Below are positions 1 through 64,000 of a stretch of 64,000 nucleotides of DNA, one piece after another. Each line of letters begins with the position of its first letter. Positions within the stretch are counted from its first letter, which is position 1. The position numbers were made by a program, and so were the translations under genes. The notes under the pieces are model-generated. The model had not been told where the DNA came from and made no database searches. It saw nothing but the letters and a program-made list of their open reading frames with translations. The stretch covers positions 1 through 64,000 of the forward strand of contig JAGYIG010000010.1 in assembly GCA_018402455.1 (NCBI GenBank), given 5' to 3'. Source of the DNA: Opitutaceae bacterium. Lineage in GTDB: Bacteria > Verrucomicrobiota > Verrucomicrobiia > Opitutales > Opitutaceae.

Positions 1-2
1 GC

Positions 3-950
3 GGCGGCGGACAACGCCTGGAGTTTGGAGTTTCGGCGGTGGACTTCTTTGGGATCAAAAAACAGGGCGAACGGGTGGTGTTTGTTGTCGATGGCGGCGC
101 TTCGATGGTGGAGCCCGAGCGGGGAGATCTGCCGGGCTATGACCGCGTGAAGCAGGAGTTGGTGGGCATGGTTGAGCGGCTGTCTCCGGGCACCTTCTTC
201 AACATTATCGTGTTCGGCCGGGACATTGACCTCTATGCCCCGCGCATGGTGGTCGCGACCCGGGACAACACCTCGCAAGTGGCGGAGTGGATTGCGCCCT
301 ATTGGCGATTGCGCGAGGGCAAGATCGAGCGTCGCGGACCCTTTCGCAAAAATTATGAGCCGCAGATGACCGACTGGAATGGTGCCGGAGGCAGCTCGCG
401 CATGGACCTCGCGCTAGCCGCCGCGCTCGAGTTGCGCGCGGACCTGATCTTCATGATCACCGATGGAACCCCCTCGATTCGGCAGGGCCGCCAATCCAGC
501 GAAGAGGCCCGGTGGCGTCAGCGGTTGGAGCGCTACGAAGTCGATCGCGAGCGATATGAAAACAGCCAGCGGGGCCAAAAGGAGATGGCAGTCTATGAAC
601 AGAGGCGAGCCGTTTGGCGGGCTGAACGCGACCGGGTGATTGCGGAGCGCGAAGCCCGGGGGTTGCCCCCAGTAGTGCGCGAAGGCGGCTCGCGCGGGGC
701 TCCTTCCCGCCCCGGGCCCTCCCGGCCGAGCCGCCCGACCAGCTACTATGAGCTCGACGACCTCGTGCGTTTTGTGCGCCGGCAGGCCCGGCTGCTTTAC
801 GAGAGTTCGGGGGCGGATCTGCCCAGCATCAACGTGGTCGGTTACTCCCCCAATGCGAAGGGCAAGGCGGTGATCGAGGTCCTTGCCAACACGTTCCCGG
901 ATGGCAGCGCCCGCAGCATCGGTCGATTCGACGCGACCACAACCCACTGA
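3..950 (+). CDS. VWA-domain protein, 5' end cut by the window edge
   Basis: The frame is open to the first base of the window, so the GTG at 39 is probably internal and the N terminus is missing. Numbered from that GTG, a hydrophobic strand leads into D18-G-G-A-S22. This matches the first MIDAS loop (DxSxS) of von Willebrand A domains, but the middle Ser is Gly. The second metal loop may be GGSSRM near 117-122, and T141-D142-G143 is the third. Residues 150-215 form a charged, probably coiled segment. A proline/arginine-rich linker and a short alpha/beta tail follow. VWA proteins with this degenerate motif are common in Verrucomicrobiota and often sit near TonB/ExbB-type genes, but the upstream neighbour is not visible. 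Metal binding is doubtful because of the Gly. Confidence 0.75.
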   Translation, partial: GGGQRLEFGVSAVDFFGIKKQGERVVFVVDGGASMVEPERGDLPGYDRVKQELVGMVERLSPGTFFNIIVFGRDIDLYAPRMVVATRDNTSQVAEWIAPYWRLREGKIERRGPFRKNYEPQMTDWNGAGGSSRMDLALAAALELRADLIFMITDGTPSIRQGRQSSEEARWRQRLERYEVDRERYENSQRGQKEMAVYEQRRAVWRAERDRVIAEREARGLPPVVREGGSRGAPSRPGPSRPSRPTSYYELDDLVRFVRRQARLLYESSGADLPSINVVGYSPNAKGKAVIEVLANTFPDGSARSIGRFDATTTH

Positions 951-1033
951 CGCCGAGTCTGATCCGAGGGGCTCCCCGATTATTTTGAAAATGCGGTGGC
1001 CGGGACCCAGCGAATGGGCAGACTAGTCTGGCC

Positions 1034-1426
1034 ATGCCTACTGTCACCAAACTCCTCCACACCCGCATGCGGGTAAACGACATCGATGCCACGGTTAAGT
1101 TTTACACCGAAGCGCTCGGTCTGACCGAATCCCGCCGCCACACCTCGCCGCGGGGAGCCCAACTGGTATTCCTCCAGACGCCCAACAGTGCAGAGGAAAT
1201 CGAAATCTGCCAGATGCCCGATGGCGCGCCGGCGGTCGAAGTGCAGGAAGACCTGATGCACCTCGCGTTTGCGGTGGACGATTTGAAGGCGTTTGCGGCC
1301 GAAGCTGAAGCCGCGGGCTACCCCCTGAGCGATGGTCCGACTGAGACCGGCAGTGGTTCGATGATCGCCTTCATCGACGCCCCCGAGGGCTACGAAGTGG
1401 AGCTGATCCAACGCCCGCGGGACTGA
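1034..1426 (+). CDS. VOC/glyoxalase I-family protein
   Basis: A 130-aa single-unit vicinal-oxygen-chelate protein with two beta-alpha-beta-beta-beta modules. The expected metal ligands are present: His9 in the first strand, a Glu in the EEIEIC strand, His in LMHLAF, and Glu in the terminal GYEVELIQ motif. That set fits lactoylglutathione-lyase-like enzymes, which isomerise the hemithioacetal of methylglyoxal and glutathione. Many VOC proteins of this length have other substrates, so the reaction is not certain. The ATG at 1034 follows a weak ribosome-binding region. The gene converges on the DNA glycosylase gene, with 11 bases between the two stops. Confidence 0.85.
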   Translation: MPTVTKLLHTRMRVNDIDATVKFYTEALGLTESRRHTSPRGAQLVFLQTPNSAEEIEICQMPDGAPAVEVQEDLMHLAFAVDDLKAFAAEAEAAGYPLSDGPTETGSGSMIAFIDAPEGYEVELIQRPRD

Positions 1427-1437
1427 GCCGCGTTTCT

Positions 1438-2337
1438 TCACCTGTTCCCATGGGCGCGTTCCCATGCGAACAGGTATTGTTGAGCCAAGCCGGCGACCGG
1501 ACCAAAATGCACCCGGCCAAAGTGCGCGACCTGCGTTGGCGACCAGCCGGACAGGCCGTAGCGACGGCTCATCGCTTTAATCATCCATGTGTCCACCGGG
1601 AAGGCCTCCAAGTGACCGAGGCCAAACAGGGCCACGCAGTCGGCGATTTTTTCGCCAACCCCGGGGAGTTCGCAGAGAGCCACTTTGGCGGCCGGGTAGG
1701 GCAGAGTGGCGAGGTGTTCGAGCCAGCCGGGATGCGCTGCCAGAAAGGCAGCCGTGCCCTTGATGTAGCGGGCGCGAAAGCCGAGCTGGCACTGCCGAAG
1801 TTGGTCCTCGCTGAGCTCCGCCAACTGCGCCCACGTGGGCAGGGCCCAAAACCGTTTGTCATCTCGGAGATGACAAACGGTTGGGAGCGGGCTGCCGTGG
1901 CGTTCGGCCAGGAGGGCGAGCATCTGTTTGATTTGGACGATTTGTTTGGTGGCGCTGCAGAGGAAGCCGAGCAGGGTCTCGCTCAGAGGTTGGCGCAGGA
2001 TGCGCAGGCCGGGGAAGGCGGTCAAAGCGATCGCCAGGTGGGGGTCGCTGAGACGGGGCAGGGCGGTCTCGGCCTTGTCGCCCGCCGCGTCCAGGGCCAG
2101 ATAGTGTCGGAGGGTGGTGGCGGCGTTGGTCACGTCGCCGGTCAGCAGGCAGCCTTGCAGTTCATGGTCCGTGGTGATCCGGAGCCGCGCGACGTGTGGC
2201 CCCCACTGACCCAGCCAGGTGCCGTCGGGTTCGCGATACCAGCGAAACGCCTGGCCGCCATCGAGGGTTTCGGCGAGGGCGCCGGGGGTGAAGCGGGATG
2301 CCTGCTCGAGGGTCAGCCAAGTCCCGGTCGGGGACAT
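1438..2337 (-). CDS. 8-oxoguanine DNA glycosylase (OGG1-type, HhH-GPD)
   Basis: A 299-aa bifunctional DNA glycosylase/AP lyase that should excise 8-oxoguanine opposite C. The N-terminal OGG domain carries GQAFRW (28-33). The helix-hairpin-helix reads LPGVGEK, with Lys230 as the Schiff-base nucleophile. Asp249 in PVDTWM is the general acid; the 19-residue spacing equals that between the human OGG1 catalytic Lys and Asp. Eukaryote-like OGG1 enzymes are found in a minority of bacteria, where they stand in for MutM. The start ATG overlaps the stop of the alpha-E gene by one base (TGATG), so it is translationally coupled as the last gene of a four-gene minus-strand operon. Confidence 0.9.
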   Translation of the reverse strand: MSPTGTWLTLEQASRFTPGALAETLDGGQAFRWYREPDGTWLGQWGPHVARLRITTDHELQGCLLTGDVTNAATTLRHYLALDAAGDKAETALPRLSDPHLAIALTAFPGLRILRQPLSETLLGFLCSATKQIVQIKQMLALLAERHGSPLPTVCHLRDDKRFWALPTWAQLAELSEDQLRQCQLGFRARYIKGTAAFLAAHPGWLEHLATLPYPAAKVALCELPGVGEKIADCVALFGLGHLEAFPVDTWMIKAMSRRYGLSGWSPTQVAHFGRVHFGPVAGLAQQYLFAWERAHGNR

Positions 2338-3320
2338 CAGGCGATTTGGGCTTGGGCGGGGTCGTAGTTCACAAACGCTTCCATGGTGGCGCGATGAACG
2401 ATAAAGACCCGGGTCTGGATGTCGTCGAGATATTCGTGTAGGCCCTCGGCCACGATTTTCGTGACATCGGATTGTTCGAGGTGAGTCTGCAGAATTTTGA
2501 GCTCGCGCACCGCCGGGGCGTAGAGCTCGCCGGATTTTGAGTCACAGATTTTGGTGAGACAGTTGTCCATGGCGTTCACGGAGGCGAGGATGCTGCGGGG
2601 GAATTCGTGGTCGCGGATCAGGTAATTCAGCACGTTTTCGAGCTTGAGCTGTCCGCGCTGGGTGCGGCGGAAAGCTTCGAAGCCCGAGCATGATCGCAGC
2701 ACGGAGCCCCATTGAATGACATCTAGGGCGGAGCCGACGTGATGTCGGTCGGGCAGGATCATGTAGTATTTGACGTCGATGATCCGGGATACGTTGTCGG
2801 CGCGTTCGAGGTAGCGACCGAGCAGGTAGAACCACCAGCCCTCGTTGCGCGGCATCATGGATTCCGCCACGGCATAGATCTGTTGGGTGCGCAGCTTGAG
2901 GTCAGCGATGTATTCCGTCGAACCGGTCTGGGCGTAAGTTTGGTAGTCGTGGGTCTTCAGGTGCAGGTAGAAGGTGTTGATGACCTCCCACATTTCGCTG
3001 GAGATTTGATCGCGCACGCAGCGGGCGTTTTCCCGGGCGGAGGCCACGCAGGAGAGCAGCGACGACGAGTTGCGGGGATCGAAGAGCAGGTATTCGACGA
3101 CGGCTTGTTCGGTGACGGGTTTGCCGTGGAGTTCGAAAAATTTCTCCTCGTTGCCATTGACGTAGACCAAGGGCTCCCACGCCCGGGGGTCGGTGAAGTC
3201 GTCGTGGGATTCGAGATCGAGCACCAGCTGGGCGTTGACATCGATCAAGCGCAGGGTGTTTTCGCCGCGCTCGAGGTAGCGGGCGGTCCAGTAGATGAGA
3301 TTGGCGACGCGCGAGAGCAT
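2337..3320 (-). CDS. Alpha-E domain protein (DUF403)
   Basis: A 327-aa all-helical alpha-E protein. I place the start at the ATG at 3320, whose product begins MLSRVANLIYW, the family's conserved N terminus with RYLERGENT following. A longer frame to 3374 would overlap the preceding gene by 50 bases and adds only a proline-rich leader. Alpha-E proteins are almost always encoded beside circularly permuted ATP-grasp proteins, as here, and are thought to act in amide or peptide-bond chemistry; their exact reaction is unknown. The ATP-grasp gene ends 4 bases upstream. The usual third partner, a transglutaminase-like protease, is absent. Confidence 0.9.
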   Translation of the reverse strand: MLSRVANLIYWTARYLERGENTLRLIDVNAQLVLDLESHDDFTDPRAWEPLVYVNGNEEKFFELHGKPVTEQAVVEYLLFDPRNSSSLLSCVASARENARCVRDQISSEMWEVINTFYLHLKTHDYQTYAQTGSTEYIADLKLRTQQIYAVAESMMPRNEGWWFYLLGRYLERADNVSRIIDVKYYMILPDRHHVGSALDVIQWGSVLRSCSGFEAFRRTQRGQLKLENVLNYLIRDHEFPRSILASVNAMDNCLTKICDSKSGELYAPAVRELKILQTHLEQSDVTKIVAEGLHEYLDDIQTRVFIVHRATMEAFVNYDPAQAQIA

Positions 3321-3324
3321 GGGA

Positions 3325-4821
3325 TCAGACGGAGAGTTTTTCGGGTTTGATGGGCGGGGCGGTGTCGGGAGCATCGCCGTCGTCGGCGAGCACCCAGGTG
3401 TCTTTCGAGCCGCCGCCCTGGGATGAGTTGACCACGAGAGATCCTTTTTTGAGGGCCACGCGGGTGAGTCCGCCGGGCATGATTTTGACGGATTCGCCGT
3501 TGAGGATGTAGGGCCGCAGGTCGACGTGGCGCCCCTCCATTTCGCGTCCGCAGATGGTGGGACAGCGGGAGAAGGCCAGGGTGGGTTGTGCGATGAAGTT
3601 ACGGGGATTGGCCACGATTTTGTCCGCGAATTCCTTCAATTGTTTTTTGGTGGCGTGGGGGCCGATCAGCATACCGTAGCCGCCGGCCTCGTTGACGCTC
3701 TTGACCACAAGTTTTGGCAGGTTTTCGAGCACAAATGATCGTTCGGACGCGTTGGAGGTCAGGTAGGTTTCCACGTTCGGCAGGAGGGAATCCTCTCCGA
3801 GGTAGAATTTGATCATCTGGGGCACGTAGTAGTAAACGGCCTTGTCGTCGGCGATGCCGGTTCCCACCGGATTGGTGAGGGCGACATTGCCGCGGCGGTA
3901 GGCTTCAAAAAGCCCGGGCACTCCGAGGAGGGAGTCCCGGCGGAAAACGGTGGGATCGAGGAAGTCGTCGTCGAGTCGGCGGTAGATCACATGGACCCGG
4001 GTGAGTCCGCCGGTGCGCTTCATGAAGACTTTGTGGTCCTGCACCACCAGATCGCTGCCTTCCACAATCTCGATACCCATCTGCCGGGCGAGGAAGGCGT
4101 GTTCGTAGTAGGCGGAGTTGTAAACTCCGGGCGTGAGCAGCACCACGGTGGGGGACTCGACGCCCGCGGGGGCCAGCCAATTGAGCAGGTCGAGCAGGTC
4201 CGAGGTATAGCCCGAAACCGGTCTGACGTGATAATTCCGGAGCAGGTTGGGAAACACCCGCTTCATGATTTGGCGATTTTCCAGCACGTAGCTCACCCCG
4301 GACGGGGTGCGGAGGTTGTCTTCGAGCACCCGGTAGGTACCGTCGGCATCGCGGATGAGGTCGGTGCCGTTGATGTGCACGTGGCGTTGGCGAGGAAGTT
4401 GGACGCCCACCAGTTCGGGGCGGAAATGGGCGCAGCTCTCCACCAAGGCACGAGGGATGATCCCTTCTTTGAGGATTCGTTGCTCCGAGTAAATGTCCTT
4501 GAGGAACAGGTCCAACGCCATCATCCGCTGGGTCAGTCCTGCCTCCATCCGGGTCCATTCGGTCGCCGAAATGATGCGGGGCACGAGATCGAAGGGGAAA
4601 ATCTTCTCCGTGCCCGCCTTGTCAGAGTAGACGGTGAAGGTGACCCCGCGATTAATGAAGGTCTGATTGGCTCCCTTTTGGCGGGTCAACAGTTCGCCAA
4701 AACCCGACATGTCCTGATAGCGTTCCCAGAGTCGGCGATAGTGGGGCCGCGGCTCGCCGGGGGCGGCGAACATTTCATCGTATAAGCCTCCTAAATCATA
4801 GTCGTGGAAGAAATTGGGCAT
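3325..4821 (-). CDS. Circularly permuted type-2 ATP-grasp protein
   Basis: A 498-aa protein of the DUF404/DUF407 family: the N-terminal part has YDEMF, the centre has NGTDLIRDADGTYRVLEDN, and the C-terminal part has PKLVVKSVNEAGGYGM with the glycine-rich ATP-grasp loop. The family is predicted to form an amide bond with ATP, perhaps on a peptide or cofactor, together with the alpha-E protein encoded 4 bases downstream. Length and domain order are normal. It starts 4 bases after the small secreted-protein gene, so three genes are likely co-transcribed with the DNA glycosylase. Confidence 0.9.
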   Translation of the reverse strand: MPNFFHDYDLGGLYDEMFAAPGEPRPHYRRLWERYQDMSGFGELLTRQKGANQTFINRGVTFTVYSDKAGTEKIFPFDLVPRIISATEWTRMEAGLTQRMMALDLFLKDIYSEQRILKEGIIPRALVESCAHFRPELVGVQLPRQRHVHINGTDLIRDADGTYRVLEDNLRTPSGVSYVLENRQIMKRVFPNLLRNYHVRPVSGYTSDLLDLLNWLAPAGVESPTVVLLTPGVYNSAYYEHAFLARQMGIEIVEGSDLVVQDHKVFMKRTGGLTRVHVIYRRLDDDFLDPTVFRRDSLLGVPGLFEAYRRGNVALTNPVGTGIADDKAVYYYVPQMIKFYLGEDSLLPNVETYLTSNASERSFVLENLPKLVVKSVNEAGGYGMLIGPHATKKQLKEFADKIVANPRNFIAQPTLAFSRCPTICGREMEGRHVDLRPYILNGESVKIMPGGLTRVALKKGSLVVNSSQGGGSKDTWVLADDGDAPDTAPPIKPEKLSV

Positions 4822-4825
4822 GGAG

Positions 4826-5302
4826 TCAGGAATCGGTTTGGTTCCAGAGGAAGCTGTGAGTGGAAGTGAGGAGCTTGCCGGAGGGGGCGAGGAAACTGAG
4901 TCGCCACGCGACGGGCACCGCGGTGGGGTCAGCCCAATCCGTGCCAGTCAGGCCCACAAAAACGGCATGGCTGCCCTTGGGTACGTCCCAGTCAAACGAG
5001 TAGACGCTCGGTTCGGTGGCACCCTGACGGGTAATTTCCAGACGTATGGTCGAAGCGGGATAGGCAGTGTGGCTGTTGGTGCGGGTGAGCCAGTAGTAGC
5101 CATCGCGCGAGAGGGGTTGGGTGCGCAGAGTGGCTTGATTGGTGGCGCTGACTGGTCCGCCGAAGTATTCGGCCAGAGTGGTGAAGCTTTCGGCGGTGCG
5201 ATAGCCGGGCCAGACCCGCTGCAATTCGATCTGAGCAGAGAGAAGAAGCGGCAGGGTTCCGGCGAGGAACCCGACACCTAGGCGGAGGGAACGAAAAAAC
5301 AT
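4826..5302 (-). CDS. Secreted protein of unknown function, first gene of the ATP-grasp operon
   Basis: A 158-aa protein with a signal peptide (two Arg, then GVGFLAGTLPLLLSA, probable cleavage after LLLSA near residue 23). The mature part is rich in beta-prone Thr/Ser/Trp segments and has no cysteine. I do not recognise a family. It ends 4 bases before the ATP-grasp gene, so it is probably co-expressed with that ATP-grasp/alpha-E pair. Because the partners should be cytoplasmic, an exported protein here is unexpected; it might be a substrate of the pair or an unrelated passenger. Confidence 0.7.
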   Translation of the reverse strand: MFFRSLRLGVGFLAGTLPLLLSAQIELQRVWPGYRTAESFTTLAEYFGGPVSATNQATLRTQPLSRDGYYWLTRTNSHTAYPASTIRLEITRQGATEPSVYSFDWDVPKGSHAVFVGLTGTDWADPTAVPVAWRLSFLAPSGKLLTSTHSFLWNQTDS

Positions 5303-5392
5303 ACTAGTGGCAGTTCGATATCCAGGTTCATGGGTTGAGGCAAGGGTTCGTCCGAATTCAAGGCGGAGGCGGGGGCCCCCGTCGCAGGGAGC

Positions 5393-7012
5393 TCACGGCT
5401 GAAGGTGCACAAACTGGTAGCGATGGAAGCCGAGCAAGGCTGGCGGCCATTCCTGCACCTCCGGTCGTTTCAAGAACACTTGAGTGCCGTGATAAATCGG
5501 CGCGATCGGCGCTTCCTCGACCAGCAGTGCTTCCGCCTGTTGGTACAGGGCGTAGCGGGAAGCTTCGTCGGGCTGGGCGGCCGCCCGAGCGATCAACTCG
5601 TCGTAATGATCGTTGGCCCACCCGGTGTTGTTGTAGCCGCTGTAAGATAGAAAAAGCTCCAGAAAGGTGTAGGGTTCCACGTAGTCACCGATCCACCGGG
5701 AATTGGAGATGTCATAGTTGAGATGGGTTTCATCATCCAGCCAGACGCGTTGTTCCTTCATCGCGATGGTGATCTCGATACCCAGCTCGTGGCGCCACAT
5801 TTGTTGAATGGCCTCCACAATGGATTGGTTGATCTCGCGGGCTCGCGACATGACTTCGAGCGAGGGGAAGCCCTCGCCTGCGGGGTAGCCGGCCGCCGCC
5901 AGCAACTGTCGGGCGCGCTCGGGGTCGTAGCCAAACGTCGCCTCGGCGGTGTAGCCGGCGGTGTCGGGTGGCGTGAGCCGATCAGCCGGCGCTTCGCCGC
6001 CTTGGAGGACCTTTTGGGCCAGCGCCTGACGGTTGATCGTCAACGCGAGGGCCTGGCGCACCCGGGGGTCGTCGAGCGGGGGACGCGTCAAATTGAAGCG
6101 CATGAAACCAGTCAGGACAAAGGGATCAATCCGGAGGAGTTCGGGCGATTCGGTTTGGTAGGCCTGAATCTTGGTCAGCGGCACTTCCGAGGTCAGGTGG
6201 AGTTGCCCGGATCGAAACGCGGCTTCCTGACTCACGGCATTCTGAAAGGGATAGAATGCGACGCCGTTCAGCCCCACGGAGTCCGCGTCTCGAAAGTGGG
6301 GGTTACGCTCGCCTTGAATGCGACTCTGCGACTGCCAGCCGGTGAGCCGAAAGGGACCATTGCCCACCATGTTCTCGGGGCGGGTCCATCGATTGGCCCG
6401 GTCGGCCAATTCCCCGTGCCGGGCGACGACATGCAGCGGAACCGGAAACGCCACCGGCAAGGTGAGAATGGACGCGAGCATCGGGGTGGGCTGAGCCAAC
6501 GTCAGCACCACGGTCAGTGAATCGGGGGCTTCCACCCCCAGCGCCCGGGGGTCGGTTTCCGTGCCGGAGTTAAACGCCGCGGCGCCGCGCAGCGGATACA
6601 GCACGTAGGCGTATTCAGATCCCAAGGACGGGGTGAGCGCGCGGATGAAAGAGTCCCGGAAGGTTTCGGCAGTAAGCGGGGTGCCATCGGACCACTGCAG
6701 GTGCGGGCGCAAGTGAAAGGTCCACGTGAGGCCGTCGGCCGAGACCTCCCAGCGTTCAGCCGCGGCCGGCACGGGGCGCGAGGTCGTCTCATCGACCGCG
6801 ACCAGGCCCTCAAAAAACGCCAGCGCGACCTGCATGTCGGTGAAGGCGGAAACCAGGTGGGGATCGAGGTCACGCGGCTCTGCGCCGATCGCCCGATGCA
6901 GGACACCCTCTCGATTGCCCTGGGCGACCCGGGTTTCGCGTTTGCCGCAGCCGACACTCAGCCCCAGCAGTCCCGACACCAAAACGAAAAAACAGATCGA
7001 GCGAGGGATCAT
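5393..7012 (-). CDS. Peptide/oligopeptide-binding lipoprotein (OppA-like SBP family 5)
   Basis: A 539-aa extracytoplasmic solute-binding protein. The chosen ATG at 7012 gives MIPRSICFFVLVSG followed by the lipobox LSVGC (Cys22), which fits a lipoprotein much better than the 12-residue extension to 7048. Family-5 signatures are clear: the start GAEPRDLDPH, the SDGTPLTAETF region, the NGPF segment, and RVRQALALTINR near the hinge. It should capture peptides in the periplasm for an ABC importer, but no permease or ATPase gene lies next to it, so it is an orphan receptor. It is transcribed away from the GYF_2 gene across a 109-base gap. Confidence 0.9.
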   Translation of the reverse strand: MIPRSICFFVLVSGLLGLSVGCGKRETRVAQGNREGVLHRAIGAEPRDLDPHLVSAFTDMQVALAFFEGLVAVDETTSRPVPAAAERWEVSADGLTWTFHLRPHLQWSDGTPLTAETFRDSFIRALTPSLGSEYAYVLYPLRGAAAFNSGTETDPRALGVEAPDSLTVVLTLAQPTPMLASILTLPVAFPVPLHVVARHGELADRANRWTRPENMVGNGPFRLTGWQSQSRIQGERNPHFRDADSVGLNGVAFYPFQNAVSQEAAFRSGQLHLTSEVPLTKIQAYQTESPELLRIDPFVLTGFMRFNLTRPPLDDPRVRQALALTINRQALAQKVLQGGEAPADRLTPPDTAGYTAEATFGYDPERARQLLAAAGYPAGEGFPSLEVMSRAREINQSIVEAIQQMWRHELGIEITIAMKEQRVWLDDETHLNYDISNSRWIGDYVEPYTFLELFLSYSGYNNTGWANDHYDELIARAAAQPDEASRYALYQQAEALLVEEAPIAPIYHGTQVFLKRPEVQEWPPALLGFHRYQFVHLQP

Positions 7013-7121
7013 CGGGGCCACGAAGACACCTTGCCCCGTCGGCGGCAACCTCGCAGGCAGGATTGATCCTTGCTGGACGGAGCGGATTGCGCTGAGTTTG
7101 GCGCTGCACCCCTTTTCCCCT

Positions 7122-8123
7122 ATGCAATGGTTTTATGCGATTAACGGAGAGCGACATGGCCCCATCAGCCCTGACCATTTGGCGGGCTTGATTGCGCAAG
7201 GCACGGTGACGGACGACACCTTGGTGTGGCGCGAGGGACTCGGAAACTGGGAACCGTGGGGCAAAGTGGCGGCGGAAAACCCCCTGCCTGAGCCTTCCGG
7301 CGAGCTGCCCCCTCCGCCCGTTTACACTGAGCCCACCGCAGCCGGGGGAGCGGAGTCCGCGCAGTGGACGCTCCAGGAATTTTCCGAGAATCTGGCGCAG
7401 CGCGGATTTTCCACCTCGGTGGGGGGCTGTCTGGCCCGGGCCTGGAGCAATTACAAATCGTTCTTCGGGCTCGCGCTGGGATCGGTGTTGGTTGCCTACC
7501 TTGTGCTGATGGTGTCTGGCATGATCCCGGTTTTGGGGGTGTTCACGGGCCTGCTGTTGGGCCCGCACATCAACGCCGGCATGGCGTGGATATTCCTGAA
7601 ACGCGCGCGTGATGAAAGGGTTGAATTTGGCGATGTGTTTGAGGGGCTCAAGCGTTGTTACCTCAAGCTGCTGCTGGTGGGCCTGGTGCAGATGGGCTTT
7701 GTGCTCACGGTGATGATCGTGTTCGTGGTGCCGATCATGCTCATGGGGGTTCCTTTGGGGGTGTCGGGGATGGAGTCGGAAACGCCCCCGGACATCTCGC
7801 TCACCGCGGCCATGACCATCGTGGTGCTGACGGCGACGATGGCGGCGGTGCTGGTTTATTTTTCGATCCGTTTTCTGCTCACCGGGATTGTAGCGATCGA
7901 CCGCCCGGAAAGTGCCATCGATGCCTACCGGCTGAGTTGGCGTATCACCCGGGGCCGATTCTGGACCATTTTTGGGCTGATGATTGTCCTCGTTCTGGCC
8001 GGCTTGGCTGGTGCGCTTGCCCTGCTGATCGGCCTTATCTTCGTCATGCCGTTTTTTGGGGCGGTGATTGCCCAGCTGTATCACGACGCGATTGAGTCGG
8101 CGGCGGGACGTCCGCCGGAATAA
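7122..8123 (+). CDS. GYF_2-domain integral membrane protein
   Basis: A 333-aa protein. Residues 1-48 (WFYAINGERHGPIS, then LVWREGLGNWEPW) form a GYF_2 (DUF4339) domain, a small aromatic module thought to bind proline-rich peptides. A proline-rich linker (about 60-75) follows. The rest holds about five or six membrane helices, including SVLVAYLVLMVSGMIPVLG and IFGLMIVLVLAGLAGALAL, and resembles DUF975/glycerophosphoryl-diesterase-like membrane domains. The start at 7122 is the ATG just before the GYF_2 fold; the open frame continues upstream into unrelated sequence. The role is unknown. It may be read through into the ECF sigma gene 48 bases downstream. Confidence 0.85.
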   Translation: MQWFYAINGERHGPISPDHLAGLIAQGTVTDDTLVWREGLGNWEPWGKVAAENPLPEPSGELPPPPVYTEPTAAGGAESAQWTLQEFSENLAQRGFSTSVGGCLARAWSNYKSFFGLALGSVLVAYLVLMVSGMIPVLGVFTGLLLGPHINAGMAWIFLKRARDERVEFGDVFEGLKRCYLKLLLVGLVQMGFVLTVMIVFVVPIMLMGVPLGVSGMESETPPDISLTAAMTIVVLTATMAAVLVYFSIRFLLTGIVAIDRPESAIDAYRLSWRITRGRFWTIFGLMIVLVLAGLAGALALLIGLIFVMPFFGAVIAQLYHDAIESAAGRPPE

Positions 8124-8171
8124 ATTTCTAAGAAGTCTGGGGCCCGCCCGTCCAAGGCTGCGTAGGTCACG

Positions 8172-8699
8172 ATGAAAACGGCCGCAGACGATGAAAACGC
8201 AGGAAATTGGATCGCAGCAGCGATGCGCGAGCATCAGGCCCCCCTGGTGCGCTATGTGGCGCGTTTGGTGGGCGGCGACTTGGGCCGCGCTCAGGACGTG
8301 GTGCAGGATGCTTTTTTGCGGCTCTGCCAGCAACCGGCCGAGGAAGTTCGCGGCCACACGGTGGAATGGCTTTACACCGTGTGCCGTAATCGGGCCATTG
8401 ATGTGGTGCGCAAGGAGGGGCGCATGAGGGCGTTTGCCGAAGGGGAAGCCGACCAGGTGAGCGCGGCGGATGCCCGCCCCGGACGGGCCTTGGAAGCCGC
8501 CGAAACTCAGGCAGCGGTGCGGGCGTTGATCGAACAACTCCCGGCCAACCAGCAGGAGGTCGTTCGGCTGAAGTTCCAGAGCGGTTTCAGTTACAAGGAG
8601 ATCAGCCGGATCACGCAGCTCTCCGTGAGCAACGTGGGTTATCTTATCCACATGGCGGTGAAACAATTGCGAGCCGATTTGGCCGCCCAACAACCCTGA
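8172..8699 (+). CDS. RNA polymerase ECF-type sigma factor
   Basis: A 175-aa sigma-70 family protein with region 2 at about 24-90 (RAQDVVQDAFLRL, then TVEWLYTVCRNRAIDVVRKE) and region 4 at about 117-168 (LPANQQEVVRLKFQSGFSYKEIS, then the helix-turn-helix). It has no long linker and no region 3, which defines the extracytoplasmic-function class. It is followed after 11 bases by a protein whose N terminus looks like the membrane-anchored regulator usually paired with this class. The pair probably forms an envelope-stress regulon whose targets cannot be deduced from this window. Confidence 0.95.
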   Translation: MKTAADDENAGNWIAAAMREHQAPLVRYVARLVGGDLGRAQDVVQDAFLRLCQQPAEEVRGHTVEWLYTVCRNRAIDVVRKEGRMRAFAEGEADQVSAADARPGRALEAAETQAAVRALIEQLPANQQEVVRLKFQSGFSYKEISRITQLSVSNVGYLIHMAVKQLRADLAAQQP

Positions 8700-8710
8700 G
8701 GATTTTTGTC

Positions 8711-10250
8711 ATGAGTGAGTCGAAGATGAGTCCCGATGATCCGCGCTTAAGCGCGTTTGCCCTCGGTGAATTGAGTGCAGCGGAATCTGCCGCCGTGGCA
8801 GCGGAGGTGGCTCGCGACCCGGCCCTGGCGGCGGAAGTGTCCGCCATCCAGGCGCTGGGGGGAGACCTGAAATCCGCGCTGGCGGCAGAACCCCTGCCGG
8901 TGACCCCGCCGCTCGAGCTCGGCGAACAGATCGAGTTTCCATCGGTTCGGCGTTCGCGGAAACATTTCCCCTTCTACTGGGTTTCGGGTTTGGCCGCCGC
9001 GGGTTTCGCCGTGCTTGTGCTGGTGCAGAGTCCGGACTCTCCCCTGGTGGACACCCCACAGGGGGCAACCCTCTCAACTGCCGACGCGCTCCTCCGGCGA
9101 GCCAGTCCGCCGGCCCCGAAGCCGATGTGGCGGCGGCGGAGATGCGCCGCGCCGCGCCGCGCCGCCGTTGACCGCAGCGTTGATGGAACCGGCAGCGATT
9201 CCCGCGGGCAATGCGCCCCGGTTCGCAAAACAGGCCGCGCCGGAGCGACCGGCAGCAGAGGCGATCGAAGTTGATGCGGCGATGGCCGATCCGGCCACTT
9301 CGTCCGAAGCCGCTGGCAATGTGCGGGTATTGAGGCCCTTCGAAGTCAGGACGATGGAGGCGGAGAGCATCGCCGGTGAAGGTTACGCCTCGAACCAAGA
9401 CCTGGGCTGGATCCAGGTGGCCGAAGCGCCGCGGTCCACTTTTGCGGTGGCGGTGGATTCGGCCCGTAGCGCCGATGTCCGCCGCTGGCTGCGCGACCAG
9501 CAGCTTCCTCCGGCGGATGCGGTGAAAATCGGGGAACTGATCAATACCTTTGCCTACGATTACGCCGCGCCGCAGGCGGCGGACGCGGCTCCCCTGCAGG
9601 CGAACCTTGAAGTCGCGGCGGCCCCGTGGGCGCTGGAACATCGACTGGTGCGGGTGGGGCTGAGGGGGCGGGCGGGGTCGGGCGGAGCCCGGGCGCCGGA
9701 GGTGACGATTCAGGTGGAGTTTAATCCCCGCGAGGTTGCTTCGTATCGAATGATCGGATACGATAGTCATCGGTTGACGGATACCACGTTCAACGGGGGA
9801 ACGGTGGACGCTGGCAAAATTGGGGCGGGGCCCACGGTCACGGCCCTCTACGAAATTGTTCCGGTCGGTCAGTCCGGGCGAAACCGTCCGGCCCCGGAGG
9901 AGGATGCGTTGCGGGATCAAGCGCAGGCGGCGACCGCCCGGCTCCCGCAGGTCCCCGAACTGCTCACCGTCACCGTGTGGGCGCAACCTCCGGGCAGCGG
10001 GCGAGGGCAGCAGGATGTCTTTCCTTTGGTGGACGACGGGCAGGCGTTTGCCACGGCGACGACTGATTTCAAGTTCGCGGCAGCGGTGGCGGGATTTGGC
10101 ATGAAGCTGCGGGCCCTCCCGACCGGGGAGCAGATCAGTTACGCGCAGGTGGAGGCTTGGGGGCGGTCGGGCATCGGCACCGATCCTGAGGGTGATCGGG
10201 CGAGGTTTTTGGAGTTGGTGCGGAAGGCGGGGACGCTCGGCGAGCGGTGA
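8711..10250 (+). pseudogene. YfbK-like anti-sigma/DUF3520 protein, frameshifted and lacking its VWA domain
   Basis: The 5' frame (8711-9274) gives an anti-sigma-like start (DDPRLSAFALGELSAAES) and one membrane helix near residues 92-108. The 3' frame (through 9183-10250) gives the usual YfbK N-terminal module (STFAVAVDSARSADVRRWL, QQLPPADAVKIGELINTFAYDY) and the C-terminal DUF3520 part (VTIQVEFNPREVASYRMIGY). Between 9105 and 9180 the third frame encodes EADVAAAEMRRAAPRR. One extra C after 9113 and one more near 9170 would join all three. The roughly 190-residue VWA domain that should separate RLVRVGLRGR from the DUF3520 part is absent. The frame breaks may be sequence errors; the VWA loss is an in-frame deletion and cannot be explained that way. 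Confidence 0.7.
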
Positions 10251-10347
10251 TTCGGATTTGTTTTGGAAATGCCGCAGAGCAGGTGAAACACCTTTAGGAT
10301 CGAGGAGCAGCGACTGCGGGGGCGGGAGCACGCGTGGAAGTTGGACC

Positions 10348-10390
10348 GTCAGCCTGGAGCGGCGGTTTCGGCGAAACCGCCCTACCTTGG
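10348..10390 (+). repeat. Dispersed palindromic element, copy 1
   Basis: GTCAGCCTGGAGC leads into a perfect hairpin with 10-base arms (10361-10370 and 10372-10381) separated by one base, followed by CTACCTTGG. The same leader and tail recur at 50877 and 54926. It lies in the 231-base gap between convergent genes, where I see no other gene. Confidence 0.75.
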
Positions 10391-10481
10391 GCGGGTAGGA
10401 GGCACCGGCTGGTGCGCCGTTTCTTCAGCAATCGAAACGCCCGGCGTTTTCAGTCAGCTGATCGCCAATTCCAAACCCACC

Positions 10482-13400
10482 CTAGCGGGAGGCGCGACGG
10501 CGGCGTCCTGCCTGGAAGGTGACCCAGGCCAGGCCCAGAGCGACCAGGGCGAATGTGGAGGGCTCGGGGACGGGGGTGAAGCTCAGTTGCACGACGTTAT
10601 TGGACAGAAAGCTTTCGCTGAAGGCGGTGCCACTGGAGGCCAACGACAATGACCAGAGACCTTCCCCGCCAAGAGTGTTCAGGGCGCTCGACACGTTCAG
10701 GTTGAAGGCCATGGCGTCGAAATTGGTGATGGCGCTTCCCGCGAGGAGCACGGACCAAGCGTAGGCCTGCATGGGATCAAAGTTCGTGGGCAGTTCCCCG
10801 TTTTCTCCCATCAGGTTGATCGAGAAGGGCGCTGCGGGGGAGGCCGTGAGGTCAATGGTATCGGCGAAGACCACATCGGCGATGATTTCATCGGTGCCGG
10901 AGTCGCCGATCTCGACGTTCAAGGAACCGAGCTCACCCAGTTCCAGCGGACCCTCGAAATCGAGCCGCCCCACCGACAGTCCGGCGGCAATGCTGATCCC
11001 CTCGCCGATCAGCAGAGGCGTGTCGAAGATGAGTCCGCCGTTGCCGCGGATTTCGCCCCCTTGGGCCCCAAATAGCACGTTGGCTTCGATACTCCGAACC
11101 TCTCCGCGCAGGTCGAGGGTGAGGGAGCCGCCGTCGAGGGTGACGGAAGGAGGGTTGGGGTGGCTTTGGCCCAGGCTGCCGCTGTCACTCACGACGAGGT
11201 TGGCTCCCTCGGCCAACTGGATCCCACCGGTGAAAGAATTGAACCCGGACAGTTTTTGCACCCCTTGGCCCTCCAGCCGTACGGCCCCGTCGCCCATGAT
11301 TGATCCGCCAAAATCCAGATCAAACCCGTTGATATCAATGGTGAGGGTGGACCCGGTGGCCAGCATCACGCTCGCATACGAATAATAGTGGTAGTAATCC
11401 TCAAAGTCGCGGATCTCGTAGAGGCCCCCGATGGTGGGGTTCATGGAGTTGAAAACCAAATACTGTCCCGAACCGCCACTGCCGCCGAAGCCCACGGGAC
11501 CGGTGCCGGCGCTGGTGTCGCCGTCGATGTTCACGGTGCCTTCGGTGATGTAGAGGCCGCCGGAGAAGTTGGCGTTATGGCCGCTGAGCGTCAGCGTGCC
11601 GCTGCCGTTTTTGTCGATGCCGCCGGTTCCCGAAATATCGCCCGCCAGGGTGAGGTTTTCATCGGTGAGGGCGATCTGGACATCCACCTCGAGGAAGGAA
11701 TTGACGTGAATGGGGTTGGTAAGGACCAAGTCACTGACATCTGGGCGGAGCACGGGAGTCAGGAAGTCGAAACCGTCGCCCGCATATTCGTTGAAGAATC
11801 CGTAGGTGATCGCCGAGGTGAAGCCGCCTTCGAAGTTGCCCTCGACGGTCAAGGGGCCGGTGCCAAGGGAGGCGGAGTTGGTGATGACGAGTTCGCCGGC
11901 CTCGAAGCGGGTGCCTCCCGAGTAGGTGTTTACGCCCTCCAGTCGGACGCTGGACAGGACGGCGTTTTCCTCTGCTGAACCGGGGTATTCGTGCCCGTGG
12001 GTCGCCGGAGAGTTTTGGTCGCCGATGACCACGCCGAGCACACCATCGCCATCGGAGAGCAGGGAGGTGACGTTGAGGGAGCCGCCTTTGAAGCCGGCGA
12101 AGCGGTAATCCGTGGCGCCAGCGGGGAGAATGATTGTGCTGGCGAGGTTCACCCACGTGCTGGTGCCGAGGTAGAAATCAGGCTGGGACGAAGTAAAACT
12201 GCTCAGGTCGATCGTATCGCTGATGACGCGGTTGGTCTGGCGATCCGGTGAATCGAAGCCGATCACGCCCGTTTCCAGGCCGGGATCAAACTGGCTGAGG
12301 TAGGCTGCGATGCTGCGGGTTGCATCTTGGAGGCCGATGTAGCCGCCGTTGCCGGGCATCAAGGTGGCGGTTGTGGGCAGGGTTCCGGGGGCGTTGCCGA
12401 AAATAATGGCGGAGTGGGTGGCGGTGACGGATCCGCTGAAAGAATTTTCGGGGTTGTTGAGGTAGACCGTGAGGGGCTCATCCGGTTCGGAAACCGAATC
12501 GACACCTCGGGCCGGTGAGGCGGCCGCGTAACCCCCGGTCCCTACGGTCGGTTCGACCAATACGTCCGCATCTTCTAGGAGGCTGCCCACTTGCAGGGTG
12601 CCCCCGCCGTTACCAAACAGATAATCCTGTCCGCTGGGGGTGATCTCACCGAGAATCTCCGCCTGCGTGACGCTGCCGATGCGGGCACCCGTAAACCCGG
12701 TCAAATCGAGGGGGGCGGTGTAGGCGTTGGCGGGGCCCGTCAGGAAGGGGTCGGTGTCGAATCCGATGGTGCCCGTGAATTTCGCGCGATCAAAAAGGTC
12801 GAGAAAGGCGAGCGTGGCGTTGTAGCGTTCCTCGCTATTTTCAATCAACAGACCGATGTAGGCAGAATCACTCGAGGAAGTTAAAAAGGTCCCGGGGCTC
12901 CCTTCAGGAAGCGCGCCCTGATCGGCGAAGAGCACGACGCCATCCTGCAGGTTGATGCCTCCAGTCAGGCCGGTGGGGCCGCTGAAGATGACGGGCTCTT
13001 CCGTCCAAATATCGAGCCGCGTGCCGGTGGAGGTTTCAGCTACTCCGCCGGTAAATTCCAAGAGCCCCCCATAGTTGTTGATCTGGGTGTTGCTGGTGAA
13101 GGTGACCTCGCCTTCGAAATTCAACTCATGGCGATCGTGGTGGTCTGGAGAGGTTTCGAGGGAGCCATGCACCAGCACGGAATTTTGAATACTCCGATCG
13201 CCGTCGACGGCGATGATGCCGGCGGTATTGGAGCCGGGGTTTTCCGGATCTCCCAGGCTGATCAGGGCATCGCCGGCCGCCGTGTCCTGTCCCAGGCCGA
13301 GGTAGCCCTCGGTGATTTGAATCAAGCCGTTCAGGTTGCCATGAGAGTTGTCCCCGCTGAGCAAAAACAGTCCACCGCCGGTGACTTCCACTTCTGATTC

Positions 13401-13880
13401 AACGTCGTTGTAGAACGCGCCATTGATCTCGATCTCCGCACCGTAGCCCACTTCGACCTTCAAGCCACTCTGATCGGTGAGGAAGGTGATGCCCCAATCG
13501 AAGTAAACCGAGCTCGGGTATTCCGAGCTCGCAATGCGCAGCAGGTCCCGCACGCGGACAGTGGCGCTTTCCCAGCTGTAAAAGGAGTAATCGACCTGCT
13601 CGCCAAATATCATGGCCGCCAGATCGACGGTTTCGTTCACATCAATCGAGGCTTGGAATCTTTCGAAATCCTCGCCCACCGGTCCGGGGAAAAAGACCGT
13701 CGCGGTACCGTCGGCGGGGGGGGCAGTTTCTTCTTCCCAGTAGTAGGTGTTGCCCCAGCCGGGATAGGAGAAGGGGTCGTCGCCGAGCTTCCGAATATAA
13801 ATCGAGGAGGGCTCAACCGTGACGGCGGCGACGGTGCACGTCAGCAGGCAGGCCAGGATCGGAAGAGTCGTCGAGCGCAT
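10482..13880 (-). CDS. PEP-CTERM-sorted autotransporter-type beta-repeat protein
   Basis: A 1132-aa exported protein. An N-terminal signal peptide (LPILACLLTCTVAA) is followed by about 1000 residues of repeated glycine/asparagine-rich beta strands, with phrases such as NKNGSGTLTLSGHN, GGLYITEGTVNID and FTGGIQLAEGANLVV. These are typical of autotransporter-associated beta-helix repeats. The last 32 residues hold VPEPS, a hydrophobic helix and a basic tail (GRRRRASR), the PEP-CTERM sorting signal that exosortase recognises and cleaves. The protein is therefore probably anchored or secreted at the cell surface or in the extracellular matrix. No exosortase gene is in this window. It reads in the same direction as the adenylate cyclase gene, 99 bases upstream. 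Confidence 0.9.
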   Translation of the reverse strand: MRSTTLPILACLLTCTVAAVTVEPSSIYIRKLGDDPFSYPGWGNTYYWEEETAPPADGTATVFFPGPVGEDFERFQASIDVNETVDLAAMIFGEQVDYSFYSWESATVRVRDLLRIASSEYPSSVYFDWGITFLTDQSGLKVEVGYGAEIEINGAFYNDVESEVEVTGGGLFLLSGDNSHGNLNGLIQITEGYLGLGQDTAAGDALISLGDPENPGSNTAGIIAVDGDRSIQNSVLVHGSLETSPDHHDRHELNFEGEVTFTSNTQINNYGGLLEFTGGVAETSTGTRLDIWTEEPVIFSGPTGLTGGINLQDGVVLFADQGALPEGSPGTFLTSSSDSAYIGLLIENSEERYNATLAFLDLFDRAKFTGTIGFDTDPFLTGPANAYTAPLDLTGFTGARIGSVTQAEILGEITPSGQDYLFGNGGGTLQVGSLLEDADVLVEPTVGTGGYAAASPARGVDSVSEPDEPLTVYLNNPENSFSGSVTATHSAIIFGNAPGTLPTTATLMPGNGGYIGLQDATRSIAAYLSQFDPGLETGVIGFDSPDRQTNRVISDTIDLSSFTSSQPDFYLGTSTWVNLASTIILPAGATDYRFAGFKGGSLNVTSLLSDGDGVLGVVIGDQNSPATHGHEYPGSAEENAVLSSVRLEGVNTYSGGTRFEAGELVITNSASLGTGPLTVEGNFEGGFTSAITYGFFNEYAGDGFDFLTPVLRPDVSDLVLTNPIHVNSFLEVDVQIALTDENLTLAGDISGTGGIDKNGSGTLTLSGHNANFSGGLYITEGTVNIDGDTSAGTGPVGFGGSGGSGQYLVFNSMNPTIGGLYEIRDFEDYYHYYSYASVMLATGSTLTIDINGFDLDFGGSIMGDGAVRLEGQGVQKLSGFNSFTGGIQLAEGANLVVSDSGSLGQSHPNPPSVTLDGGSLTLDLRGEVRSIEANVLFGAQGGEIRGNGGLIFDTPLLIGEGISIAAGLSVGRLDFEGPLELGELGSLNVEIGDSGTDEIIADVVFADTIDLTASPAAPFSINLMGENGELPTNFDPMQAYAWSVLLAGSAITNFDAMAFNLNVSSALNTLGGEGLWSLSLASSGTAFSESFLSNNVVQLSFTPVPEPSTFALVALGLAWVTFQAGRRRRASR

Positions 13881-13979
13881 GATTGATGGAGCTTATGGAG
13901 GAATCCGTGGGCGGAAGCAAGGATGGCGTCGAGCCGCCAGAAGCCCGTTTCCCGGTGCTGGTGGCGCCGCCGCGGACGC

Positions 13980-15677
13980 TCATTCGAGGCCCTCCACCGC
14001 ATAAATCTGGGATTCCTGAGCCCGTCCCTTGACGGTGACCGTCCCGAGGTCGCGAGTGAGGACTCTCCCGTCGGCCAGAGCTAGGGCGAGGGTGGTCGCA
14101 CTGATGATCAGATCGGTGTTGAATGCGGGATTACGGGTTTGAGTTTGCAGGCGAGCGGCCAGATTCACGCCGTCGCCGATGACCGAGTAGTTGAGTCGGC
14201 GTTGGGAACCGATGTTGCCGGCGATGACGGGAGCGGTATTGATGCCGATGCCGAAGGCGAGGGGGGGGTGTCCTTCGGTGGCCAGTTCCTGGTTCAGTGC
14301 CGCCAAGGCGGTGCGCATGCCGAGGGCCGCCCGGATGGCCCGCAGGGCGGAGTTGGTGCCGGCGAGGGGGGCACCGAACAGCGCCATGACCTCATCGCCG
14401 ATAAACTTGTCGATCACGCCGCCCTCGGCCTCGACGGCCTGTGACATGCGGTCGAGGTAGCGATTGAGCAGGGTGACGACTTCCCGGGGCGGCAGGTTTT
14501 CGCTCAGCGTGGTGAACCCCCGCAGGTCGGCAAACAGGACCGAAACCTCCCGTTCCTCTCCGCCCAGCGCCGATCCCTCCCGCATCAACTGGGCGGCGAC
14601 CTCGGGGGAGACGTTTTTATCCAGCAGGTCGCGGACCTGATCGCGTTCGGCCAGCCCGCGGCTCATCGCGTTGAAGGCCCGGGCCAAGGCGCCGAGTTCG
14701 TCGTCGCGCTTTAGTTCAAGGCGGACGCCGTAGTCGCCGCCGGCGATGATCCGCGTGTGTTCGGCGAGGCGTTGCACCGGCCGGCTCAACCGCCGCGCAA
14801 AGCCGCCGGCCAACAGTGTGGCCACAACCAGACCGCCAATGCTCACAAACAGGATCAACCGGCCCAATCGCCGCGCGGGCGCGAGTTTTTCGTCGAGCGA
14901 AAATTGGAGGATGATGGCGATTTCACCGCCCTCCTCCAGCGGAGCGCGGGCGACCGAAATCTTGTAGTCGTTTTCCGCCAACCGGAGATTTTGGATCTCG
15001 ACCGATCCGGTCGACATGCGTCGCCAATTGGTTTCGAGGGCGGCCTGCGTGGCGGCGGGCAGGCTGCTGGCGATGATCGCGCCGGAGCGATTGGCAAAAC
15101 TTACCTCCACGCGGGTCTGGGCCTGCAACTCTCCGGCAAAATCCTCGTCGATGCGAAACCCCACCACCCACCAGCCGACGATGATCGGGGCGCGGATCGG
15201 AACGGTGACGACGGAGTAGGGCTGGCCGTTGATTTCGCAATAGCCGCTGGCCTCGGCCTCCTCGCTCTCATCGGCCCGGAAGACCACATCCATGAAGGCC
15301 TCGTCGGGCACGGGCAGGCTGGATGCGATGACCTGGCCATCCAGATCGACCCAGGCATTTAAATCCGCATTGATGCGATTGCTCGCACTGGCGAAGGCCG
15401 ATTGCAGGGTGCGGAGGTCGTCGGCGGATTCGAAGAAGAGTTTGCGGAATGCGAAGTCGCTCGCCACCGCCTTGGCACTTGAAGCGAGCAGAAGGGTCTG
15501 GGCCTCATTGACCCGGGAGAACGCACTGACCGCGTGGCGCAGGTCGGTCTCGATTTCGCGTTCCGCTTGGACGCGGTTTACGTTGGCCACAATGATGTAG
15601 GTGCTCACCTGAGCGACCGCGACCACGCCGAGAATCAGAGTCAGCAGAGCGGCACGGAAACTGCGAAACCGGATCAT
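13980..15677 (-). CDS. Membrane-bound class III adenylate cyclase with periplasmic sensor
   Basis: A 565-aa receptor-type cyclase. TM1 (about 10-31) and TM2 (about 273-294) flank a 240-residue periplasmic domain of dCache-like composition. A HAMP segment (about 295-348, RLSRPVQRLAEHTRIIAGGDY) leads to the catalytic domain (375-565). Metal-binding Asp384 (LFADLRGFT) and Asp428 (FIGDEV), substrate Lys424 and transition-state residues Asn505 and Arg509 (GDGVNLAARL) are all present, so the enzyme should be active and make cAMP (Lys/Asp pattern) from ATP. It starts 9 bases after the cupredoxin gene and ends the tesA–barrel–cupredoxin–cyclase operon. The periplasmic domain presumably senses something produced or carried by its neighbours. 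Confidence 0.9.
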   Translation of the reverse strand: MIRFRSFRAALLTLILGVVAVAQVSTYIIVANVNRVQAEREIETDLRHAVSAFSRVNEAQTLLLASSAKAVASDFAFRKLFFESADDLRTLQSAFASASNRINADLNAWVDLDGQVIASSLPVPDEAFMDVVFRADESEEAEASGYCEINGQPYSVVTVPIRAPIIVGWWVVGFRIDEDFAGELQAQTRVEVSFANRSGAIIASSLPAATQAALETNWRRMSTGSVEIQNLRLAENDYKISVARAPLEEGGEIAIILQFSLDEKLAPARRLGRLILFVSIGGLVVATLLAGGFARRLSRPVQRLAEHTRIIAGGDYGVRLELKRDDELGALARAFNAMSRGLAERDQVRDLLDKNVSPEVAAQLMREGSALGGEEREVSVLFADLRGFTTLSENLPPREVVTLLNRYLDRMSQAVEAEGGVIDKFIGDEVMALFGAPLAGTNSALRAIRAALGMRTALAALNQELATEGHPPLAFGIGINTAPVIAGNIGSQRRLNYSVIGDGVNLAARLQTQTRNPAFNTDLIISATTLALALADGRVLTRDLGTVTVKGRAQESQIYAVEGLE

Positions 15678-15686
15678 CGGCCGGAT

Positions 15687-16334
15687 TTAGTAGCGCGAGC
15701 CGCCAGCCGTCGGAGCCCGTCGGATGCGGCGATCGGGCCGCAGGCGGAGTTCCACGGGAACCGCCAACGTCTCGCCTGCGACGAGGTTGATCTCGCGCTC
15801 ATCGGTTTTACGGAGGCGCGGGTGCCAGGCCGTCAACTTGTAGGGGCCGGCGGGAAGATCGGTGAGGGCGAGTCGGCCGCTCTCATCGGTCGTGCCAAAC
15901 CAAGGCGTATCGACCACGATGATGTGCGAGATCATCCAGTCATGGATATTGCAGCCCACGGGCACGTGGCCGGTCTGGTCCATGACGACGGCTTCGGTCT
16001 CGTCGCCCCCGTGGAGTGGAATCTCGAAACGGGCTGGGGATGACAGGGAGTAGACGTGGTGTTGCACGTCGTCGCGGTTGGGGAATTCGACCTTGGTGCC
16101 GAGTCGCACCGCAATCGTGTAGGGATCGAACTCCTCGTTGAATTGTTCCACGGTGGCGGCCAATTCCGCCGGGTCGGCGGGAGGCACCGGGGCGCCGAGG
16201 GGATCCAGCCAAACCACCAGTTCGGGCACCGCTTCGTTTTTTTGGTCGGTCGCGGTCACGGTGACCCCGCCGGCACCCAACCATCCGGCGGTGGCGAGCA
16301 GAAGGGCGGCGAGTTTCAGGGGATTAAAAGGCAT
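15687..16334 (-). CDS. Periplasmic cupredoxin-domain protein (methylamine-utilization-protein-like)
   Basis: A 215-aa exported protein: signal peptide about 1-22, a cupredoxin domain about 23-140, and a carboxypeptidase-regulatory/transthyretin-like beta domain about 143-200 (FGTTDESGRLALTDLPAGPY). Type-1 copper ligands are visible as His92 or His93 (VQHHVYS), Cys128, His131 and Met134 (GCNIHDWM). Proteins of this architecture are usually annotated 'methylamine utilization protein', but no amine dehydrogenase gene is present, so the label is historical. It could bind copper or transfer electrons in the periplasm. The gene overlaps the beta-barrel gene by 11 bases and is followed 9 bases later by the cyclase gene. 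Confidence 0.85.
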   Translation of the reverse strand: MPFNPLKLAALLLATAGWLGAGGVTVTATDQKNEAVPELVVWLDPLGAPVPPADPAELAATVEQFNEEFDPYTIAVRLGTKVEFPNRDDVQHHVYSLSSPARFEIPLHGGDETEAVVMDQTGHVPVGCNIHDWMISHIIVVDTPWFGTTDESGRLALTDLPAGPYKLTAWHPRLRKTDEREINLVAGETLAVPVELRLRPDRRIRRAPTAGGSRY

Positions 16335-17175
16335 GGGTAAAATTCAAGCTCACGATGTGGTTGCGGTAGGTGTGATTTTTCGGGGCCCGCGATTCGTTGA
16401 AGTCATAGCCGAGGGACAAGGCCGAGCGGTCGCCCAAGGCCCGGACCACCCTGAAGTGGCCGCCGCGATGATTCCCGTCGCTTTCGTAGGGGAACCAGTC
16501 TCCGCCGAAGATCCCATCCGTCCACTGGGGCCCTTTGCCGATAAACTCCGGAAAACTCTCCCGGCACCACGAGAGTTGATCGCCCTCGCCGTAGCGGATT
16601 TCCGCCGACACGCGCCATTGCGGTGTGAGGTCGTAATCGACCGCGGCAGCCAGGGTGGCGACGGTGCCGGAGTAAACGGCGCGACCCGCATCGAGGCGCT
16701 TCAAGTCGGCGGTGAGGCGACCAAACCACTGCGGGGTGAACCGTTTTTGCAACGCCGCGGCGGCGCGGTAGCCGTTGCCGGACCATTCGGAAACGTCGGC
16801 GAGTTGGTGGAAGGCCTCGAAGCTCAGGTCCAGCTTGGTCGCATAGGGACCGAGGCCGAATTTGCGCCGCAGGCCGGCTTGAGCCGAAAAGTGGCTGAGA
16901 TTGAGCCCGGAGTATTCGCGCCACAATTTCGTATCGGCCCCCAGCTTCAGGCTGCCCTGCCAGTCGCGGCTCAGCACCCGGACCTGTTGCACCGAAGCGC
17001 TGATGGTGGCCGCGCTGTCGTCCTTTTGCTGTCGGATCGAGTTCGTGACGTTGTCGTTGTGCACCCACCCCAAATCGACCTCGGGGGACCAGGATTGGGC
17101 GACGGCCGGACCGGCTGTCAGTCCGGCCAGCAGACCGCAGAGCAGGGGGAGGCAGCGATGGAGGCGGATGCTCAA
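16324..17175 (-). CDS. Outer-membrane beta-barrel-like protein of unknown function
   Basis: A 283-aa protein with a signal peptide (LPLLCGLLAGLTAGPAVAQ, cleavage near residue 27). The mature part alternates polar and aromatic residues, for example GHFRVVRALGDRSALSLGYDF, and ends in the aromatic C-terminal strand VSLNFTHAF typical of outer-membrane proteins recognised by BAM. The start is a TTG at 17175 whose second to fourth bases are the TGA stop of tesA, so translation is coupled. It overlaps the cupredoxin gene by 11 bases. No named family is recognised. Confidence 0.75.
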   Translation of the reverse strand: MSIRLHRCLPLLCGLLAGLTAGPAVAQSWSPEVDLGWVHNDNVTNSIRQQKDDSAATISASVQQVRVLSRDWQGSLKLGADTKLWREYSGLNLSHFSAQAGLRRKFGLGPYATKLDLSFEAFHQLADVSEWSGNGYRAAAALQKRFTPQWFGRLTADLKRLDAGRAVYSGTVATLAAAVDYDLTPQWRVSAEIRYGEGDQLSWCRESFPEFIGKGPQWTDGIFGGDWFPYESDGNHRGGHFRVVRALGDRSALSLGYDFNESRAPKNHTYRNHIVSLNFTHAF

Positions 17176-17804
17176 GGGGTGATCAAGGGTTCGAGGACGT
17201 CCCAGACCGTCTCGGCCACGCGGGCGTGTCCGTCGATGTTGGGATGAATGCCGTCGGGCAGATTCATTTCAGGGACCGCCCCCACATCCTCCAGCAGAAA
17301 AGGAATCAGAGCCGCGTCATTGGCTGCGGCCAACGGGGCGAACAGCGCGTCAAACTTGCCGGCGTATTCGCCCATGCTGGGGGGCATGCGCATCCCGGCA
17401 ATCACCAGTTGGACGGCTGGATTCCGGGCGCGGACGCGGTCAATGATTTCCTGGAGGTTGACGAGCAGCATGTCTAGGGGTAGCCCCCGCAGTCCGTCGT
17501 TGGCGCCGAGTTCGAGCACGAATACGTCGACGGGCTGACGCAGCACCCAGTTGATGCGGCGAATCCCGCCCGCTGAGGTTTCGCCGCTCAGCCCAGCGTT
17601 GATCACGCGGTAAGGCAGGCCTGCCTCGTCGATTTTATCCTGCACCACGGCGGGAAAGGCAGTCTCCGTGGGGTCGTCCAGCCCGTAGCCGGCGGTGAGG
17701 CTATCACCGTAGAATAGGATAGTTTTCCGCCCATCGGCGTGGGCGATCACGGCCGCTAACGCGGTGATCACGGATAAAATAATGATACGAAGGGGCTTCG
17801 CCAT
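17172..17804 (-). CDS. tesA: TesA-like SGNH/GDSL esterase
   Basis: A 210-aa periplasmic lysophospholipase/arylesterase. After the signal peptide (IIILSVITALAAVIAHA), block I reads FYGDSLTAGYG with Ser35 as nucleophile. Block II has the conserved Gly (NAGLSGETSAGG), block III has GANDG, and block V has LPDGIHPN with the Asp/His pair. The start ATG at 17804 was chosen because sequence upstream of it has no export signal and would run over the divergent ATPase gene. tesA divergent from ybbA/ybbP, as here, is a well-known arrangement in proteobacteria. In this genome tesA also leads the barrel–cupredoxin–cyclase operon. Confidence 0.92.
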   Translation of the reverse strand: MAKPLRIIILSVITALAAVIAHADGRKTILFYGDSLTAGYGLDDPTETAFPAVVQDKIDEAGLPYRVINAGLSGETSAGGIRRINWVLRQPVDVFVLELGANDGLRGLPLDMLLVNLQEIIDRVRARNPAVQLVIAGMRMPPSMGEYAGKFDALFAPLAAANDAALIPFLLEDVGAVPEMNLPDGIHPNIDGHARVAETVWDVLEPLITP

Positions 17805-17846
17805 TTGCACAATAGAGGACGCGGTATTTGCTGCGCGGTTCCCCCC

Positions 17847-18530
17847 ATGAGTGTTGAATCTATGTTGAAAGTCGAGCGCCTGACCAAGACCTACCCGACC
17901 GCGGGGGGGGATCTGACGGTGCTCCACGAGGTGAGTTTCGATCTGGCGGTCGGAGAATCGTTGGCGATTCTCGGTCCCTCCGGCAGCGGCAAGACCACTC
18001 TGTTGGGTCTGTGTGCGGGTCTCGACCAACCCTCGGCGGGGACGGTCGTGGTGGCCGGCGAAGCCATTCAGACCATGGATGAAGATCAGCGTGCCCGCGT
18101 GCGCAACGATCACGTCGGGTTTGTTTTTCAGAATTTCCAATTGATCCCGACGCTGACGGCCTTGGAAAACGTGCTGGTCCCGCTGGAATTGCGCGGCGAG
18201 GGCGGGGCGGGCGCGGAGGAGCGGGCGCGGGAATTGCTGGGGCGGGTGGGCTTGAGCGACCGTTTTGATCACTATCCGGTGCAGCTTTCCGGAGGGGAGC
18301 AGCAGCGGGTCGCCTTGGCTCGGGCTTTCGTGAATGAGCCCAAGATTCTCTTTTGTGATGAGCCGACCGGGAACCTCGACGGCGACACGGCAAACAAGGT
18401 GGAGGAGCTGATCTTTGGGCTCAACCGCGAGCGTCAGACCACGTTGGTGATGGTGACCCACGACCTCGAACTCGCCCAAAAATGCGGCCGGGTCCTAAAA
18501 CTACGCCGCGGCGACGTCGTCGAAGAATAA
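17847..18530 (+). CDS. ybbA: YbbA/LolD-type ABC transporter ATPase
   Basis: A 227-aa ABC ATPase with Walker A GPSGSGKT (43-50), Q-loop FVFQNFQLIP, signature LSGGEQQR, Walker B ILFCDEPTGNLD and switch His in MVTHD. It is the YbbA/MacB/LolD type that drives lipid or lipoprotein movement rather than import. The ATG at 17847 is preferred; an ATG at 17862 is also possible, since neither has a strong ribosome-binding site. Only 42 bases separate it from the divergent tesA start, so the two genes share a promoter region. The large permease gene follows after 47 bases. Confidence 0.93.
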   Translation: MSVESMLKVERLTKTYPTAGGDLTVLHEVSFDLAVGESLAILGPSGSGKTTLLGLCAGLDQPSAGTVVVAGEAIQTMDEDQRARVRNDHVGFVFQNFQLIPTLTALENVLVPLELRGEGGAGAEERARELLGRVGLSDRFDHYPVQLSGGEQQRVALARAFVNEPKILFCDEPTGNLDGDTANKVEELIFGLNRERQTTLVMVTHDLELAQKCGRVLKLRRGDVVEE

Positions 18531-18577
18531 GTCCAGCCGGACGGATTTTATCAACCAGTTAAATTTTCATCCGGTTT

Positions 18578-21123
18578 GTGAATTTCATTCTTAAAATGGC
18601 TTGGCGGGATTCGCGGGCGTCGCGGCGGCGGCTGGTCGTGGCTTCGCTTTCGATTGTGCTGGGAGTCGCGGCGCTGGTGGCGATTGGCTCCTTCAATGCG
18701 AACCTGCGTTCGGCCATCGACGATCAAGCCAAGACTTTGCTTGGCGCCGATCTGCGGGTGCAGGGGCGGGCGGAATTCACCCCCGAGGTGAAAGCCGCGC
18801 TGGATGGGTTGAGTGGGCAGCAGGCCTCGGAGGTGGCGCTCTCCACCATGATCGTTTTTCCGCAGGCGGACAACGCGACCCGCCTGGCCACGCTGCGCGC
18901 GCTCGCCGGGGGTTATCCCTTCTACGGGGTCTTCGAAACCGTGCCCGCCGATGCCCCGCAACAGCTGGCCGCGGGGGGGCGGGTCGCCATTTTGGAAGCG
19001 ACGCTCATGGCCCAGTTCGGCGTCGAGGTGGGGCAGGAAATCAAGCTCGGCACCCAGTTCTTCACCGTGGTCGGCGCGCTGCGTCAAATCCCGGGAGACT
19101 CCGCGGCGGTGGCGATGCTGTCGCCCCGGGTTTTTATTCCCCGTAGTGAGCTGGAGGATACGGAGCTGCTGGGACCGGGAAGTCTGGCGCGGCACCGTCG
19201 CTACATTGTGTTTGATGACGGGAGTGATCCGCTGCAGGTGGAACGGGAGTTGCGGGAAAAATTTGCCGGACAGAATCTGGGCTACGAGACCGTAGAGGAG
19301 CGCAAGCGGGAGTTGGGGCAGGCGCTTAAAAACGTGTATGCCTTTCTGAGTCTGGTCGGCTTTGTGGCGCTGTTTCTGGGCGGCATTGGCGTGGCCAGTG
19401 CCATCCACGTGCACATCCGGCAGAAAATCCCCACGGTGGCGGTGCTGCGTTGTCTGGGTGCGAGCGCGCGCACCAGCTTCAGTGTGTACCTGGTGCAGGG
19501 GATGGCGCTGGGCCTGATCGGTTCGATCTTGGGCGCGGGGTTGGGCGTGCTGGTGCAAATGGGATTGCCCGCGGTGGTGATGGGACTCCTGCCGTTTGAC
19601 GTCGATTTTTTTATCGCCTGGCGATCGGTGTTGCAGGGGGCTGGGGCGGGTCTGTTGGTTTGTGGTTTGTTTGCCCTGCTGCCGTTGCTGGCGGTGAGGC
19701 GGGTGTCCCCGCTGATGGCCATCCGGGTACACCTGATGCGTTATTTCCTTGTTTAATCTTTGGCGGGGTCGGACCCGTGGCAGTGGTTGGTGTGGGGGCC
19801 ATCACCGCGGCGGTAGCCGGGTTTGCCCTCCTGCAAGCTCCCAGCAAACGGGTGGGGCTTGGTTTTGTGGTGATGTTGGCGGTGGGCTTTTTGGTGCTGG
19901 GCGCACTGGGCAAGCTGGTGGCGTGGGCGGCGCGGCGGTTTACGCCGAAGCGCGCGCCCTATGTTTTTCGCCAAGGCATCGCCAACCTTCACCGGCCGAA
20001 CAATCGAACCGTGCTGCTGCTGTTGGCGCTGGGACTGGGCACGTTTCTCATCCTCACGCTCGTGCTCACGCGAACGACCCTGCTTGCCCAGATCGCGGGC
20101 TCGGGGGGCGACGATCGACCCAACCTGTTGTTCTTCGATATCCAGGCCGACCAGATAGGCTTGTTGCGCGAGATCCTGGATCGAGAGAACGCGTCGCTGT
20201 TGGCCGATGCGCCGATTGTGACCATGCGCTTGTCCAAGTTGAAAGGACGCGAGATCAGCGAGGTGCTCCAGGACAAAAACTCCGAGATTCCCAGTTGGCG
20301 GTTACGGCGGGAGTATCGGTCGACCTTCCGCGATCACTTGAACGAGCGCACCGAGCGGGTGACGGCAGGGGAGTTCATCGCGCGGGTGCCGGAAGACACT
20401 GCGGTGGTCCCCATTTCGATTGAGGTGTCCTTGGCGGAGGAGATGGGTTTGGCGCTTGGCGACGAGATCGAGTGGGATGTGCAAGGCCTGTTCATGATGA
20501 CGCGAGTTGCCAGTCTGCGCGAAGTGGAGTGGCGGCGGTTGGAGCCCAATTTCTTCGTTGTGTTTCCGGCGGGGGTGCTCGAACCCGCCCCTAAGTTTTA
20601 CGTGGGGGCCTCCCGGGTGGCGACGCCGACCGACTCCGCGCGGGTGCAACGGGCGGTGGTCTCCGCGTTGCCGAATGTCTCCGCGATCGATCTGCAACTG
20701 GTGATGGAGACGCTTGATGGCATTTTTGAAAAGGTGCAGTTCGTGATTCAGTTCATGGCCCTGTTCACGGTGGCGACCGGGATTATGGTATTGGCGGGCG
20801 CGGTGATGAGCGGGCGTTTTCAACGCTTACGGGAAGTGGTGCTCCTACGCACCCTGGGAGCTTCGGGGCGGCAGCTGTGGCAGATTCAGATGGTGGAGTA
20901 TGCCGTGCTCGGCGTTCTGGCGGCGGTGGTGGGCTGCGGGCTTGCGGTCGTCAGCAACGAGTTGCTGGCCCGCTTTGTTTTTCAAACCGTTGGCGTCGTA
21001 TCGGTTTCGATCCTTGCCTCCGCGGTGGGGGCCGTCACGGCCATCACCCTGCTCACGGGACTCATCGCCAGTCGCGGCGTAACCAATCATCCGCCGCTGG
21101 AGGTGTTGCGGGCGGAGGGGTAG
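18578..21123 (+). pseudogene. YbbP-type ABC permease (two FtsX domains), frame broken in the middle
   Basis: The first frame (18578-19756, 392 aa) has an N-terminal TM, a MacB-PCD periplasmic domain and an FtsX domain (NVYAFLSLVGFVALFLGG, then AVLRCLGASARTSF). The second frame (to 21123) begins within 19660-19760 and carries the second half: four more helices, a periplasmic domain and the terminal FtsX domain (EVVLLRTLGASGRQLWQIQ). Together they equal one YbbP of about 845 residues. In the first frame the TAA at 19754 is followed by SLAGSDPWQWLVWG and then a G5 run at 19794-19798; one more G would lead into AITAAVAGF. So either a stop plus an indel, or one earlier indel, separates the halves. 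Sequence error and true decay both remain possible. Confidence 0.75.
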
Positions 21124-21252
21124 GGTTGCGCCCGGTCCCGCCCGCCTGAACGGTCGTCCCGGCCGCCTCGCGGCGATAAAGCGAAGCGTCCGCGGGGGGC
21201 GGCGCGGTTGGGGGTTGCCCGAAGCCGGGGAGGTGAGAAGCCTGAGGGTTCC

Positions 21253-21723
21253 ATGAGCCTGCACCGCCGCGTCCTTTCATTTCACTATACCTTGCGCAAT
21301 CCCGAGGGGCGCATCCTCGACACCTCTCGCGGGGGCGACCCGGTGATTTACCTGGAGAGCGCGGGCATGATCATCGATGGCCTGGAAGAGGCCCTGCGCG
21401 AGGCGAAGCCGGGTGATCAGCTCACCGTCGAGGTGCCCCCGGAAAAGGGTTACGGGCATCCGGATCCCGCGCAGGTGCAGCCCGTTCCCCGTGATCGCAT
21501 CCCTGTCCCGGGTGAAATCAAAATCGGTGATCAGTATCAAACGGGGCCCAATCCCGGTGACCCGCTGGTGCGGGTGGTGGGGGTCGAGGACGACCAGATC
21601 ATGCTTGATGCGAACCACCCCATGGCGGGGCTGGTGCTCACGTTTGAAGTCGAGGTGATGCAGGCCCGGATGGCCCGCGCCGAAGAAATCAATCAAGGCA
21701 AACCCCTGCCGATTGAAGACTGA
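21253..21723 (+). CDS. SlyD-like FKBP-type peptidyl-prolyl isomerase
   Basis: A 156-aa cytoplasmic isomerase/chaperone. The start ATG at 21253 follows a purine-rich stretch; a longer frame from 21208 adds unrelated residues. FKBP features: FHYTLRNPEGRILDTS, YLESAGMIIDGLEEAL, then an IF (insert-in-flap) domain, and DANHPMAG followed by LTFEVEVMQA as in SlyD. The His-rich metal-binding tail of E. coli SlyD is absent, as in most homologues outside enterobacteria. Confidence 0.9.
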   Translation: MSLHRRVLSFHYTLRNPEGRILDTSRGGDPVIYLESAGMIIDGLEEALREAKPGDQLTVEVPPEKGYGHPDPAQVQPVPRDRIPVPGEIKIGDQYQTGPNPGDPLVRVVGVEDDQIMLDANHPMAGLVLTFEVEVMQARMARAEEINQGKPLPIED

Positions 21724-21791
21724 GTTTCTGGGGGGCACTGATTTCTCAATCTGCGTATATCAGTGAAGTCTGAAGTTACTGATCTGTGGAT

Positions 21792-22799
21792 ATGAGCACA
21801 CCCGTTCGGATTGTTGGTCAGGGGATTGCGGGCTCGATGTTGGGGGCGGCTTGTGAACGGGCCGGCATTGCTTTTGAGGTGATCGACGCCGGCCATGCTG
21901 CGGCAGCATCCCGCGTGGGAGCCGGTCTGATCAGTCCGTTGACGGGCCGTCGCTTGGTTCCGACGTGGCGGTTTGCGGAGTGGCGGGAGGAGGTCTGGAA
22001 CATCTACCGCTACTGGGAGCACGAACTTGGCCTACCCTTGGTGCGAGAAGTGAAGATCCGCCGTTTCTTCCAAAACGAGGAACAGCGGGGGTGGTTTGAA
22101 TCGCGTCGTGCGGTGCCGGAGGTGGCGGCCTGGGTGACGGACATCGACGATCACGGGTGGGGGTTACAAGGCGCCCTGCAGGTGGAGACCGGCCGACTGA
22201 TCGCCGCCCTGCGCGAGCGTTGGCAACGGCGCGGACAGCTGGTTGAACGGCGGGTTGCGGCGGAGGGGCCCTCCGCCGCGGAGCGGCCGCCCACGATCTG
22301 GTGCGTGGGGGGGACCATCGGGGCGGTCCTGCCATTGCCGTGGCAATCGTCGCGGGGGGAATTGGTGCGGGGACGGATCGAGGGCATGGATCCGACGACC
22401 GTGCTCAATGACGGGCACTGGTTGCTCCCCGGCGAGGCGGGTGACGTGCGGGTGGGGTCGACGTTTGATCGGGATAATTTAACGCTCGAAACGTCGGCTG
22501 CCGGGCAGGCCGAATTGATCGCCGCAGCCGAACGCCTGGCGGGCCAGGTGCTGCAGGATCCGCAGGGCGATGTGGGCTTGCGCGTCACGGTTCCTGATCG
22601 GCGTCCGGTGGCGGGTTGGACAGATCCAGCTCGCGTGCGCGGGGTTTTGGGCGGTCTGGCGGCCAAGGGGGCGCTATGGGCGCCGGTTTTGGCGCAGCAA
22701 TGGTGTGCGGATGGGCTGGTGGGAGATCAGCTGGACCCCGCGGCGCGGGTCACGCGGTTTAAGGCTGGCAGGGGCGGGTGGGGGGAAGCCGGCGAGTGA
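21792..22799 (+). CDS. FAD-dependent oxidoreductase (DAO/glycine-oxidase-like)
   Basis: A 335-aa flavoprotein. The N terminus has the dinucleotide-binding fingerprint G9-Q-G11-I-A-G14, then the acid of strand 2 in VIDAG. GAGLISPLTGRR and the C-terminal GLRVTVPDRRPVAGW, GVLGGLAAKG and LWAPVLAQ segments match the D-amino-acid-oxidase/MnmC-C fold. The substrate cannot be told from sequence; no thiamine genes adjoin it. ATG at 21792 is preferred over a GTG at 21786. It follows the SlyD-like gene after 68 bases. Confidence 0.85.
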   Translation: MSTPVRIVGQGIAGSMLGAACERAGIAFEVIDAGHAAAASRVGAGLISPLTGRRLVPTWRFAEWREEVWNIYRYWEHELGLPLVREVKIRRFFQNEEQRGWFESRRAVPEVAAWVTDIDDHGWGLQGALQVETGRLIAALRERWQRRGQLVERRVAAEGPSAAERPPTIWCVGGTIGAVLPLPWQSSRGELVRGRIEGMDPTTVLNDGHWLLPGEAGDVRVGSTFDRDNLTLETSAAGQAELIAAAERLAGQVLQDPQGDVGLRVTVPDRRPVAGWTDPARVRGVLGGLAAKGALWAPVLAQQWCADGLVGDQLDPAARVTRFKAGRGGWGEAGE

Positions 22800-22997
22800 G
22801 GCGCCGCCCGGGTCCGTTGCGACCGAGCCGATCTGCGACGGACAGACACGTGCCATCCCGTTCATCCGGGTGGCGCCACCATTCATCCTAAGTTGCTCCG
22901 GTTTGGCCGGAAAATGGGTTTCGATTGCCGGATTGATTTATGGTGGGCCCTTTAGGCTCTCCCTCCTGCTCTTCCGCTGCTTCAATCCTCTCCGATC

Positions 22998-24386
22998 ATG
23001 GCGTCAGAATCCACACCGCTCCGTCCCGCTTCGGCGGCCCAACCCAAAAAGAAAAAGAAGACCCCGCGTTGGATCATCATCGTGGCCGTGCTGCTGGTGG
23101 TGGGGCTGACCGTGGCCGCCGTCATCAAGGGCCGCGCGACCGAACCGGGCACCAAAGTCTTTGTCGACGAGGTCGTGCGGCGGGACGTGACCCAGTTTGT
23201 CACGGCGACGGGCAAGATCGAGCCCGAGGTGGAGGTGAAGATTGCCCCGGAGGTTTCGGGGGAAATCGTGGAGCTGCCCTTTGCGGAGGGGGCCTCGGTG
23301 CGGAAGGGCCAACTGCTCATGCGCATCAAGGATGACAATTACCGTTATCAGGTCGACCAACGGGAGGCTGATTTGGCCGCCACCCGGGCCGCCGCGATCC
23401 AGAGTCGCGCCCGGTTGGAGCAGGCGCGAGACGACATGGAGCGCAGCCTGGACCTTTTCCAAAAGGAGCTGGTGTCGTTGGCACAGCACCGCCGCACCCG
23501 CACGGAGTTCGAGGTGGCGGAGGCGAATTTTGAAAGTGCGCAGGCTCAGGTCCGGCGCGCGGAAGGCCTGTTGAGCCAGTCGCAGGATCTGCTGGAAAAG
23601 ACCACCCTCTACGCGCCGATGGATGGCACCATCAGCCGGTTGCCGGTCGAGGTGGGTGAGCGCGTCGCGGGGACCGGTCAGTTTAATTCCATCGAGGTCA
23701 TGCGCGTGGCCGACCTTTCCAACATGGAGGTGGTCGTCCGGGTGAATGAAAACGACGTCGTCAACGTCCAGGTGGGCAACGTGGCCCGGATTGAGGTGGA
23801 TGCTTTTCCCGACCGCGAGTTCAAGGGAGTGGTGACGGAGATCGCGTCCACCGCCATAACGACCGGAGCCAACTCGCAGGCCGAGGTGACCAATTTTGAG
23901 GTGAAGATTCGGATCGATGCGGCGGGGCAAACCCTCAAGCCGGGGATGAGTGCGCTGGCTGATATCGAAACCGCGACCGCGACGGACGTCTTGGTCGTGC
24001 CGATCCAGTCGGTCACTGTGCGCAGCCGCGAGGGCAACAAGACCACCGAGCAATTGGCCGAGGATATGGCCAAGGCCCGCCACGAACGCACCGGCGAAGG
24101 CGCCGCCACCGCGCGCAACGAGGAGGAAGAGCGGGAGATGGAACGTAAGAACAAGGACTCCTTGCGTCGGGTGGTTTTTGTCGTCGCCGACGACGAGGCC
24201 CAGTTGGTCGAAGTGGAGACCGGTCTTGCCGACACGACCTACATGGAAATCAAGTCCGGCCTGGCAGAGGGGCAGCAGGTGGTCAGCGGCAGTTATGCGG
24301 TGATCACCCGGACCCTGGAAGACGGCATGGCGGTCAAGGTGCAGCAGAAACGCGGGGAAAAATCCGCGAAGGCGGAGGATGAGTGA
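22998..24386 (+). CDS. MacA/HlyD-type periplasmic adaptor of an ABC exporter
   Basis: A 462-aa membrane-fusion protein. A poly-lysine stretch precedes one TM (about 25-44). A lipoyl half (EPEVEVKIAPEVSGEIV), a helical hairpin (about 115-200) and the second lipoyl half (TTLYAPMDGTISRLPVEVGERV) follow, then beta-barrel and membrane-proximal domains. Unusual for the family is a highly charged insert (about 346-389, rich in Glu, Arg and Lys) inside the membrane-proximal region. It should link the ATPase and permeases encoded downstream to an outer-membrane channel; no TolC-type gene is in the window. First gene of a four-gene exporter operon. Confidence 0.92.
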   Translation: MASESTPLRPASAAQPKKKKKTPRWIIIVAVLLVVGLTVAAVIKGRATEPGTKVFVDEVVRRDVTQFVTATGKIEPEVEVKIAPEVSGEIVELPFAEGASVRKGQLLMRIKDDNYRYQVDQREADLAATRAAAIQSRARLEQARDDMERSLDLFQKELVSLAQHRRTRTEFEVAEANFESAQAQVRRAEGLLSQSQDLLEKTTLYAPMDGTISRLPVEVGERVAGTGQFNSIEVMRVADLSNMEVVVRVNENDVVNVQVGNVARIEVDAFPDREFKGVVTEIASTAITTGANSQAEVTNFEVKIRIDAAGQTLKPGMSALADIETATATDVLVVPIQSVTVRSREGNKTTEQLAEDMAKARHERTGEGAATARNEEEEREMERKNKDSLRRVVFVVADDEAQLVEVETGLADTTYMEIKSGLAEGQQVVSGSYAVITRTLEDGMAVKVQQKRGEKSAKAEDE

Positions 24387-24410
24387 ACCCGGTTTCAGCC
24401 CCACGTCATC

Positions 24411-25151
24411 ATGAGTGATTCCCCGACCGCCTCCGCTGTTTCGTCTCCCCGGATTCACCCACCGGGAGAGGTGGTCATCGCCATCGCGGATGTGACCAAG
24501 CTCTACAAAATGGGGACGGAAATTGTCTACGCCTTGCGCGGAGTGACCATGACCATCCGGCGCAACGAATACCTCGCTGTCATGGGGCCTTCCGGGTCCG
24601 GCAAGTCCACCTTGATGAACATGCTCGGCTGTCTCGATACGCCGACGGCGGGGGACTACTCCTTCGCGGGAGAAGATGTCGCCCAGATGACCGATGACGA
24701 ATTGGCCGATATCCGGAATCGTGAAATCGGTTTCGTCTTCCAGAGCTTCAATCTCCTCCCGCGTTCCAACGCCCTGCACAATGTTGAACTGCCGCTGATC
24801 TATGCGGGCATTCCGGCGGCGAAACGCCGTCAACAAGCCGAGGAGGCGTTGATCGCCGTGGGGTTGGGCGACCGGATGCACCACAAGCCCAATGAGTTGT
24901 CGGGCGGACAACGGCAACGGGTCGCGATTGCGCGGGCGCTGGTCAACAACCCTTCGATCATCCTGGCCGACGAACCCACCGGGGCGCTCGATTCCAAGAC
25001 GGGAATCGAGATCATGGCCCTGTTGGAAGACCTCTATGATCGGGGCAACACCATCATCATGGTGACGCATGAGGAAGAGGTGGCCCAGCACGCCCGCCGG
25101 ATCGTCCGACTGCGAGATGGCTTGATCGAAGCCGATGAAACCCATGGTTGA
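24411..25151 (+). CDS. MacB-type ABC transporter ATPase
   Basis: A 246-aa stand-alone ATPase: Walker [10 protein letters not shown]-loop [11 protein letters not shown], signature LSGGQRQR, Walker [13 protein letters not shown], switch His MVTHE. It is 25-40 residues longer at the N terminus ([19 protein letters not shown]) than YbbA-type proteins. In MacB of E. coli the ATPase is fused to its permease; here it is separate. It sits 24 bases after the adaptor gene and powers the two permeases downstream. Confidence 0.94.
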
Positions 25152-25217
25152 GGTACCCCAGCACGAATGGGCTCGGCGCCAACGCGGGGTGCCCACGTGT
25201 GCGCATGCGCTATCCTG

Positions 25218-26468
25218 ATGAGACGTTGGATTTATGAGTTTATCGAATCGGTGCGGATCGCCTTTGCGCAGATCCGGGCGAACAAGATGCGCTCCGGCCT
25301 CACCGCCTTGGGGGTGGTGATTGGGATTGTCGCCGTGACGCTGATGGTGACCGCGATCATGGGCATCAACAAAGGGGTGGACGAAAGCTTTGCCGGGTTT
25401 GGTGATGACGTGCTTTACGTGACCAAATTTCCTTGGGATGGCGGCGACCGGGATTTCCGCTACTACCGGAACCGGCCTGATATCCGGACGAGTTATGCTG
25501 ATCGCATTTATGAGTGGATTCGGGAGACGCCGGACAGTGCGTTGATCCGGGCGGTGGCGGCGGACAATACCCAAGTCGATGTGGCGCGGGGAGACCTGAA
25601 GGTATCGGGAATCTTTTTGTTGGGCACCTCACACGAGATGGCCCTGATCTCGAAGTCGGAAATGGCAGACGGCAGATTCTTCAACGAGTTTGAAAATCAA
25701 CAAGGCTCGCGGGTCGCGGTGGTCGGATTTGATATCGCCGATGCGTTGTTTCCCAACGATTCGGTGGTGGGCGAAACCGTGCTGGTCAGGGGAGCGCCGT
25801 TCCGCGTGGTGGGCGTGGCGGAACGCCAAGGCAGTTTTCTGGGCCTCTTCAGTTGGGATTCCGGCATCATCATTCCGATTCGCGCTTATCGCCACAGCAT
25901 CCACGGCCGGGACGAAGGCGATGTGCGCGTCCAGTATGACGTTACCCGGGCCGACGAGGCCCGGGACGAGTTACGCGGGTTGATGCGGCGCATCCGGCAA
26001 CTGCCCCCGGAAGAGGAGGATGACTTTTCGATCAACGAGTCGGCGACGATCCGCGAGCAATTGGACCCGATCAAAAACGGCATCGCGACGGCGGGACTGG
26101 TCATCACCGGCCTGGCGTTGTTCGTGGGGGCGATCGGGATCATGAACATCACCTACGTGAGTGTGAAGGAACGCACCCGCGAGATTGGCACCCGCAAAGC
26201 GCTGGGGGCGAGGCGTCGCTCGATTCTGATGCAATTCCTAGTCGAGGCGGTGTGTATCTGTATCGTGGGAGGCTTGATCGGCTTGGCCGTGACCTGGGGC
26301 CTCGCCGCGATCATCGCGCTGGCGGCCCCCGCGTTTCCCATCGTGTTTTCGCCCACCGTGATCTTCGTCGCGGTTGGCCTGGCCACCCTCGTCGGGGTGA
26401 CCAGTGGATTCCTGCCCGCGCTTTCCGCCAGCTCCCTGGATCCGGTTGAAGCTCTGCGATTCGAATAA
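25218..26468 (+). CDS. MacB-type ABC permease, subunit 1
   Basis: A 416-aa permease with an N-terminal TM (MRSGLTALGVVIGIVAVTLMV region), a periplasmic MacB-PCD domain of about 220 residues, and three C-terminal FtsX helices with the coupling motif ERTREIGTRKALGARRRSIL. The ATG at 25218 (MRRWIYEF) fits the family; frames further upstream add non-homologous residues. It differs clearly from the next permease, so the transporter is probably a heterodimer of two permeases. Confidence 0.9.
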   Translation: MRRWIYEFIESVRIAFAQIRANKMRSGLTALGVVIGIVAVTLMVTAIMGINKGVDESFAGFGDDVLYVTKFPWDGGDRDFRYYRNRPDIRTSYADRIYEWIRETPDSALIRAVAADNTQVDVARGDLKVSGIFLLGTSHEMALISKSEMADGRFFNEFENQQGSRVAVVGFDIADALFPNDSVVGETVLVRGAPFRVVGVAERQGSFLGLFSWDSGIIIPIRAYRHSIHGRDEGDVRVQYDVTRADEARDELRGLMRRIRQLPPEEEDDFSINESATIREQLDPIKNGIATAGLVITGLALFVGAIGIMNITYVSVKERTREIGTRKALGARRRSILMQFLVEAVCICIVGGLIGLAVTWGLAAIIALAAPAFPIVFSPTVIFVAVGLATLVGVTSGFLPALSASSLDPVEALRFE

Positions 26469-26471
26469 CGA

Positions 26472-26492
26472 TGAACCACGAAACACACGAAA
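26472..26492. repeat. CACGAA-phrase intergenic repeat, copy 1
   Basis: Two CACGAAA phrases ten bases apart (AACCACGAAACACACGAAA) lie in the 88-base gap between the two permease genes. A related array with the same phrasing is at 36164-36195. The bias to A and C differs from the surrounding GC-rich coding DNA. Confidence 0.5.
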
Positions 26493-26556
26493 GGGAGAAA
26501 GTAGGTGGTCGGTTTTCGGGTGTTTTGTGGGCGCTGACCAACGGAGGCGCGACGCC

Positions 26557-27861
26557 ATGATTTTCTGGGAAACCATTGCCCTCGCGTTTCAGTCGCTGAA
26601 AGCGAACAAGCTACGTTCGGCGCTTACGATGCTGGGCATCGCGATCGGGATCTTCACCGTCATCGGGGTGATGACGGCGGTGAGCGGGGTGAAATCGAAG
26701 ATCGAGGACGGCTTGAATGTGCTGGGGGCCAATAGCTTTCAGGTTTCCAAGTTCCCGTTGGTCAATTTCAGCGACCCCCGGGAACGGTTTGGTAATCGGC
26801 CCGATATCTTTTTGCGGGATGGCATCCGCTTCAAGGAACTGATGTCGGATGATGCCCGGGTGAGTCTGGTCGTGGGCCGGGGGGGACGGCAGGTGTTTTA
26901 TGGCGAGGAAAATACCAACCCGAATGTGCAGTTTGTCGGCACCGATGAAAATTATCTGACCAGTTACGCTTACGAAGTCGCGGCCGGTCGCCCCATCTCG
27001 CGGGAGGACGTCAGCTTTGCCCGCGCCATCTGTGTCATCGGGGAGGACGTGAGTAAGAGGCTCTTTCGCAATCGGGATCCGTTGGGCGAAAAAATTCGGA
27101 TTGATGGGGCTTCGCTGACGGTGGTGGGGGTGCTCGCCCCGAAGGGCTCCTCGTTTGGTCAAAGCTTGGACAACCGCGTGGTTACGCCGATCACGCGATG
27201 GTTCAACACCTATGGTCGTTCCGGACAGTCCCTCAGCATCAACGTGCAGGCCGCGTCGGCCGAAGGGGTCGATGCGACCCTGGAACTCGCCATCGGGGCG
27301 ATGCGGCTGGTGCGGGGGTTGGATCCGGAAGACGCCAACAATTTTGACACCACAACTAACGACTCCTTGATCAAGACCTTTGACCAAGCGCTCAACACCG
27401 TGGCGATTGGGGCCTTTGTGATCAGTGCCATCGCGCTGCTCGCGGCCGGAGTGGGGGTCATGAACATCATGTTGGTGAGTGTCACCGAACGCACCCGGGA
27501 GATTGGGATTCGCAAGAGCCTGGGCGCCCGCAAAAAAACCATTCTGACCCAGTTCCTGATGGAGGCGGTGGCGCTTTCGCTCTTCGGGGGCGTGGCCGGA
27601 ATTCTGTTGGGGATCGGCGGTGGCAATTTGGCCGGCCAGCTATTGAACGCCGCGGTGGTCTTCCCCGGTGGGGCTGGGCCACCGCGGGACTGGTGGTTTG
27701 CAGCGGCATCGGCATCACCTTCGGCCTGTATCCCGCCTGGAAAGCCGCGGCGATGGACCCGATCGAAGCCCTGCGCTACGAATAGTCCGATTTCGGATTT
27801 ACGAATTACGAGTTACGAATTGATGGGACCGGCCGGGGACTGGCTAAATCCGAAATCGTAA
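26557..27861 (+). CDS. MacB-type ABC permease, subunit 2 (3' end frameshifted)
   Basis: Starts at ATG 26557 ([18 protein letters not shown]), with an N-terminal TM, a periplasmic domain and FtsX helices with [20 protein letters not shown]. As read, the last membrane helix is replaced after LLNAAVVFP by a proline/arginine-rich tail ending at 27861. The neighbouring frame encodes the expected ending ([17 protein letters not shown], then [18 protein letters not shown]) with a stop at 27783-27785. One extra G in the run 27670-27673 would restore it. Either the last helix is really lost, which would probably inactivate the subunit, or the base is missing from the sequence. Confidence 0.85.
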
Positions 27862-27878
27862 CTCGTAATTCGTAAATC
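27796..27878. repeat. 23-base perfect inverted repeat between convergent genes
   Basis: Bases 27796-27818 and 27856-27878 are exact reverse complements, separated by 37 bases. The arms are AT-rich with an internal pattern TACGAATTACGAGTTACGA, unlike adjacent coding DNA. The element fills the gap between the permease gene and the kinase gene, which converge here, so it could serve as a bidirectional terminator or be a mobile miniature repeat. There is no long T run on either side. Confidence 0.8.
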
Positions 27879-27880
27879 AA

Positions 27881-29125
27881 TTAGTGGCCGCGCCGAATCT
27901 CGGAGCCCTCGAACCGGATCGACAGGCGAAACACCTTTTTCGTGCGGCAGGTGATGTTGCCCGTTTTGAGGTCGAACGTCTCCGGCACCTCAATCCGATG
28001 CAGATCAACGACCGCATGATAGCCCCGTTCGGAGAACACATCGATGAGCATCGCGAGCGCGAGGGGGTCGTGCAGCAAGTCATCCTCCGTGTTGATCTGG
28101 GCCACCCCCGAAATGGCGTGGCGACGCACGATCGGCATCAGTTTGCGTTCGATGAATTCCGCCACCCGTGCGAGCAGCTCGCCGTGCTCAAATTGGTAGC
28201 AGTCGAGCCGCTTCACCATCTCCTGCCGGGCGTGCACAATCAACTCACTTGCCACCGGAATGGCGCGCAGGGTGTCGTAGGTGGAGGGGTCGAGTTCCAA
28301 CGAGCTCTGGTATTTCAGCTCGTTGACGATGTTTTGCTCCACCTGGCTAATCTCGCCCTGGGCATTGATGAAGTGGTAGTGGAAGATTGATTTGAGCGAC
28401 TGCAGGGCATCCCAAGTCTGCTCCTTGAACACCCGGTAGCGGCGACGGGCGAGTTCGGGATCGTAGTCGGTCGGCCGTTCATCCCACCGCTCGCCCGTGC
28501 CCGTGCGGCGGACCTCTTCGTTGTGGGCCTTGGTCAGTTCGCCGCGTTTCAGTTGCCGCTCAACCGAAACGTGCTCTTCGACAAACAGCACCATGATGTG
28601 CACGGTGGGTTGCCGAAAATGAATCCCCAGCGGGGTGTGCAGAAACTCTTCGCGCAGCCCCTGCATTTTGGTGATCAGAAGCTTCAACGCATCGACTTGA
28701 ACTTCCGTGCGCGGAAACCCGTCGATGATGCACCCGTCGGCGTATTCCGGCCGGAGGAGTTCGCGAAACAGGATGCCCAGCACCTCGCGGTCGCCCACCA
28801 TCATGCCGGCATCCTTGATGCGCCGCGCCTCGGGACTGTCGAGCAGGGTGCTGACCACGATGGGCGGGCAGGTGAGCCCCCGGGCTTGGAGGATGAACCC
28901 CGTGTTGGTGCCCTTGCCCGATCCCGGAGCTCCTCCCAGCAAAATAATTTCCTTGGGGAAGCGCAGTTGATCCCGGCCGAACTCTTCCTCGAGCTTTCGC
29001 CAGACATCTTTGAAAATTAGGGCGGAGTCTTTGATTTCGAGGTCGGAGGGTTGGGCGGCCGTTTTCTCCAAGGTGTTGTCGGGAGGAGAGGGGAGGGCAG
29101 GTTCGGCGGGGGACGACATGGACAA
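27881..29125 (-). CDS. Adenylate-kinase-family nucleotide kinase with C-terminal extension
   Basis: A 414-aa protein, about twice the length of a normal adenylate kinase. The kinase core (about 57-260) has P-loop GGAPGSGKGT (64-73), DGFPRT (135-140) and RR-containing lid helices (ELARRRYRVF). An N-terminal helix (about 30-52) precedes it, and a 150-residue C-terminal domain of unknown function (about 265-414) follows. I cannot name the C-terminal domain. The phosphate acceptor may be a nucleoside monophosphate, but the extra domain suggests a specialised role. The gene stands alone, convergent with the exporter operon. Confidence 0.85.
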   Translation of the reverse strand: MSMSSPAEPALPSPPDNTLEKTAAQPSDLEIKDSALIFKDVWRKLEEEFGRDQLRFPKEIILLGGAPGSGKGTNTGFILQARGLTCPPIVVSTLLDSPEARRIKDAGMMVGDREVLGILFRELLRPEYADGCIIDGFPRTEVQVDALKLLITKMQGLREEFLHTPLGIHFRQPTVHIMVLFVEEHVSVERQLKRGELTKAHNEEVRRTGTGERWDERPTDYDPELARRRYRVFKEQTWDALQSLKSIFHYHFINAQGEISQVEQNIVNELKYQSSLELDPSTYDTLRAIPVASELIVHARQEMVKRLDCYQFEHGELLARVAEFIERKLMPIVRRHAISGVAQINTEDDLLHDPLALAMLIDVFSERGYHAVVDLHRIEVPETFDLKTGNITCRTKKVFRLSIRFEGSEIRRGH

Positions 29126-29237
29126 GTCCCTACCCGAGTGGGGCTGTCGCCGAATGTCCAGCGCAGGTGGTCGGGAAAATTCAAGAAATGCGGAACTCCC
29201 TCACCGGGGCACGGTCCCAATTAAAGCCGAAAGGCAC

Positions 29238-29304
29238 CCCGGGAAACTTTCCCGGGAGTTAGTTGAAGCTGGACCTGACGAGGTCACCGCAAGGTGGCCT
29301 CGTC
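29238..29304. other. Two stem-loops in the kinase–UbiB gap
   Basis: CCCGGGAAACTTTCCCGGG (29238-29256) is a perfect 9-base palindrome with a one-base centre. A second stem (29277-29288 with 29293-29304, GCAA loop, one G-T mismatch) follows. Both lie in the 210-base gap upstream of the kinase start and downstream of the UbiB stop. The second could end UbiB transcription, but no U-tract follows on either strand. Confidence 0.5.
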
Positions 29305-29335
29305 TTGGTTTCGGCCGGGCCGCCCGAGGGGTGAA

Positions 29336-30997
29336 TCAACGATGGCGACCGTGGCGCATGGTGTCCCAGATGATGTAAACCCCGACCATCGCGGAGAGCA
29401 GGTAGCCGACGATCCCGAGAGCGGGATAACCAAACAGCAGGGGCTTGATCCCCGTGGTCACAATCATGGATGAGCCGATGATCAATGATCCCGAAACCAA
29501 ACCAAGGGTCACCCGGTTGGAGGCCGTTTCGATGGAGTTGTCCAGGTCGTCCAGACCTTTGTGCTCCAGATTGACGGTGATGTCGTCGTGTTCGAATCGT
29601 CGCACCAAGCGCGACATGCTGGAGGGCAGTTCCTGCAGGCTCGCCAAGGTGCCGCGCAAGAATTCCCGGGAGCGCCGCGCCATGGCGCGGGGACCGGTGC
29701 GTTCGCGAAACAGTTGTTTCAGTATCGGGCCCGCATGATCGCGCAGGTCAAACTTCGGATCGAGGGCCCGGCCCACCTCCTCGATGGCCAGCACCGCCTT
29801 GGCCATCAGCGAGTAATCGCGGGACAGGGGAATGCCATGATTGCCAAAAATGAAGAGCAGCTTGAGCATGGCTCGCCCGATTTCCTGACGACCAATGGAA
29901 AAGTTGAGCTCCTCGCGCAGCGCCAGGGTCACGTCCTTTTCCATTTCGCGCAGGTCGGTGCGGGACCCCGGGGGGGCCAACTCCGCGGCGATGCGCACGA
30001 CGTTTTCGGCATCGCCCTCCACCGCGGCGACCCAGAAGTCGGCCAGCGCGTAACGCAGCCGACGGGTCAGGTGCCCGGCCAGTCCCCAATCCAGAAAACA
30101 AAGGCGTCCATCGGGGGTGACCAACACGTTTCCGCTGTGGGGGTCGGCGTGGAAAAAGCCGTCAATCAGCACCTGGCGAACGATGGAAGAGGCTCCTTCG
30201 GCGGCGAGCTCCCGGGCGCGTTTGGCGTCAGTGTTTTCGGGTCCAACCGGTGCCCCTTCGACAAACTCCATGACCAGAATCTTGGCGGTGGTGTAGTCGT
30301 TGAACACCCGGGGCGCGAACACGTGCTCCGGGGCAGGGTTCTTGGTGTTGAAGTAGGATTGGTTGCGGGCCTCGTGGCGAAAATCGATCTCGCGCTCCAC
30401 CCCCTCCTTCACCGCCTCCACCACGGACGGCAGATCGAAGGGCTTGAGGGCTTTGATGCGCTGGTGAAGTTGATCGGCCAGCCACTCGGCCAGGTCGAGA
30501 TCGGCCTCGATCGAGCGGGCGATTCCCGGCCGTTGCACTTTGACCGCCACCGGTGTATCCGATTCGTGGAGACGGGCGTGATAAACCTGGGCCAAGGATC
30601 CCGCCGCCATCGGCGTTTCGTCAAACGCGGCGAACACCCGCGCCGGATCCCCCTCAAGCTCCTCCGTCATCAGGTCCCGGATCTTGGCAAAGGGCACCGG
30701 GGCGACCGCGTTCTGCAGCTTGCGCAACTCGAGGATCAAAGGATGCGGAATCAGATCCGGCCGCATGCTCAACAGCTGACCGAACTTCACCCACGCGGGG
30801 CCCAACTCTTCGGCGGCCAGCCGAATGCGCTCCCACTTTGATTTCTTTTGCAGGGGCGGACTTTGGAAGCGCCGGGCCAACGCGGCCGGCAGGTCGAGCT
30901 GGTTGATGAAATCGGCAAAACCGTGCCGGGCGAAGACCGTAAAAATCTCCTTCGCGCGAACGGCGTTGCCGAGCAGGTCGAAGGGCTCGGTGCCGAT
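29336..30997 (-). CDS. UbiB/ABC1/AarF-family atypical kinase, start codon unclear
   Basis: An ABC1-family protein-kinase-like ATPase needed for quinone metabolism in model bacteria. Family signatures: KFGQ (KxGQ motif), the Ala-rich loop PMAAGSLAQVYHA, nucleotide-site Lys in VAVKVQRP, HADPHSGN, and LDWG in place of DFG. Two C-terminal membrane helices follow (SLIIGSSMIVTTGIKPLL, GIVGYLLSAMVGVYIIW). Homology (EPFDLLGNAVRAKEIFTVFARHGF) continues in frame upstream of the first possible start, a TTG at 30880, to about 30985. No ATG, GTG or TTG exists before the in-frame TGA at 31025-31027. An ATC at 30997 is given as the boundary only because homology begins near it. An indel or a fusion with the phasin-like gene is likely. 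Confidence 0.8.
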   Translation of the reverse strand: MGTEPFDLLGNAVRAKEIFTVFARHGFADFINQLDLPAALARRFQSPPLQKKSKWERIRLAAEELGPAWVKFGQLLSMRPDLIPHPLILELRKLQNAVAPVPFAKIRDLMTEELEGDPARVFAAFDETPMAAGSLAQVYHARLHESDTPVAVKVQRPGIARSIEADLDLAEWLADQLHQRIKALKPFDLPSVVEAVKEGVEREIDFRHEARNQSYFNTKNPAPEHVFAPRVFNDYTTAKILVMEFVEGAPVGPENTDAKRARELAAEGASSIVRQVLIDGFFHADPHSGNVLVTPDGRLCFLDWGLAGHLTRRLRYALADFWVAAVEGDAENVVRIAAELAPPGSRTDLREMEKDVTLALREELNFSIGRQEIGRAMLKLLFIFGNHGIPLSRDYSLMAKAVLAIEEVGRALDPKFDLRDHAGPILKQLFRERTGPRAMARRSREFLRGTLASLQELPSSMSRLVRRFEHDDITVNLEHKGLDDLDNSIETASNRVTLGLVSGSLIIGSSMIVTTGIKPLLFGYPALGIVGYLLSAMVGVYIIWDTMRHGRHR

Positions 30998-31310
30998 CCG
31001 GGCGAAGGGTTCGGCTGACCTGGGTCAGCGCCTCCAGCACGCGGATCCGCTCTTCCAAGGCGGCGATACGGGCTTCGTGGTCTGTGGTCTTGCGGTCCAG
31101 CACGTGGGCGATGCGTTCGTTCAGGTCGGCGGCGAGGTCATCGAACTCTTTGCGACCTTGATCGGCGATTTTCTCCGCCATGATTTTGGCGTCGTTCGCG
31201 TTGACTTTGCCCTGCCGGACAAAGTCGTCGAGGGTGCCCTCGATCTTGTCCTTCGTGATGACTGCAGCGCCTACGCCGGCGAGGAGGGTTTTCTTCAGCA
31301 AGTCGATCAT
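30654..31310 (-). CDS. Phasin-like small coiled-coil protein, frame running into ubiB
   Basis: From ATG 31310 the first 98 residues read as a small helical protein (MIDLLKKTLLAGVGAAVITK, then DDFVRQGKVNANDAKIMAEK and a Leu-heptad tail AALEERIRVLEAL). This matches polyhydroxyalkanoate-granule/phasin-superfamily or UbiK-like proteins. After about 31010 the frame carries on for some 120 Arg/Pro-rich residues that are only the wrong frame of ubiB. So the natural stop is missing. Credible coding is roughly 31010-31310. The small partner beside ubiB recalls UbiK, a helical accessory factor of ubiquinone synthesis. Confidence 0.7.
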   Translation of the reverse strand: MIDLLKKTLLAGVGAAVITKDKIEGTLDDFVRQGKVNANDAKIMAEKIADQGRKEFDDLAADLNERIAHVLDRKTTDHEARIAALEERIRVLEALTQVSRTLRPDRHRALRPARQRRSREGDFYGLRPARFCRFHQPARPAGRVGPALPKSAPAKEIKVGAHSAGRRRVGPRVGEVRSAVEHAAGSDSASFDPRVAQAAERGRPGALCQDPGPDDGGA

Positions 31311-31353
31311 AGGGGGAAGCGTGAACGGGACCGGGCTGGCGGGCGAGTGTAAA

Positions 31354-32259
31354 TCACACTTCGACGGTCGGTCTCTCAATGAGGCTGAAGGTTTCACGGA
31401 GCAGACCCAGAAACTGGGTGGCACCCGTGGTCTGGTAGCGCTGGAGGTGGCGCACCACCGCAATCTCCCGGGTGGGCGTCTTGCCCCGTAACTGGCGGTA
31501 AACCAGTTGCGGGCGATCATCGGGGCTCTGGGCGAGTTGGGGCAGGATGGCGACCCCCAGCCCCAGCCCCACCAGTTCCTTGAGCATGGCGACTTGGGCA
31601 CAGGTGTGACCGATACGGGGCTGAAACTTGTTGGCGCCGCAAAAACTCTGGATCTGTTGGGTCAACGAGCTGCTTTCGCCCAGCATGATAAACGTCTGCT
31701 CCGCCAAGTCGGCGACGGTGAATCGGCGCTTGCTGGCCAAAGGATGGCGTCGACTCACTGCCAGCACCAAGGACTCAACAAACATGGACTCGGCGGCGAG
31801 TTGAGGCTCGTCGATCGGCTGGGCGACGATCGCCATGTCGAGGGCGCCCTTGGCGACGTCGCGCAACAGGTCGGTGCGGAAGGACTCGGACGTATTGATC
31901 CGCAGGTTGGGGAGCTGCTTCTGACAACGCTTGATCAACCCCGGGAGGATGTAGGGGGCGACCGTGGGGATCGCCCCCACGGAAATCGATCGATTGAGTC
32001 GGGGGTTGTCCCGAATCTCGCTGGACACATTATCAACCTCGGAAAGGATCCGTCGGGCCCGCTCAATGAACATCTCACCGGCCTCTGTGGGAACGGCCCG
32101 CCGCCCCAGCCGATGGAACAGCTTGTGACCCAATTCGGTTTCGAGTTTTCCAATCTGTTGGCTCAAAGAAGGTTGAGCCACATTAACGGCATTGGCTGCT
32201 CGGGTGAAATTCCCCGTTTCTGCAATGGCCAACACGTAGCGCAATTGGGTTAATTCCAT
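31354..32259 (-). CDS. OxyR-like LysR-family regulator with Ser at the peroxidatic-Cys position
   Basis: A 301-aa LysR regulator: helix-turn-helix at 1-60 (GNFTRAANAVNVAQPSLSQQIGKLE), then an OxyR-like effector domain. Aligning IMLGESSSLTQQIQSFC with E. coli LLMLEDGHCLRDQAMGFC puts Ser198 at the peroxidatic Cys199 and Cys207 at the resolving Cys208. Other cysteines are 112 and 220 (HTCAQVA). In E. coli, replacing Cys199 by Ser blocks peroxide activation. So this protein either is redox-blind or senses by another cysteine. Its own start codon lies inside an OxyR-type operator, pointing to autoregulation, and it faces a small membrane-protein gene. Confidence 0.88.
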   Translation of the reverse strand: MELTQLRYVLAIAETGNFTRAANAVNVAQPSLSQQIGKLETELGHKLFHRLGRRAVPTEAGEMFIERARRILSEVDNVSSEIRDNPRLNRSISVGAIPTVAPYILPGLIKRCQKQLPNLRINTSESFRTDLLRDVAKGALDMAIVAQPIDEPQLAAESMFVESLVLAVSRRHPLASKRRFTVADLAEQTFIMLGESSSLTQQIQSFCGANKFQPRIGHTCAQVAMLKELVGLGLGVAILPQLAQSPDDRPQLVYRQLRGKTPTREIAVVRHLQRYQTTGATQFLGLLRETFSLIERPTVEV

Positions 32260-32294
32260 AGATAAAAACTATATAAATCATAGAAAGCGTATAT
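32258..32294. promoter_or_regulatory. OxyR-type operator
   Basis: The sequence reads ATAG-N7-CTAT-N7-ATAG-N7-ATAT. The OxyR consensus is four such tetramers (ATAG, CTAT, ATAG, CTAT) at exactly this spacing; only the first base of the last tetramer differs. The internal T and A of the first half-site also match. It overlaps the regulator's start codon (32257-32259) and ends at the -35 of the divergent promoter, which is the usual place for an activator to touch RNA polymerase. Confidence 0.72.
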
Positions 32295-32322
32295 TTCAAC
32301 AATTGAAATAATGGGTTATATT
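32294..32322 (+). promoter_or_regulatory. Predicted promoter of the 59-aa membrane protein gene
   Basis: TTTCAA (32294-32299) and TATATT (32317-32322) are separated by 17 bases, giving a weak -35 and a good -10, as expected of an activator-dependent promoter. Transcription would begin near 32330, leaving a leader of about 40 bases. The stretch 32294-32308 is also an inverted repeat (TTTCAA-CAA-TTGAAA). Confidence 0.5.
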
Positions 32323-32368
32323 ACCGGTGTCGCTCAATTACGGGCGGCGGCAAACGAAAGAAACTATC

Positions 32369-32548
32369 ATGAACAACCTGAACCTTAAATCTGCCCTCCT
32401 CGGTGGCGGCCTCGTCTCCTTGGCCTGGGTCGTTTCGGTCGCGCTGACCATGAACGGTCTTTTGGTCGGTCTGAGCGTTTACGCGATCGCGGCCGTCATT
32501 CTGGTCACGGTCGATGACTACCACCACACCAGCAAGGATCTGCGCTAA
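32369..32548 (+). CDS. Small two-helix membrane protein (59 aa)
   Basis: Starts at ATG 32369 after the purine-rich GAAAGAAA. The product has two hydrophobic segments (about 8-27, ALLGGGLVSLAWVVSVALTM, and about 29-47, GLLVGLSVYAIAAVILVTV) and a short polar tail DDYHHTSKDLR. I recognise no family. It has its own promoter next to the OxyR-type operator and its own terminator 36 bases after the stop, so it is a single-gene unit. Its likely controller is the divergent OxyR-like protein. Confidence 0.8.
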   Translation: MNNLNLKSALLGGGLVSLAWVVSVALTMNGLLVGLSVYAIAAVILVTVDDYHHTSKDLR

Positions 32549-32583
32549 GCGGTTTCTTTTGACTTTCGCTAGGCACCAAAACG

Positions 32584-32612
32584 CGGCCCGGGGTAACCCG
32601 GGCCGTTTTAAT
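32584..32612 (+). terminator. Rho-independent terminator of the 59-aa gene
   Basis: Nine-base GC arms CGGCCCGGG (32584-32592) and CCCGGGCCG (32597-32605) with a four-base loop, followed by TTTTAATTTTT. Confidence 0.9.
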
Positions 32613-32665
32613 TTTTCAGGCGAAACCCGATGGATACGGGCAGAGGACCCCGGTTGGGGGCGCAT

Positions 32666-32702
32666 AAAAAACGCGGAGCCAGTGGGGGGGGCGCCGCGTT
32701 TT
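32666..32702 (-). terminator. Terminator of the DUF4199 gene (possibly bidirectional)
   Basis: AAAACGCGG (32668-32676) pairs with CCGCGTTTT (32694-32702); inner bases GAGCC and GGCGC extend the stem imperfectly. On the minus strand the stem is followed by a run of T (complement of 32666-32671), 23 bases after the DUF4199 stop. Confidence 0.75.
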
Positions 32703-32724
32703 GCGGGGGGAGGAGAGTAGGGGA

Positions 32725-33273
32725 TCAGGCGATGACCGGCGGGGGCGGAGGGACCGCGTCGACCGCAGCGCGCTTGAGAAAGGCGGCAACGATGAGGCTG
32801 ACGATGAAACCCATCACAAAACCAAAGAAAAAGTTGGTAACGGCCATCATGGCGGGACTGGTCATAAAGGCGATGATCCCCTCGGCCTGTTCAATTGCAT
32901 TCGCCGGGATCCCTTGTTCTTCCATCTTGGCGATCTCACTTTCGATGATGATTTCAGAAAGTCCGGGATTGATGGCGGTTGCGTAGACGACGGAAAGGAC
33001 GGCTCCAACGAGGGCCGACCAAAGCGCCGTCAGGGTGCCGGTGCCGAGGGCTCGGCCGTAGCCGAAGCCTTCCTCCGGAACGAATTCTTCGCGGCGGGCT
33101 TTCATCACCAAGACCAATCCCACCACCATTATGATGAGTGCGCCGACGGAGCCGATCGTCTGACCGGTGGCGAGTTTTTCCACATCGCTGTGGAAGCCCG
33201 CGAAGAACAAAATCAGGCCCAGCACGAAGCTGGCCGCTGCCATACCGATACCGTAGATGAAGGTGGTTTTCAT
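32725..33273 (-). CDS. DUF4199-family membrane protein
   Basis: A 182-aa protein from ATG 33273 (MKTTFIYGIGMAAASFVLGL). It has four predicted membrane helices: about 5-25, 37-55 (IGSVGALIIMVVGLVLVM), 75-95 (TALWSALVGAVLSVVYATAI) and 143-165. A cytoplasmic or periplasmic amphipathic stretch lies between the last two. DUF4199 proteins are common in Bacteroidota and Verrucomicrobiota; their function is unknown. A longer start at 33312 would add 13 residues without family support. Confidence 0.85.
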   Translation of the reverse strand: MKTTFIYGIGMAAASFVLGLILFFAGFHSDVEKLATGQTIGSVGALIIMVVGLVLVMKARREEFVPEEGFGYGRALGTGTLTALWSALVGAVLSVVYATAINPGLSEIIIESEIAKMEEQGIPANAIEQAEGIIAFMTSPAMMAVTNFFFGFVMGFIVSLIVAAFLKRAAVDAVPPPPPVIA

Positions 33274-33703
33274 GTCGGCGCCAAGTTGAGCCCACGCAGG
33301 CGGGGTTGCCAATCCCGCAAGTGACCGGCGGTTTCAGGGAGAGGACGAACGGCCGCATGAATTTATGGATTCAGATTCACCAATGCCGAAAGCCCCGGCC
33401 GGAGGGATGGGGAGGCTCGTCCCCAAATCCCGCAAAATCCACCAAGCCCGCAAAATCCGCCGCGGATCGCGCACGTTGAGCTTCACCGGTCACCAGAGAT
33501 GACAAGTGGCTCGGGCGCGGGTGGGCGTTTGGGGGAGTAGTTCGAGCCGGCCGGAGACGCTGGTGGCGCCGGAGCGTTGGCCGAAGTCCGTTTTGATGAC
33601 AAAAGATCTGGCGGGGTGGGCAAATCTGCCGTGGGCAATCGCGTCCCCGCAACCGGGAACGGATTACGCGCTGTCGGGGACGAGGAGGAAAGGCGGGGTC
33701 GCC
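33274..33703. other. 430-base gap; short direct repeat, no gene seen
   Basis: No open frame here has coding character or a sound start. CCCGCAAAATCC occurs twice, at 33429-33440 and 33447-33458, an 18-base period. The rest is unstructured GC-rich DNA between the DUF4199 promoter side and the end of the AIM24-like gene. Confidence 0.6.
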
Positions 33704-34498
33704 TTATTTTCCGTCGATGAGGCGACCCAGGCCGCCTAGCACCGAGCCTTCGCCGGTTTGTTTGCCGCCATGGCGAGGGGCGGAGGAGATGATGCGGTCG
33801 GCGAGGCGGGAAAAGGGCAACGACTGCAACCAAACCGTGCCGGGACCACGGAGAGTGGCGAAGAACAGGCCCTCGCCGCCGAAGAGTGCGGTCTTCACGC
33901 CGCCCACAAATTTGATGTCAAAATCGACCGAAGGCTGAAACGCGACGATGCAACCGGTGTCGACGCGAATGGTCTCGCCGACTTCCAAGGTGCGCTCGTG
34001 CAGCGTGCCGCCTGCGTGCAGGAAGGCCCAGCCGTCGCCTTCCAGGTCTTGCATGATGAAGCCTTCCCCCCCGAAGAAACCGGCGCCGATTTTTTTATTA
34101 AAGGCGATGCCCACGCTCACGCCCTTGGCCGCGCAGAGAAACGCGTTCTTTTGCGCCAGCAGTCGACCCCCGAGGGTCGAGAGGTGAACCGGCATGATCT
34201 TGCCTGGGTAGGGCGCGCCGAAAGCACAGCGTCGTTTGGCGCCGCCGCGGTTGAGGAAAACCGTCATGAACAATGACTCGCCGGTGAGCAGACGTTTGCC
34301 GGCGCCCATGAGCGATCCGACAAAGCCATCGTGCTTTTGGGACCCGTCACCGAAGATGGTCTCCATCTCGATGTCGGCCTCCATATACATCAGCGCGCCA
34401 GCCTCGGCGACGACGGCCTCGCCGGGATCAAGTTCAACAATGACGAACTGCATGTCGTCGCCTTCAATCCGGTAATCGATTTCGTGCATGGAATTCAT
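33704..34498 (-). CDS. AIM24/TIGR00266-family protein
   Basis: A 264-aa beta-rich protein. From the ATG at 34498 it reads [17 protein letters not shown]; the second ATG (34489) is an equally good start. Signatures: [22 protein letters not shown], then [20 protein letters not shown], and [20 protein letters not shown] near the C terminus. The fold repeats a double-psi-like beta unit. The family is widespread in bacteria and includes mitochondrial AIM24; the function is not known. The gene appears to be on its own. Confidence 0.9.
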
Positions 34499-34610
34499 GG
34501 AGCGTAGCTTGGGAGGTGGGGGGGGGCTGGAAACGTTGAAAAAGACCAAGACAGGGGGGCGGGGTAGGGCCAGCGAGTCGGGTCGCTTCCGCTCCCCGCT
34601 ACTTGGTTGG

Positions 34611-34733
34611 TCAGGCGGCCAGCGGGTGAGTTTCGGTGCGGAGCGATTGGGCGTTTACGGGGGCGGTGGCGCCCATGAAAATCGTGGCGGGGGCAATGAG
34701 AGCGGACGTAAGGAGAAGGGTGGAGAGTTTCAT
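34611..34733 (-). CDS. Possible 40-aa secreted peptide
   Basis: From ATG 34733 the frame reads [20 protein letters not shown], with A-x-A type cleavage near PVNAQ. That leaves a mature part of only about ten residues. The signal-peptide character is good but the product is tiny and the ribosome-binding site is weak. It may be a remnant of a secreted protein gene or chance. Confidence 0.35.
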
Positions 34734-34893
34734 TTTGAGTGGTGGGGCAGGGAGTTGGTTTGGATAGGGTGGACGGGTATGAACACCCCGGTCGGGGGGA
34801 GAAAGTTGCGGTGATTTTTTTAAAAAATAGCTGAGCCGGGTTTCGGTCGGTCGTAGGCCGGGGCGGATCTGGTGGATGCCGGTGTCTGGGCCC

Positions 34894-34923
34894 AAAAAAA
34901 GACGGGTCACTGGGTGACCCGTC
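34894..34923 (-). terminator. Rho-independent terminator of the RRM gene
   Basis: Ten-base perfect arms (34901-34910, 34914-34923; GACGGGTCAC paired with GTGACCCGTC) with a TGG loop are followed on the minus strand by seven T. It lies 28 bases after the RRM gene stop. Confidence 0.92.
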
Positions 34924-34951
34924 CGTAAGTTTTCTGGGCTAGGCCCGGCGA

Positions 34952-35203
34952 TTATTCGCGGGGCTTGGCTTCGTTGACCTTCAGCGCCCGGCCGTCGAGG
35001 TCGGAGCCATTGAGTTTTTCGATGGCGGCTTGGGCTTCTTCGGCCTTGCTGAAGGTCACGAAGGCGAACCCGCGGGGACGACCGGTTTCACGGTCCATCG
35101 CGACGTAGGTGTCGGTGATTTCACCGAAGGCTCCGAAGGTTTCGCGGATACCGGATTCGGTGGTGTTGAAGGAAAGATTACCGACGTAGAGTTTGGTATT
35201 CAT
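34952..35203 (-). CDS. RRM-type RNA-binding protein
   Basis: An 83-aa single RNA-recognition motif: RNP2 is LYVGNLSF (5-12) and RNP1 is RGFAFVTF, with the aromatic residues that stack on RNA bases. Such small glycine-poor RRM proteins occur in cyanobacteria and Verrucomicrobiota, often as cold-induced RNA chaperones. It is monocistronic, with a strong terminator downstream and a stem-loop (35244-35263) about 40 bases upstream of the start, which might affect its mRNA. Confidence 0.95.
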   Translation of the reverse strand: MNTKLYVGNLSFNTTESGIRETFGAFGEITDTYVAMDRETGRPRGFAFVTFSKAEEAQAAIEKLNGSDLDGRALKVNEAKPRE

Positions 35204-35243
35204 GGTTTAGGGATTCGCAAGTGCGGTCGTTTCTGAGCGTGTT

Positions 35244-35263
35244 CCCGAAATTCGGATTTCGGG
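35244..35263 (-). promoter_or_regulatory. Stem-loop upstream of the RRM gene
   Basis: CCCGAAAT and ATTTCGGG form an 8-base perfect stem around TCGG, 41-60 bases before the RRM start codon. It may lie in the leader mRNA of an RNA-binding protein, where autoregulation is common, or end the Smr transcript; no U-tract follows. Confidence 0.35.
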
Positions 35264-35428
35264 TCGACCCATGAACGATACGTTCACCTGCAGACCCACC
35301 AACCACTATCATCTAGCGCGTTACGAAGCCCGACGGAACGGGCAAGCGGCGAGAAGTGCAAAGCTTAAAATGGGGTCGGCGGAGGACCCGGCTTGGCGAT
35401 GGAGTGCCCCGTGGCTCCAGCCGTGGGC

Positions 35429-35713
35429 TCAGCGGGTGGAGCGCAACGTCACGAGGGTGGCTCCCCAACTGCCGCTGGTCTCGTTGCCGAGGCGGTAGTT
35501 CTCGACTTGGTCGGGCAGGCGGTCGAGCAGCGCGTGCACGGTGGTGCGCAAAGTGCCGGTGCCTTTGCCGTGAATGATCCGAACCTCGCGAATCCCTTTG
35601 GCATGACAGGCGGCGAGGTAGGCGGGAATCAATTCACTTAAATCCGACGGTCGAAACGTGTGCAGGTCCAGTTCTCCATTGATGGGCAACTCGACTGGTT
35701 CCGGCTCGTCCAT
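35429..35713 (-). CDS. Smr-domain protein
   Basis: A 94-aa protein consisting of a stand-alone Smr (small MutS-related) domain: LDLHTFRPSD at the start, EVRIIHGKGTGTLR in the middle (HGKGTG loop) and a C-terminal GATLVTL strand. Smr domains cut DNA or RNA and in recent work act in ribosome-collision rescue. It starts 8 bases after the TatA-like gene stop, so the two are probably co-transcribed. Confidence 0.9.
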   Translation of the reverse strand: MDEPEPVELPINGELDLHTFRPSDLSELIPAYLAACHAKGIREVRIIHGKGTGTLRTTVHALLDRLPDQVENYRLGNETSGSWGATLVTLRSTR

Positions 35714-35721
35714 GGCAGGGC

Positions 35722-36162
35722 CTATTTGGGGTCCGATTTGGAGGGGCCGGCCGAGGACGGGGGATCGTCCGGCTGGTCCGTGGAGCCCGGTGAATCGCGG
35801 TCGGAGGATTGGGATGACGAGGAGGGGGCCACCGGTGGGGGTAGGTAGGGCTCTGGAGCGGGGGTTTGCGCGGGGTCAGCAGGAGCTTTGACCGCACTGC
35901 GGGGACGGCGAACCGGCGGTCGGCGATGGGGGGAATGGTCCAGATCCATGGCACGGCGGATCTCATCCTCCACTCCCGATGCGGCGCGTTTAAATTCGCG
36001 GATCGATTTCCCCAGTCCCTTGGCGACCTCCGGCAGGCGCTTACCGCCGAAAAGCATCAAGGAGAGCACAAAGATGACGAGCATCTCTAGGCCACCGAGG
36101 CTGTCGAACAAAGCAAGAGGGGGAGTTAGGTTATCCACGATTCGAAATAAATGATCCACCAT
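35722..36162 (-). CDS. TatA/TatB-family twin-arginine translocase subunit
   Basis: A 146-aa protein. The membrane helix and hinge (LEMLVIFVLSLMLFGGKRLPEVAKGLG) and the amphipathic helix (KSIREFKRAASGVEDEIRR) are typical of TatA/E; a long Pro/Ser/Asp-rich tail (about 75-146) follows, longer than in E. coli TatA. The FGGKRLPE motif suggests TatA rather than TatB. No tatC is nearby. Its first residues (about 1-22) extend beyond the usual start, and an internal Met at 27 is not a sound alternative. Confidence 0.9.
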   Translation of the reverse strand: MVDHLFRIVDNLTPPLALFDSLGGLEMLVIFVLSLMLFGGKRLPEVAKGLGKSIREFKRAASGVEDEIRRAMDLDHSPHRRPPVRRPRSAVKAPADPAQTPAPEPYLPPPVAPSSSSQSSDRDSPGSTDQPDDPPSSAGPSKSDPK

Positions 36163-36163
36163 C

Positions 36164-36195
36164 TAATCACGAATGGACACGAATAAACACGAATA
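36164..36195. repeat. CACGAA-phrase intergenic repeat, copy 2
   Basis: Three CACGAAT phrases (36168-36174, 36178-36184, 36188-36194) at exact ten-base spacing, preceded by AAT. The gap 36163-36284 between the TatA-like gene and the mutarotase gene holds nothing else that I can see. Confidence 0.6.
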
Positions 36196-36284
36196 TTGTG
36201 CAAATAAAACCACGACGATGGCGCGATGATTAAGCGCAGAGGAGCGCAGCAGCTGGGCGTGGAGGGGCCCGATGTTCAAGAGCC

Positions 36285-37208
36285 TCACCCGATGGCCACG
36301 GTGACACTGAACTGGTCCGTCTCGCCGGGGGGCACCCAGCGCAGGCCTTGGCCGTGTTCGATGGCGTTGGGTGGTCCCATCCAAGGTTCGACGCAGTAAA
36401 AGGGGCTGGAAGGCTCGGCGGTCCACGTGACCATGGCCTGACCGGGAGCGGGACGATGGGTCGTGCCCAGGCTCACGTCGACGTGTTCGGATTCATCGCT
36501 CGGGCCGAACCGAACCCGGTTGGTGGTGAGTTGGGTGTGGATGGTGTCGACGAGATTGGGGTCGGAGAGGGGGGTGGTGCGAGGCACCTGCGGGCCCGGG
36601 AACAAGGTGCCCGTGGGGGACTGGCGCACGGCTTTGGCGGGGGGGAGCGTGATCTGGTAGTCATCGCGGGTCTGGCCCTCGGTCCATGGAGCCGCGAAAT
36701 AGAAGTGGTGGCCGGCGCACCACGGCACGGGTTGTTGGTCCAAATTCCGGAGGGCAAATTCGCAGGTCAGACGCAAGGCCTCGAACCGGTAGGTGACGGT
36801 GAACTGGTAGGAAAAGGGAAAGTTGACCTGGTCCTCGTCCGAAGGCTCGAGGGTGGCGCGGAATCCGGTCGGATCCATTTGCTCGATCGCAAAGCTGCCC
36901 TGCCGGGCGAAACCGTGCATCGGCATCGCGCGGCGTTGGCCGTCCCGACCGCGCCAGTAGTGGATATCTCCGGCATCGAACGTGCGGCCACTGAAGGGGA
37001 ACAACACGGGATTGCCGCCGCGCACCTTGGCCATGGGGGTGCTGAGATCGGTGAGGTGAGGCCAGTGGATGACTTCGCGGACCGAGCCGTCGATCCGGGT
37101 GTGGTTCCAGTGCATGAGCCGGGCCCCGGCTTCGGGCCAAGCCAGGAAGGTGGAGTTGCCGACCTGCCACCGACGAACGGCTTGGCCGAGGTAGGGAATG
37201 GACTGCAT
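36285..37208 (-). CDS. Aldose-1-epimerase/hexose-6-phosphate mutarotase-family protein
   Basis: A 307-aa beta-sandwich enzyme. The catalytic pair and binding residues are visible: GRTFDAG, MPMHGFAR (His), AGHHFYF (second His) and CVEPWMG (Glu). This arrangement fits mutarotases acting on phosphorylated hexoses (YeaD-like) or GalM-like enzymes. It speeds the alpha/beta interconversion of the sugar. It is the only sugar enzyme in this part of the window and faces the NfeD gene across 167 bases. Confidence 0.9.
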   Translation of the reverse strand: MQSIPYLGQAVRRWQVGNSTFLAWPEAGARLMHWNHTRIDGSVREVIHWPHLTDLSTPMAKVRGGNPVLFPFSGRTFDAGDIHYWRGRDGQRRAMPMHGFARQGSFAIEQMDPTGFRATLEPSDEDQVNFPFSYQFTVTYRFEALRLTCEFALRNLDQQPVPWCAGHHFYFAAPWTEGQTRDDYQITLPPAKAVRQSPTGTLFPGPQVPRTTPLSDPNLVDTIHTQLTTNRVRFGPSDESEHVDVSLGTTHRPAPGQAMVTWTAEPSSPFYCVEPWMGPPNAIEHGQGLRWVPPGETDQFSVTVAIG

Positions 37209-37375
37209 GAGGGGAGGCGGAATTTGGCGGAGTCGATAAAAGAGCCTTCACCGTAGAGCCATCTGCTCGATGGGTGCAATTGAGATGACCGCGGGATTCG
37301 AAATTAAGGAGACAAATGTAAGGTTCCGGCACTTGCGGTGTGCCGCGGGCTGGTGCAGATTCCTTGGTTCAGTAT

Positions 37376-38878
37376 ATGATGATCCCTCGCCGAATTAGAT
37401 ATTTTGCCGCCTGTGTTGTGGGTGGATTTGTGGCGTTGGCGATGGGACACGCGTTGGAAGAGGTGTCGCCGGACCGGTCGCCGAGCCGGGCGGAACCGCA
37501 GCCGGCGCTGCCGATTGAGCGGGAGGATCCGGGCCTGCGGGAAGGCCCGGCCAAGGTGGTGGTGATTCCGGTGCGCGACCAGATCGCCAAGCCGGTGCTC
37601 TACGTCCTGCGGCGGGGACTGAAGGATGCGAGTGAGAACGGAGCGGATTTGGTGGTACTCGACATGGAAACCCCCGGCGGTCGTTTGGACGTGACGTTTG
37701 AAATACTGGAGGCGCTCGATCGGTTTGACGGAGCCACGGCGACATTTGTGAACAAGGAAGCGATCTCGGCTGGCGCCTTTATTTCGGCGATGACCGATGA
37801 TATTTACTTCGCCCCGACCGGGGTGATTGGGGCGGCCGCCCCGGTGATGTCCTCGGGTGGCGAGATCGACGAGTCGATGAAGCAGAAGATTGTGAGCTAC
37901 CTGCGGGCCCGGATCCGGGCAATCTCGGAGGGCCATGCCTACCGCGGGGAAGTCATTTCGGCGATGATCGACTCCGACTATGTTTTGGAAATTGAAGGTG
38001 AAGTGCTCAAGCCCGCCGGGGAACTGCTGTCGCTGACCGCCACCGAAGCGGCGCAGCGCTATGGGGATCCCTCCGAACCCTTGCTGGCGGCCGGCATCGC
38101 GGCGTCGATCGACGAGTTGCTGGATGCCCGTTACGGGAAGGGAGGCTACGAATTGGTTGTGCTCGAAACGACGTGGTCGGAAGACCTGGCCGCCCTGCTC
38201 AACACGATTTCGCCCGTCCTGCTCGGGCTTGGGTTTCTGGGGCTGTTCATCGAATTCAAGACCCCGGGCTTTGGGGTGTTCGGCATCGTGGGGGGGGTCT
38301 TTGTGCTCATCGTATTTTTTGGGCATTACACGGCAGGTTTATCGGGTCACGAGCCGGCCCTTTTCTTCTTCCTCGGCGTCGTGCTGATCCTGATCGAAGT
38401 TTTGATTTTCCCGGGGGTCATCGTTTTCGCCCTGAGCGGGGTGATGTTGATGTTGGGGTCGTTGATTTGGTCGATGGCGGATTTTTGGCCGAATGAGCCG
38501 ATTTCGTTTTCGGGTGATGTGCTCCTCGCGCCGGTGATCAATCTCGCCATGGGGTTGCTGATCGCCTTCGTGGGCGGGATCGCGGTGATGCGGTTCTTGC
38601 CCAAGAACTGGGTGTGGGATCGGCTCGTGCTGGGCACGGCGGTGGGCGATGGTGCCCGGGCCGGACTGGCGTTGGACGTGCAAGCCCAAGAGACGCTGGT
38701 GGGGGAGATCGGGGAGGCGGCGACGGATTTGTTTCCCAGTGGTCAGGTGGCTATCGAGGGCAAGTGGTATGATGCGCGGATTGGCGTGGGCACCGCGGAA
38801 AAAGGCACCCGGGTGCGCGTGACCGGCCGGGATGGGTTCAGCCTGCTGGTCAAGGCGGTGGAGGAGGACGAGGCATGA
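37376..38878 (+). CDS. NfeD-family membrane serine protease (ClpP-class)
   Basis: A 500-aa membrane protein. A signal anchor is followed by a ClpP/crotonase-like protease domain: VVLDMETPGG, then NKEAISAGAFISAM with the nucleophile Ser, and a Lys in MKQKIVSYLRARI as general base, forming a Ser-Lys dyad as in archaeal 1510-N. Four or five helices and a C-terminal NfeD OB-fold (VGEIGEAATDLFPSGQVAI) follow. Its last four bases overlap the next gene (ATGA). NfeD1b proteases act with stomatin/flotillin proteins; floA lies just downstream. Two ATGs (37376, 37379) are equally likely starts. Confidence 0.92.
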   Translation: MMIPRRIRYFAACVVGGFVALAMGHALEEVSPDRSPSRAEPQPALPIEREDPGLREGPAKVVVIPVRDQIAKPVLYVLRRGLKDASENGADLVVLDMETPGGRLDVTFEILEALDRFDGATATFVNKEAISAGAFISAMTDDIYFAPTGVIGAAAPVMSSGGEIDESMKQKIVSYLRARIRAISEGHAYRGEVISAMIDSDYVLEIEGEVLKPAGELLSLTATEAAQRYGDPSEPLLAAGIAASIDELLDARYGKGGYELVVLETTWSEDLAALLNTISPVLLGLGFLGLFIEFKTPGFGVFGIVGGVFVLIVFFGHYTAGLSGHEPALFFFLGVVLILIEVLIFPGVIVFALSGVMLMLGSLIWSMADFWPNEPISFSGDVLLAPVINLAMGLLIAFVGGIAVMRFLPKNWVWDRLVLGTAVGDGARAGLALDVQAQETLVGEIGEAATDLFPSGQVAIEGKWYDARIGVGTAEKGTRVRVTGRDGFSLLVKAVEEDEA

Positions 38879-39342
38879 CGTTGATCGCGACACTGTTTGT
38901 GGTGGGGGTCATCCTGTTGGGTTTCGAGGTTTTCGTTCCGGGCGGAATTCTTGGGGTACTGGCCGGGTTGTCCATGCTGGCGGGGACGGCTCTCGCGTTT
39001 ATCGATTTCGGGATGACGGGAGGCCTGTTGGCCTTGTTCATCGGGGCGGCGATGGTGGGGGGGATGCTTTTTTTTGAATTCAAGATCCTGCCGCAAACGA
39101 CCTTGGGCCGGCGGCTGTTCCTCCGATCGGAAGTCTCCGGGGTGGCCTCACCGGTCCGCGAAAGCGACTACGTGGGCGCGGTCGGGGTAGCCCTCACCGC
39201 GATGGGGCCGACGGGCTACATCGAAATCGACGGAAAACGCCTTGAGGCGTTTTCTCGATCGGGTTTTATCGAAGCCGGCACCGCGGTGGCGGTGATTGGC
39301 GCGGATAATTTTAGATTAATTGTAACCTCGAAACCAGAATAG
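38875..39342 (+). CDS. Short NfeD-family membrane protein
   Basis: A 155-aa protein with three or four N-terminal membrane helices and a C-terminal OB-fold ([27 protein letters not shown]). It is the protease-free NfeD1a type. The ATG overlaps the stop of the preceding protease gene (ATGA) and the floA gene follows after 7 bases, so all three are one transcript. It probably joins the FloA membrane complex. Confidence 0.92.
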
Positions 39343-39349
39343 CTCAGTC

Positions 39350-40363
39350 ATGGACATCACCCTAGTCATCATCATCGCGGCGGCCATCGCCGGATTAGTT
39401 CTCTTTTTCATCATCATCTCGTTTTTCAGCGTTTGGCTGAGGGCGTGGCTGGCTGGCGCCTACGTCGGCTTTTCCAATCTCGTGGCGATGCGTCTGCGGC
39501 AGGTGCCCTATGGCCTTATCGTCGACACCCGGATCACCGCCAAGAAGGCGGGCCTCGATATCACCATCGACGACCTGGAAGCTCATTTTCTGGCGGGGGG
39601 CAACGTGGTGCAGACGGTGCATGCGTTGATCGCGGCGAAGAAGGCCAACATTGAACTGGACTGGAACCGCGCGTGCGCGATCGATCTTGCGACCAAGGGA
39701 TCCGGCAAGAGCGTGGTGGAGGCGGTGCGGACCTCGGTGGATCCGAAGGTGATTGATTGCCCGAACCCTGAGATGGGACGGTCCACCATCGACGGCGTCG
39801 CCAAGGATGGGATTCAAGTCAAGGTGCGCGCCCGGGTGACCGTGCGCACCAACCTCGACCGCTTCGTGGGTGGAGCCAAGGAGGAGACGATCATCGCCCG
39901 GGTGGGTGAGGGTATAGTGACGACGATCGGTTCGGCTGACACCTACAAGGTTGTGCTCGAGTCGCCGGACTCCATTTCCAAAGTCGTGTTGGGCCGTGGA
40001 CTCGATGTGGGGTCGGCGTTCGAAATCCTTTCCATCGATATCGCCGATGTGGACGTGGGCGAAAATGTGGGCGCCAAATTGCAGGAAGCGCAGGCCGAGG
40101 CCAACAAGTCCATTGCCCAGGCGCAGGCGGAAATTCGTCGGGCGGCGGCCGTAGCGGTCGAGCAGGAGATGAAGGCGCGGGTTGAAGAGATGCGCGCCAA
40201 GGTGGTCGAGGCTGAGGCGCAAGTCCCGCTCGCGATGGCCGAAGCGTTCCGCAAGGGCAACTTGGGCGTGATGGATTATTACCGGATGGAGAACATCAAG
40301 GCCGACACCGGGATGCGCACCTCAATCGGCGATCCGGAAGATGGCAACAAGTCCAGTTCCTAA
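39350..40363 (+). CDS. floA: Flotillin-like protein FloA
   Basis: A 337-aa FloA. Membrane-spanning N terminus ([20 protein letters not shown]), SPFH domain (about 60-230), and a coiled-coil C-terminal region ([21 protein letters not shown]). FloA marks functional membrane microdomains. The residues are near those of Bacillus FloA throughout and the length is normal (about 330). Operon with the two NfeD genes, as in Bacillus, where an nfeD-like gene precedes floA. Confidence 0.96.
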
Positions 40364-40387
40364 GGCGCGGGCGCCACGCATCTGCTG

Positions 40388-40978
40388 ATGAATTGGATCT
40401 TTGATAACATCCAGCTGGTGATCATCGTCGGGTCGACGATCGCCTGGTGGTTGACCCAGCGCAAGCAGGGTGACGAAGAGACCCCGCCGCCGGCAGACCG
40501 GCCGGGGCGGGAGAAAATCGATTTCGAACAACTGGAGCGCAATCGCCAGCTGCGGGAAGAAATTCGTCGCAAGCGCGAGGAACGACGCGACCGCGAGAGC
40601 GGGCGGGAAGTCACCGCGGCAGGGCCGGAGGAGGGGACCGAGCAAATTCCGCCGATGCTGCGGGAGCTCATGGGGATACCTGATCCGTCACCGCGCCCGC
40701 CGAAACCGGCTCCACCGCCCTTACCGCCAACCAACCCGGTGGTGAGCCGCCAGCAGCGGATGGAACAGGAAATGGCCGAATTGAATAAGAAGCGTCGGGC
40801 CGCAGATGCCATGGCGGCTAAAGTTAAAGTTCCTGTGGTCTCGTCCCGCCGGTACCGGCGTCCGTCTTCCGATTCCCTGAGCGACCGGGACTTCCTGGCG
40901 ACGTTGCGCGACCCGCGTCAGGCGCGTCGCGCGGTGGTGTTACGCGAAATTCTGGGGAAACCGGTCGCGCTGCGCTGA
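40388..40978 (+). CDS. Membrane-anchored charged protein of unknown function downstream of floA
   Basis: A 196-aa protein: one TM at about 7-24 (IQLVIIVGSTIAWWLTQ), a basic coiled-coil (about 48-75, rich in Arg/Glu), a Pro-rich linker (IPDPSPRPPKPAPPPLPP), and a C-terminal conserved-looking tail (DFLATLRDPRQARRAVVLREILGKP). That tail resembles the end of FloA-associated proteins in Planctomycetota/Verrucomicrobiota, but I cannot name a family. It is 24 bases after floA and probably belongs to the same membrane-microdomain operon. Confidence 0.75.
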   Translation: MNWIFDNIQLVIIVGSTIAWWLTQRKQGDEETPPPADRPGREKIDFEQLERNRQLREEIRRKREERRDRESGREVTAAGPEEGTEQIPPMLRELMGIPDPSPRPPKPAPPPLPPTNPVVSRQQRMEQEMAELNKKRRAADAMAAKVKVPVVSSRRYRRPSSDSLSDRDFLATLRDPRQARRAVVLREILGKPVALR

Positions 40979-41134
40979 CCGCTGCCGGAGTCCGATTCCG
41001 GTGGAGAGCGGGGGCGGCGAAGCGTTCTTCCCTGCTGGGGGCGGGGAGGTTGCGCATATCGCCACGCTCACGGCCCCACGGCTAATACCCGCTGAACCCT
41101 CCCGCGGACGGTGGAAGGGGATTGATTTGGTGAC

Positions 41135-41929
41135 CTACTGAATCCGGATGCGGTCGCGACCGGTGAGTCCGGTGGGGAAGCGTTCGCCGTTGATCTCCAC
41201 TTCGACGTTTTCGATGGGGTCGGCGGTCAGGAGCATGGAGTCTGATTTCGGGAACGCCCGGCTGCCGCCGCGGGAGAGGGACCCTTGGAACAGCTCGGTG
41301 CCGGTGGTTTCATCGACCATTTTGATGCGCACGTTGTCCAAGGCGTGGACAATGACCCCGGGGGCGGTGGCCACGGTGGCCGTGTCGCCGTTGGCGGACG
41401 AGGTGTCGGAGGTGGAGTCGGACCCACTGAAGGCCCGGATGGTGAAGACCACGATCAGAACGATTGCGATCAAAGCGGCCAAAGCGAGGAGTCCTCGCAT
41501 GACCAAGGCCCGGTCCAGATAGGGCAGGCGGCTGCCTCCCTTGGGTTGGAAGGTCGCAGGGTTTTCATCTTTGCCCCCTTCGGAGGAGGCGCCTTCTCCA
41601 TCGGTGGATTCGCCGGACGAGTCCTTGCTGGGCGAACCGACGGTAATGTCCATGCGACCATAGAGCTCGCGGCCCCCGGGCTTGGACTTGGGCTTGCCGC
41701 GACCGAGGGCATTGTAGTCGTTGATGATTTTTTCGGGGGAGAGTCCCAGGTAGGCGGCGTAATTTCGCAGAAAACCGCGCACGTAGATTTCGGGCAGATT
41801 GATGTCGAACTGGTTGCTCTCGAATTTGTGGAGATAGTCGCCCCGCACCTTGGTCGCCTCCGCTGCCTCGCGAATGGAGATGCCTTTGCTTTTCCGTGCT
41901 TCTTCCAGTCGTTCGCCGATAGTCTGCAT
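41135..41929 (-). CDS. RodZ-like helix-turn-helix/DUF4115 membrane protein
   Basis: A 264-aa protein. A cytoplasmic HTH_25 domain (1-75; IYVRGFLRNYAAYLGL) is followed by a Ser/Glu-rich linker, a single TM (about 145-165) and a periplasmic DUF4115 domain ending LTGRDRIRIQ. The order is that of RodZ, which couples MreB to the cell-wall elongation machinery. It sits downstream of ftsK on the same strand, 115 bases after its stop. Confidence 0.88.
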   Translation of the reverse strand: MQTIGERLEEARKSKGISIREAAEATKVRGDYLHKFESNQFDINLPEIYVRGFLRNYAAYLGLSPEKIINDYNALGRGKPKSKPGGRELYGRMDITVGSPSKDSSGESTDGEGASSEGGKDENPATFQPKGGSRLPYLDRALVMRGLLALAALIAIVLIVVFTIRAFSGSDSTSDTSSANGDTATVATAPGVIVHALDNVRIKMVDETTGTELFQGSLSRGGSRAFPKSDSMLLTADPIENVEVEINGERFPTGLTGRDRIRIQ

Positions 41930-42044
41930 GAGGGGATAGTGCTGAATTGGGGGGGATTAAGAAACTACGAAATGAAGCAAGCGCAGGATTCCCCGAAGGG
42001 GAAGAACGATTTACCGCTCGCGGGGGATGGGCCGTCGGGCGCAA

Positions 42045-44645
42045 TCACAGGCTGTCGAGGTCTACCAAAATTTCCCGCGGACTGGAGCCGTTCTCCGGGC
42101 CGACGATGCCGTTGTCTTCCAACAGGTCGATGATGCGGGCGGCGCGATTGTAGCCGATCCGCAGGCGCCGTTGGATGTTGGAGGTCGACGCCCGTTTGCT
42201 GGATTTCAGCACATCGAGGGCTTGCTGATAGAGCTCCTCGTCGTCGCCCATATCCCCGCTGTCGCCGCCGCTGTCACCATCGGAACCGGCTCGGTCGATT
42301 TGTTCCTGCACGTCTTGCTTGTAGATCGGCAGACCGTTGTGCTGCTGCATGAACTCGACGATGGCCATGACTTCCTCGTCGGAGCAGAAGGCGCCTTGAG
42401 AGCGGACCAATCGAGCGGTGCCGGGAGGGGAGAACAGCATGTCGCCGCGGCCGATCAGGTTGTCAGCTCCCTTGGTGTCGAGAATCGTGCGGGAATCGAT
42501 TTGGGATGCGACCTGGAAGGCGATGCGGGAGGGGAGGTTGGCCTTGATCACGCCGGTGATGACATTCACCGACGGCCGTTGGGTGGCGATGATCAGGTGG
42601 ATGCCGGCGGCGCGGGCCAACTGGGCCAGTCGGGCGATGGATGTTTCGATTTCGGCCGGGGCAACCATCATGAGATCGGCCAGCTCATCGATGATGGCGA
42701 CGATGTAGGGCAGCTTCTCGGGGATCTCCATTTCGTCGTCCGCGGGGTCGACCCCCGGCAGGCCCGGTTGGTCGGGGGGGGCGTCCGGTAAGTCGGGGGG
42801 GGTGTTGCGCTTCTTCCGGTTGTTGAACCCGATGATGTTCCGGACGTTGCACTTCGCGAAGTATTGATAGCGCGTTTCCATCTCCGCGAGCAGCCACTTG
42901 AGGGCCCCGGGCACCATTTTGGGTGACGTGACCACTGGGATGAGCATGTGGGGCAGGGTGTTGAACACCTTCAGTTCCACGACTTTCGGGTCGACCATGA
43001 TCATCCTGACCTCATCGGGGGTCTTGGAGTAGACGATCGAAGCCACGATGGAGTTGATGCAGACCGATTTCCCGGAACCGGTGGCGCCGGCGATGAGCAA
43101 GTGGGGCATTTTGGCCAGGTCGGAGACGAGGGGTTTGCCGGAGACGTCCTTGCCGAGGGCGATGGGGAGCTCGGCTTTCAGTGAATGCCAATCTTGGGAT
43201 TCGAGGATCTCGCGCATGCCCACTGGGGTCGGATGCTTGTTGGGCACCTCGACGCCGACGGCCGCCTTGCCTGGGATGGGGGCGAGGATGCGCACGGACT
43301 GGGCGCGCATCCCCAGGGCGATGTTCTTGTCTAGCCCGGAGATTTTTTCGACGCGAACCCCGGGAGCAGGAATCACCTCGTAGCGGGTGATGACCGGACC
43401 GACATGGATCTCGCCGAGGGAAACCTTCACCCCAAATTCGTCCAGGATGCGCAGGAGGTTTTCGGCGTTGGATTGGTGTTCTGCCTCGGTGTTGTCTTCG
43501 TGGGGCTCCGCTTGATCGGCGAGCAACTTGAGGGGAGGGAAGTGGTAGTCACCGCGCGCTTTGGGTTCGGAGGCCCCACGCGCCTTCTTGGGCTCGGCGG
43601 CTTTGACGATGTTCAGCTCGATTTTATTGCCTTCGGCATCGCGCTGCGGGGTTTCGGGCTCCGGGGGGGCTTTGCTGCCGCCGGGCCTGCCGAGCTTGAG
43701 GCCGATGACCTTGGGGGGTTCGCGGGCGGGCTCCGGTTCCGGTTCCGGCGCGGCGGCGGGGGGCGGCTTGGCGGCGTCTGGGGGCGGAGGGAAGGAGACC
43801 GGTTTGGAGGCGGGGAGCGAGGCCAGGGGATCCTCGTTGCCGGCGAGACGGAGACCTTGGCCGGCGGCCTTGCCAGCTTGCTTGGCCTCTTTGGCGGCGG
43901 CTTTTTCGGCCGTCAAGCGCTCTTTCTCCGCCACTTTGGCGGCCTTGGCCGCGGCTTTCTGTTCGGCCTTGAGCTTGGCGCGTTCCTCCTTCGCCAGGCG
44001 TTTTTGCTCCGCTCTTTCGGCAGCGGCTTCAGTGCGACGGGCCCACCACTCCTTCAGGTTTTGGATGATCTGCTCGAACATCGCGCCAATGTCCCGGGTG
44101 AGAATAAAGATCCAGGACAGCACCAGCACGGTGGCCAGGAGGGAGGCGGAGCCGAACTCACCGATCACTTCCTGGAACAGACCGTCATAGACCCAGGCAC
44201 CGATGTGGCCGCCCAACCGGCCGTCGGGGAACCATTGGCTCTGGGCGAATGTGTCCAGCTTGAACATGGCGGCCAATCCGCAGGCGGCGAGAATCGCGAA
44301 AAGCATCGCGACGAAACGAGCGAGGGCGAGGCGGCGGGCGTTGCGGATCGCCACCCAGAGCGACCAAAAGGAAAATACGGGAATCAACCACGCGCCGAGT
44401 CCCATCCAGATAAAACTCAGGCGAGCGACATCCGCGCCGGCCTTGCCCACCAGATTGTGGTCCACGGCCACTGTCGAATTATTGGTGATGAAGCCGGGTT
44501 GGTGCGGGCTGTAGTCGAGGTAGGCGACGGTCAGCCACAGGCCAAGCAACAAGCAGATCACGGCCACCATCCACTTGGGACGGTAGCGGGGGGGAGCGAA
44601 TCCGGTCCTACCGGTGTTTGAGTTTGAAGTCTTCGACTTGGCCAT
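42045..44645 (-). CDS. ftsK: DNA translocase FtsK
   Basis: An 866-aa FtsK/SpoIIIE motor. Four N-terminal membrane helices (about 25-185), a long Lys/Ala- then Pro-rich linker (about 200-370), then the alpha/beta motor with Walker A GATGSGKS (520-527) and Walker B IVAIIDELADLMM. A Pro/Asp-rich insert (DLPDAPPDQPGLPG) breaks the motor before Walker B. The gamma winged-helix domain (about 805-866; STSNIQRRLRIGYNRAARI) reads KOPS-type signals. It moves chromosomal DNA at the septum. Confidence 0.97.
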   Translation of the reverse strand: MAKSKTSNSNTGRTGFAPPRYRPKWMVAVICLLLGLWLTVAYLDYSPHQPGFITNNSTVAVDHNLVGKAGADVARLSFIWMGLGAWLIPVFSFWSLWVAIRNARRLALARFVAMLFAILAACGLAAMFKLDTFAQSQWFPDGRLGGHIGAWVYDGLFQEVIGEFGSASLLATVLVLSWIFILTRDIGAMFEQIIQNLKEWWARRTEAAAERAEQKRLAKEERAKLKAEQKAAAKAAKVAEKERLTAEKAAAKEAKQAGKAAGQGLRLAGNEDPLASLPASKPVSFPPPPDAAKPPPAAAPEPEPEPAREPPKVIGLKLGRPGGSKAPPEPETPQRDAEGNKIELNIVKAAEPKKARGASEPKARGDYHFPPLKLLADQAEPHEDNTEAEHQSNAENLLRILDEFGVKVSLGEIHVGPVITRYEVIPAPGVRVEKISGLDKNIALGMRAQSVRILAPIPGKAAVGVEVPNKHPTPVGMREILESQDWHSLKAELPIALGKDVSGKPLVSDLAKMPHLLIAGATGSGKSVCINSIVASIVYSKTPDEVRMIMVDPKVVELKVFNTLPHMLIPVVTSPKMVPGALKWLLAEMETRYQYFAKCNVRNIIGFNNRKKRNTPPDLPDAPPDQPGLPGVDPADDEMEIPEKLPYIVAIIDELADLMMVAPAEIETSIARLAQLARAAGIHLIIATQRPSVNVITGVIKANLPSRIAFQVASQIDSRTILDTKGADNLIGRGDMLFSPPGTARLVRSQGAFCSDEEVMAIVEFMQQHNGLPIYKQDVQEQIDRAGSDGDSGGDSGDMGDDEELYQQALDVLKSSKRASTSNIQRRLRIGYNRAARIIDLLEDNGIVGPENGSSPREILVDLDSL

Positions 44646-44773
44646 GGAGGTTTGTGTGCTGACCGCGCAGTTCGGCGCAGCGAACCTTACGAAGGGATTT
44701 CACCCCTGCCTCCTAGGCGGTCAAATGTAAACCCGCCTTCACCTGAATTCACTTTTTACCAACCTTTTATTAA

Positions 44774-45730
44774 ATGAACGAAGTTTTGCGATTTTCTCCA
44801 ATTTATCAGGACCGGGTCTGGGGCGGGCGGGTTCTGGCCTCGGCCTTGGGGCGGACCCTGCCGCGGGAAGGTCCGATTGGGGAAAGCTGGGAGATCGTGG
44901 ATCGCCCCGAAGCCCAATCGGTGGGTGTGGGGGGCGCGCTGGACGGTTTGACGATGCGAGAGGCGCTGACCCAACACGCGGCTGCGATCATGGGGCCCGG
45001 TTGGCCGGTGGAGCGCCCGTTTCCGATTTTGATCAAATGGCTCGATTGCCGCGAACGGCTGAGCCTGCAGGTCCATCCCCCGGCGGAGATCGCGCCGGCG
45101 ATGGGGGGCGAGCCCAAGACGGAGAATTGGTTCATTGCCGAGACTTCCGGTGATGCCAGTCTCATCGTCGGTCTGAAGCGGGGGACGACGCGAGCGGCTT
45201 TTGCCCGGGCGTTGGTGGACGACACGCTGGAGTCCTGCGTGCACCGCTTCCCGGTGCAGGTCGGGGACTCCATCCTGGTGGAGAGCGGCACGGTGCATGC
45301 GATCGACGGGGGGAACTTGATTTTGGAGATTCAGCAAAACTCCGACACCACCTATCGCGTCTATGACTGGGGACGGGTGGGGTTGGATGGCGCCCCGCGC
45401 CAGCTCCACATTGCGGAGTCGCTGGCTTCGATCGATTGGGAGCTTTTTGAGCCGGAGCCGATTCCGGCGGCCCGGGAGGCCGCGGTGATTGCGCAGAGCC
45501 GCGAATTTCGGATCCGGCGGTTGCCGCTGGTGGCGGGGGAGAGCGAGCGCTTCGCCGCGGGTGAGCAGCCGCGCTTGGTCAGCGTGATCAGCGGCGAGGT
45601 TCGGATCAAGGGAGAGGTCGAAACCCGGCTGGCCAAGGGCGACAATGGTTTGCTTCCTTACGCGGGGGCGTTCGAGCTCACTGCGGGCGAAGGCGACGCG
45701 TTGGTCTTGGTGACGGAGAACTTCGTTTGA
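44774..45730 (+). CDS. manA: Class I mannose-6-phosphate isomerase
   Basis: A 318-aa cupin-type enzyme interconverting mannose-6-P and fructose-6-P. Zn ligands are in LQVHP (Gln, His), the Glu of TENWF and the His of GTVHAI. The active-site Arg is in EIQQNSDTTYRVYDWGR. It is divergent from ftsK across 128 bases and starts the manA–(AsmA-like)–grpE–dnaJ run. Confidence 0.93.
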   Translation: MNEVLRFSPIYQDRVWGGRVLASALGRTLPREGPIGESWEIVDRPEAQSVGVGGALDGLTMREALTQHAAAIMGPGWPVERPFPILIKWLDCRERLSLQVHPPAEIAPAMGGEPKTENWFIAETSGDASLIVGLKRGTTRAAFARALVDDTLESCVHRFPVQVGDSILVESGTVHAIDGGNLILEIQQNSDTTYRVYDWGRVGLDGAPRQLHIAESLASIDWELFEPEPIPAAREAAVIAQSREFRIRRLPLVAGESERFAAGEQPRLVSVISGEVRIKGEVETRLAKGDNGLLPYAGAFELTAGEGDALVLVTENFV

Positions 45731-45786
45731 GGCGGACGCGGGAACTTTCCGAAGCCCGGCCCCGTTCGGCGCGGGGAGGGTTTGTG

Positions 45787-46545
45787 ATGGGGGCGTTGTT
45801 TTTCTTCCTCGTGGTCGGGGCCCTGCTCGTGCTCGGTTGGATCGTGGTGTTGCCTCGGGTGATCACGGCGGCAGCCAGCCGAGCATCCGGATGCGAAACC
45901 ACCCTGATGCAGTTGGCCGCGAATCCGTTCACCGGACATTTTGAAGCGCGCAGCCTCCGGCTCGGTCAGCCGCCAGGCTGGGGGAATGATGCCCTTTTGG
46001 AGATCCCGCACGTCGAAGGACAACTTGCCCTCGGGTCCCTGACGGAGGGCACGTTGGTGCTCAATGATGTTCGGATCGAAGTGGCGCGGCTGGTCGTGGC
46101 GGTGGATGCCAATGGCCGCACCAATGTTGAAGCGATTGGCCCGCGGATGGCCACAGGAGGCGATTGGGATAAGGGAGGCCCCCGTTACGCGACGGCGGGG
46201 TTGCCGGGCTGGGGGGAAGGGCCCTCCGCCGTGTTGGTGCGGCGATTGCACCTCCGGATCGATCGCGTTGAGGTGGTCGACCACGGCGTGCAGCCTGCTC
46301 GGATTCTGGTGGACGACCTCAACTTCGAGCAAACCTACGAGAACGTGAGTCGCTACCATCAGTTGCTCTCGCCCGCCCTCCTGCGGGCGTTGGCCGAATC
46401 GCCCGCCCTGTGGCAAGTCCTGTTGTCCAGCGGAGTTTTGGGCGACCTGGGTGCGACCACCGGCGGCTTGCCGGAATTGTGGAAACGGGCGGGGGGAGCG
46501 GTAAATTCCTTATGGCGGGGGCTTGAACAAAGCCCAAAGCCGTAG
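45787..46545 (+). CDS. Single-TM AsmA-like protein of unknown function
   Basis: From ATG 45787 the product starts MGALFFFLVVGALLVLGWIVV, one signal anchor, with a strong Shine-Dalgarno-like GGGGAGGG just upstream. A longer TTG start at 45727 overlaps the manA stop (TTGA) and would add 20 basic residues. The exported part (SLRLGQPPGWGNDALLEIPHVE, then NDVRIEVARLVVAVD) has the AsmA/DUF748 pattern of a lipid-transfer or envelope beta-structure. Thr, Gly and Pro-rich toward the C terminus. It precedes grpE by 18 bases. Confidence 0.75.
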   Translation: MGALFFFLVVGALLVLGWIVVLPRVITAAASRASGCETTLMQLAANPFTGHFEARSLRLGQPPGWGNDALLEIPHVEGQLALGSLTEGTLVLNDVRIEVARLVVAVDANGRTNVEAIGPRMATGGDWDKGGPRYATAGLPGWGEGPSAVLVRRLHLRIDRVEVVDHGVQPARILVDDLNFEQTYENVSRYHQLLSPALLRALAESPALWQVLLSSGVLGDLGATTGGLPELWKRAGGAVNSLWRGLEQSPKP

Positions 46546-46563
46546 ATTACTAACCCTTTTGCG

Positions 46564-47208
46564 ATGAAAGATACCACGTCCCAACCCGACCCAACAGACA
46601 CCGAAGAGTCTGCTTCCCACCCGGAGGCAGATGTCGCTCAGGCCGATACCGACGTGAATTCCGCGTCGGCGGAATCGACGGAAAGCGTGCCGGAGGAACC
46701 GAAAGAACCCACTTTGGAAGAACAACTAGAACAGGCCCGCAAAGAGACGGCCGACGCCAAGGAAGCCCACCTACGCGCGGTGGCCGACCTCGAAAACTTC
46801 CGTCGCCGGATGGTGCGGGAAAAGGAGGATTTACGGGCGTTTGCCGCCGCCAACGTGGTGGAGGAGTTACTGCCGGTGCTCGACAATCTCGGCTTCGCGT
46901 TGATCGCGGCCCGCGCGGAGAATGCGGAACTCAAGGCCCTGGCCGATGGGGTCGAGATGGTGGGGAACCAGTTTAAATCCGCTCTGGGCAACCATGGCCT
47001 CAAGGAGATCAATCCGGTCAATGGCGCCTTTGATCCCAATCTACACGAAGCGCTCTCCCAGCAGGCCAGCGAAGAAGTTGCGGAAGGCACCGTCCTTCAG
47101 GTCGTGCGCATTGGCTATTCGCTGAACGGCCGTTTGTTGCGCCCGGCCTCGGTTATTGTCTCCGGGGGACCCGCCGAGGCAGCCAAGGAGAATGAGGCCG
47201 ATGCCTGA
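46564..47208 (+). CDS. grpE: Nucleotide exchange factor GrpE
   Basis: A 214-aa co-chaperone: acidic Glu/Ser-rich N-terminal 50 residues, a long coiled-coil (about 55-110, AVADLENFRRRMVREKE), and a C-terminal beta wing (NGAFDPNLHEALSQQAS, VLQVVRIGYSLNGRLLRPA). It releases ADP from DnaK. The dnaK gene itself is not in the window. dnaJ follows after 38 bases. Confidence 0.96.
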   Translation: MKDTTSQPDPTDTEESASHPEADVAQADTDVNSASAESTESVPEEPKEPTLEEQLEQARKETADAKEAHLRAVADLENFRRRMVREKEDLRAFAAANVVEELLPVLDNLGFALIAARAENAELKALADGVEMVGNQFKSALGNHGLKEINPVNGAFDPNLHEALSQQASEEVAEGTVLQVVRIGYSLNGRLLRPASVIVSGGPAEAAKENEADA

Positions 47209-47246
47209 TCAAAGCCGACTCCGCAAACCCTTAGAGTTCTGAGACT

Positions 47247-48410
47247 ATGGCGAAGGAAGATTACTATGACCTACTCGGTGTCAGTCGCGACGCGAGTGAG
47301 GCCGAGCTGAAGAAGGCCTATCGCAAGCAGGCGATCAAGTATCACCCGGATAAGAACCCGGGGGATGCGACGGCCGAAGAGAAGTTCAAGGAGATCTCGC
47401 ACGCCTACGAAGTCCTTAAGGATGCGCAGAAGCGAGCCGCCTACGATCGCTACGGTCACGCGGCCTTTGAAAATGGCGGCGGCCGCGGTCCCGGAGGCAT
47501 GAGTGGCATGGGCGGCGGTGGCGGCTTCCATGACCCCTTCGACATCTTTCGGGAAGTCTTCGGCGGCGCGGGTGGCGGCGGTGGCGGGGGCGGAATTTTT
47601 GAGGAGATGTTCGGCGGCGGCGGTAGCGGTGGCGGCGTCCGCGATGGTTCCGACCTGCGCTACGATTTGGAGATCTCCCTCGAAGACGCCGCCAAGGGGA
47701 TTGAGAAAGAACTCTCCTTCCGGAAGGCGGCGACGTGTGAGCGTTGCGATGGCAGCGGCGCAGAGCCGGGATCGAAAAAAGTCACCTGTCCCACCTGTCG
47801 CGGAGTCGGCCAGGTCCAACGTAGCGGTGGCATCATCACTTTCCGGCAGACCTGCCCCACTTGCGGCGGCGCCGGCACCAAAATCGAGAAACCCTGCTCC
47901 CGCTGTCGGGGCGAAGGTCGCGAATCCAAGACCGCCAAGGTCAAGGTGCGCATTCCCCCGGGAGTCGACACCGGATCGCGGCTGCGCTCGGTGGGTAATG
48001 GCGAGGCCGGCTTGTCCGGCGGCCAGCCGGGTGATCTCTACATCGTGCTGACGGTGAAGGACCACGAGATCTTTGAACGCCAGGGGCAGGATTTGTTCTG
48101 CGAGATCCCGATCAAGTTCACGCTAGCCGTGCTCGGAGGCACGATCGAGGTGCCGACCTTGTTCGGCAAAGCCTCTCTGAAGATCCCGCCCGGAACCCAG
48201 AGCGGCACGACCTTCCGGTTGCGGGCCAAAGGCATGCCCTCCCTGCGCGGGGGCGCCCAAGGGGATCAACTCGTGCGCGTCCACGTCGAAGTGCCGAAGA
48301 AGCTCACCGACGAGCAACGCTCCCTGTTGGAAGAGTTCGCCAAGGTCAGTGGGGATGCCGATCAACCGACCGAAGAGGGTTGGTTTCATAAGGCTAAAAA
48401 ATTCTTCTAG
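47247..48410 (+). CDS. dnaJ: Chaperone DnaJ
   Basis: A 387-aa Hsp40 of full type I architecture: J domain with HPD (33-35), a long Gly/Phe-rich segment (about 75-130, GGGGG runs), four CxxCxGxG zinc repeats ([32 protein letters not shown]), then the substrate-binding beta domains. Delivers clients to DnaK. Immediately follows grpE, forming a grpE-dnaJ pair without dnaK. Confidence 0.97.
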
Positions 48411-48573
48411 CGGCGGTGCGCGAAGGGGAGGAGAGGGCCAGCCACCTCCCCCTCCCGCCCATCCCTTCACCTCGGGGCCTATGGTGGATTGAGTCCAGAT
48501 ACCCCACCGGGAATGCGTCATACGAAAGCAATAGACGCGTAGCCAGAACGACGAGGTTCAGCTATGATACGAC

Positions 48574-48792
48574 ATGCACTGGGACCTACATCTCCCCAGG
48601 CCGGAACTGACCTCACGCGACTGCTGGTTCATCGGCATCGTATGGGCGATCATTATCGCAAAATGCATTGTGGTGAAGTGGGCGGTTGCCGCCTATGCCA
48701 TGCCCTTCAACGCATGGTGGATTATCCTTCCCACCCTCTTTTTTGCCGCGATCGCTACGGTCCTCTGGGTCTGGCATCGGGAAAACAACTAG
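48574..48792 (+). CDS. Small two-helix membrane protein (72 aa)
   Basis: From ATG 48574 the frame has two hydrophobic helices (about 18-40, CWFIGIVWAIIIAKCIVVKW, and about 46-66, WWIILPTLFFAAIATVLWVW). No family is recognised. The 163-base gap after dnaJ has no clear promoter. Hydrophobic composition and codon use make it a credible small gene; the start is uncertain. Confidence 0.55.
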   Translation: MHWDLHLPRPELTSRDCWFIGIVWAIIIAKCIVVKWAVAAYAMPFNAWWIILPTLFFAAIATVLWVWHRENN

Positions 48793-49004
48793 ACGCTTCG
48801 CGCATTTAGTTCAGACCGGGCGACCGGACGCCATCCGCCGTCCCGGGAGGAAGCGCGGCCGTCCCGGCTCAGCCCAACGCGTCTTGCCACGGTGGGGGAA
48901 AGCAGGGGAGGTCGGCGTAAAGCAGAGCGAGTTTGCAGGGGTGTCACCCGTTCTAGTCGCGCGCCAGCAGGCGCGGTGGAGGACAAGATAAGGGAGGCTT
49001 CGCC

Positions 49005-50681
49005 TCAATTCGAGCTGCCGGAGGAAAACTCCCCGAAGGCGTGGGGGAGGGTTACCAAGTGTTCACGCAGTTGGGCCCTCAACTTGTCCGCGATGACACC
49101 ATACTCCGGGTGGTCGATGAGATTGACTTGTTCAAAGGGATCGGTGCTGAGCTGGTAGAGCTGGTCGAAGTCAAAAAAGTGGGGGAAATCGACATCGGCA
49201 ACGTAGCGGATGCCCTCCTCACCCCACCAAGGGCCGTGAGGGTTGGACCGCCCGCTCCAGTGAACCGTCCGGCGTTGACCGGTCGTGGTGAAGGCCAGTC
49301 GGTCAGCATCGAACGCGGCCAGCGCCGCAGGAGCGGGACGGTTGACCAGCAGCTTCCAGTCTCGGGTGACCACCGCCCGGGAATAAGCGATCTCAAGGAG
49401 GAGGGATTCGCGCCAATCCCCGGGCTCATCGCCTTCCAGCAGGGGCCGCAGGCTGCGGCCATCGACGGTCCCGAGCTTCTCGGGCAGGCCGCCGGCCAAT
49501 TCGATCAGGGTGGGAGCAACGTCGATGTTGGCGGTGAGGGCATCCATGGTGATGCCTGCCGGAATGTGACCTGGCCAGCGGATGAGGAAAGGCACCCGGC
49601 TGCCCTCGTAGGCCGTGAACTTGCCGCGGCTCTGGTGGTCGCTGGTGAAAATCACCAAGGTATTTTCGTCGATGCCCAACTGTTCGAGCTGCTCCAAAAT
49701 GGCTCCGACGCCGTCATCAATCCAAGTCGCCATGGCGTTGCGGGGGGATATGCCGCGCTCGCGTAGTCGTGCGTCAATCGACGAGCGGGACGGTTGACCG
49801 GCGGGGGCCCGCGAAAGCTGGCCGCTCGGGGAGGCCAAAGGGTCGGCCCCCCGAAACTCGCCGTAGATCGCGTCGAACTGGCTGTGCGGCACGGTGAGGG
49901 CCAAGTAGAGAAAGAAAGGCTGATCAACCGCGGAACTTTCGTCGATAAATTGGAGGGCCCCTTCGGTTAGCCATTCCTGATTGTGGTGGCGCAGCGCTTT
50001 CGGGATGCCCAGGCCTCCGCCTTCCTTGTTCAAAAGGAAAAGCCGGTCGACGTGATCCCAGCCAAAGTCCTCCCGCATGGTCTCCACCGACAGGTCGTAA
50101 TTCCGGCGAATCTGCGCGGCGATGTCGGGATCGGTCGGGTCTGCGTCAGCCGGCAGGGGATCGATCTGGTCGAAGGGAAAGCCCAGGTGCCACTTGCCCA
50201 CCAGCCCGGTGCGGTAACCGAGTCCGCTCAATGACCGGGCCAAGTTGGGCTCTGCCGGACCCAAGGTGGTGTTCCAAGTGATGAGGGCCTCCGTCCCCGC
50301 GGGATGATGCTCGAGAAAGGGGCGGCTCCGCGTCGCGTAGCGTCCCGTCATGAAGGAGTAGCGGCTGGGCGTGCAAATAGCGGAAGTGACATAAAAGCGG
50401 TCGAAGCGCATCCCCTCGGCGGCCAGGGAGTCGATATGCGGGGTGTGCATTCGAGGATCCGCGTAGAAGCGCCAGTCCTCCCGCCACGTCGTCAACCCGC
50501 GCAAATGGGCACCGGTCCGGCTGGGGTGATCCGTTGGCGCGTAGACGCCAATCTCATCAAAATCGAGGTCGTCGGCCAAGATGAAGATGATATTGGGCCG
50601 CGCCGCAGTTGGCTCGATGGAAGAAAAGAGTTCCGCGGGGAAAGTCAGGAGCGTCAGGACAAGCAGGAATAACCGAGTCAT
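49005..50681 (-). CDS. Exported sulfatase (formylglycine-dependent)
   Basis: A 558-aa alkaline-phosphatase-fold sulfatase. A signal peptide (LFLLVLTLLTFPAELFS) is followed by metal-binding Asp37-Asp38 (NIIFILADDLD). The activation motif is C103-T-P-S-R, whose Cys is oxidised to formylglycine by an anaerobic or FGE-type maturase not found here. GKWHLG and a C-terminal metal pair (FTSDHQSRGKFT) complete the site. It would remove sulfate esters from a polysaccharide or glycan, likely outside the cytoplasm. It is the first gene of the 49-61 kb polysaccharide locus and is transcribed away from it. Confidence 0.95.
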   Translation of the reverse strand: MTRLFLLVLTLLTFPAELFSSIEPTAARPNIIFILADDLDFDEIGVYAPTDHPSRTGAHLRGLTTWREDWRFYADPRMHTPHIDSLAAEGMRFDRFYVTSAICTPSRYSFMTGRYATRSRPFLEHHPAGTEALITWNTTLGPAEPNLARSLSGLGYRTGLVGKWHLGFPFDQIDPLPADADPTDPDIAAQIRRNYDLSVETMREDFGWDHVDRLFLLNKEGGGLGIPKALRHHNQEWLTEGALQFIDESSAVDQPFFLYLALTVPHSQFDAIYGEFRGADPLASPSGQLSRAPAGQPSRSSIDARLRERGISPRNAMATWIDDGVGAILEQLEQLGIDENTLVIFTSDHQSRGKFTAYEGSRVPFLIRWPGHIPAGITMDALTANIDVAPTLIELAGGLPEKLGTVDGRSLRPLLEGDEPGDWRESLLLEIAYSRAVVTRDWKLLVNRPAPAALAAFDADRLAFTTTGQRRTVHWSGRSNPHGPWWGEEGIRYVADVDFPHFFDFDQLYQLSTDPFEQVNLIDHPEYGVIADKLRAQLREHLVTLPHAFGEFSSGSSN

Positions 50682-50803
50682 GGTTTGCAGCGGGGGGAGG
50701 GGAAAACGCGTTTTCAGTGCCCGGGAGGGGAGAAGATGGGGTAAGGTTTCGTTCCGAATCGGGCAAGCACTCTCGGGTGAGGTGTCGATCGACGCCGGTA
50801 GCG

Positions 50804-50829
50804 GGGTAGGGGCGGCGCTTGACGCCGCC
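50804..50829 (-). repeat. Dispersed palindromic element, inverted copy
   Basis: GGTAGG precedes GGCGGCG-CTTGA-CGCCGCC. Read on the minus strand this is hairpin GGCGGCG-TCAAG-CGCCGCC followed by CCTACC, nearly identical to the copy at 61814. Confidence 0.65.
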
Positions 50830-50876
50830 TGCTACAATGGAGTGGTCGCTGCGGCAGAGGCCGCGGAGGGAGTGCC

Positions 50877-50920
50877 GTCAGCCTGAAACGGCGGTTTCGG
50901 CGAAACCGCCCTACCTCGGT
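50877..50920 (+). repeat. Dispersed palindromic element, copy 2
   Basis: GTCAGCCTGAAAC leads into the same perfect hairpin (10-base arms at 50890-50899 and 50901-50910) and CTACCTCGG tail as at 10348, with only a few differences over 43 bases. Confidence 0.75.
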
Positions 50921-51249
50921 GCGGTGGTTTTGTGCGGTCCGCCGTCGTATGGTGCGTGCTGAGGGGCGGCAAACCGAGGGTCAGACGACCCGCAGTCTTC
51001 GACCGGGCATTGGCAGGCCCGCCATGGGTTGGTTCCCGCCATGCTCGAATAGACCGCAGGCGCGGTTGATCGGGCGGGAGCAAGGGGGGCGAAAACCGGG
51101 TCACGGAGGCTTCGTTGGTTTGGTGAAATTTCATCAAGCGGGCGCGTTGATCGCGTTTTCTTGATCCTTCTGTTTCGCTGGGTTTGCGTGGTGACTTTTG
51201 GGGGTAACAAAATGGACTGTTTGTCAAAGTTCACCCCTCCCGCTGCCCT

Positions 51250-52329
51250 ATGACCGCTCGCAAAACTTGGCGCATCGCCGGAATCAATTTTGATTTTCGT
51301 CACATGGATCAACTGCTCGCTTACACGAGCAAGACGGCTCGGGCCGAGTTGGTGGGGATCAGCCACCATGATCCCCGGGAAATGCAGGATGCGATCAAGG
51401 CCAACGGCATTCCCGCCGACCGGGTATTCACGGATTGGAAACAGTGCATCGAGCAAACCCGACCGGACGTGGTGTTGTTATGCCCGGCCAGCGGGGCTCA
51501 TGCGGAGTGGGTGGAGCGGGTGGCGCCTTACGGGGTGCATGTGCTGATTGAGAAACCCTTTGCCGCTAACCTGGCTCAGGCCGATGCGATGGTGGCGGCG
51601 ATGAAAAAAGCCCGTCGCAAGCTGGCCATCAACTGGCCGCTGGCGTGGTATCCGCCGCACGTCACGGCCCACCGCTTGGTGCGGGAGGGGCGGATAGGCG
51701 ACCTGCAGGAGGTGCATTTTTACGATGGCAACCGCAGCCCGATCTGGAACCGGGCCGATCCCGCGGCGACGGCCCCCACGACCGCGGACAAACGAGCGAG
51801 TTGGTTTTATGATCCCAACGGGGGCGGGTCGCTGGTCGACTACCTCGGCTACGGGGCGACGCTGGCCACGTGGTTTTTTGACGGCCGCAAGCCCACCGAA
51901 ATCACAACCATGACGGGCGGCACCAAGGGGCTGCGGGTCGATGAACAGAGCGTCACGATCGCCCGTTACGGGGAGTGGCTTTCCACCTTTCACACGCGTT
52001 GGGGCACCTTTTCGGATCCGTGGGAGCACCAACCCCAGCCCCGGTGTGGGTTTGTGCTCAAGGGCTCCGCGGGCACGATTTCCAATTACGATTACGCCCC
52101 CACCATCACCGTGCAAACCGCGCGCCATCCCGCCGGCAAGGTAATCAAGGTGGACCGGCTGAAACGTCCCCGGCAAAATCCGGTGCAGTATTTTTTGCAC
52201 ACCCTCGAAACCGGCGAGGCACTGACGGGGCCGCTGTCGGTAAAACTCTCCCGCATCGGTCAGCAGATGGTGGATACGGCGGCGCTGAGCGCGCGCGAGC
52301 AACGTCCCGTCAAACTGCTCACCAAATAA
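51250..52329 (+). CDS. Gfo/Idh/MocA-family oxidoreductase
   Basis: A 359-aa NAD(P)-dependent sugar oxidoreductase. The Rossmann start is unusual: AGINFDFRHMDQ, lacking the standard GxGxxG. HVLIEKPFAANLA carries the family's EKP motif, whose Lys is catalytic. The C-terminal beta-sheet domain contains WFYDPNGGGSLVDYLGYG, with an Asp/Tyr pair in place of the usual His of the active site. The glycine loop change suggests altered cofactor binding. It is followed 11 bases later by a second family member. Confidence 0.88.
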   Translation: MTARKTWRIAGINFDFRHMDQLLAYTSKTARAELVGISHHDPREMQDAIKANGIPADRVFTDWKQCIEQTRPDVVLLCPASGAHAEWVERVAPYGVHVLIEKPFAANLAQADAMVAAMKKARRKLAINWPLAWYPPHVTAHRLVREGRIGDLQEVHFYDGNRSPIWNRADPAATAPTTADKRASWFYDPNGGGSLVDYLGYGATLATWFFDGRKPTEITTMTGGTKGLRVDEQSVTIARYGEWLSTFHTRWGTFSDPWEHQPQPRCGFVLKGSAGTISNYDYAPTITVQTARHPAGKVIKVDRLKRPRQNPVQYFLHTLETGEALTGPLSVKLSRIGQQMVDTAALSAREQRPVKLLTK

Positions 52330-52340
52330 TTCCCCTTCCC

Positions 52341-53402
52341 ATGCGTATACCCAAACTCGACTACTTGCCGCGGGGTCCGCGGCGCCCCAAAAATCATCGC
52401 ATCGGCCTGATCGGTTGCGGCGGCATCTCGCAATATCACCTGCAAGCCGCCCAGGCGCTGGGGGTGAACGTCGTCGCGCTGGCCGATGTGAATATCGCTG
52501 CCGCGGAAAGTCGACGCGACGAGTATTTTCCCACCGCCGATGTCTACTCCAGCCACCACGATTTGTTGGCGAGGGACGACATCCAAGTCGTCGAGATCGC
52601 AACCCATACGGCGATTCGAGGGGCGCAGATCAAAGATGCCCTCAAGGCGGGCAAACACGTGCTCAGCCAGAAGCCGTTCACCTTCGACATTCGCGAAGGG
52701 CGCAAGTTGGCCGCCTACGCGAAACGCCGGGGACTGCAGCTGGGCATAAATCAAAACGGCCGGTGGGCGCCGCAGTTCGCGGGATTGATCGCCGCGGTGC
52801 GGCAAGGATTGCTGGGCGACGTCTATACCTTGGATTTTTCGCTGGCGTGGGACCACACCTGGGTGCGCGGTTCGGCGTTTGAGCAGCTGCACCACCTCAT
52901 CCTGAGCGACTTTGCGATCCACTGGTTCGACGCCGTGCGGTGTGTGTTCGGTGAGCGCAAACCGAAGTTGGTTTTTGCCAATGCGGTGAAAGCGATCGGG
53001 CAGGACATGAAGCAGCCGATGTTGGGAAATGCCGTGGTGAACTTTGGGGATGGCCTGTCGACGCTGAGCTTCTCCGCCTACGAGACCCATGCGCCCCGGG
53101 AGTATCTGTGTTGCGTGGGGTCCAAGGGCACGATTCGGGGGGCGGCCGACGTGGCGCGCATCACGGAACTCGAATACTCCAACGCCAAGGGCACGGTGAA
53201 GCTGCCTCTGCAAGGCACGTGGTTTCCGGATGGGTTCCGCGGAACCCTTGGCGAGTTTTTGCGGGCCATCGAGGAGGGGCGGGAATCGAGTATCAGTGCC
53301 TCCAACAACCTGCGCAGTCTGGAGCTGTGTTTTGCGGCGCTGGAGAGTGCCGATACGGGCAAGCCGGTAAAGCCCGGCACGGTCCTGACAGGAAGGCTAT
53401 GA
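52341..53402 (+). CDS. Gfo/Idh/MocA-family oxidoreductase
   Basis: A 353-aa paralogue of the preceding gene with a normal cofactor loop (GLIGCGGISQYH). The catalytic Lys position reads HVLSQKPFTFDI, so Glu of EKP is Gln. In the C-terminal domain HLILSDFAIHWFDAVR carries the active-site His. ATG 52341 follows 11 bases after the first oxidoreductase. Its stop overlaps the ATG of the next gene (ATGA). The three genes are one coupled unit for sugar conversion. Confidence 0.9.
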   Translation: MRIPKLDYLPRGPRRPKNHRIGLIGCGGISQYHLQAAQALGVNVVALADVNIAAAESRRDEYFPTADVYSSHHDLLARDDIQVVEIATHTAIRGAQIKDALKAGKHVLSQKPFTFDIREGRKLAAYAKRRGLQLGINQNGRWAPQFAGLIAAVRQGLLGDVYTLDFSLAWDHTWVRGSAFEQLHHLILSDFAIHWFDAVRCVFGERKPKLVFANAVKAIGQDMKQPMLGNAVVNFGDGLSTLSFSAYETHAPREYLCCVGSKGTIRGAADVARITELEYSNAKGTVKLPLQGTWFPDGFRGTLGEFLRAIEEGRESSISASNNLRSLELCFAALESADTGKPVKPGTVLTGRL

Positions 53403-54841
53403 GGCCCTCGGCTTCCGTTCTGGTCAGCCTGCTGGCGGTGGGATGGGCTGGCTCGCTGAGCGGCGCTGAGCCGATCGCGCTCGGCGATCGCCGTGAGCTC
53501 TTTGTCGACCACGCCCTGATCGCATCGATGGACAACGTGGGACTGCGTTTGCAGGAGCCCCGCCGGGCGGGGACCGCGTTGACGTTTGATCGGCCGTGGG
53601 AAGGCGTGTTCTCCGCCTACGCGACCATCCTCAACGATGACGGTCTTTATCGGATGTATTACCGGGGCCTGCCCAGCACCGCTCCGGGCACGATTGCGCG
53701 CACCGCCTACGCGGAATCCCGGGACGGGATCACGTGGGTCAAGCCGAGTCTGGGGCTCTACGAGTGGGAGGGGTCCACCGACAACAACATCGTGTTCGCG
53801 GAGACGAACTCCTTTTCCCGCAACTTCAGTCCGTTCATCGACGATCGTCCGGGCGTTCCGGCGGCGGAGCGGTTCAAGGCGATTGCGGGGGTCGAGACCA
53901 AAGGGCTGGCGGCGTTTGTTTCGGCCGATGGACTGAATTGGAAACCCTGGGGCCCGGAGTATATTTTCACCGCCGGCATGTTCGATTCCCACAACGTCGT
54001 CTTTTGGTCGGAGCACGAGCAGGCCTATGTGTGTTACTTTCGCACGTGGACGGGCGAAGGGTTTGAAGGCTACCGCACCATCAGTCGCACGACGTCGCCG
54101 GACTTGCTGAATTGGACGCCTCCCGGGGCGATGGATTTCGGTCCCACCCCGATGGAGCATCTCTATACCAACGGCACGCAGCCGTATTTTCGCGCACCCC
54201 ATATTTACGTCGCCCTGGCCAAGCGCTTCTTTCCCGAGAAGGCGGCCTTCGCACCGGAAAAAGCAATGCCCATGGTGGTCAGCAAAACTCACGGCGATTC
54301 GTCGAGTGATGCGATTTTTATGAGTTCCCGAGGGGGTGATCGCTACGATCGGACGTTTATGGAGGCGTTCGTGCGCCCCGGCCCGGCGGATGAAGATTGG
54401 GTGGCGCGCGACAACACTCCGGCGCTGGGCCTCGTGCCGGCCGCGAATGGCCGGGAAATGTATTTTTACCGCATGTCGCACTACGGTCAGCCGACGGCGC
54501 ACCTGACGCGGCACGTGCTGCGACTGGATGGATTTGTGGCGGTCAATGCGCCGTATGCCGGTGGGCAGCTCATCACCAAGCCGGTCACGTTCTCCGGCGA
54601 AGAGTTGGTCCTCAACTATCAAAGCTCAGCGGCGGGTTCGGTGCAGGTGGAGCTGCAGGATGAAGCTGGTCACCCCTTGCCCGGCTTCGAAGCCGAAGCC
54701 TGTGACCTCATCTTCGGCGACGAGATCGACCGGGTGGTGCGTTGGGGCGGGGAGGCGGACCTAAGCAAATGGGTCGGCAAGGCCGTGCGCCTGCGCTTCG
54801 TGCTGGTGGACGCCGACCTCTACTCCTTTCAGTTTCGCTAG
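53399..54841 (+). CDS. Exported glycosidase-like beta-propeller protein
   Basis: A 480-aa protein with a signal peptide (VLVSLLAVGWAGSLSGA) followed by a probable five-bladed propeller: LGDRRELFVDHALI, GLYRMYYRG, AYAESRDGITWVKPSLG, NIVF, MFDSHNVVFWSEHEQAYVCY. This pattern matches GH32/GH43-like propellers common in planctomycetes and Verrucomicrobia. A C-terminal beta domain (QSSAAGSVQVELQDEAG) resembles the GH32 C-module. Catalytic acid residues cannot be fixed from sequence alone. The ATG overlaps the preceding stop. Confidence 0.7.
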   Translation: MRPSASVLVSLLAVGWAGSLSGAEPIALGDRRELFVDHALIASMDNVGLRLQEPRRAGTALTFDRPWEGVFSAYATILNDDGLYRMYYRGLPSTAPGTIARTAYAESRDGITWVKPSLGLYEWEGSTDNNIVFAETNSFSRNFSPFIDDRPGVPAAERFKAIAGVETKGLAAFVSADGLNWKPWGPEYIFTAGMFDSHNVVFWSEHEQAYVCYFRTWTGEGFEGYRTISRTTSPDLLNWTPPGAMDFGPTPMEHLYTNGTQPYFRAPHIYVALAKRFFPEKAAFAPEKAMPMVVSKTHGDSSSDAIFMSSRGGDRYDRTFMEAFVRPGPADEDWVARDNTPALGLVPAANGREMYFYRMSHYGQPTAHLTRHVLRLDGFVAVNAPYAGGQLITKPVTFSGEELVLNYQSSAAGSVQVELQDEAGHPLPGFEAEACDLIFGDEIDRVVRWGGEADLSKWVGKAVRLRFVLVDADLYSFQFR

Positions 54842-54849
54842 CAACCGGG

Positions 54850-54878
54850 GGCTCGACGCAAGGTCGAGCCCTACCTTG
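54850..54878 (+). repeat. Dispersed palindromic element, divergent copy
   Basis: GGCTCGAC (54850-54857) pairs with GTCGAGCC (54863-54870), then CTACCTTG. Shares the hairpin-plus-CTACC plan but not the arm sequence of the other copies. It and the copy at 54926 occupy the 321-base gap between the glycosidase-like and dehydrogenase genes. Confidence 0.6.
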
Positions 54879-54925
54879 TTTTGGTGGTCCAACGGGCTGG
54901 GGGGCCGAGGACGTGCACGATATGC

Positions 54926-54970
54926 CATCAGCCTGAAACGGAGGTCGCGGCGCGATGCGCCCTACCTTGA
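54926..54970 (+). repeat. Dispersed palindromic element, divergent copy
   Basis: CATCAGCCTGAAACGG matches the leader of the copy at 50877. The hairpin arms have diverged (GGTCGCGGCGCGATGCGCC), and the tail CCTACCTTGA is conserved. Confidence 0.6.
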
Positions 54971-55075
54971 TTTCATCCAGCCGACCGTAAATTCCTCAGC
55001 ACGCCTTGGCCTGCCCGGTTTTTTGCCCTTGTGAATCGGAGCCTCCTCGTCAGAGTTTTAATGCGCTGTCCGGCT

Positions 55076-55112
55076 CTGTGATCATTTTGTTATTAATTTT
55101 ATAATAATGACT
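55076..55112 (+). promoter_or_regulatory. AT-rich upstream region of the dehydrogenase with a TATAAT box
   Basis: A consensus TATAAT at 55100-55105 stands in an unusually AT-rich stretch (55078-55130) 58 bases before the dehydrogenase ATG. The -35 position (about 55077-55082) is not a good match, so an activator may be needed. Confidence 0.35.
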
Positions 55113-55162
55113 TATAGAATTTATAAACTCTGTTTCAGCCTCATCCCGAGGCGGGTTATCGG

Positions 55163-56173
55163 ATGAAAACTCAGGCGGTATTGTTCACTGGGCCCGGTCA
55201 GGTTGCGGTTGAGGAAGTGGTGTTGCCCCCGCTGCACGAGGACGAGGTGTTGATCGAAACCCACTACACTTGCATCAGCCCCGGCACCGATCTCCGGGTT
55301 TTGCGGGGCGATGACCGGAACAACCAAGGGTGGCCGTTTATCTCCGGCTACTCCAATGCCGGCCGAGTCATCGAAGTGGGGGGCGCGGTGCGGACCCTGC
55401 AGGTGGGTGACCGGGTTTTTTCCACCGGTTCCCAGCGGTGCAGCTCTCATCGGCTCACTTGGGGCGCAAACCTCGCTCATGTCGTGGTGCGGGAGAATTC
55501 CGTTTTCCCGGTCCCGGAGGGAGTCTCCTTGCGGGACGCAAGTCTGGCCAAAATAGGTGCGATTGCCTTCCATGGTATGACCCGGTCCGATCCTCGAGGG
55601 AACGAGACGGTAGCCGTGATCGGACTCGGTCCGATTGGTTTGCTCTCCGCCATTTTTCATGCGCAGAGCGGAGCCCAGGTCGTCGCCACGGATCTGGCGG
55701 AGGACCGTCTGGTGTTGGGTCGCAGCTTTGGCATCAACTGTGTGGTCGCGAAAACGAGTCTGGCGGAGTCATTCGCGGGTCACCTGCCGACCGGAGCGGA
55801 CGTGGTTGTTGATTCCACCGGTGCGCCCCCGGTGTTGAATCAGGCGTTGAAGCTCGCCCGCGATTTACCTTGGGATGACTCGTGGCAACAAGGCAGCAGG
55901 GTGTTGGTGCAGGGGAGTCTGGCGGGAGAATTGGCGTTCAATTACGCGGATGCCTTTGAACGCGAAATCAACCTGATCGTTTCACGGGATCAGCAACCTC
56001 GCGACATCACCGCGGTCCTGGAATTCATGGCAACCTCGAGTTTGGATTTGGGCCGTATCATCACGGGGGTCATGCCTTATCAACAAGCGCCGGAGGCGTT
56101 CGAAAAACTGCAGCAACGCGATGCGCGGATCCAGACCCTGGCGTTGAGCTGGAGGGCAACCGAATCGAGCTGA
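55163..56173 (+). CDS. Medium-chain (zinc-type) dehydrogenase
   Basis: A 336-aa MDR-family alcohol/polyol dehydrogenase. The substrate domain has CISPGTDLRVLRGD and GYSNAGRVIEVG; the expected catalytic-zinc Cys/His/Glu set is not complete (Ser replaces the first Cys at CISPG? and there is no GHE motif), so it may be zinc-independent or use a different ligand set. The cofactor domain has VIGLGPIGLLSAIF with GxGxxG. Probably oxidises a sugar alcohol or uronate-derived intermediate of the locus. A 3'-terminal copy of this gene lies decayed at 58561-58700. Confidence 0.85.
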   Translation: MKTQAVLFTGPGQVAVEEVVLPPLHEDEVLIETHYTCISPGTDLRVLRGDDRNNQGWPFISGYSNAGRVIEVGGAVRTLQVGDRVFSTGSQRCSSHRLTWGANLAHVVVRENSVFPVPEGVSLRDASLAKIGAIAFHGMTRSDPRGNETVAVIGLGPIGLLSAIFHAQSGAQVVATDLAEDRLVLGRSFGINCVVAKTSLAESFAGHLPTGADVVVDSTGAPPVLNQALKLARDLPWDDSWQQGSRVLVQGSLAGELAFNYADAFEREINLIVSRDQQPRDITAVLEFMATSSLDLGRIITGVMPYQQAPEAFEKLQQRDARIQTLALSWRATESS

Positions 56174-56308
56174 ACCGGGACGAACCGGGAACAGCTAAAG
56201 GGACCGTTCCTCAGAGCTGTTTGGGCAACGTCCCCTGACGGAATGAGCCCGTTTGCCCCCCCTCGGCGTTGGCGATACGTCTCGGCGCGCGCCCGCGGGA
56301 AGGTGGAT

Positions 56309-58249
56309 TCAGGGACGAAAATCGTTCCGGATGACTTCAAATTCGGGGATGGGACCACGGTCATGAACCTGCAGTTTGATGCGTGAGCCCTGTTTAAGGT
56401 AATTGATTTCCCAGCGGGAGGCGTCGAAAGAAACGGCGGCTACGGGATCGGCTTCATCCGGGCGAAGCGGAGTGGCCACGGTGATGAGCAGGGCCTCTTG
56501 CGCGGATTGATCCGACGTGGTTTCCGCAAAGTGATACTCCTTTTCGATGGCCGGGAAGTCTAACCGACCACTGCGGGTCGACCATCCCGGCGGGCCGGCG
56601 ACCTGCAGATGCAGGCGCGCGTTAGGTCGGTGGATCGTGAAGCGGTTGGCGTCCTCGACGTGGATACTTCCGTTCTGGTCCTTGCTCTCCAAGTGCCACC
56701 GGGCACTGATCACGGACGGATCGGATGTCTTGGTCACTTTGTCGATCACGATCAGGCAGGGCGCGGTGGGGAAGAGGATCACGCTTCGGGTCACCGACCG
56801 GACATCGGGCGTGATCAGCGCATAGGCCGGGGTAGCATCGCTGGTCCAGAAGACGTGACCGGACCGCTCACCGCGGCGAACAATCTTGGCCGACGATCGA
56901 GAGGCATTCACGCCCTCGCGACCGTCATGATACTCGATGCCTTGGCCGTCGATCAGGATCATATTGTGCCCTTGGGCGGTGCGCATGACCCACTCCGGAG
57001 TGCGGCCGTCGTAGGTCAGCGGAACGGTATCGGCGAGCAGGATCTCCCCGTAGGCCTTCAGCATGATCGAATTGCGATCGGCATGTTCGTGGTTCATCGG
57101 CGCGCCGCTGCGCATGGCGAGGACAAGGTCATCGACTTCATAGCCGGTCCGGTAGATGACCCAGTCGAGTTCGGTTTCGACAAAGTTGTTGCCGTCAGTC
57201 GGCGGAGCCGGGCGCACACTGGGATCGTAGTAGAGGAACGAACTCCAGTAGTGATTGGCGTAATTGAGGCCGAGGTGTTGCGCCTGACTGTCCCGGGTCT
57301 CGTGGGCAATCCAGAAGGCGGCGAAGGATTCCAAGCTGGGTCCGGCATCGCCGAAACTGATGCTACCGTGGCGTTCAAGGTGGTTGGGTAGATACATGGC
57401 CAGCACGAAGTCGATCAACCCGGTGAAGTTTGCGGTATCAAAGAAGTCGATGCCCCGCTTACGCTTCACCACCTCCATGGCCATGATCTGGTATTTGAGC
57501 GCGTAGTTGATGTAGGACACGGCTTCGTCGTAGCTGCCGTCGTCTTGGATCAGGGAATTGAAGAAGGGGATGCTCTCGAGGAGAATGGCTTCCCATTCCG
57601 CCGAGCGCTCATCGTTATCACCGATGACGAAAAGGCCTAGGGCCAGTCCTCCGTTCACGACCGCCCGGAAATTGTTATGACCCAGAATGTGGGGAAATCG
57701 GCTGAAGTCCTGAACCACCCCCATGAAGGGGCTACCGGGCACAAATTCCCAGCCCAGCACCTCGTCGGGATGCTTCATTCCATAGAGGCCGTGATACATC
57801 GGCTGGCAACCTTTGTTGGCCAGCGCATCGAGAACCTCCGCCCGGTCGGCGGGACTGAGATGAGGATAGAGCCAGTCGTAGGCCAGGGCCACGGAGGCGG
57901 TCTTGGCGGCGGTCCGCAGGAATCCCACCGGAGTGCCGTCGCGGTCTTGCCAATGGTGCCATCGGTCGAGGCGAACCGTCTCCATCAGGTATTTCAGAGC
58001 GTTTTGGGCCCGCTCCTCCTCCCCGTCGATTACATAGATAAAGGCTTCCCGCAGGAAGTCCTTGTCCGCGTGAATATCCTTATCGCGCAACTCGCGCCAA
58101 TACGCCCGCAGGGCGGGGTCTTCGGTATTGGCTCGAATCCGGGGTAGGTCTGCCTCCGAAAACAAGAGGTCGTTGGGGAACGCCAACGCCGCTGGGGTGA
58201 GACAAAGGGTGACCATGAGTGCGCTCCACGCGCTCCGGTTAATTTTCAT
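56309..58249 (-). CDS. Exported heparinase II/III- or alginate-lyase-type polysaccharide lyase
   Basis: A 646-aa protein. From ATG 58249 a signal peptide (SALMVTLCLTPAALA) precedes an alpha/alpha-toroid domain (about 30-350; YDEAVSYINYALKYQ, with the Tyr typical of the active site) and an antiparallel beta-sheet domain beginning GAPMNHEHADRNSIMLKAYG, where a conserved His/Asn set acts. Uronate polysaccharides such as alginate, heparin or ulvan-like glycans are likely targets; the exact PL family is not settled. Neighbouring sulfatase and oxidoreductases support degradation of a sulfated or uronic-acid polysaccharide. An alternative start at 58279 lacks a proper signal. Confidence 0.85.
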   Translation of the reverse strand: MKINRSAWSALMVTLCLTPAALAFPNDLLFSEADLPRIRANTEDPALRAYWRELRDKDIHADKDFLREAFIYVIDGEEERAQNALKYLMETVRLDRWHHWQDRDGTPVGFLRTAAKTASVALAYDWLYPHLSPADRAEVLDALANKGCQPMYHGLYGMKHPDEVLGWEFVPGSPFMGVVQDFSRFPHILGHNNFRAVVNGGLALGLFVIGDNDERSAEWEAILLESIPFFNSLIQDDGSYDEAVSYINYALKYQIMAMEVVKRKRGIDFFDTANFTGLIDFVLAMYLPNHLERHGSISFGDAGPSLESFAAFWIAHETRDSQAQHLGLNYANHYWSSFLYYDPSVRPAPPTDGNNFVETELDWVIYRTGYEVDDLVLAMRSGAPMNHEHADRNSIMLKAYGEILLADTVPLTYDGRTPEWVMRTAQGHNMILIDGQGIEYHDGREGVNASRSSAKIVRRGERSGHVFWTSDATPAYALITPDVRSVTRSVILFPTAPCLIVIDKVTKTSDPSVISARWHLESKDQNGSIHVEDANRFTIHRPNARLHLQVAGPPGWSTRSGRLDFPAIEKEYHFAETTSDQSAQEALLITVATPLRPDEADPVAAVSFDASRWEINYLKQGSRIKLQVHDRGPIPEFEVIRNDFRP

Positions 58250-58560
58250 TTTAATGATTCCAAGGGGTGAGGGTTTCACGCCGGTAGGATCGATAAATCG
58301 CCCACTGTTTGGCGGCTAACCCAGGTTAACTGACGGGAAATTTCCAACCGGGCCGTCCGACGGAGGAAGGGGACGGTTTCGGTGGTTGAGAGGACACTGC
58401 CGGGAAAAAAGAGCGGGCCAAGCAAAAGCCGAAGATTATGCCCGAAAGTGGAGCCGGTAGTTCGTTCCAGCCGGCTGAAGAACGGTCTGGCGCGGAGGAG
58501 TCCCTTAAGGAGGCGGGGGGAAAAGGATCCGCGATTTCGATGCCCGCCCAACGGGCCGGT

Positions 58561-58700
58561 GGGCCGGATCATCACGGGGTCATGCCTTCTCCATAGGCGC
58601 CGGAGGCGTTCGGAAAACGGTAGCAGCGCGATGCGCGAATCCAGACTCTGGCGTTGAGCTGGAGGGCGGCGGCCTCGAACTGAACCGGGACGAACCGGCG
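58561..58700 (+). pseudogene. Decayed copy of the dehydrogenase 3' end
   Basis: Bases 58561-58700 match 56050-56190 over the last ~41 codons of the dehydrogenase gene and the first ~17 bases after its stop, with scattered substitutions and small indels that break the frame. The 667-base gap 58250-58915 between the lyase and the next gene otherwise holds no frame with coding character. So the fragment is a relic of a duplication or of a rearranged second dehydrogenase gene. Confidence 0.75.
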
Positions 58701-58915
58701 CGGCGGGGCCGGGGAAACCAAGAGGGGTTTTGCCGAAACGTCGCCATCGCCCGAGGGTTTCAGATTGATTCCGGTGATGAGTTGAAAAACAGTCCCCGGC
58801 GCTGGGCCTGATCATCGGCTTCCTCGTTTTCAAACCGAGATCGCCGAGGATCAGCGCCACCTGCCAGCCCCTGGATTTCTTCGCCCCATTGGGGGAAGTC
58901 GCGCCCATCAATTTC

Positions 58916-61192
58916 ATGAGCACAACCCTACACGATTCTCTCCGCACCCTTCGACGCATCGTCATCCCTCGCGGCGGTGCCACCGTGAACCGGACCGTGG
59001 CCGAAGAGCTGCGGGCCCGCTATGCCCCGGAGGCAACCATCGAAGAAAGCGTCGAGGTTACGGCCACGGCCGGGGCCCAGACCTTGGCCATCGGCATCGC
59101 GGGCGAGCCCGGAGTGGTCGTCCCCGAGAATACGACTGAACGCGCAGGGTGGATCGCCTGCACCTGCAATTCCGCAGGCGCCTCGCTGATGGCCTCGCAG
59201 CGTCATCTGCTCTACGGACTCTTCAGCTTGGTGGCGGATGACTGGGGCGCCGCGCCGGTCGAGACCTTTGCCTCCGGGCGGATTCAGGAGCCGGCCTTCA
59301 AGAGCATTGTGGCCTTCGATGGACACTACGGCTTCTGGCGGCGTTTCACCCGGGGGTATGATCCGGAAGCGGCCATTCGCGAAACGGCCCGCATGGGGTG
59401 CGCCTGCATCGCCGTCAACGCCCTCCCCAACCCCAATGCCTACGAGCAGGGACCAAACGGCGAAATTTATTACCGCTTCTATCAATACCTGCCCGATATA
59501 GACCAGTTCGTAGACACGCGCCTCAATCGCGGAATCTATCCGCAGGAATACCTGCAGGCCAATTTGAACTTCCTCAAGGAGCAGGCCGCCTTGGCCGTGA
59601 AATATGGACTGACCCCGGGCATGCAGGTCGCCAATCCCCGGTCGGCGCCGGAGGCATTTTTTGAGAAATACCCCTACCTACGCGGCCCCCGCATCGACCA
59701 CACCTACCGCTCCTATCTACCGCGCTACACCATGACGCTGGGGCACCCATTGGTGCGCTGGCACTACGCCCAGCTCATGGAAACCCTGCTCCGCGAGATT
59801 CCGGACCTGGGGTTCATTTCCACTTTGATCAACGACAGCGGTTCCGGCTTCGAATACACGGAAAGCCTCTACGCCGGCCGCAACGGCGGCCCTTACATGG
59901 TGCGGGAGTGGCGTTCGCAGGAGGAAATCGCCCGGGCCGCCGCCAGCCTGATCATCCGCTATTACCAGTTGATGCGCGACACGGCCCGGAAGATCAATCC
60001 CGCCTTCCGTTTGTTGGTTGGGTTGAACAATGTGGAGGAGGAGAAACAGATTATCTACGACGGCTTGAGCGACGGGCTCGACCGGATGGAGCGCACCCAA
60101 CGCTACGACAGCGTCGAGGATCTCGCGGGGAATCAAGCATTGGAGGCGAGGGGGTCGCTCCGAGTCTCCTATGCGTCAGCCGAGGGCAACCCCTACATCC
60201 TCGGAATACCGAGCCCATGGCAGACCTACCGAGCGCTCGCGCGCGAACGCGATTTTGGCACCTCGAGTATGGAACTGGACTACGATCCCCCGTCCTTGGC
60301 TCCCTTCGACGTGAACCGTGCGGTCGTTCGTCATTTCCAGTTCGGATCCGATTCTGCCGTGGATGACATCATCCGTCGGCAAGCCGAGGATTGGGTGGGG
60401 CACGCGGATGCCGCCAGCCTCGTCGAGCTGTGGCAGCAGTGCGACCGCCTATCGGCCGAATCCCCCGTGTGGCCCCTCTACGGGAACCTGGGCTTCGCTT
60501 GGTATCGCTTCTGGGTTCGGCCCTTTGTGCCGAATATCGGAAAGATTCCGGTGAAGGACCGTTTTTACTACGAGGAATACATCCTCACCCACTTCAACAA
60601 CCCGCATAACGTCGATTTCAAGGCCGATGCGCTATGGGAGATCCACCCGGTGGCGGAGATGGAAGCCTTTCTCAAACGTTATGATGAAACGGTCCTGCCC
60701 GGGATCAAGCAGGCGCTGAACGACGCCGAGGCCCGATCGGAGCAACGGGACACCCCCCCTCCCGCAACCCGGGTCTTTGTTGATCTACGCGACCGCTTAC
60801 GGGCCTACCAGTGCTACAGCCGCACTCTGCGCAATGTCGCCAAATGGATCGTAAATGTCCACGGCTACCTCGGCACCAAGGACGACGGGGAGCGGGCCTG
60901 CTTCCGCGAGGGCGTGCGTGAAATGATGGCCAACGAAATGGCAAACACGCGTGAGCTCCTCGATCTATGGGAAACCTCGTCCGTCCACTTCATGCCGATC
61001 CACCACGATGGCGAATGGATGCATGACTACGGTCCAAACTTCGGGGACCTGCTCCGTCGCAAGCTGGAATTGATGGCCCAGTATCAGGACGATGAACCCT
61101 ATATCGATCCGAACTTCATGTGGAAAATGCCCGATCCTGACGATATTGAGTTGGCCCCCCACGTCCGCGAGGAAGAATACCTTGGCTATTAA
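58916..61192 (+). CDS. Large glycoside-hydrolase-like protein (GH67/GH20-type fold)
   Basis: A 758-aa protein from ATG 58916. Residues about 35-110 resemble the GH67N/GH20b domain (ATAGAQTLAIGIAG, then QRHLLYGLFSLVADDWG). A central region (about 120-560) looks like a (beta/alpha)8 barrel, with FISTLINDSGSGFEY where GH67/GH115 enzymes have acids. A C-terminal helical domain follows. No signal peptide is evident, so it may act in the cytoplasm on imported oligosaccharide. Family assignment is tentative; an alpha-glucuronidase or hexosaminidase-like activity would suit the locus. Confidence 0.7.
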   Translation: MSTTLHDSLRTLRRIVIPRGGATVNRTVAEELRARYAPEATIEESVEVTATAGAQTLAIGIAGEPGVVVPENTTERAGWIACTCNSAGASLMASQRHLLYGLFSLVADDWGAAPVETFASGRIQEPAFKSIVAFDGHYGFWRRFTRGYDPEAAIRETARMGCACIAVNALPNPNAYEQGPNGEIYYRFYQYLPDIDQFVDTRLNRGIYPQEYLQANLNFLKEQAALAVKYGLTPGMQVANPRSAPEAFFEKYPYLRGPRIDHTYRSYLPRYTMTLGHPLVRWHYAQLMETLLREIPDLGFISTLINDSGSGFEYTESLYAGRNGGPYMVREWRSQEEIARAAASLIIRYYQLMRDTARKINPAFRLLVGLNNVEEEKQIIYDGLSDGLDRMERTQRYDSVEDLAGNQALEARGSLRVSYASAEGNPYILGIPSPWQTYRALARERDFGTSSMELDYDPPSLAPFDVNRAVVRHFQFGSDSAVDDIIRRQAEDWVGHADAASLVELWQQCDRLSAESPVWPLYGNLGFAWYRFWVRPFVPNIGKIPVKDRFYYEEYILTHFNNPHNVDFKADALWEIHPVAEMEAFLKRYDETVLPGIKQALNDAEARSEQRDTPPPATRVFVDLRDRLRAYQCYSRTLRNVAKWIVNVHGYLGTKDDGERACFREGVREMMANEMANTRELLDLWETSSVHFMPIHHDGEWMHDYGPNFGDLLRRKLELMAQYQDDEPYIDPNFMWKMPDPDDIELAPHVREEEYLGY

Positions 61193-61279
61193 CCGGTCAG
61201 CACGGATCCCGAACGTGTCGGGGCCGATTGCATCCCGGCCCCTCGCGGTCCCACACTGCCCAATCCTGCTTTCGCGCTG

Positions 61280-61741
61280 ATGCACATCGAATTGAGACCG
61301 AAAGGCCCGTTGGGCCTCGTGATCGCCCTCGTGGTCGCCGGCGTGATCGGCTTCGTCGCGTGGAAAAAATCGGGATCGGGAGATCCCCTCGAACTGTTCA
61401 TGGCGGGACCGGCGGACATCGTCGATATCGACACCATGCGGGAGGCGCTCGAGGGTGATCTGCAGAACTTTCTCCGGCTTGAGTTGATCAAAGAAGCCGC
61501 CGCGCAGAATGCTTCCCAAGATCGATTCGATGCCTTGGCTGACCTCCAAATTACTGCGGTCACGGCCGATCCTCAGGGATACTACCGCCACCGGATGGAT
61601 TTTTATCAGGACCGCAAAGAGCGGTACGTTGATCTCGAGCTGCGGTTTCACGCGCCTTTCGGCGAGGAGCGCACCGCCACGGGTTCCGCGGTGCTTTCTC
61701 GTGCTGGCCACTGGACGCTGATGAGCGTGAGCCTGAAGTAG
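61280..61741 (+). CDS. Single-TM protein of unknown function
   Basis: A 153-aa protein with one N-terminal membrane anchor (LGLVIALVVAGVIGFVAW, about 11-28) and a periplasmic or cytoplasmic domain (about 40-153) of mixed alpha/beta with YRHRMDFYQDRKERYVDLELRFHAPF. No family recognised. It starts 87 bases after the GH-like gene. Confidence 0.75.
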   Translation: MHIELRPKGPLGLVIALVVAGVIGFVAWKKSGSGDPLELFMAGPADIVDIDTMREALEGDLQNFLRLELIKEAAAQNASQDRFDALADLQITAVTADPQGYYRHRMDFYQDRKERYVDLELRFHAPFGEERTATGSAVLSRAGHWTLMSVSLK

Positions 61742-61813
61742 TGCGCCTTGAAATCTCCGCTGCTTCGCCCGAGGAGATTTTCCCTCGATACTGCGGCGGA
61801 CCGGTCAAGTGGC

Positions 61814-61840
61814 GGGCGGCGTCAAGCGTCGCCCCTACCC
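61814..61840 (+). repeat. Dispersed palindromic element, copy
   Basis: GGGCGGCG-TCAAG-CGTCGCCC (one mismatch in the stem) followed by CTACCC, matching the inverted copy at 50804. It lies in the 251-base gap between two convergent genes, where no gene is seen. Confidence 0.65.
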
Positions 61841-61992
61841 ATGGCACCGTGGGTAGAACGTCGGCGCGCGCCGGGGTCAGCGACCCCGGCACCAGCAAAG
61901 ATGACCCTTTCGACGCGCTCAATCATGGGGCCGTCCGTCGGAGGACCGGGTTTTTGCCTTAAACTGCCATAGACGCATTTCACCCGCGCCGT

Positions 61993-63879
61993 TTATCCCT
62001 CCGACATGCTTTGGGTCGATGTCCTCTTGGGCACTTGCACGAGCATGGCCTGCAGCTCTGCAAGTCTGACCGGTTTGCTCAGAAAATAGTTCATCCCGAC
62101 AGCGTGACATCGGGCCCGTTCCTCCGGCAGGGTGGCTGCGGTGAGCGCTATGATCGGGAGTTCGGCGGCTTGTCGGCCGTGTTCGGAGCAGTCGGGCTCG
62201 CTGGCCCAGCTACGGATCCGCCGGGTCGCTTCCCAGCCGTCCATGTTGGGCATGTGGCAATCCATCATGATGACATCGGGCAACGCCCCGGTCTGCAAAG
62301 CGGCGAGGGCTTCCACCCCGTCGGTTGCCACCACACAGTTACAGCCCAGCTCGCGCAATTGCACCGTGAGGATTTTGCGGTTCACCGGGTTGTCCTCCGC
62401 GAGCAGAACCTGGAGCCCGAGAGGGGCGGTCAAAGGCGCGCCGGATTTGGGCCGGGCGGGCCCCGTGGTAGCCGGCGCCAAGGCCAGCGCGAACCCGAAT
62501 ACAGACCCCTGGCTGGATTCGCTCTCCACCTCCAGTTTGCTGCCCATCATTTCCACCAACCGCGCGCTGATGGCGAGCCCCAGCCCGGTGCCGCCAAAGC
62601 GACGGGTGGTGGACGAGTCGGCTTGGGTGAATCGCTTAAAAATCCGCCGCATGGTCTCGTCATTCATCCCGATGCCCGTGTCGCGCACGGAGAAACGCAC
62701 CCGGGGCGGCGAGTCCCCGCTGATTTCCTGTTCCGCGCGCAGTTCAATCTTGCCGCCGGGGGGGGTGAATTTAACCGCGTTGGAAAGCAAATTCAGAAGG
62801 ATCTGGCGCAACCGAAAACTGTCGCTGCTGTAATACGGCGCCAGGTCCGGGTCCACGGAGTGGACCATGTGCAGGTTCTTTTCTTCCGCCACGGAAGCGA
62901 CGAGGGCCATGGTGTCGGCCAATAAGGACCGGACGGCAAACGGGTGTGATTCGAGGCTCAGCTCGCCGGCCTCGATCTTGGAGAAGTCAAGAATATCGCC
63001 TAGGAGCTTAAGGAGCAGCTCACCGGATTCCGTCACCAGTCGAGCGTGTTCCTCGGCATCCGGGGGCAGCTGGGGGTTTCGTCGGATGAGCTCGGAGGCC
63101 GCGATGATTCCGTTGAGCGGGGTACGAATCTCGTGACTCATGTTGGCCAAAAAATCGCTCTTGGCCCGGGAGGCATCATCCGCCCGTTGGGTGGCCTCGA
63201 CTAGGTCATGGGTGCGGGCTTCGACGAGTTGTTCGAGTTGATTGTGGCTGGCGCGGGCGGCGATGAGCGCTTCATGGCTGCGGCGGTTGGCGGCGGCGAC
63301 CATGCGCACCAAGGCCAAACCGATCGAAAATGCGGCCAGCATCGCGATCACCCCGTCCCGGCGCAGGGTGCGGGCCGCGAAATCGAGGGATCCCGCCAAC
63401 TCGTCGGTAAACACGACGGCTTGGTTGAACCAAATGAAACCGATCGTGGTGAATGCGAAAACCAACACCGCGACGCGTTGGGTTGCGAAGGCCAGAGCGA
63501 CCATAAGAAACACCAGATCGAACGAGAACAGCAGCAGCGCGGCGGCCACGGGTTCCTCGTAGACCGGCACGACCAGTAGGAGACCATGAATCGGCACCAC
63601 CGCACCGATCACGAGAACGTTGCCCGCCGCTTGGAGCCGGCCCTGCAACACCCAGTGCCAGGCCAAACCCGCGGCGCCCACGATGAACCCATTGGTCAGC
63701 AACCGATACTCGATGGCGGGCGGCTGCACCCACCACAACTTCACCAGATTGAGGGCCATCAGTCCGATCAACACCGCACTGAAACCGACCAACAATCGGG
63801 CTTTCAGCAGGTTGAACGACGCATCTTCCCGGTAGACCGCATCGATTCGAGCTATCAGAGATTTCACGAGTCGGATCAT
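61993..63879 (-). CDS. Hybrid histidine kinase with C-terminal receiver
   Basis: A 628-aa sensor. Five or six N-terminal membrane helices (about 27-195, MASE-like) with no large periplasmic domain, a coiled-coil (200-240), dimerisation domain with phospho-acceptor His249 (FLANMSHEIRTPLNG), ATPase domain with NLLSNAVKFT (N box), DTGIGM (G1) and GGTGLGLAIS (G2), and a receiver (489-618) with acceptor Asp540 (VIMMDCHMPNMDG). No separate response regulator or HPt gene lies nearby in this window, so the phosphate route is unknown. The membrane-embedded sensor suggests an intramembrane or redox signal. Confidence 0.93.
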   Translation of the reverse strand: MIRLVKSLIARIDAVYREDASFNLLKARLLVGFSAVLIGLMALNLVKLWWVQPPAIEYRLLTNGFIVGAAGLAWHWVLQGRLQAAGNVLVIGAVVPIHGLLLVVPVYEEPVAAALLLFSFDLVFLMVALAFATQRVAVLVFAFTTIGFIWFNQAVVFTDELAGSLDFAARTLRRDGVIAMLAAFSIGLALVRMVAAANRRSHEALIAARASHNQLEQLVEARTHDLVEATQRADDASRAKSDFLANMSHEIRTPLNGIIAASELIRRNPQLPPDAEEHARLVTESGELLLKLLGDILDFSKIEAGELSLESHPFAVRSLLADTMALVASVAEEKNLHMVHSVDPDLAPYYSSDSFRLRQILLNLLSNAVKFTPPGGKIELRAEQEISGDSPPRVRFSVRDTGIGMNDETMRRIFKRFTQADSSTTRRFGGTGLGLAISARLVEMMGSKLEVESESSQGSVFGFALALAPATTGPARPKSGAPLTAPLGLQVLLAEDNPVNRKILTVQLRELGCNCVVATDGVEALAALQTGALPDVIMMDCHMPNMDGWEATRRIRSWASEPDCSEHGRQAAELPIIALTAATLPEERARCHAVGMNYFLSKPVRLAELQAMLVQVPKRTSTQSMSEG

Positions 63880-64000
63880 AAGGACGCGCCGAGCTTGACC
63901 TCGCTCGGCGGAACAGGCGCCGACCCTCTGGTGTTGCTGAACTCAGAGCAAGGGCGGAAACGAGCCGCCGTTCGCCCCCACGGGGCCTCATGCGAGTCGT

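Follow-up and report, generated by a model that had tools for sequence, protein, structure and literature searches.

OxyR is a textbook sensor, and its presence is often deduced from its operator and its cysteines taken together. At the Escherichia coli oxyR-oxyS locus, three ATAG-n7-CTAT repeats have been placed at -66, -44 and -35 relative to where oxyS begins (PMC5002191). The model given there for this group of loci has IR1 overlapping the regulator's promoter, IR1 and IR2 together activating the target, and IR3, which lies over the -35 element, repressing it; the same study has CynR and IlvY as LysR-type regulators with a comparable three-site divergent plan (PMC5002191). On the protein side, PMC8289212 describes the reactivity of Cys199 as critically dependent on His198, and counts Thr129 and His198 among the residues touching a docked compound that reaches towards the H2O2-binding region. 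OxyR relatives with an altered cysteine set are also on record, for example Deinococcus radiodurans OxyR (DR0615), which senses H2O2 by a single cysteine, C210, and acts positively on catalase (PMC2225504).

We analysed a 64-kb stretch of DNA from an Opitutaceae bacterium (the window), for which an earlier note, made from the letters alone, had reported an OxyR-like gene with a near-perfect OxyR operator at its start. The locus resembles E. coli oxyR-oxyS in its ATAG-N7-CTAT repeats, its divergent layout, an operator over the start region of the regulator and a short divergent transcript. It differs in that the regulator lacks the Cys199/His198/Thr129 set, that no peroxide regulon is visible, and that the divergent transcript is not the OxyS RNA but contains a small ORF. 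In our reading, this is probably an OxyR-derived regulator that has kept its operator while changing its signal and its target, and that binds the operator it overlaps. The site and its conservation, the phylogeny, the residue changes, the linkage to the target and a predicted hairpin were all read from sequence. In the clade described below, operator and cysteines come apart, and anyone annotating from the operator alone would expect a peroxide regulon, of which we see no sign; together with its C199-bearing sisters, the clade would form a natural series in which a regulator's signal changes without a change in the DNA site. Among the titles and abstract openings that we searched, with subscription papers thinly covered, we found no Verrucomicrobiota or Opitutaceae OxyR-derived regulator with such a target.

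An OxyR-type operator over the regulator's start codon

On the plus strand, positions 32258-32294 of the window read ATAG ATAAAAA CTAT ATAAATC ATAG AAAGCGT ATAT, with 15 of the 16 consensus bases and one mismatch, exactly as the earlier note had described. At up to three mismatches, this is the sole match to ATAG-N7-CTAT-N7-ATAG-N7-ATAT in the window (100 dinucleotide shuffles gave 0 matches at the same threshold) and the single match in the whole assembly (3.67 Mb, approximately 91% complete). A match at three mismatches by itself means little, because the reversed control pattern yields two matches on each strand of the same assembly; a 15-base form with at most two mismatches recovered the site in the window's genome and gave 0 matches for the control. 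The observation in the earlier note is confirmed. An ATAG-N7-CTAT repeat operator at the regulator's own divergent promoter is what is found for OxyR, and identification of the site as a candidate OxyR-type operator is supported.

The first inverted repeat, IR1 (ATAG-N7-CTAT, 32258..32272, plus strand), overlaps the start codon of the regulator gene (31354-32259, minus strand), and the operator includes the first two bases of the ATG, in agreement with the overlap noted earlier. By the model in PMC5002191, autorepression would be expected from this repeat. IR2 (ATAG-N7-ATAT, 32280..32294, plus strand) adjoins the -35 element of the divergent gene and would be the expected activation site. The abutment claimed in the note is also seen, in that the last box touches a weak, putative -35 TTTCAA (32294-32299), which is followed after 17 bp by a -10 TATATT (32317-32322), giving a likely start near 32330. 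We assigned this putative promoter (32294..32322, plus strand) because TATAnT is the majority sequence at this spacing across 27 aligned loci; a consensus promoter scan of the region called no promoter.

Beyond the fourth box, the relatives have in common an extra CTAT, 9 bp further on, which is an exact ATAG/CTAT in 18 of the 27 loci and reads CAAT in the window. It makes up the right, conserved half of an IR3-like overlapping site with a 9-bp shift (32289..32303, plus strand), the left half of which is weak. With the majority TATAnT taken as the -10, the repeat centres in the window fall at -65, -43 and -34 from the putative start, and all three overlapping sites agree within 1 bp with the oxyR-oxyS positions given in PMC5002191. 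The extra half-site had been left out of the earlier account, as had the 5' hairpin and the missing sensor cysteine described below. The window also has a perfect 8-bp inverted repeat, TATTTCAA-N3-TTGAAATA, over the -35 (32292-32310), the right arm of which is absent from most relatives in the 27-locus alignment.

Conservation of the operator, at the regulator and away from it

A search for the regulator protein in 57 relatives led to 30 loci. The intact unique set leaves out L026, which is without its N-terminus and has an operator score of 9/16, the partial match L003 (33% identity, 10/16), and the duplicates L001, L002 and L034. In all 29 intact unique loci found by protein, the single best site is an operator that matches 14 or 15 of the 16 bases, and regulator identity among these loci goes as low as 38%; conservation at this promoter, which the earlier note had named as a test of its reading, is thus complete in this set. 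The operator lies at exactly -35 relative to the ATG in 27 of the 29 loci, at -38 in L033, which is a C199-bearing OxyR, and at -54 in L022. In the alignment of 27 loci, which are related to one another and do not make 27 independent observations, the operator columns have a mean of 1.80 bits versus 0.49 for the spacers; of the 15 operator columns, two hold bases (A and T) that belong to the start codon itself. Because of its conservation across related loci, we take the operator to be a working one.

At L026 (in G007), the first 51 residues are missing from the regulator match, and immediately upstream there is an ORF resembling an IS3-type integrase (named by eye from its translation), which looks like an interrupted gene or an assembly join.

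In a phylum-wide draw, the extended pattern was present in 29 of 387 genomes and its reversed control in 2. Twelve of the 29 genomes were known before and 17 were new; the site coincides with the start of an OxyR-like regulator in 15 of the new ones and in 27 of all 29, and the matches in the other two (G334 and G119) look like chance. Given that box 1 is in part the regulator's start codon and that promoter elements are nearby, the pattern could be kept merely by its overlap with the start codon and two promoters, with no regulator reading it. We find this very hard to credit: the boxes hold an 11-bp period although the spacers between them are variable, and operators are also kept where they do not contain the start of a regulator gene. 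G026 has three additional ones, which have retained 14, 14 and 15 of 16 bases and on whose far side no regulator frame is open; at one of them (L082) there is an ATG on that side, followed by a stop after three codons. A hydrophobic ORF of 56-58 residues starts 93-97 bases from the first base of each; at the expected distance, the -10 is a clear TATAGT in two of them and weak in the third. Two of the three copies are close neighbours with near-identical sequences, so we count the three as two events. In G055, moreover, as an example from the C199 side, a 14/16 operator stands before an ahpC-type peroxiredoxin gene and a thioredoxin-reductase-like gene (L081, the latter named by eye from its translation), again with no regulator adjoining. 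We thus retain the reading of an operator that is probably bound by a regulator.

A probably OxyR-derived regulator with altered sensor residues

The regulator is a predicted LysR-type protein of 301 aa (31354..32259, minus strand), which we read as OxyR-derived. Both Pfam domains score above their cut-offs (PF00126, HTH_1, 80.6 bits; PF03466, 170.7 bits), as expected of a LysR-type member. The NCBIfam OxyR equivalog NF008361 gave 162.6 bits against a cut-off of 329, which is exceeded in none of the 34 genomes, and the best-scoring NCBIfam model for the window protein is CynR (185 bits, compared to 163 for OxyR), with every listed model below its cut-off. L033, which carries C199 and faces katA, is likewise under the OxyR cut-off and has GltC as its top model. 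Because the window protein and L033 both fall below every listed cut-off, the NCBIfam models are unable to decide the identity of the window protein. Structure prediction for the window protein gave a mean pLDDT of 36 alone and of 39 with two relatives, and nothing usable.

For the phylogeny, we defined a clade of 39 members, 28 from the loci found by protein and 11 new ones from the phylum-wide operator scan. All 39 rows come together in the tree (support 99/93) and join three ahpC-facing OxyRs first (96/85), and the 57 rows made up of these 39 and 18 C199-bearing OxyRs form one group (95/90), so that the clade is nested among the C199-bearing OxyRs of the phylum. E. coli OxyR, CynR, CysB, HcaR and IlvY fall outside the 57-row group on long branches, which sets CynR and IlvY apart from the window regulator despite the shared plan. 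A tree that unites E. coli OxyR with the group in one clade is not rejected (p-AU 0.576), a value that does not demonstrate such a clade. The simplest reading of the tree would be a single loss of Cys199 inside an OxyR radiation.

The gene is therefore OxyR-like, as the earlier note had it, in that it groups with C199-bearing OxyRs of the phylum; the part that does not stand concerns the peroxidatic position, where it has a serine. With E. coli numbers read from an alignment to K-12 OxyR, Ser198, Ser197, Arg128 and Cys207 of the window protein correspond to Cys199, His198, Thr129 and the resolving Cys208, and a further cysteine, Cys220, is present. Peroxidatic Cys199 occurs in 0 of the 39 clade members and in 18 of the 18 comparison OxyRs. 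In the clade, position 199 is Ser in 15 members, Thr in 19, Ala in 4 and Val in 1; position 198 is Ser in 37, Ala in 1 and Thr in 1; and position 129 is Arg in 37, the exceptions being L025 (Leu) and L028 (His), which means that His198 and Thr129 are also replaced in 39/39. The 18 C199-bearing relatives have His (15) or Asn (3) at position 198, Thr (17) or Ser (1) at 129, Cys (16) or Tyr (2) at 208, and Ser (14), Cys (3) or Thr (1) at 220.

With all three residues replaced, the peroxide sensor that the note implied is not supported. A functional peroxide or thiol-stress sensor could in principle use Cys207 or Cys220 in place of Cys199, as the single-cysteine sensing of the Deinococcus protein illustrates: the former is kept in 21 of the 39 clade members and the latter in 37, compared to 3 of the 18 C199 OxyRs. 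We nevertheless consider such a sensor unlikely, given the wholesale replacement of Cys199, His198 and Thr129, two clade members (L094 and L095) that lack both Cys207 and Cys220 and yet keep the operator (3 mismatches, extended pattern), and a window genome (approximately 91% complete) in which we found no other operator and none at katG. A small ligand rather than H2O2 is, from the residues, the most likely signal. A bound small molecule is suggested by the change from Cys199-His198-Thr129 to Ser/Thr-Ser-Arg, and an anion by the arginine, with Arg128 perhaps holding it; Leu in L025 and His in L028 at this position count against a universal role of the arginine.

Targets of the C199-bearing relatives, and no peroxide regulon seen in the window's genome

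Seventeen of the 18 C199 loci adjoin a peroxide scavenger, namely a Pfam catalase/katA in 8, a KatG-type peroxidase in 6 and an ahpC-type gene in 3, the last three encoding peroxiredoxins with a 1-Cys C-terminal domain. The eighteenth, L113 (G262), faces an ORF of 106 aa in which only a catalase C-terminus is recognisable by eye, and its genome has no PF00199 match. An operator of at least 12/16 was found in 11 of the 14 C199 loci identified by protein, the remaining three (L069, L076 and L077) scoring only 10/16, which is near chance; the other 4 C199 loci were found through the operator itself (13 to 15 of 16), and the overall figure of 15/18 at 12/16 or better includes these 4. The Verrucomicrobiota C199 OxyRs (e.g., G011, G013, G001 and G102) thus share operator class, in most cases operator position, and tree group with the window regulator, but they keep C199 (18/18) and adjoin a scavenger (17/18), and the window clade has neither. 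As judged from gene neighbourhoods, the predicted target goes with the cysteine: C199 loci face scavengers, and clade loci a small hydrophobic ORF.

Four C199 loci facing katA or katG (L065, L066, L067 and L102) have an extra ATAG/CTAT box 11 bp past box 4, so that boxes 4 and 5 together read ATAT-N7-CTAT, a repeat separated from IR1 by one helical turn. A repeat at this distance from IR1 is expected for reduced OxyR. In L071, L087 and L113 the extra box lies 9 bp past box 4, unlike the 11 bp in these four.

The earlier note had proposed to scan the genome for the tetramer upstream of peroxide-defence genes. No second operator was detected at up to three mismatches. The window's assembly (approximately 91% complete) has no catalase-domain match and no 1-Cys-peroxiredoxin C-terminal match, and it has one KatG, in whose gene region there is no operator match of at least 11/16. 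The same holds for 6 of 7 other katG regions examined, and the seventh has one 11/16 match, located at the gene's 3' end. By sequence only, then, we see no control of peroxide-defence genes, and with a divergent gene that encodes a 59-residue hydrophobic protein and a katG without operator, the implied peroxide regulon is not supported. Taken as a whole, the earlier interpretation held for the OxyR-type operator, its conservation and the grouping of the protein with OxyR, and failed for the peroxide sensor and regulon.

Of the 28 genomes whose clade regulator was found by protein, at least 7 also encode a C199-bearing OxyR (counted among the stronger second matches that we looked at), and a canonical OxyR from elsewhere in the genome might accordingly bind the site instead of the adjacent protein. 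We give this very little credence. In a search of 34 genomes, ten that have this regulator gave no second OxyR-family match at 1e-30, the window's genome being one of them (about 9% of it may be missing), and the operator is situated at the regulator gene in 28/28 intact clade loci found by protein. The adjacent, OxyR-derived regulator remains our candidate for binding the operator.

A small hydrophobic ORF behind a predicted hairpin

The putative divergent target is an ORF of 59 aa (32369..32548, plus strand), which, judging from its sequence, is hydrophobic and probably a membrane protein. All 39 clade loci face an ORF of 52-97 residues, where start codons were chosen among in-frame ATGs and hydrophobicity was assessed by inspection, with hydropathy computed for 5. 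Pfam and NCBIfam gave no family for the window's 59-aa protein, and in a Pfam search with 23 aligned small proteins, six families matched one or two members each, at E 0.0015 or worse. A model built from the 23 proteins matches 24 of the 57 genomes (its own members by construction), and its only matches elsewhere are two weak ones (G006 and G034). It misses the small-protein subgroup of G015, G019, G020 and G026, and a second model made from this subgroup finds those genomes, including a tandem second copy in G015, with weak matches in G003 and G008. Between the two subgroups there are no cross-model matches save a weak one in G020 and one in G035; the two are probably homologous. Other genes near the locus in the window encode an ABC1/UbiB-like kinase (29336-30880, PF03109), a DUF4199 protein (32725-33312) and an AIM24 protein (33704-34549).

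In most of the 39 clade loci, the small ORF lies behind a predicted 5' mRNA hairpin, which in the window is at the start of the divergent leader (32326..32351, plus strand). Because the MAFFT leader alignment was too gappy for pair counting, we tested the hairpin by dinucleotide shuffles of each sequence and by an arm-swap comparison. The mean shuffle z was -2.5 in the 28 loci, with 28/28 negative and 25/28 below -1. The 11 operator-found loci gave a mean of -2.4 (7 below -2, one at -0.8 and three positive, namely L094, L095 and L099), and 12 C199 loci, taken at the same distance, a mean of -0.3 with two below -2. When arms were swapped between loci, they paired fully in 5% of cases, compared to 100% own pairing, which holds by construction as the arms were picked from each sequence's own fold. 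We considered the hairpin as a second DNA operator and rejected it, in view of the 23 different inner stems seen among those 26 loci (of 28) that have at least 5 pairs; such variation between loci fits an RNA structure better than it fits a site in DNA. L094 (G226) and L095 (G214), both without Cys220, are also without a significant leader hairpin, and count as one event because they are near-identical.

By eye, the leader after the hairpin is A-rich and without a clear Shine-Dalgarno sequence. Downstream, an intrinsic-terminator-like site (32583..32616, plus strand) would close a transcript of approximately 290 nt. Rfam returned two matches, with E-values of 0.037 and 0.064, both falling far short of the gathering score and covering the terminator region. 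The plainest reading would be that the 5' hairpin protects the mRNA.

A proposed mechanism and a further operator

On the proposed origin, the regulator would have arisen inside the Verrucomicrobiota OxyR radiation, its nearest lineage facing ahpC-type genes, and the peroxidatic cysteine would have been lost together with changes in its surroundings (C199 to S/T/A/V, H198 mostly to S and T129 mostly to R). We infer binding and the direction of control from the layout: the regulator would occupy IR1 and, as expected, silence its own promoter, and upon signal a second dimer would move from IR3, over the -35 (off), to IR2, next to the weak -35 (on), where its occupancy would turn on the divergent small-protein gene. 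We lean, with less confidence than in the core reading, towards a fuller history in which an OxyR lineage turned its peroxide pocket into a ligand pocket centred on a conserved arginine (T129R, H198S, C199S/T and a new Cys220), and in which the operator, near-unchanged, was passed from catalase or ahpC-type genes to a so far undescribed type of small membrane protein with a hairpin-led mRNA and spread to several loci in one species. If so, the inducer could reveal the role of the small proteins.

G026 has one more operator, L083 (8298-8334), which matches 14/16 bases and has a -10-like element. Between it and the following gene, at 8658, there is no ORF that we could name, and within approximately 220 bases comes a terminator-like hairpin followed by a run of T, so that L083 may possibly give rise to a non-coding transcript reminiscent of OxyS.
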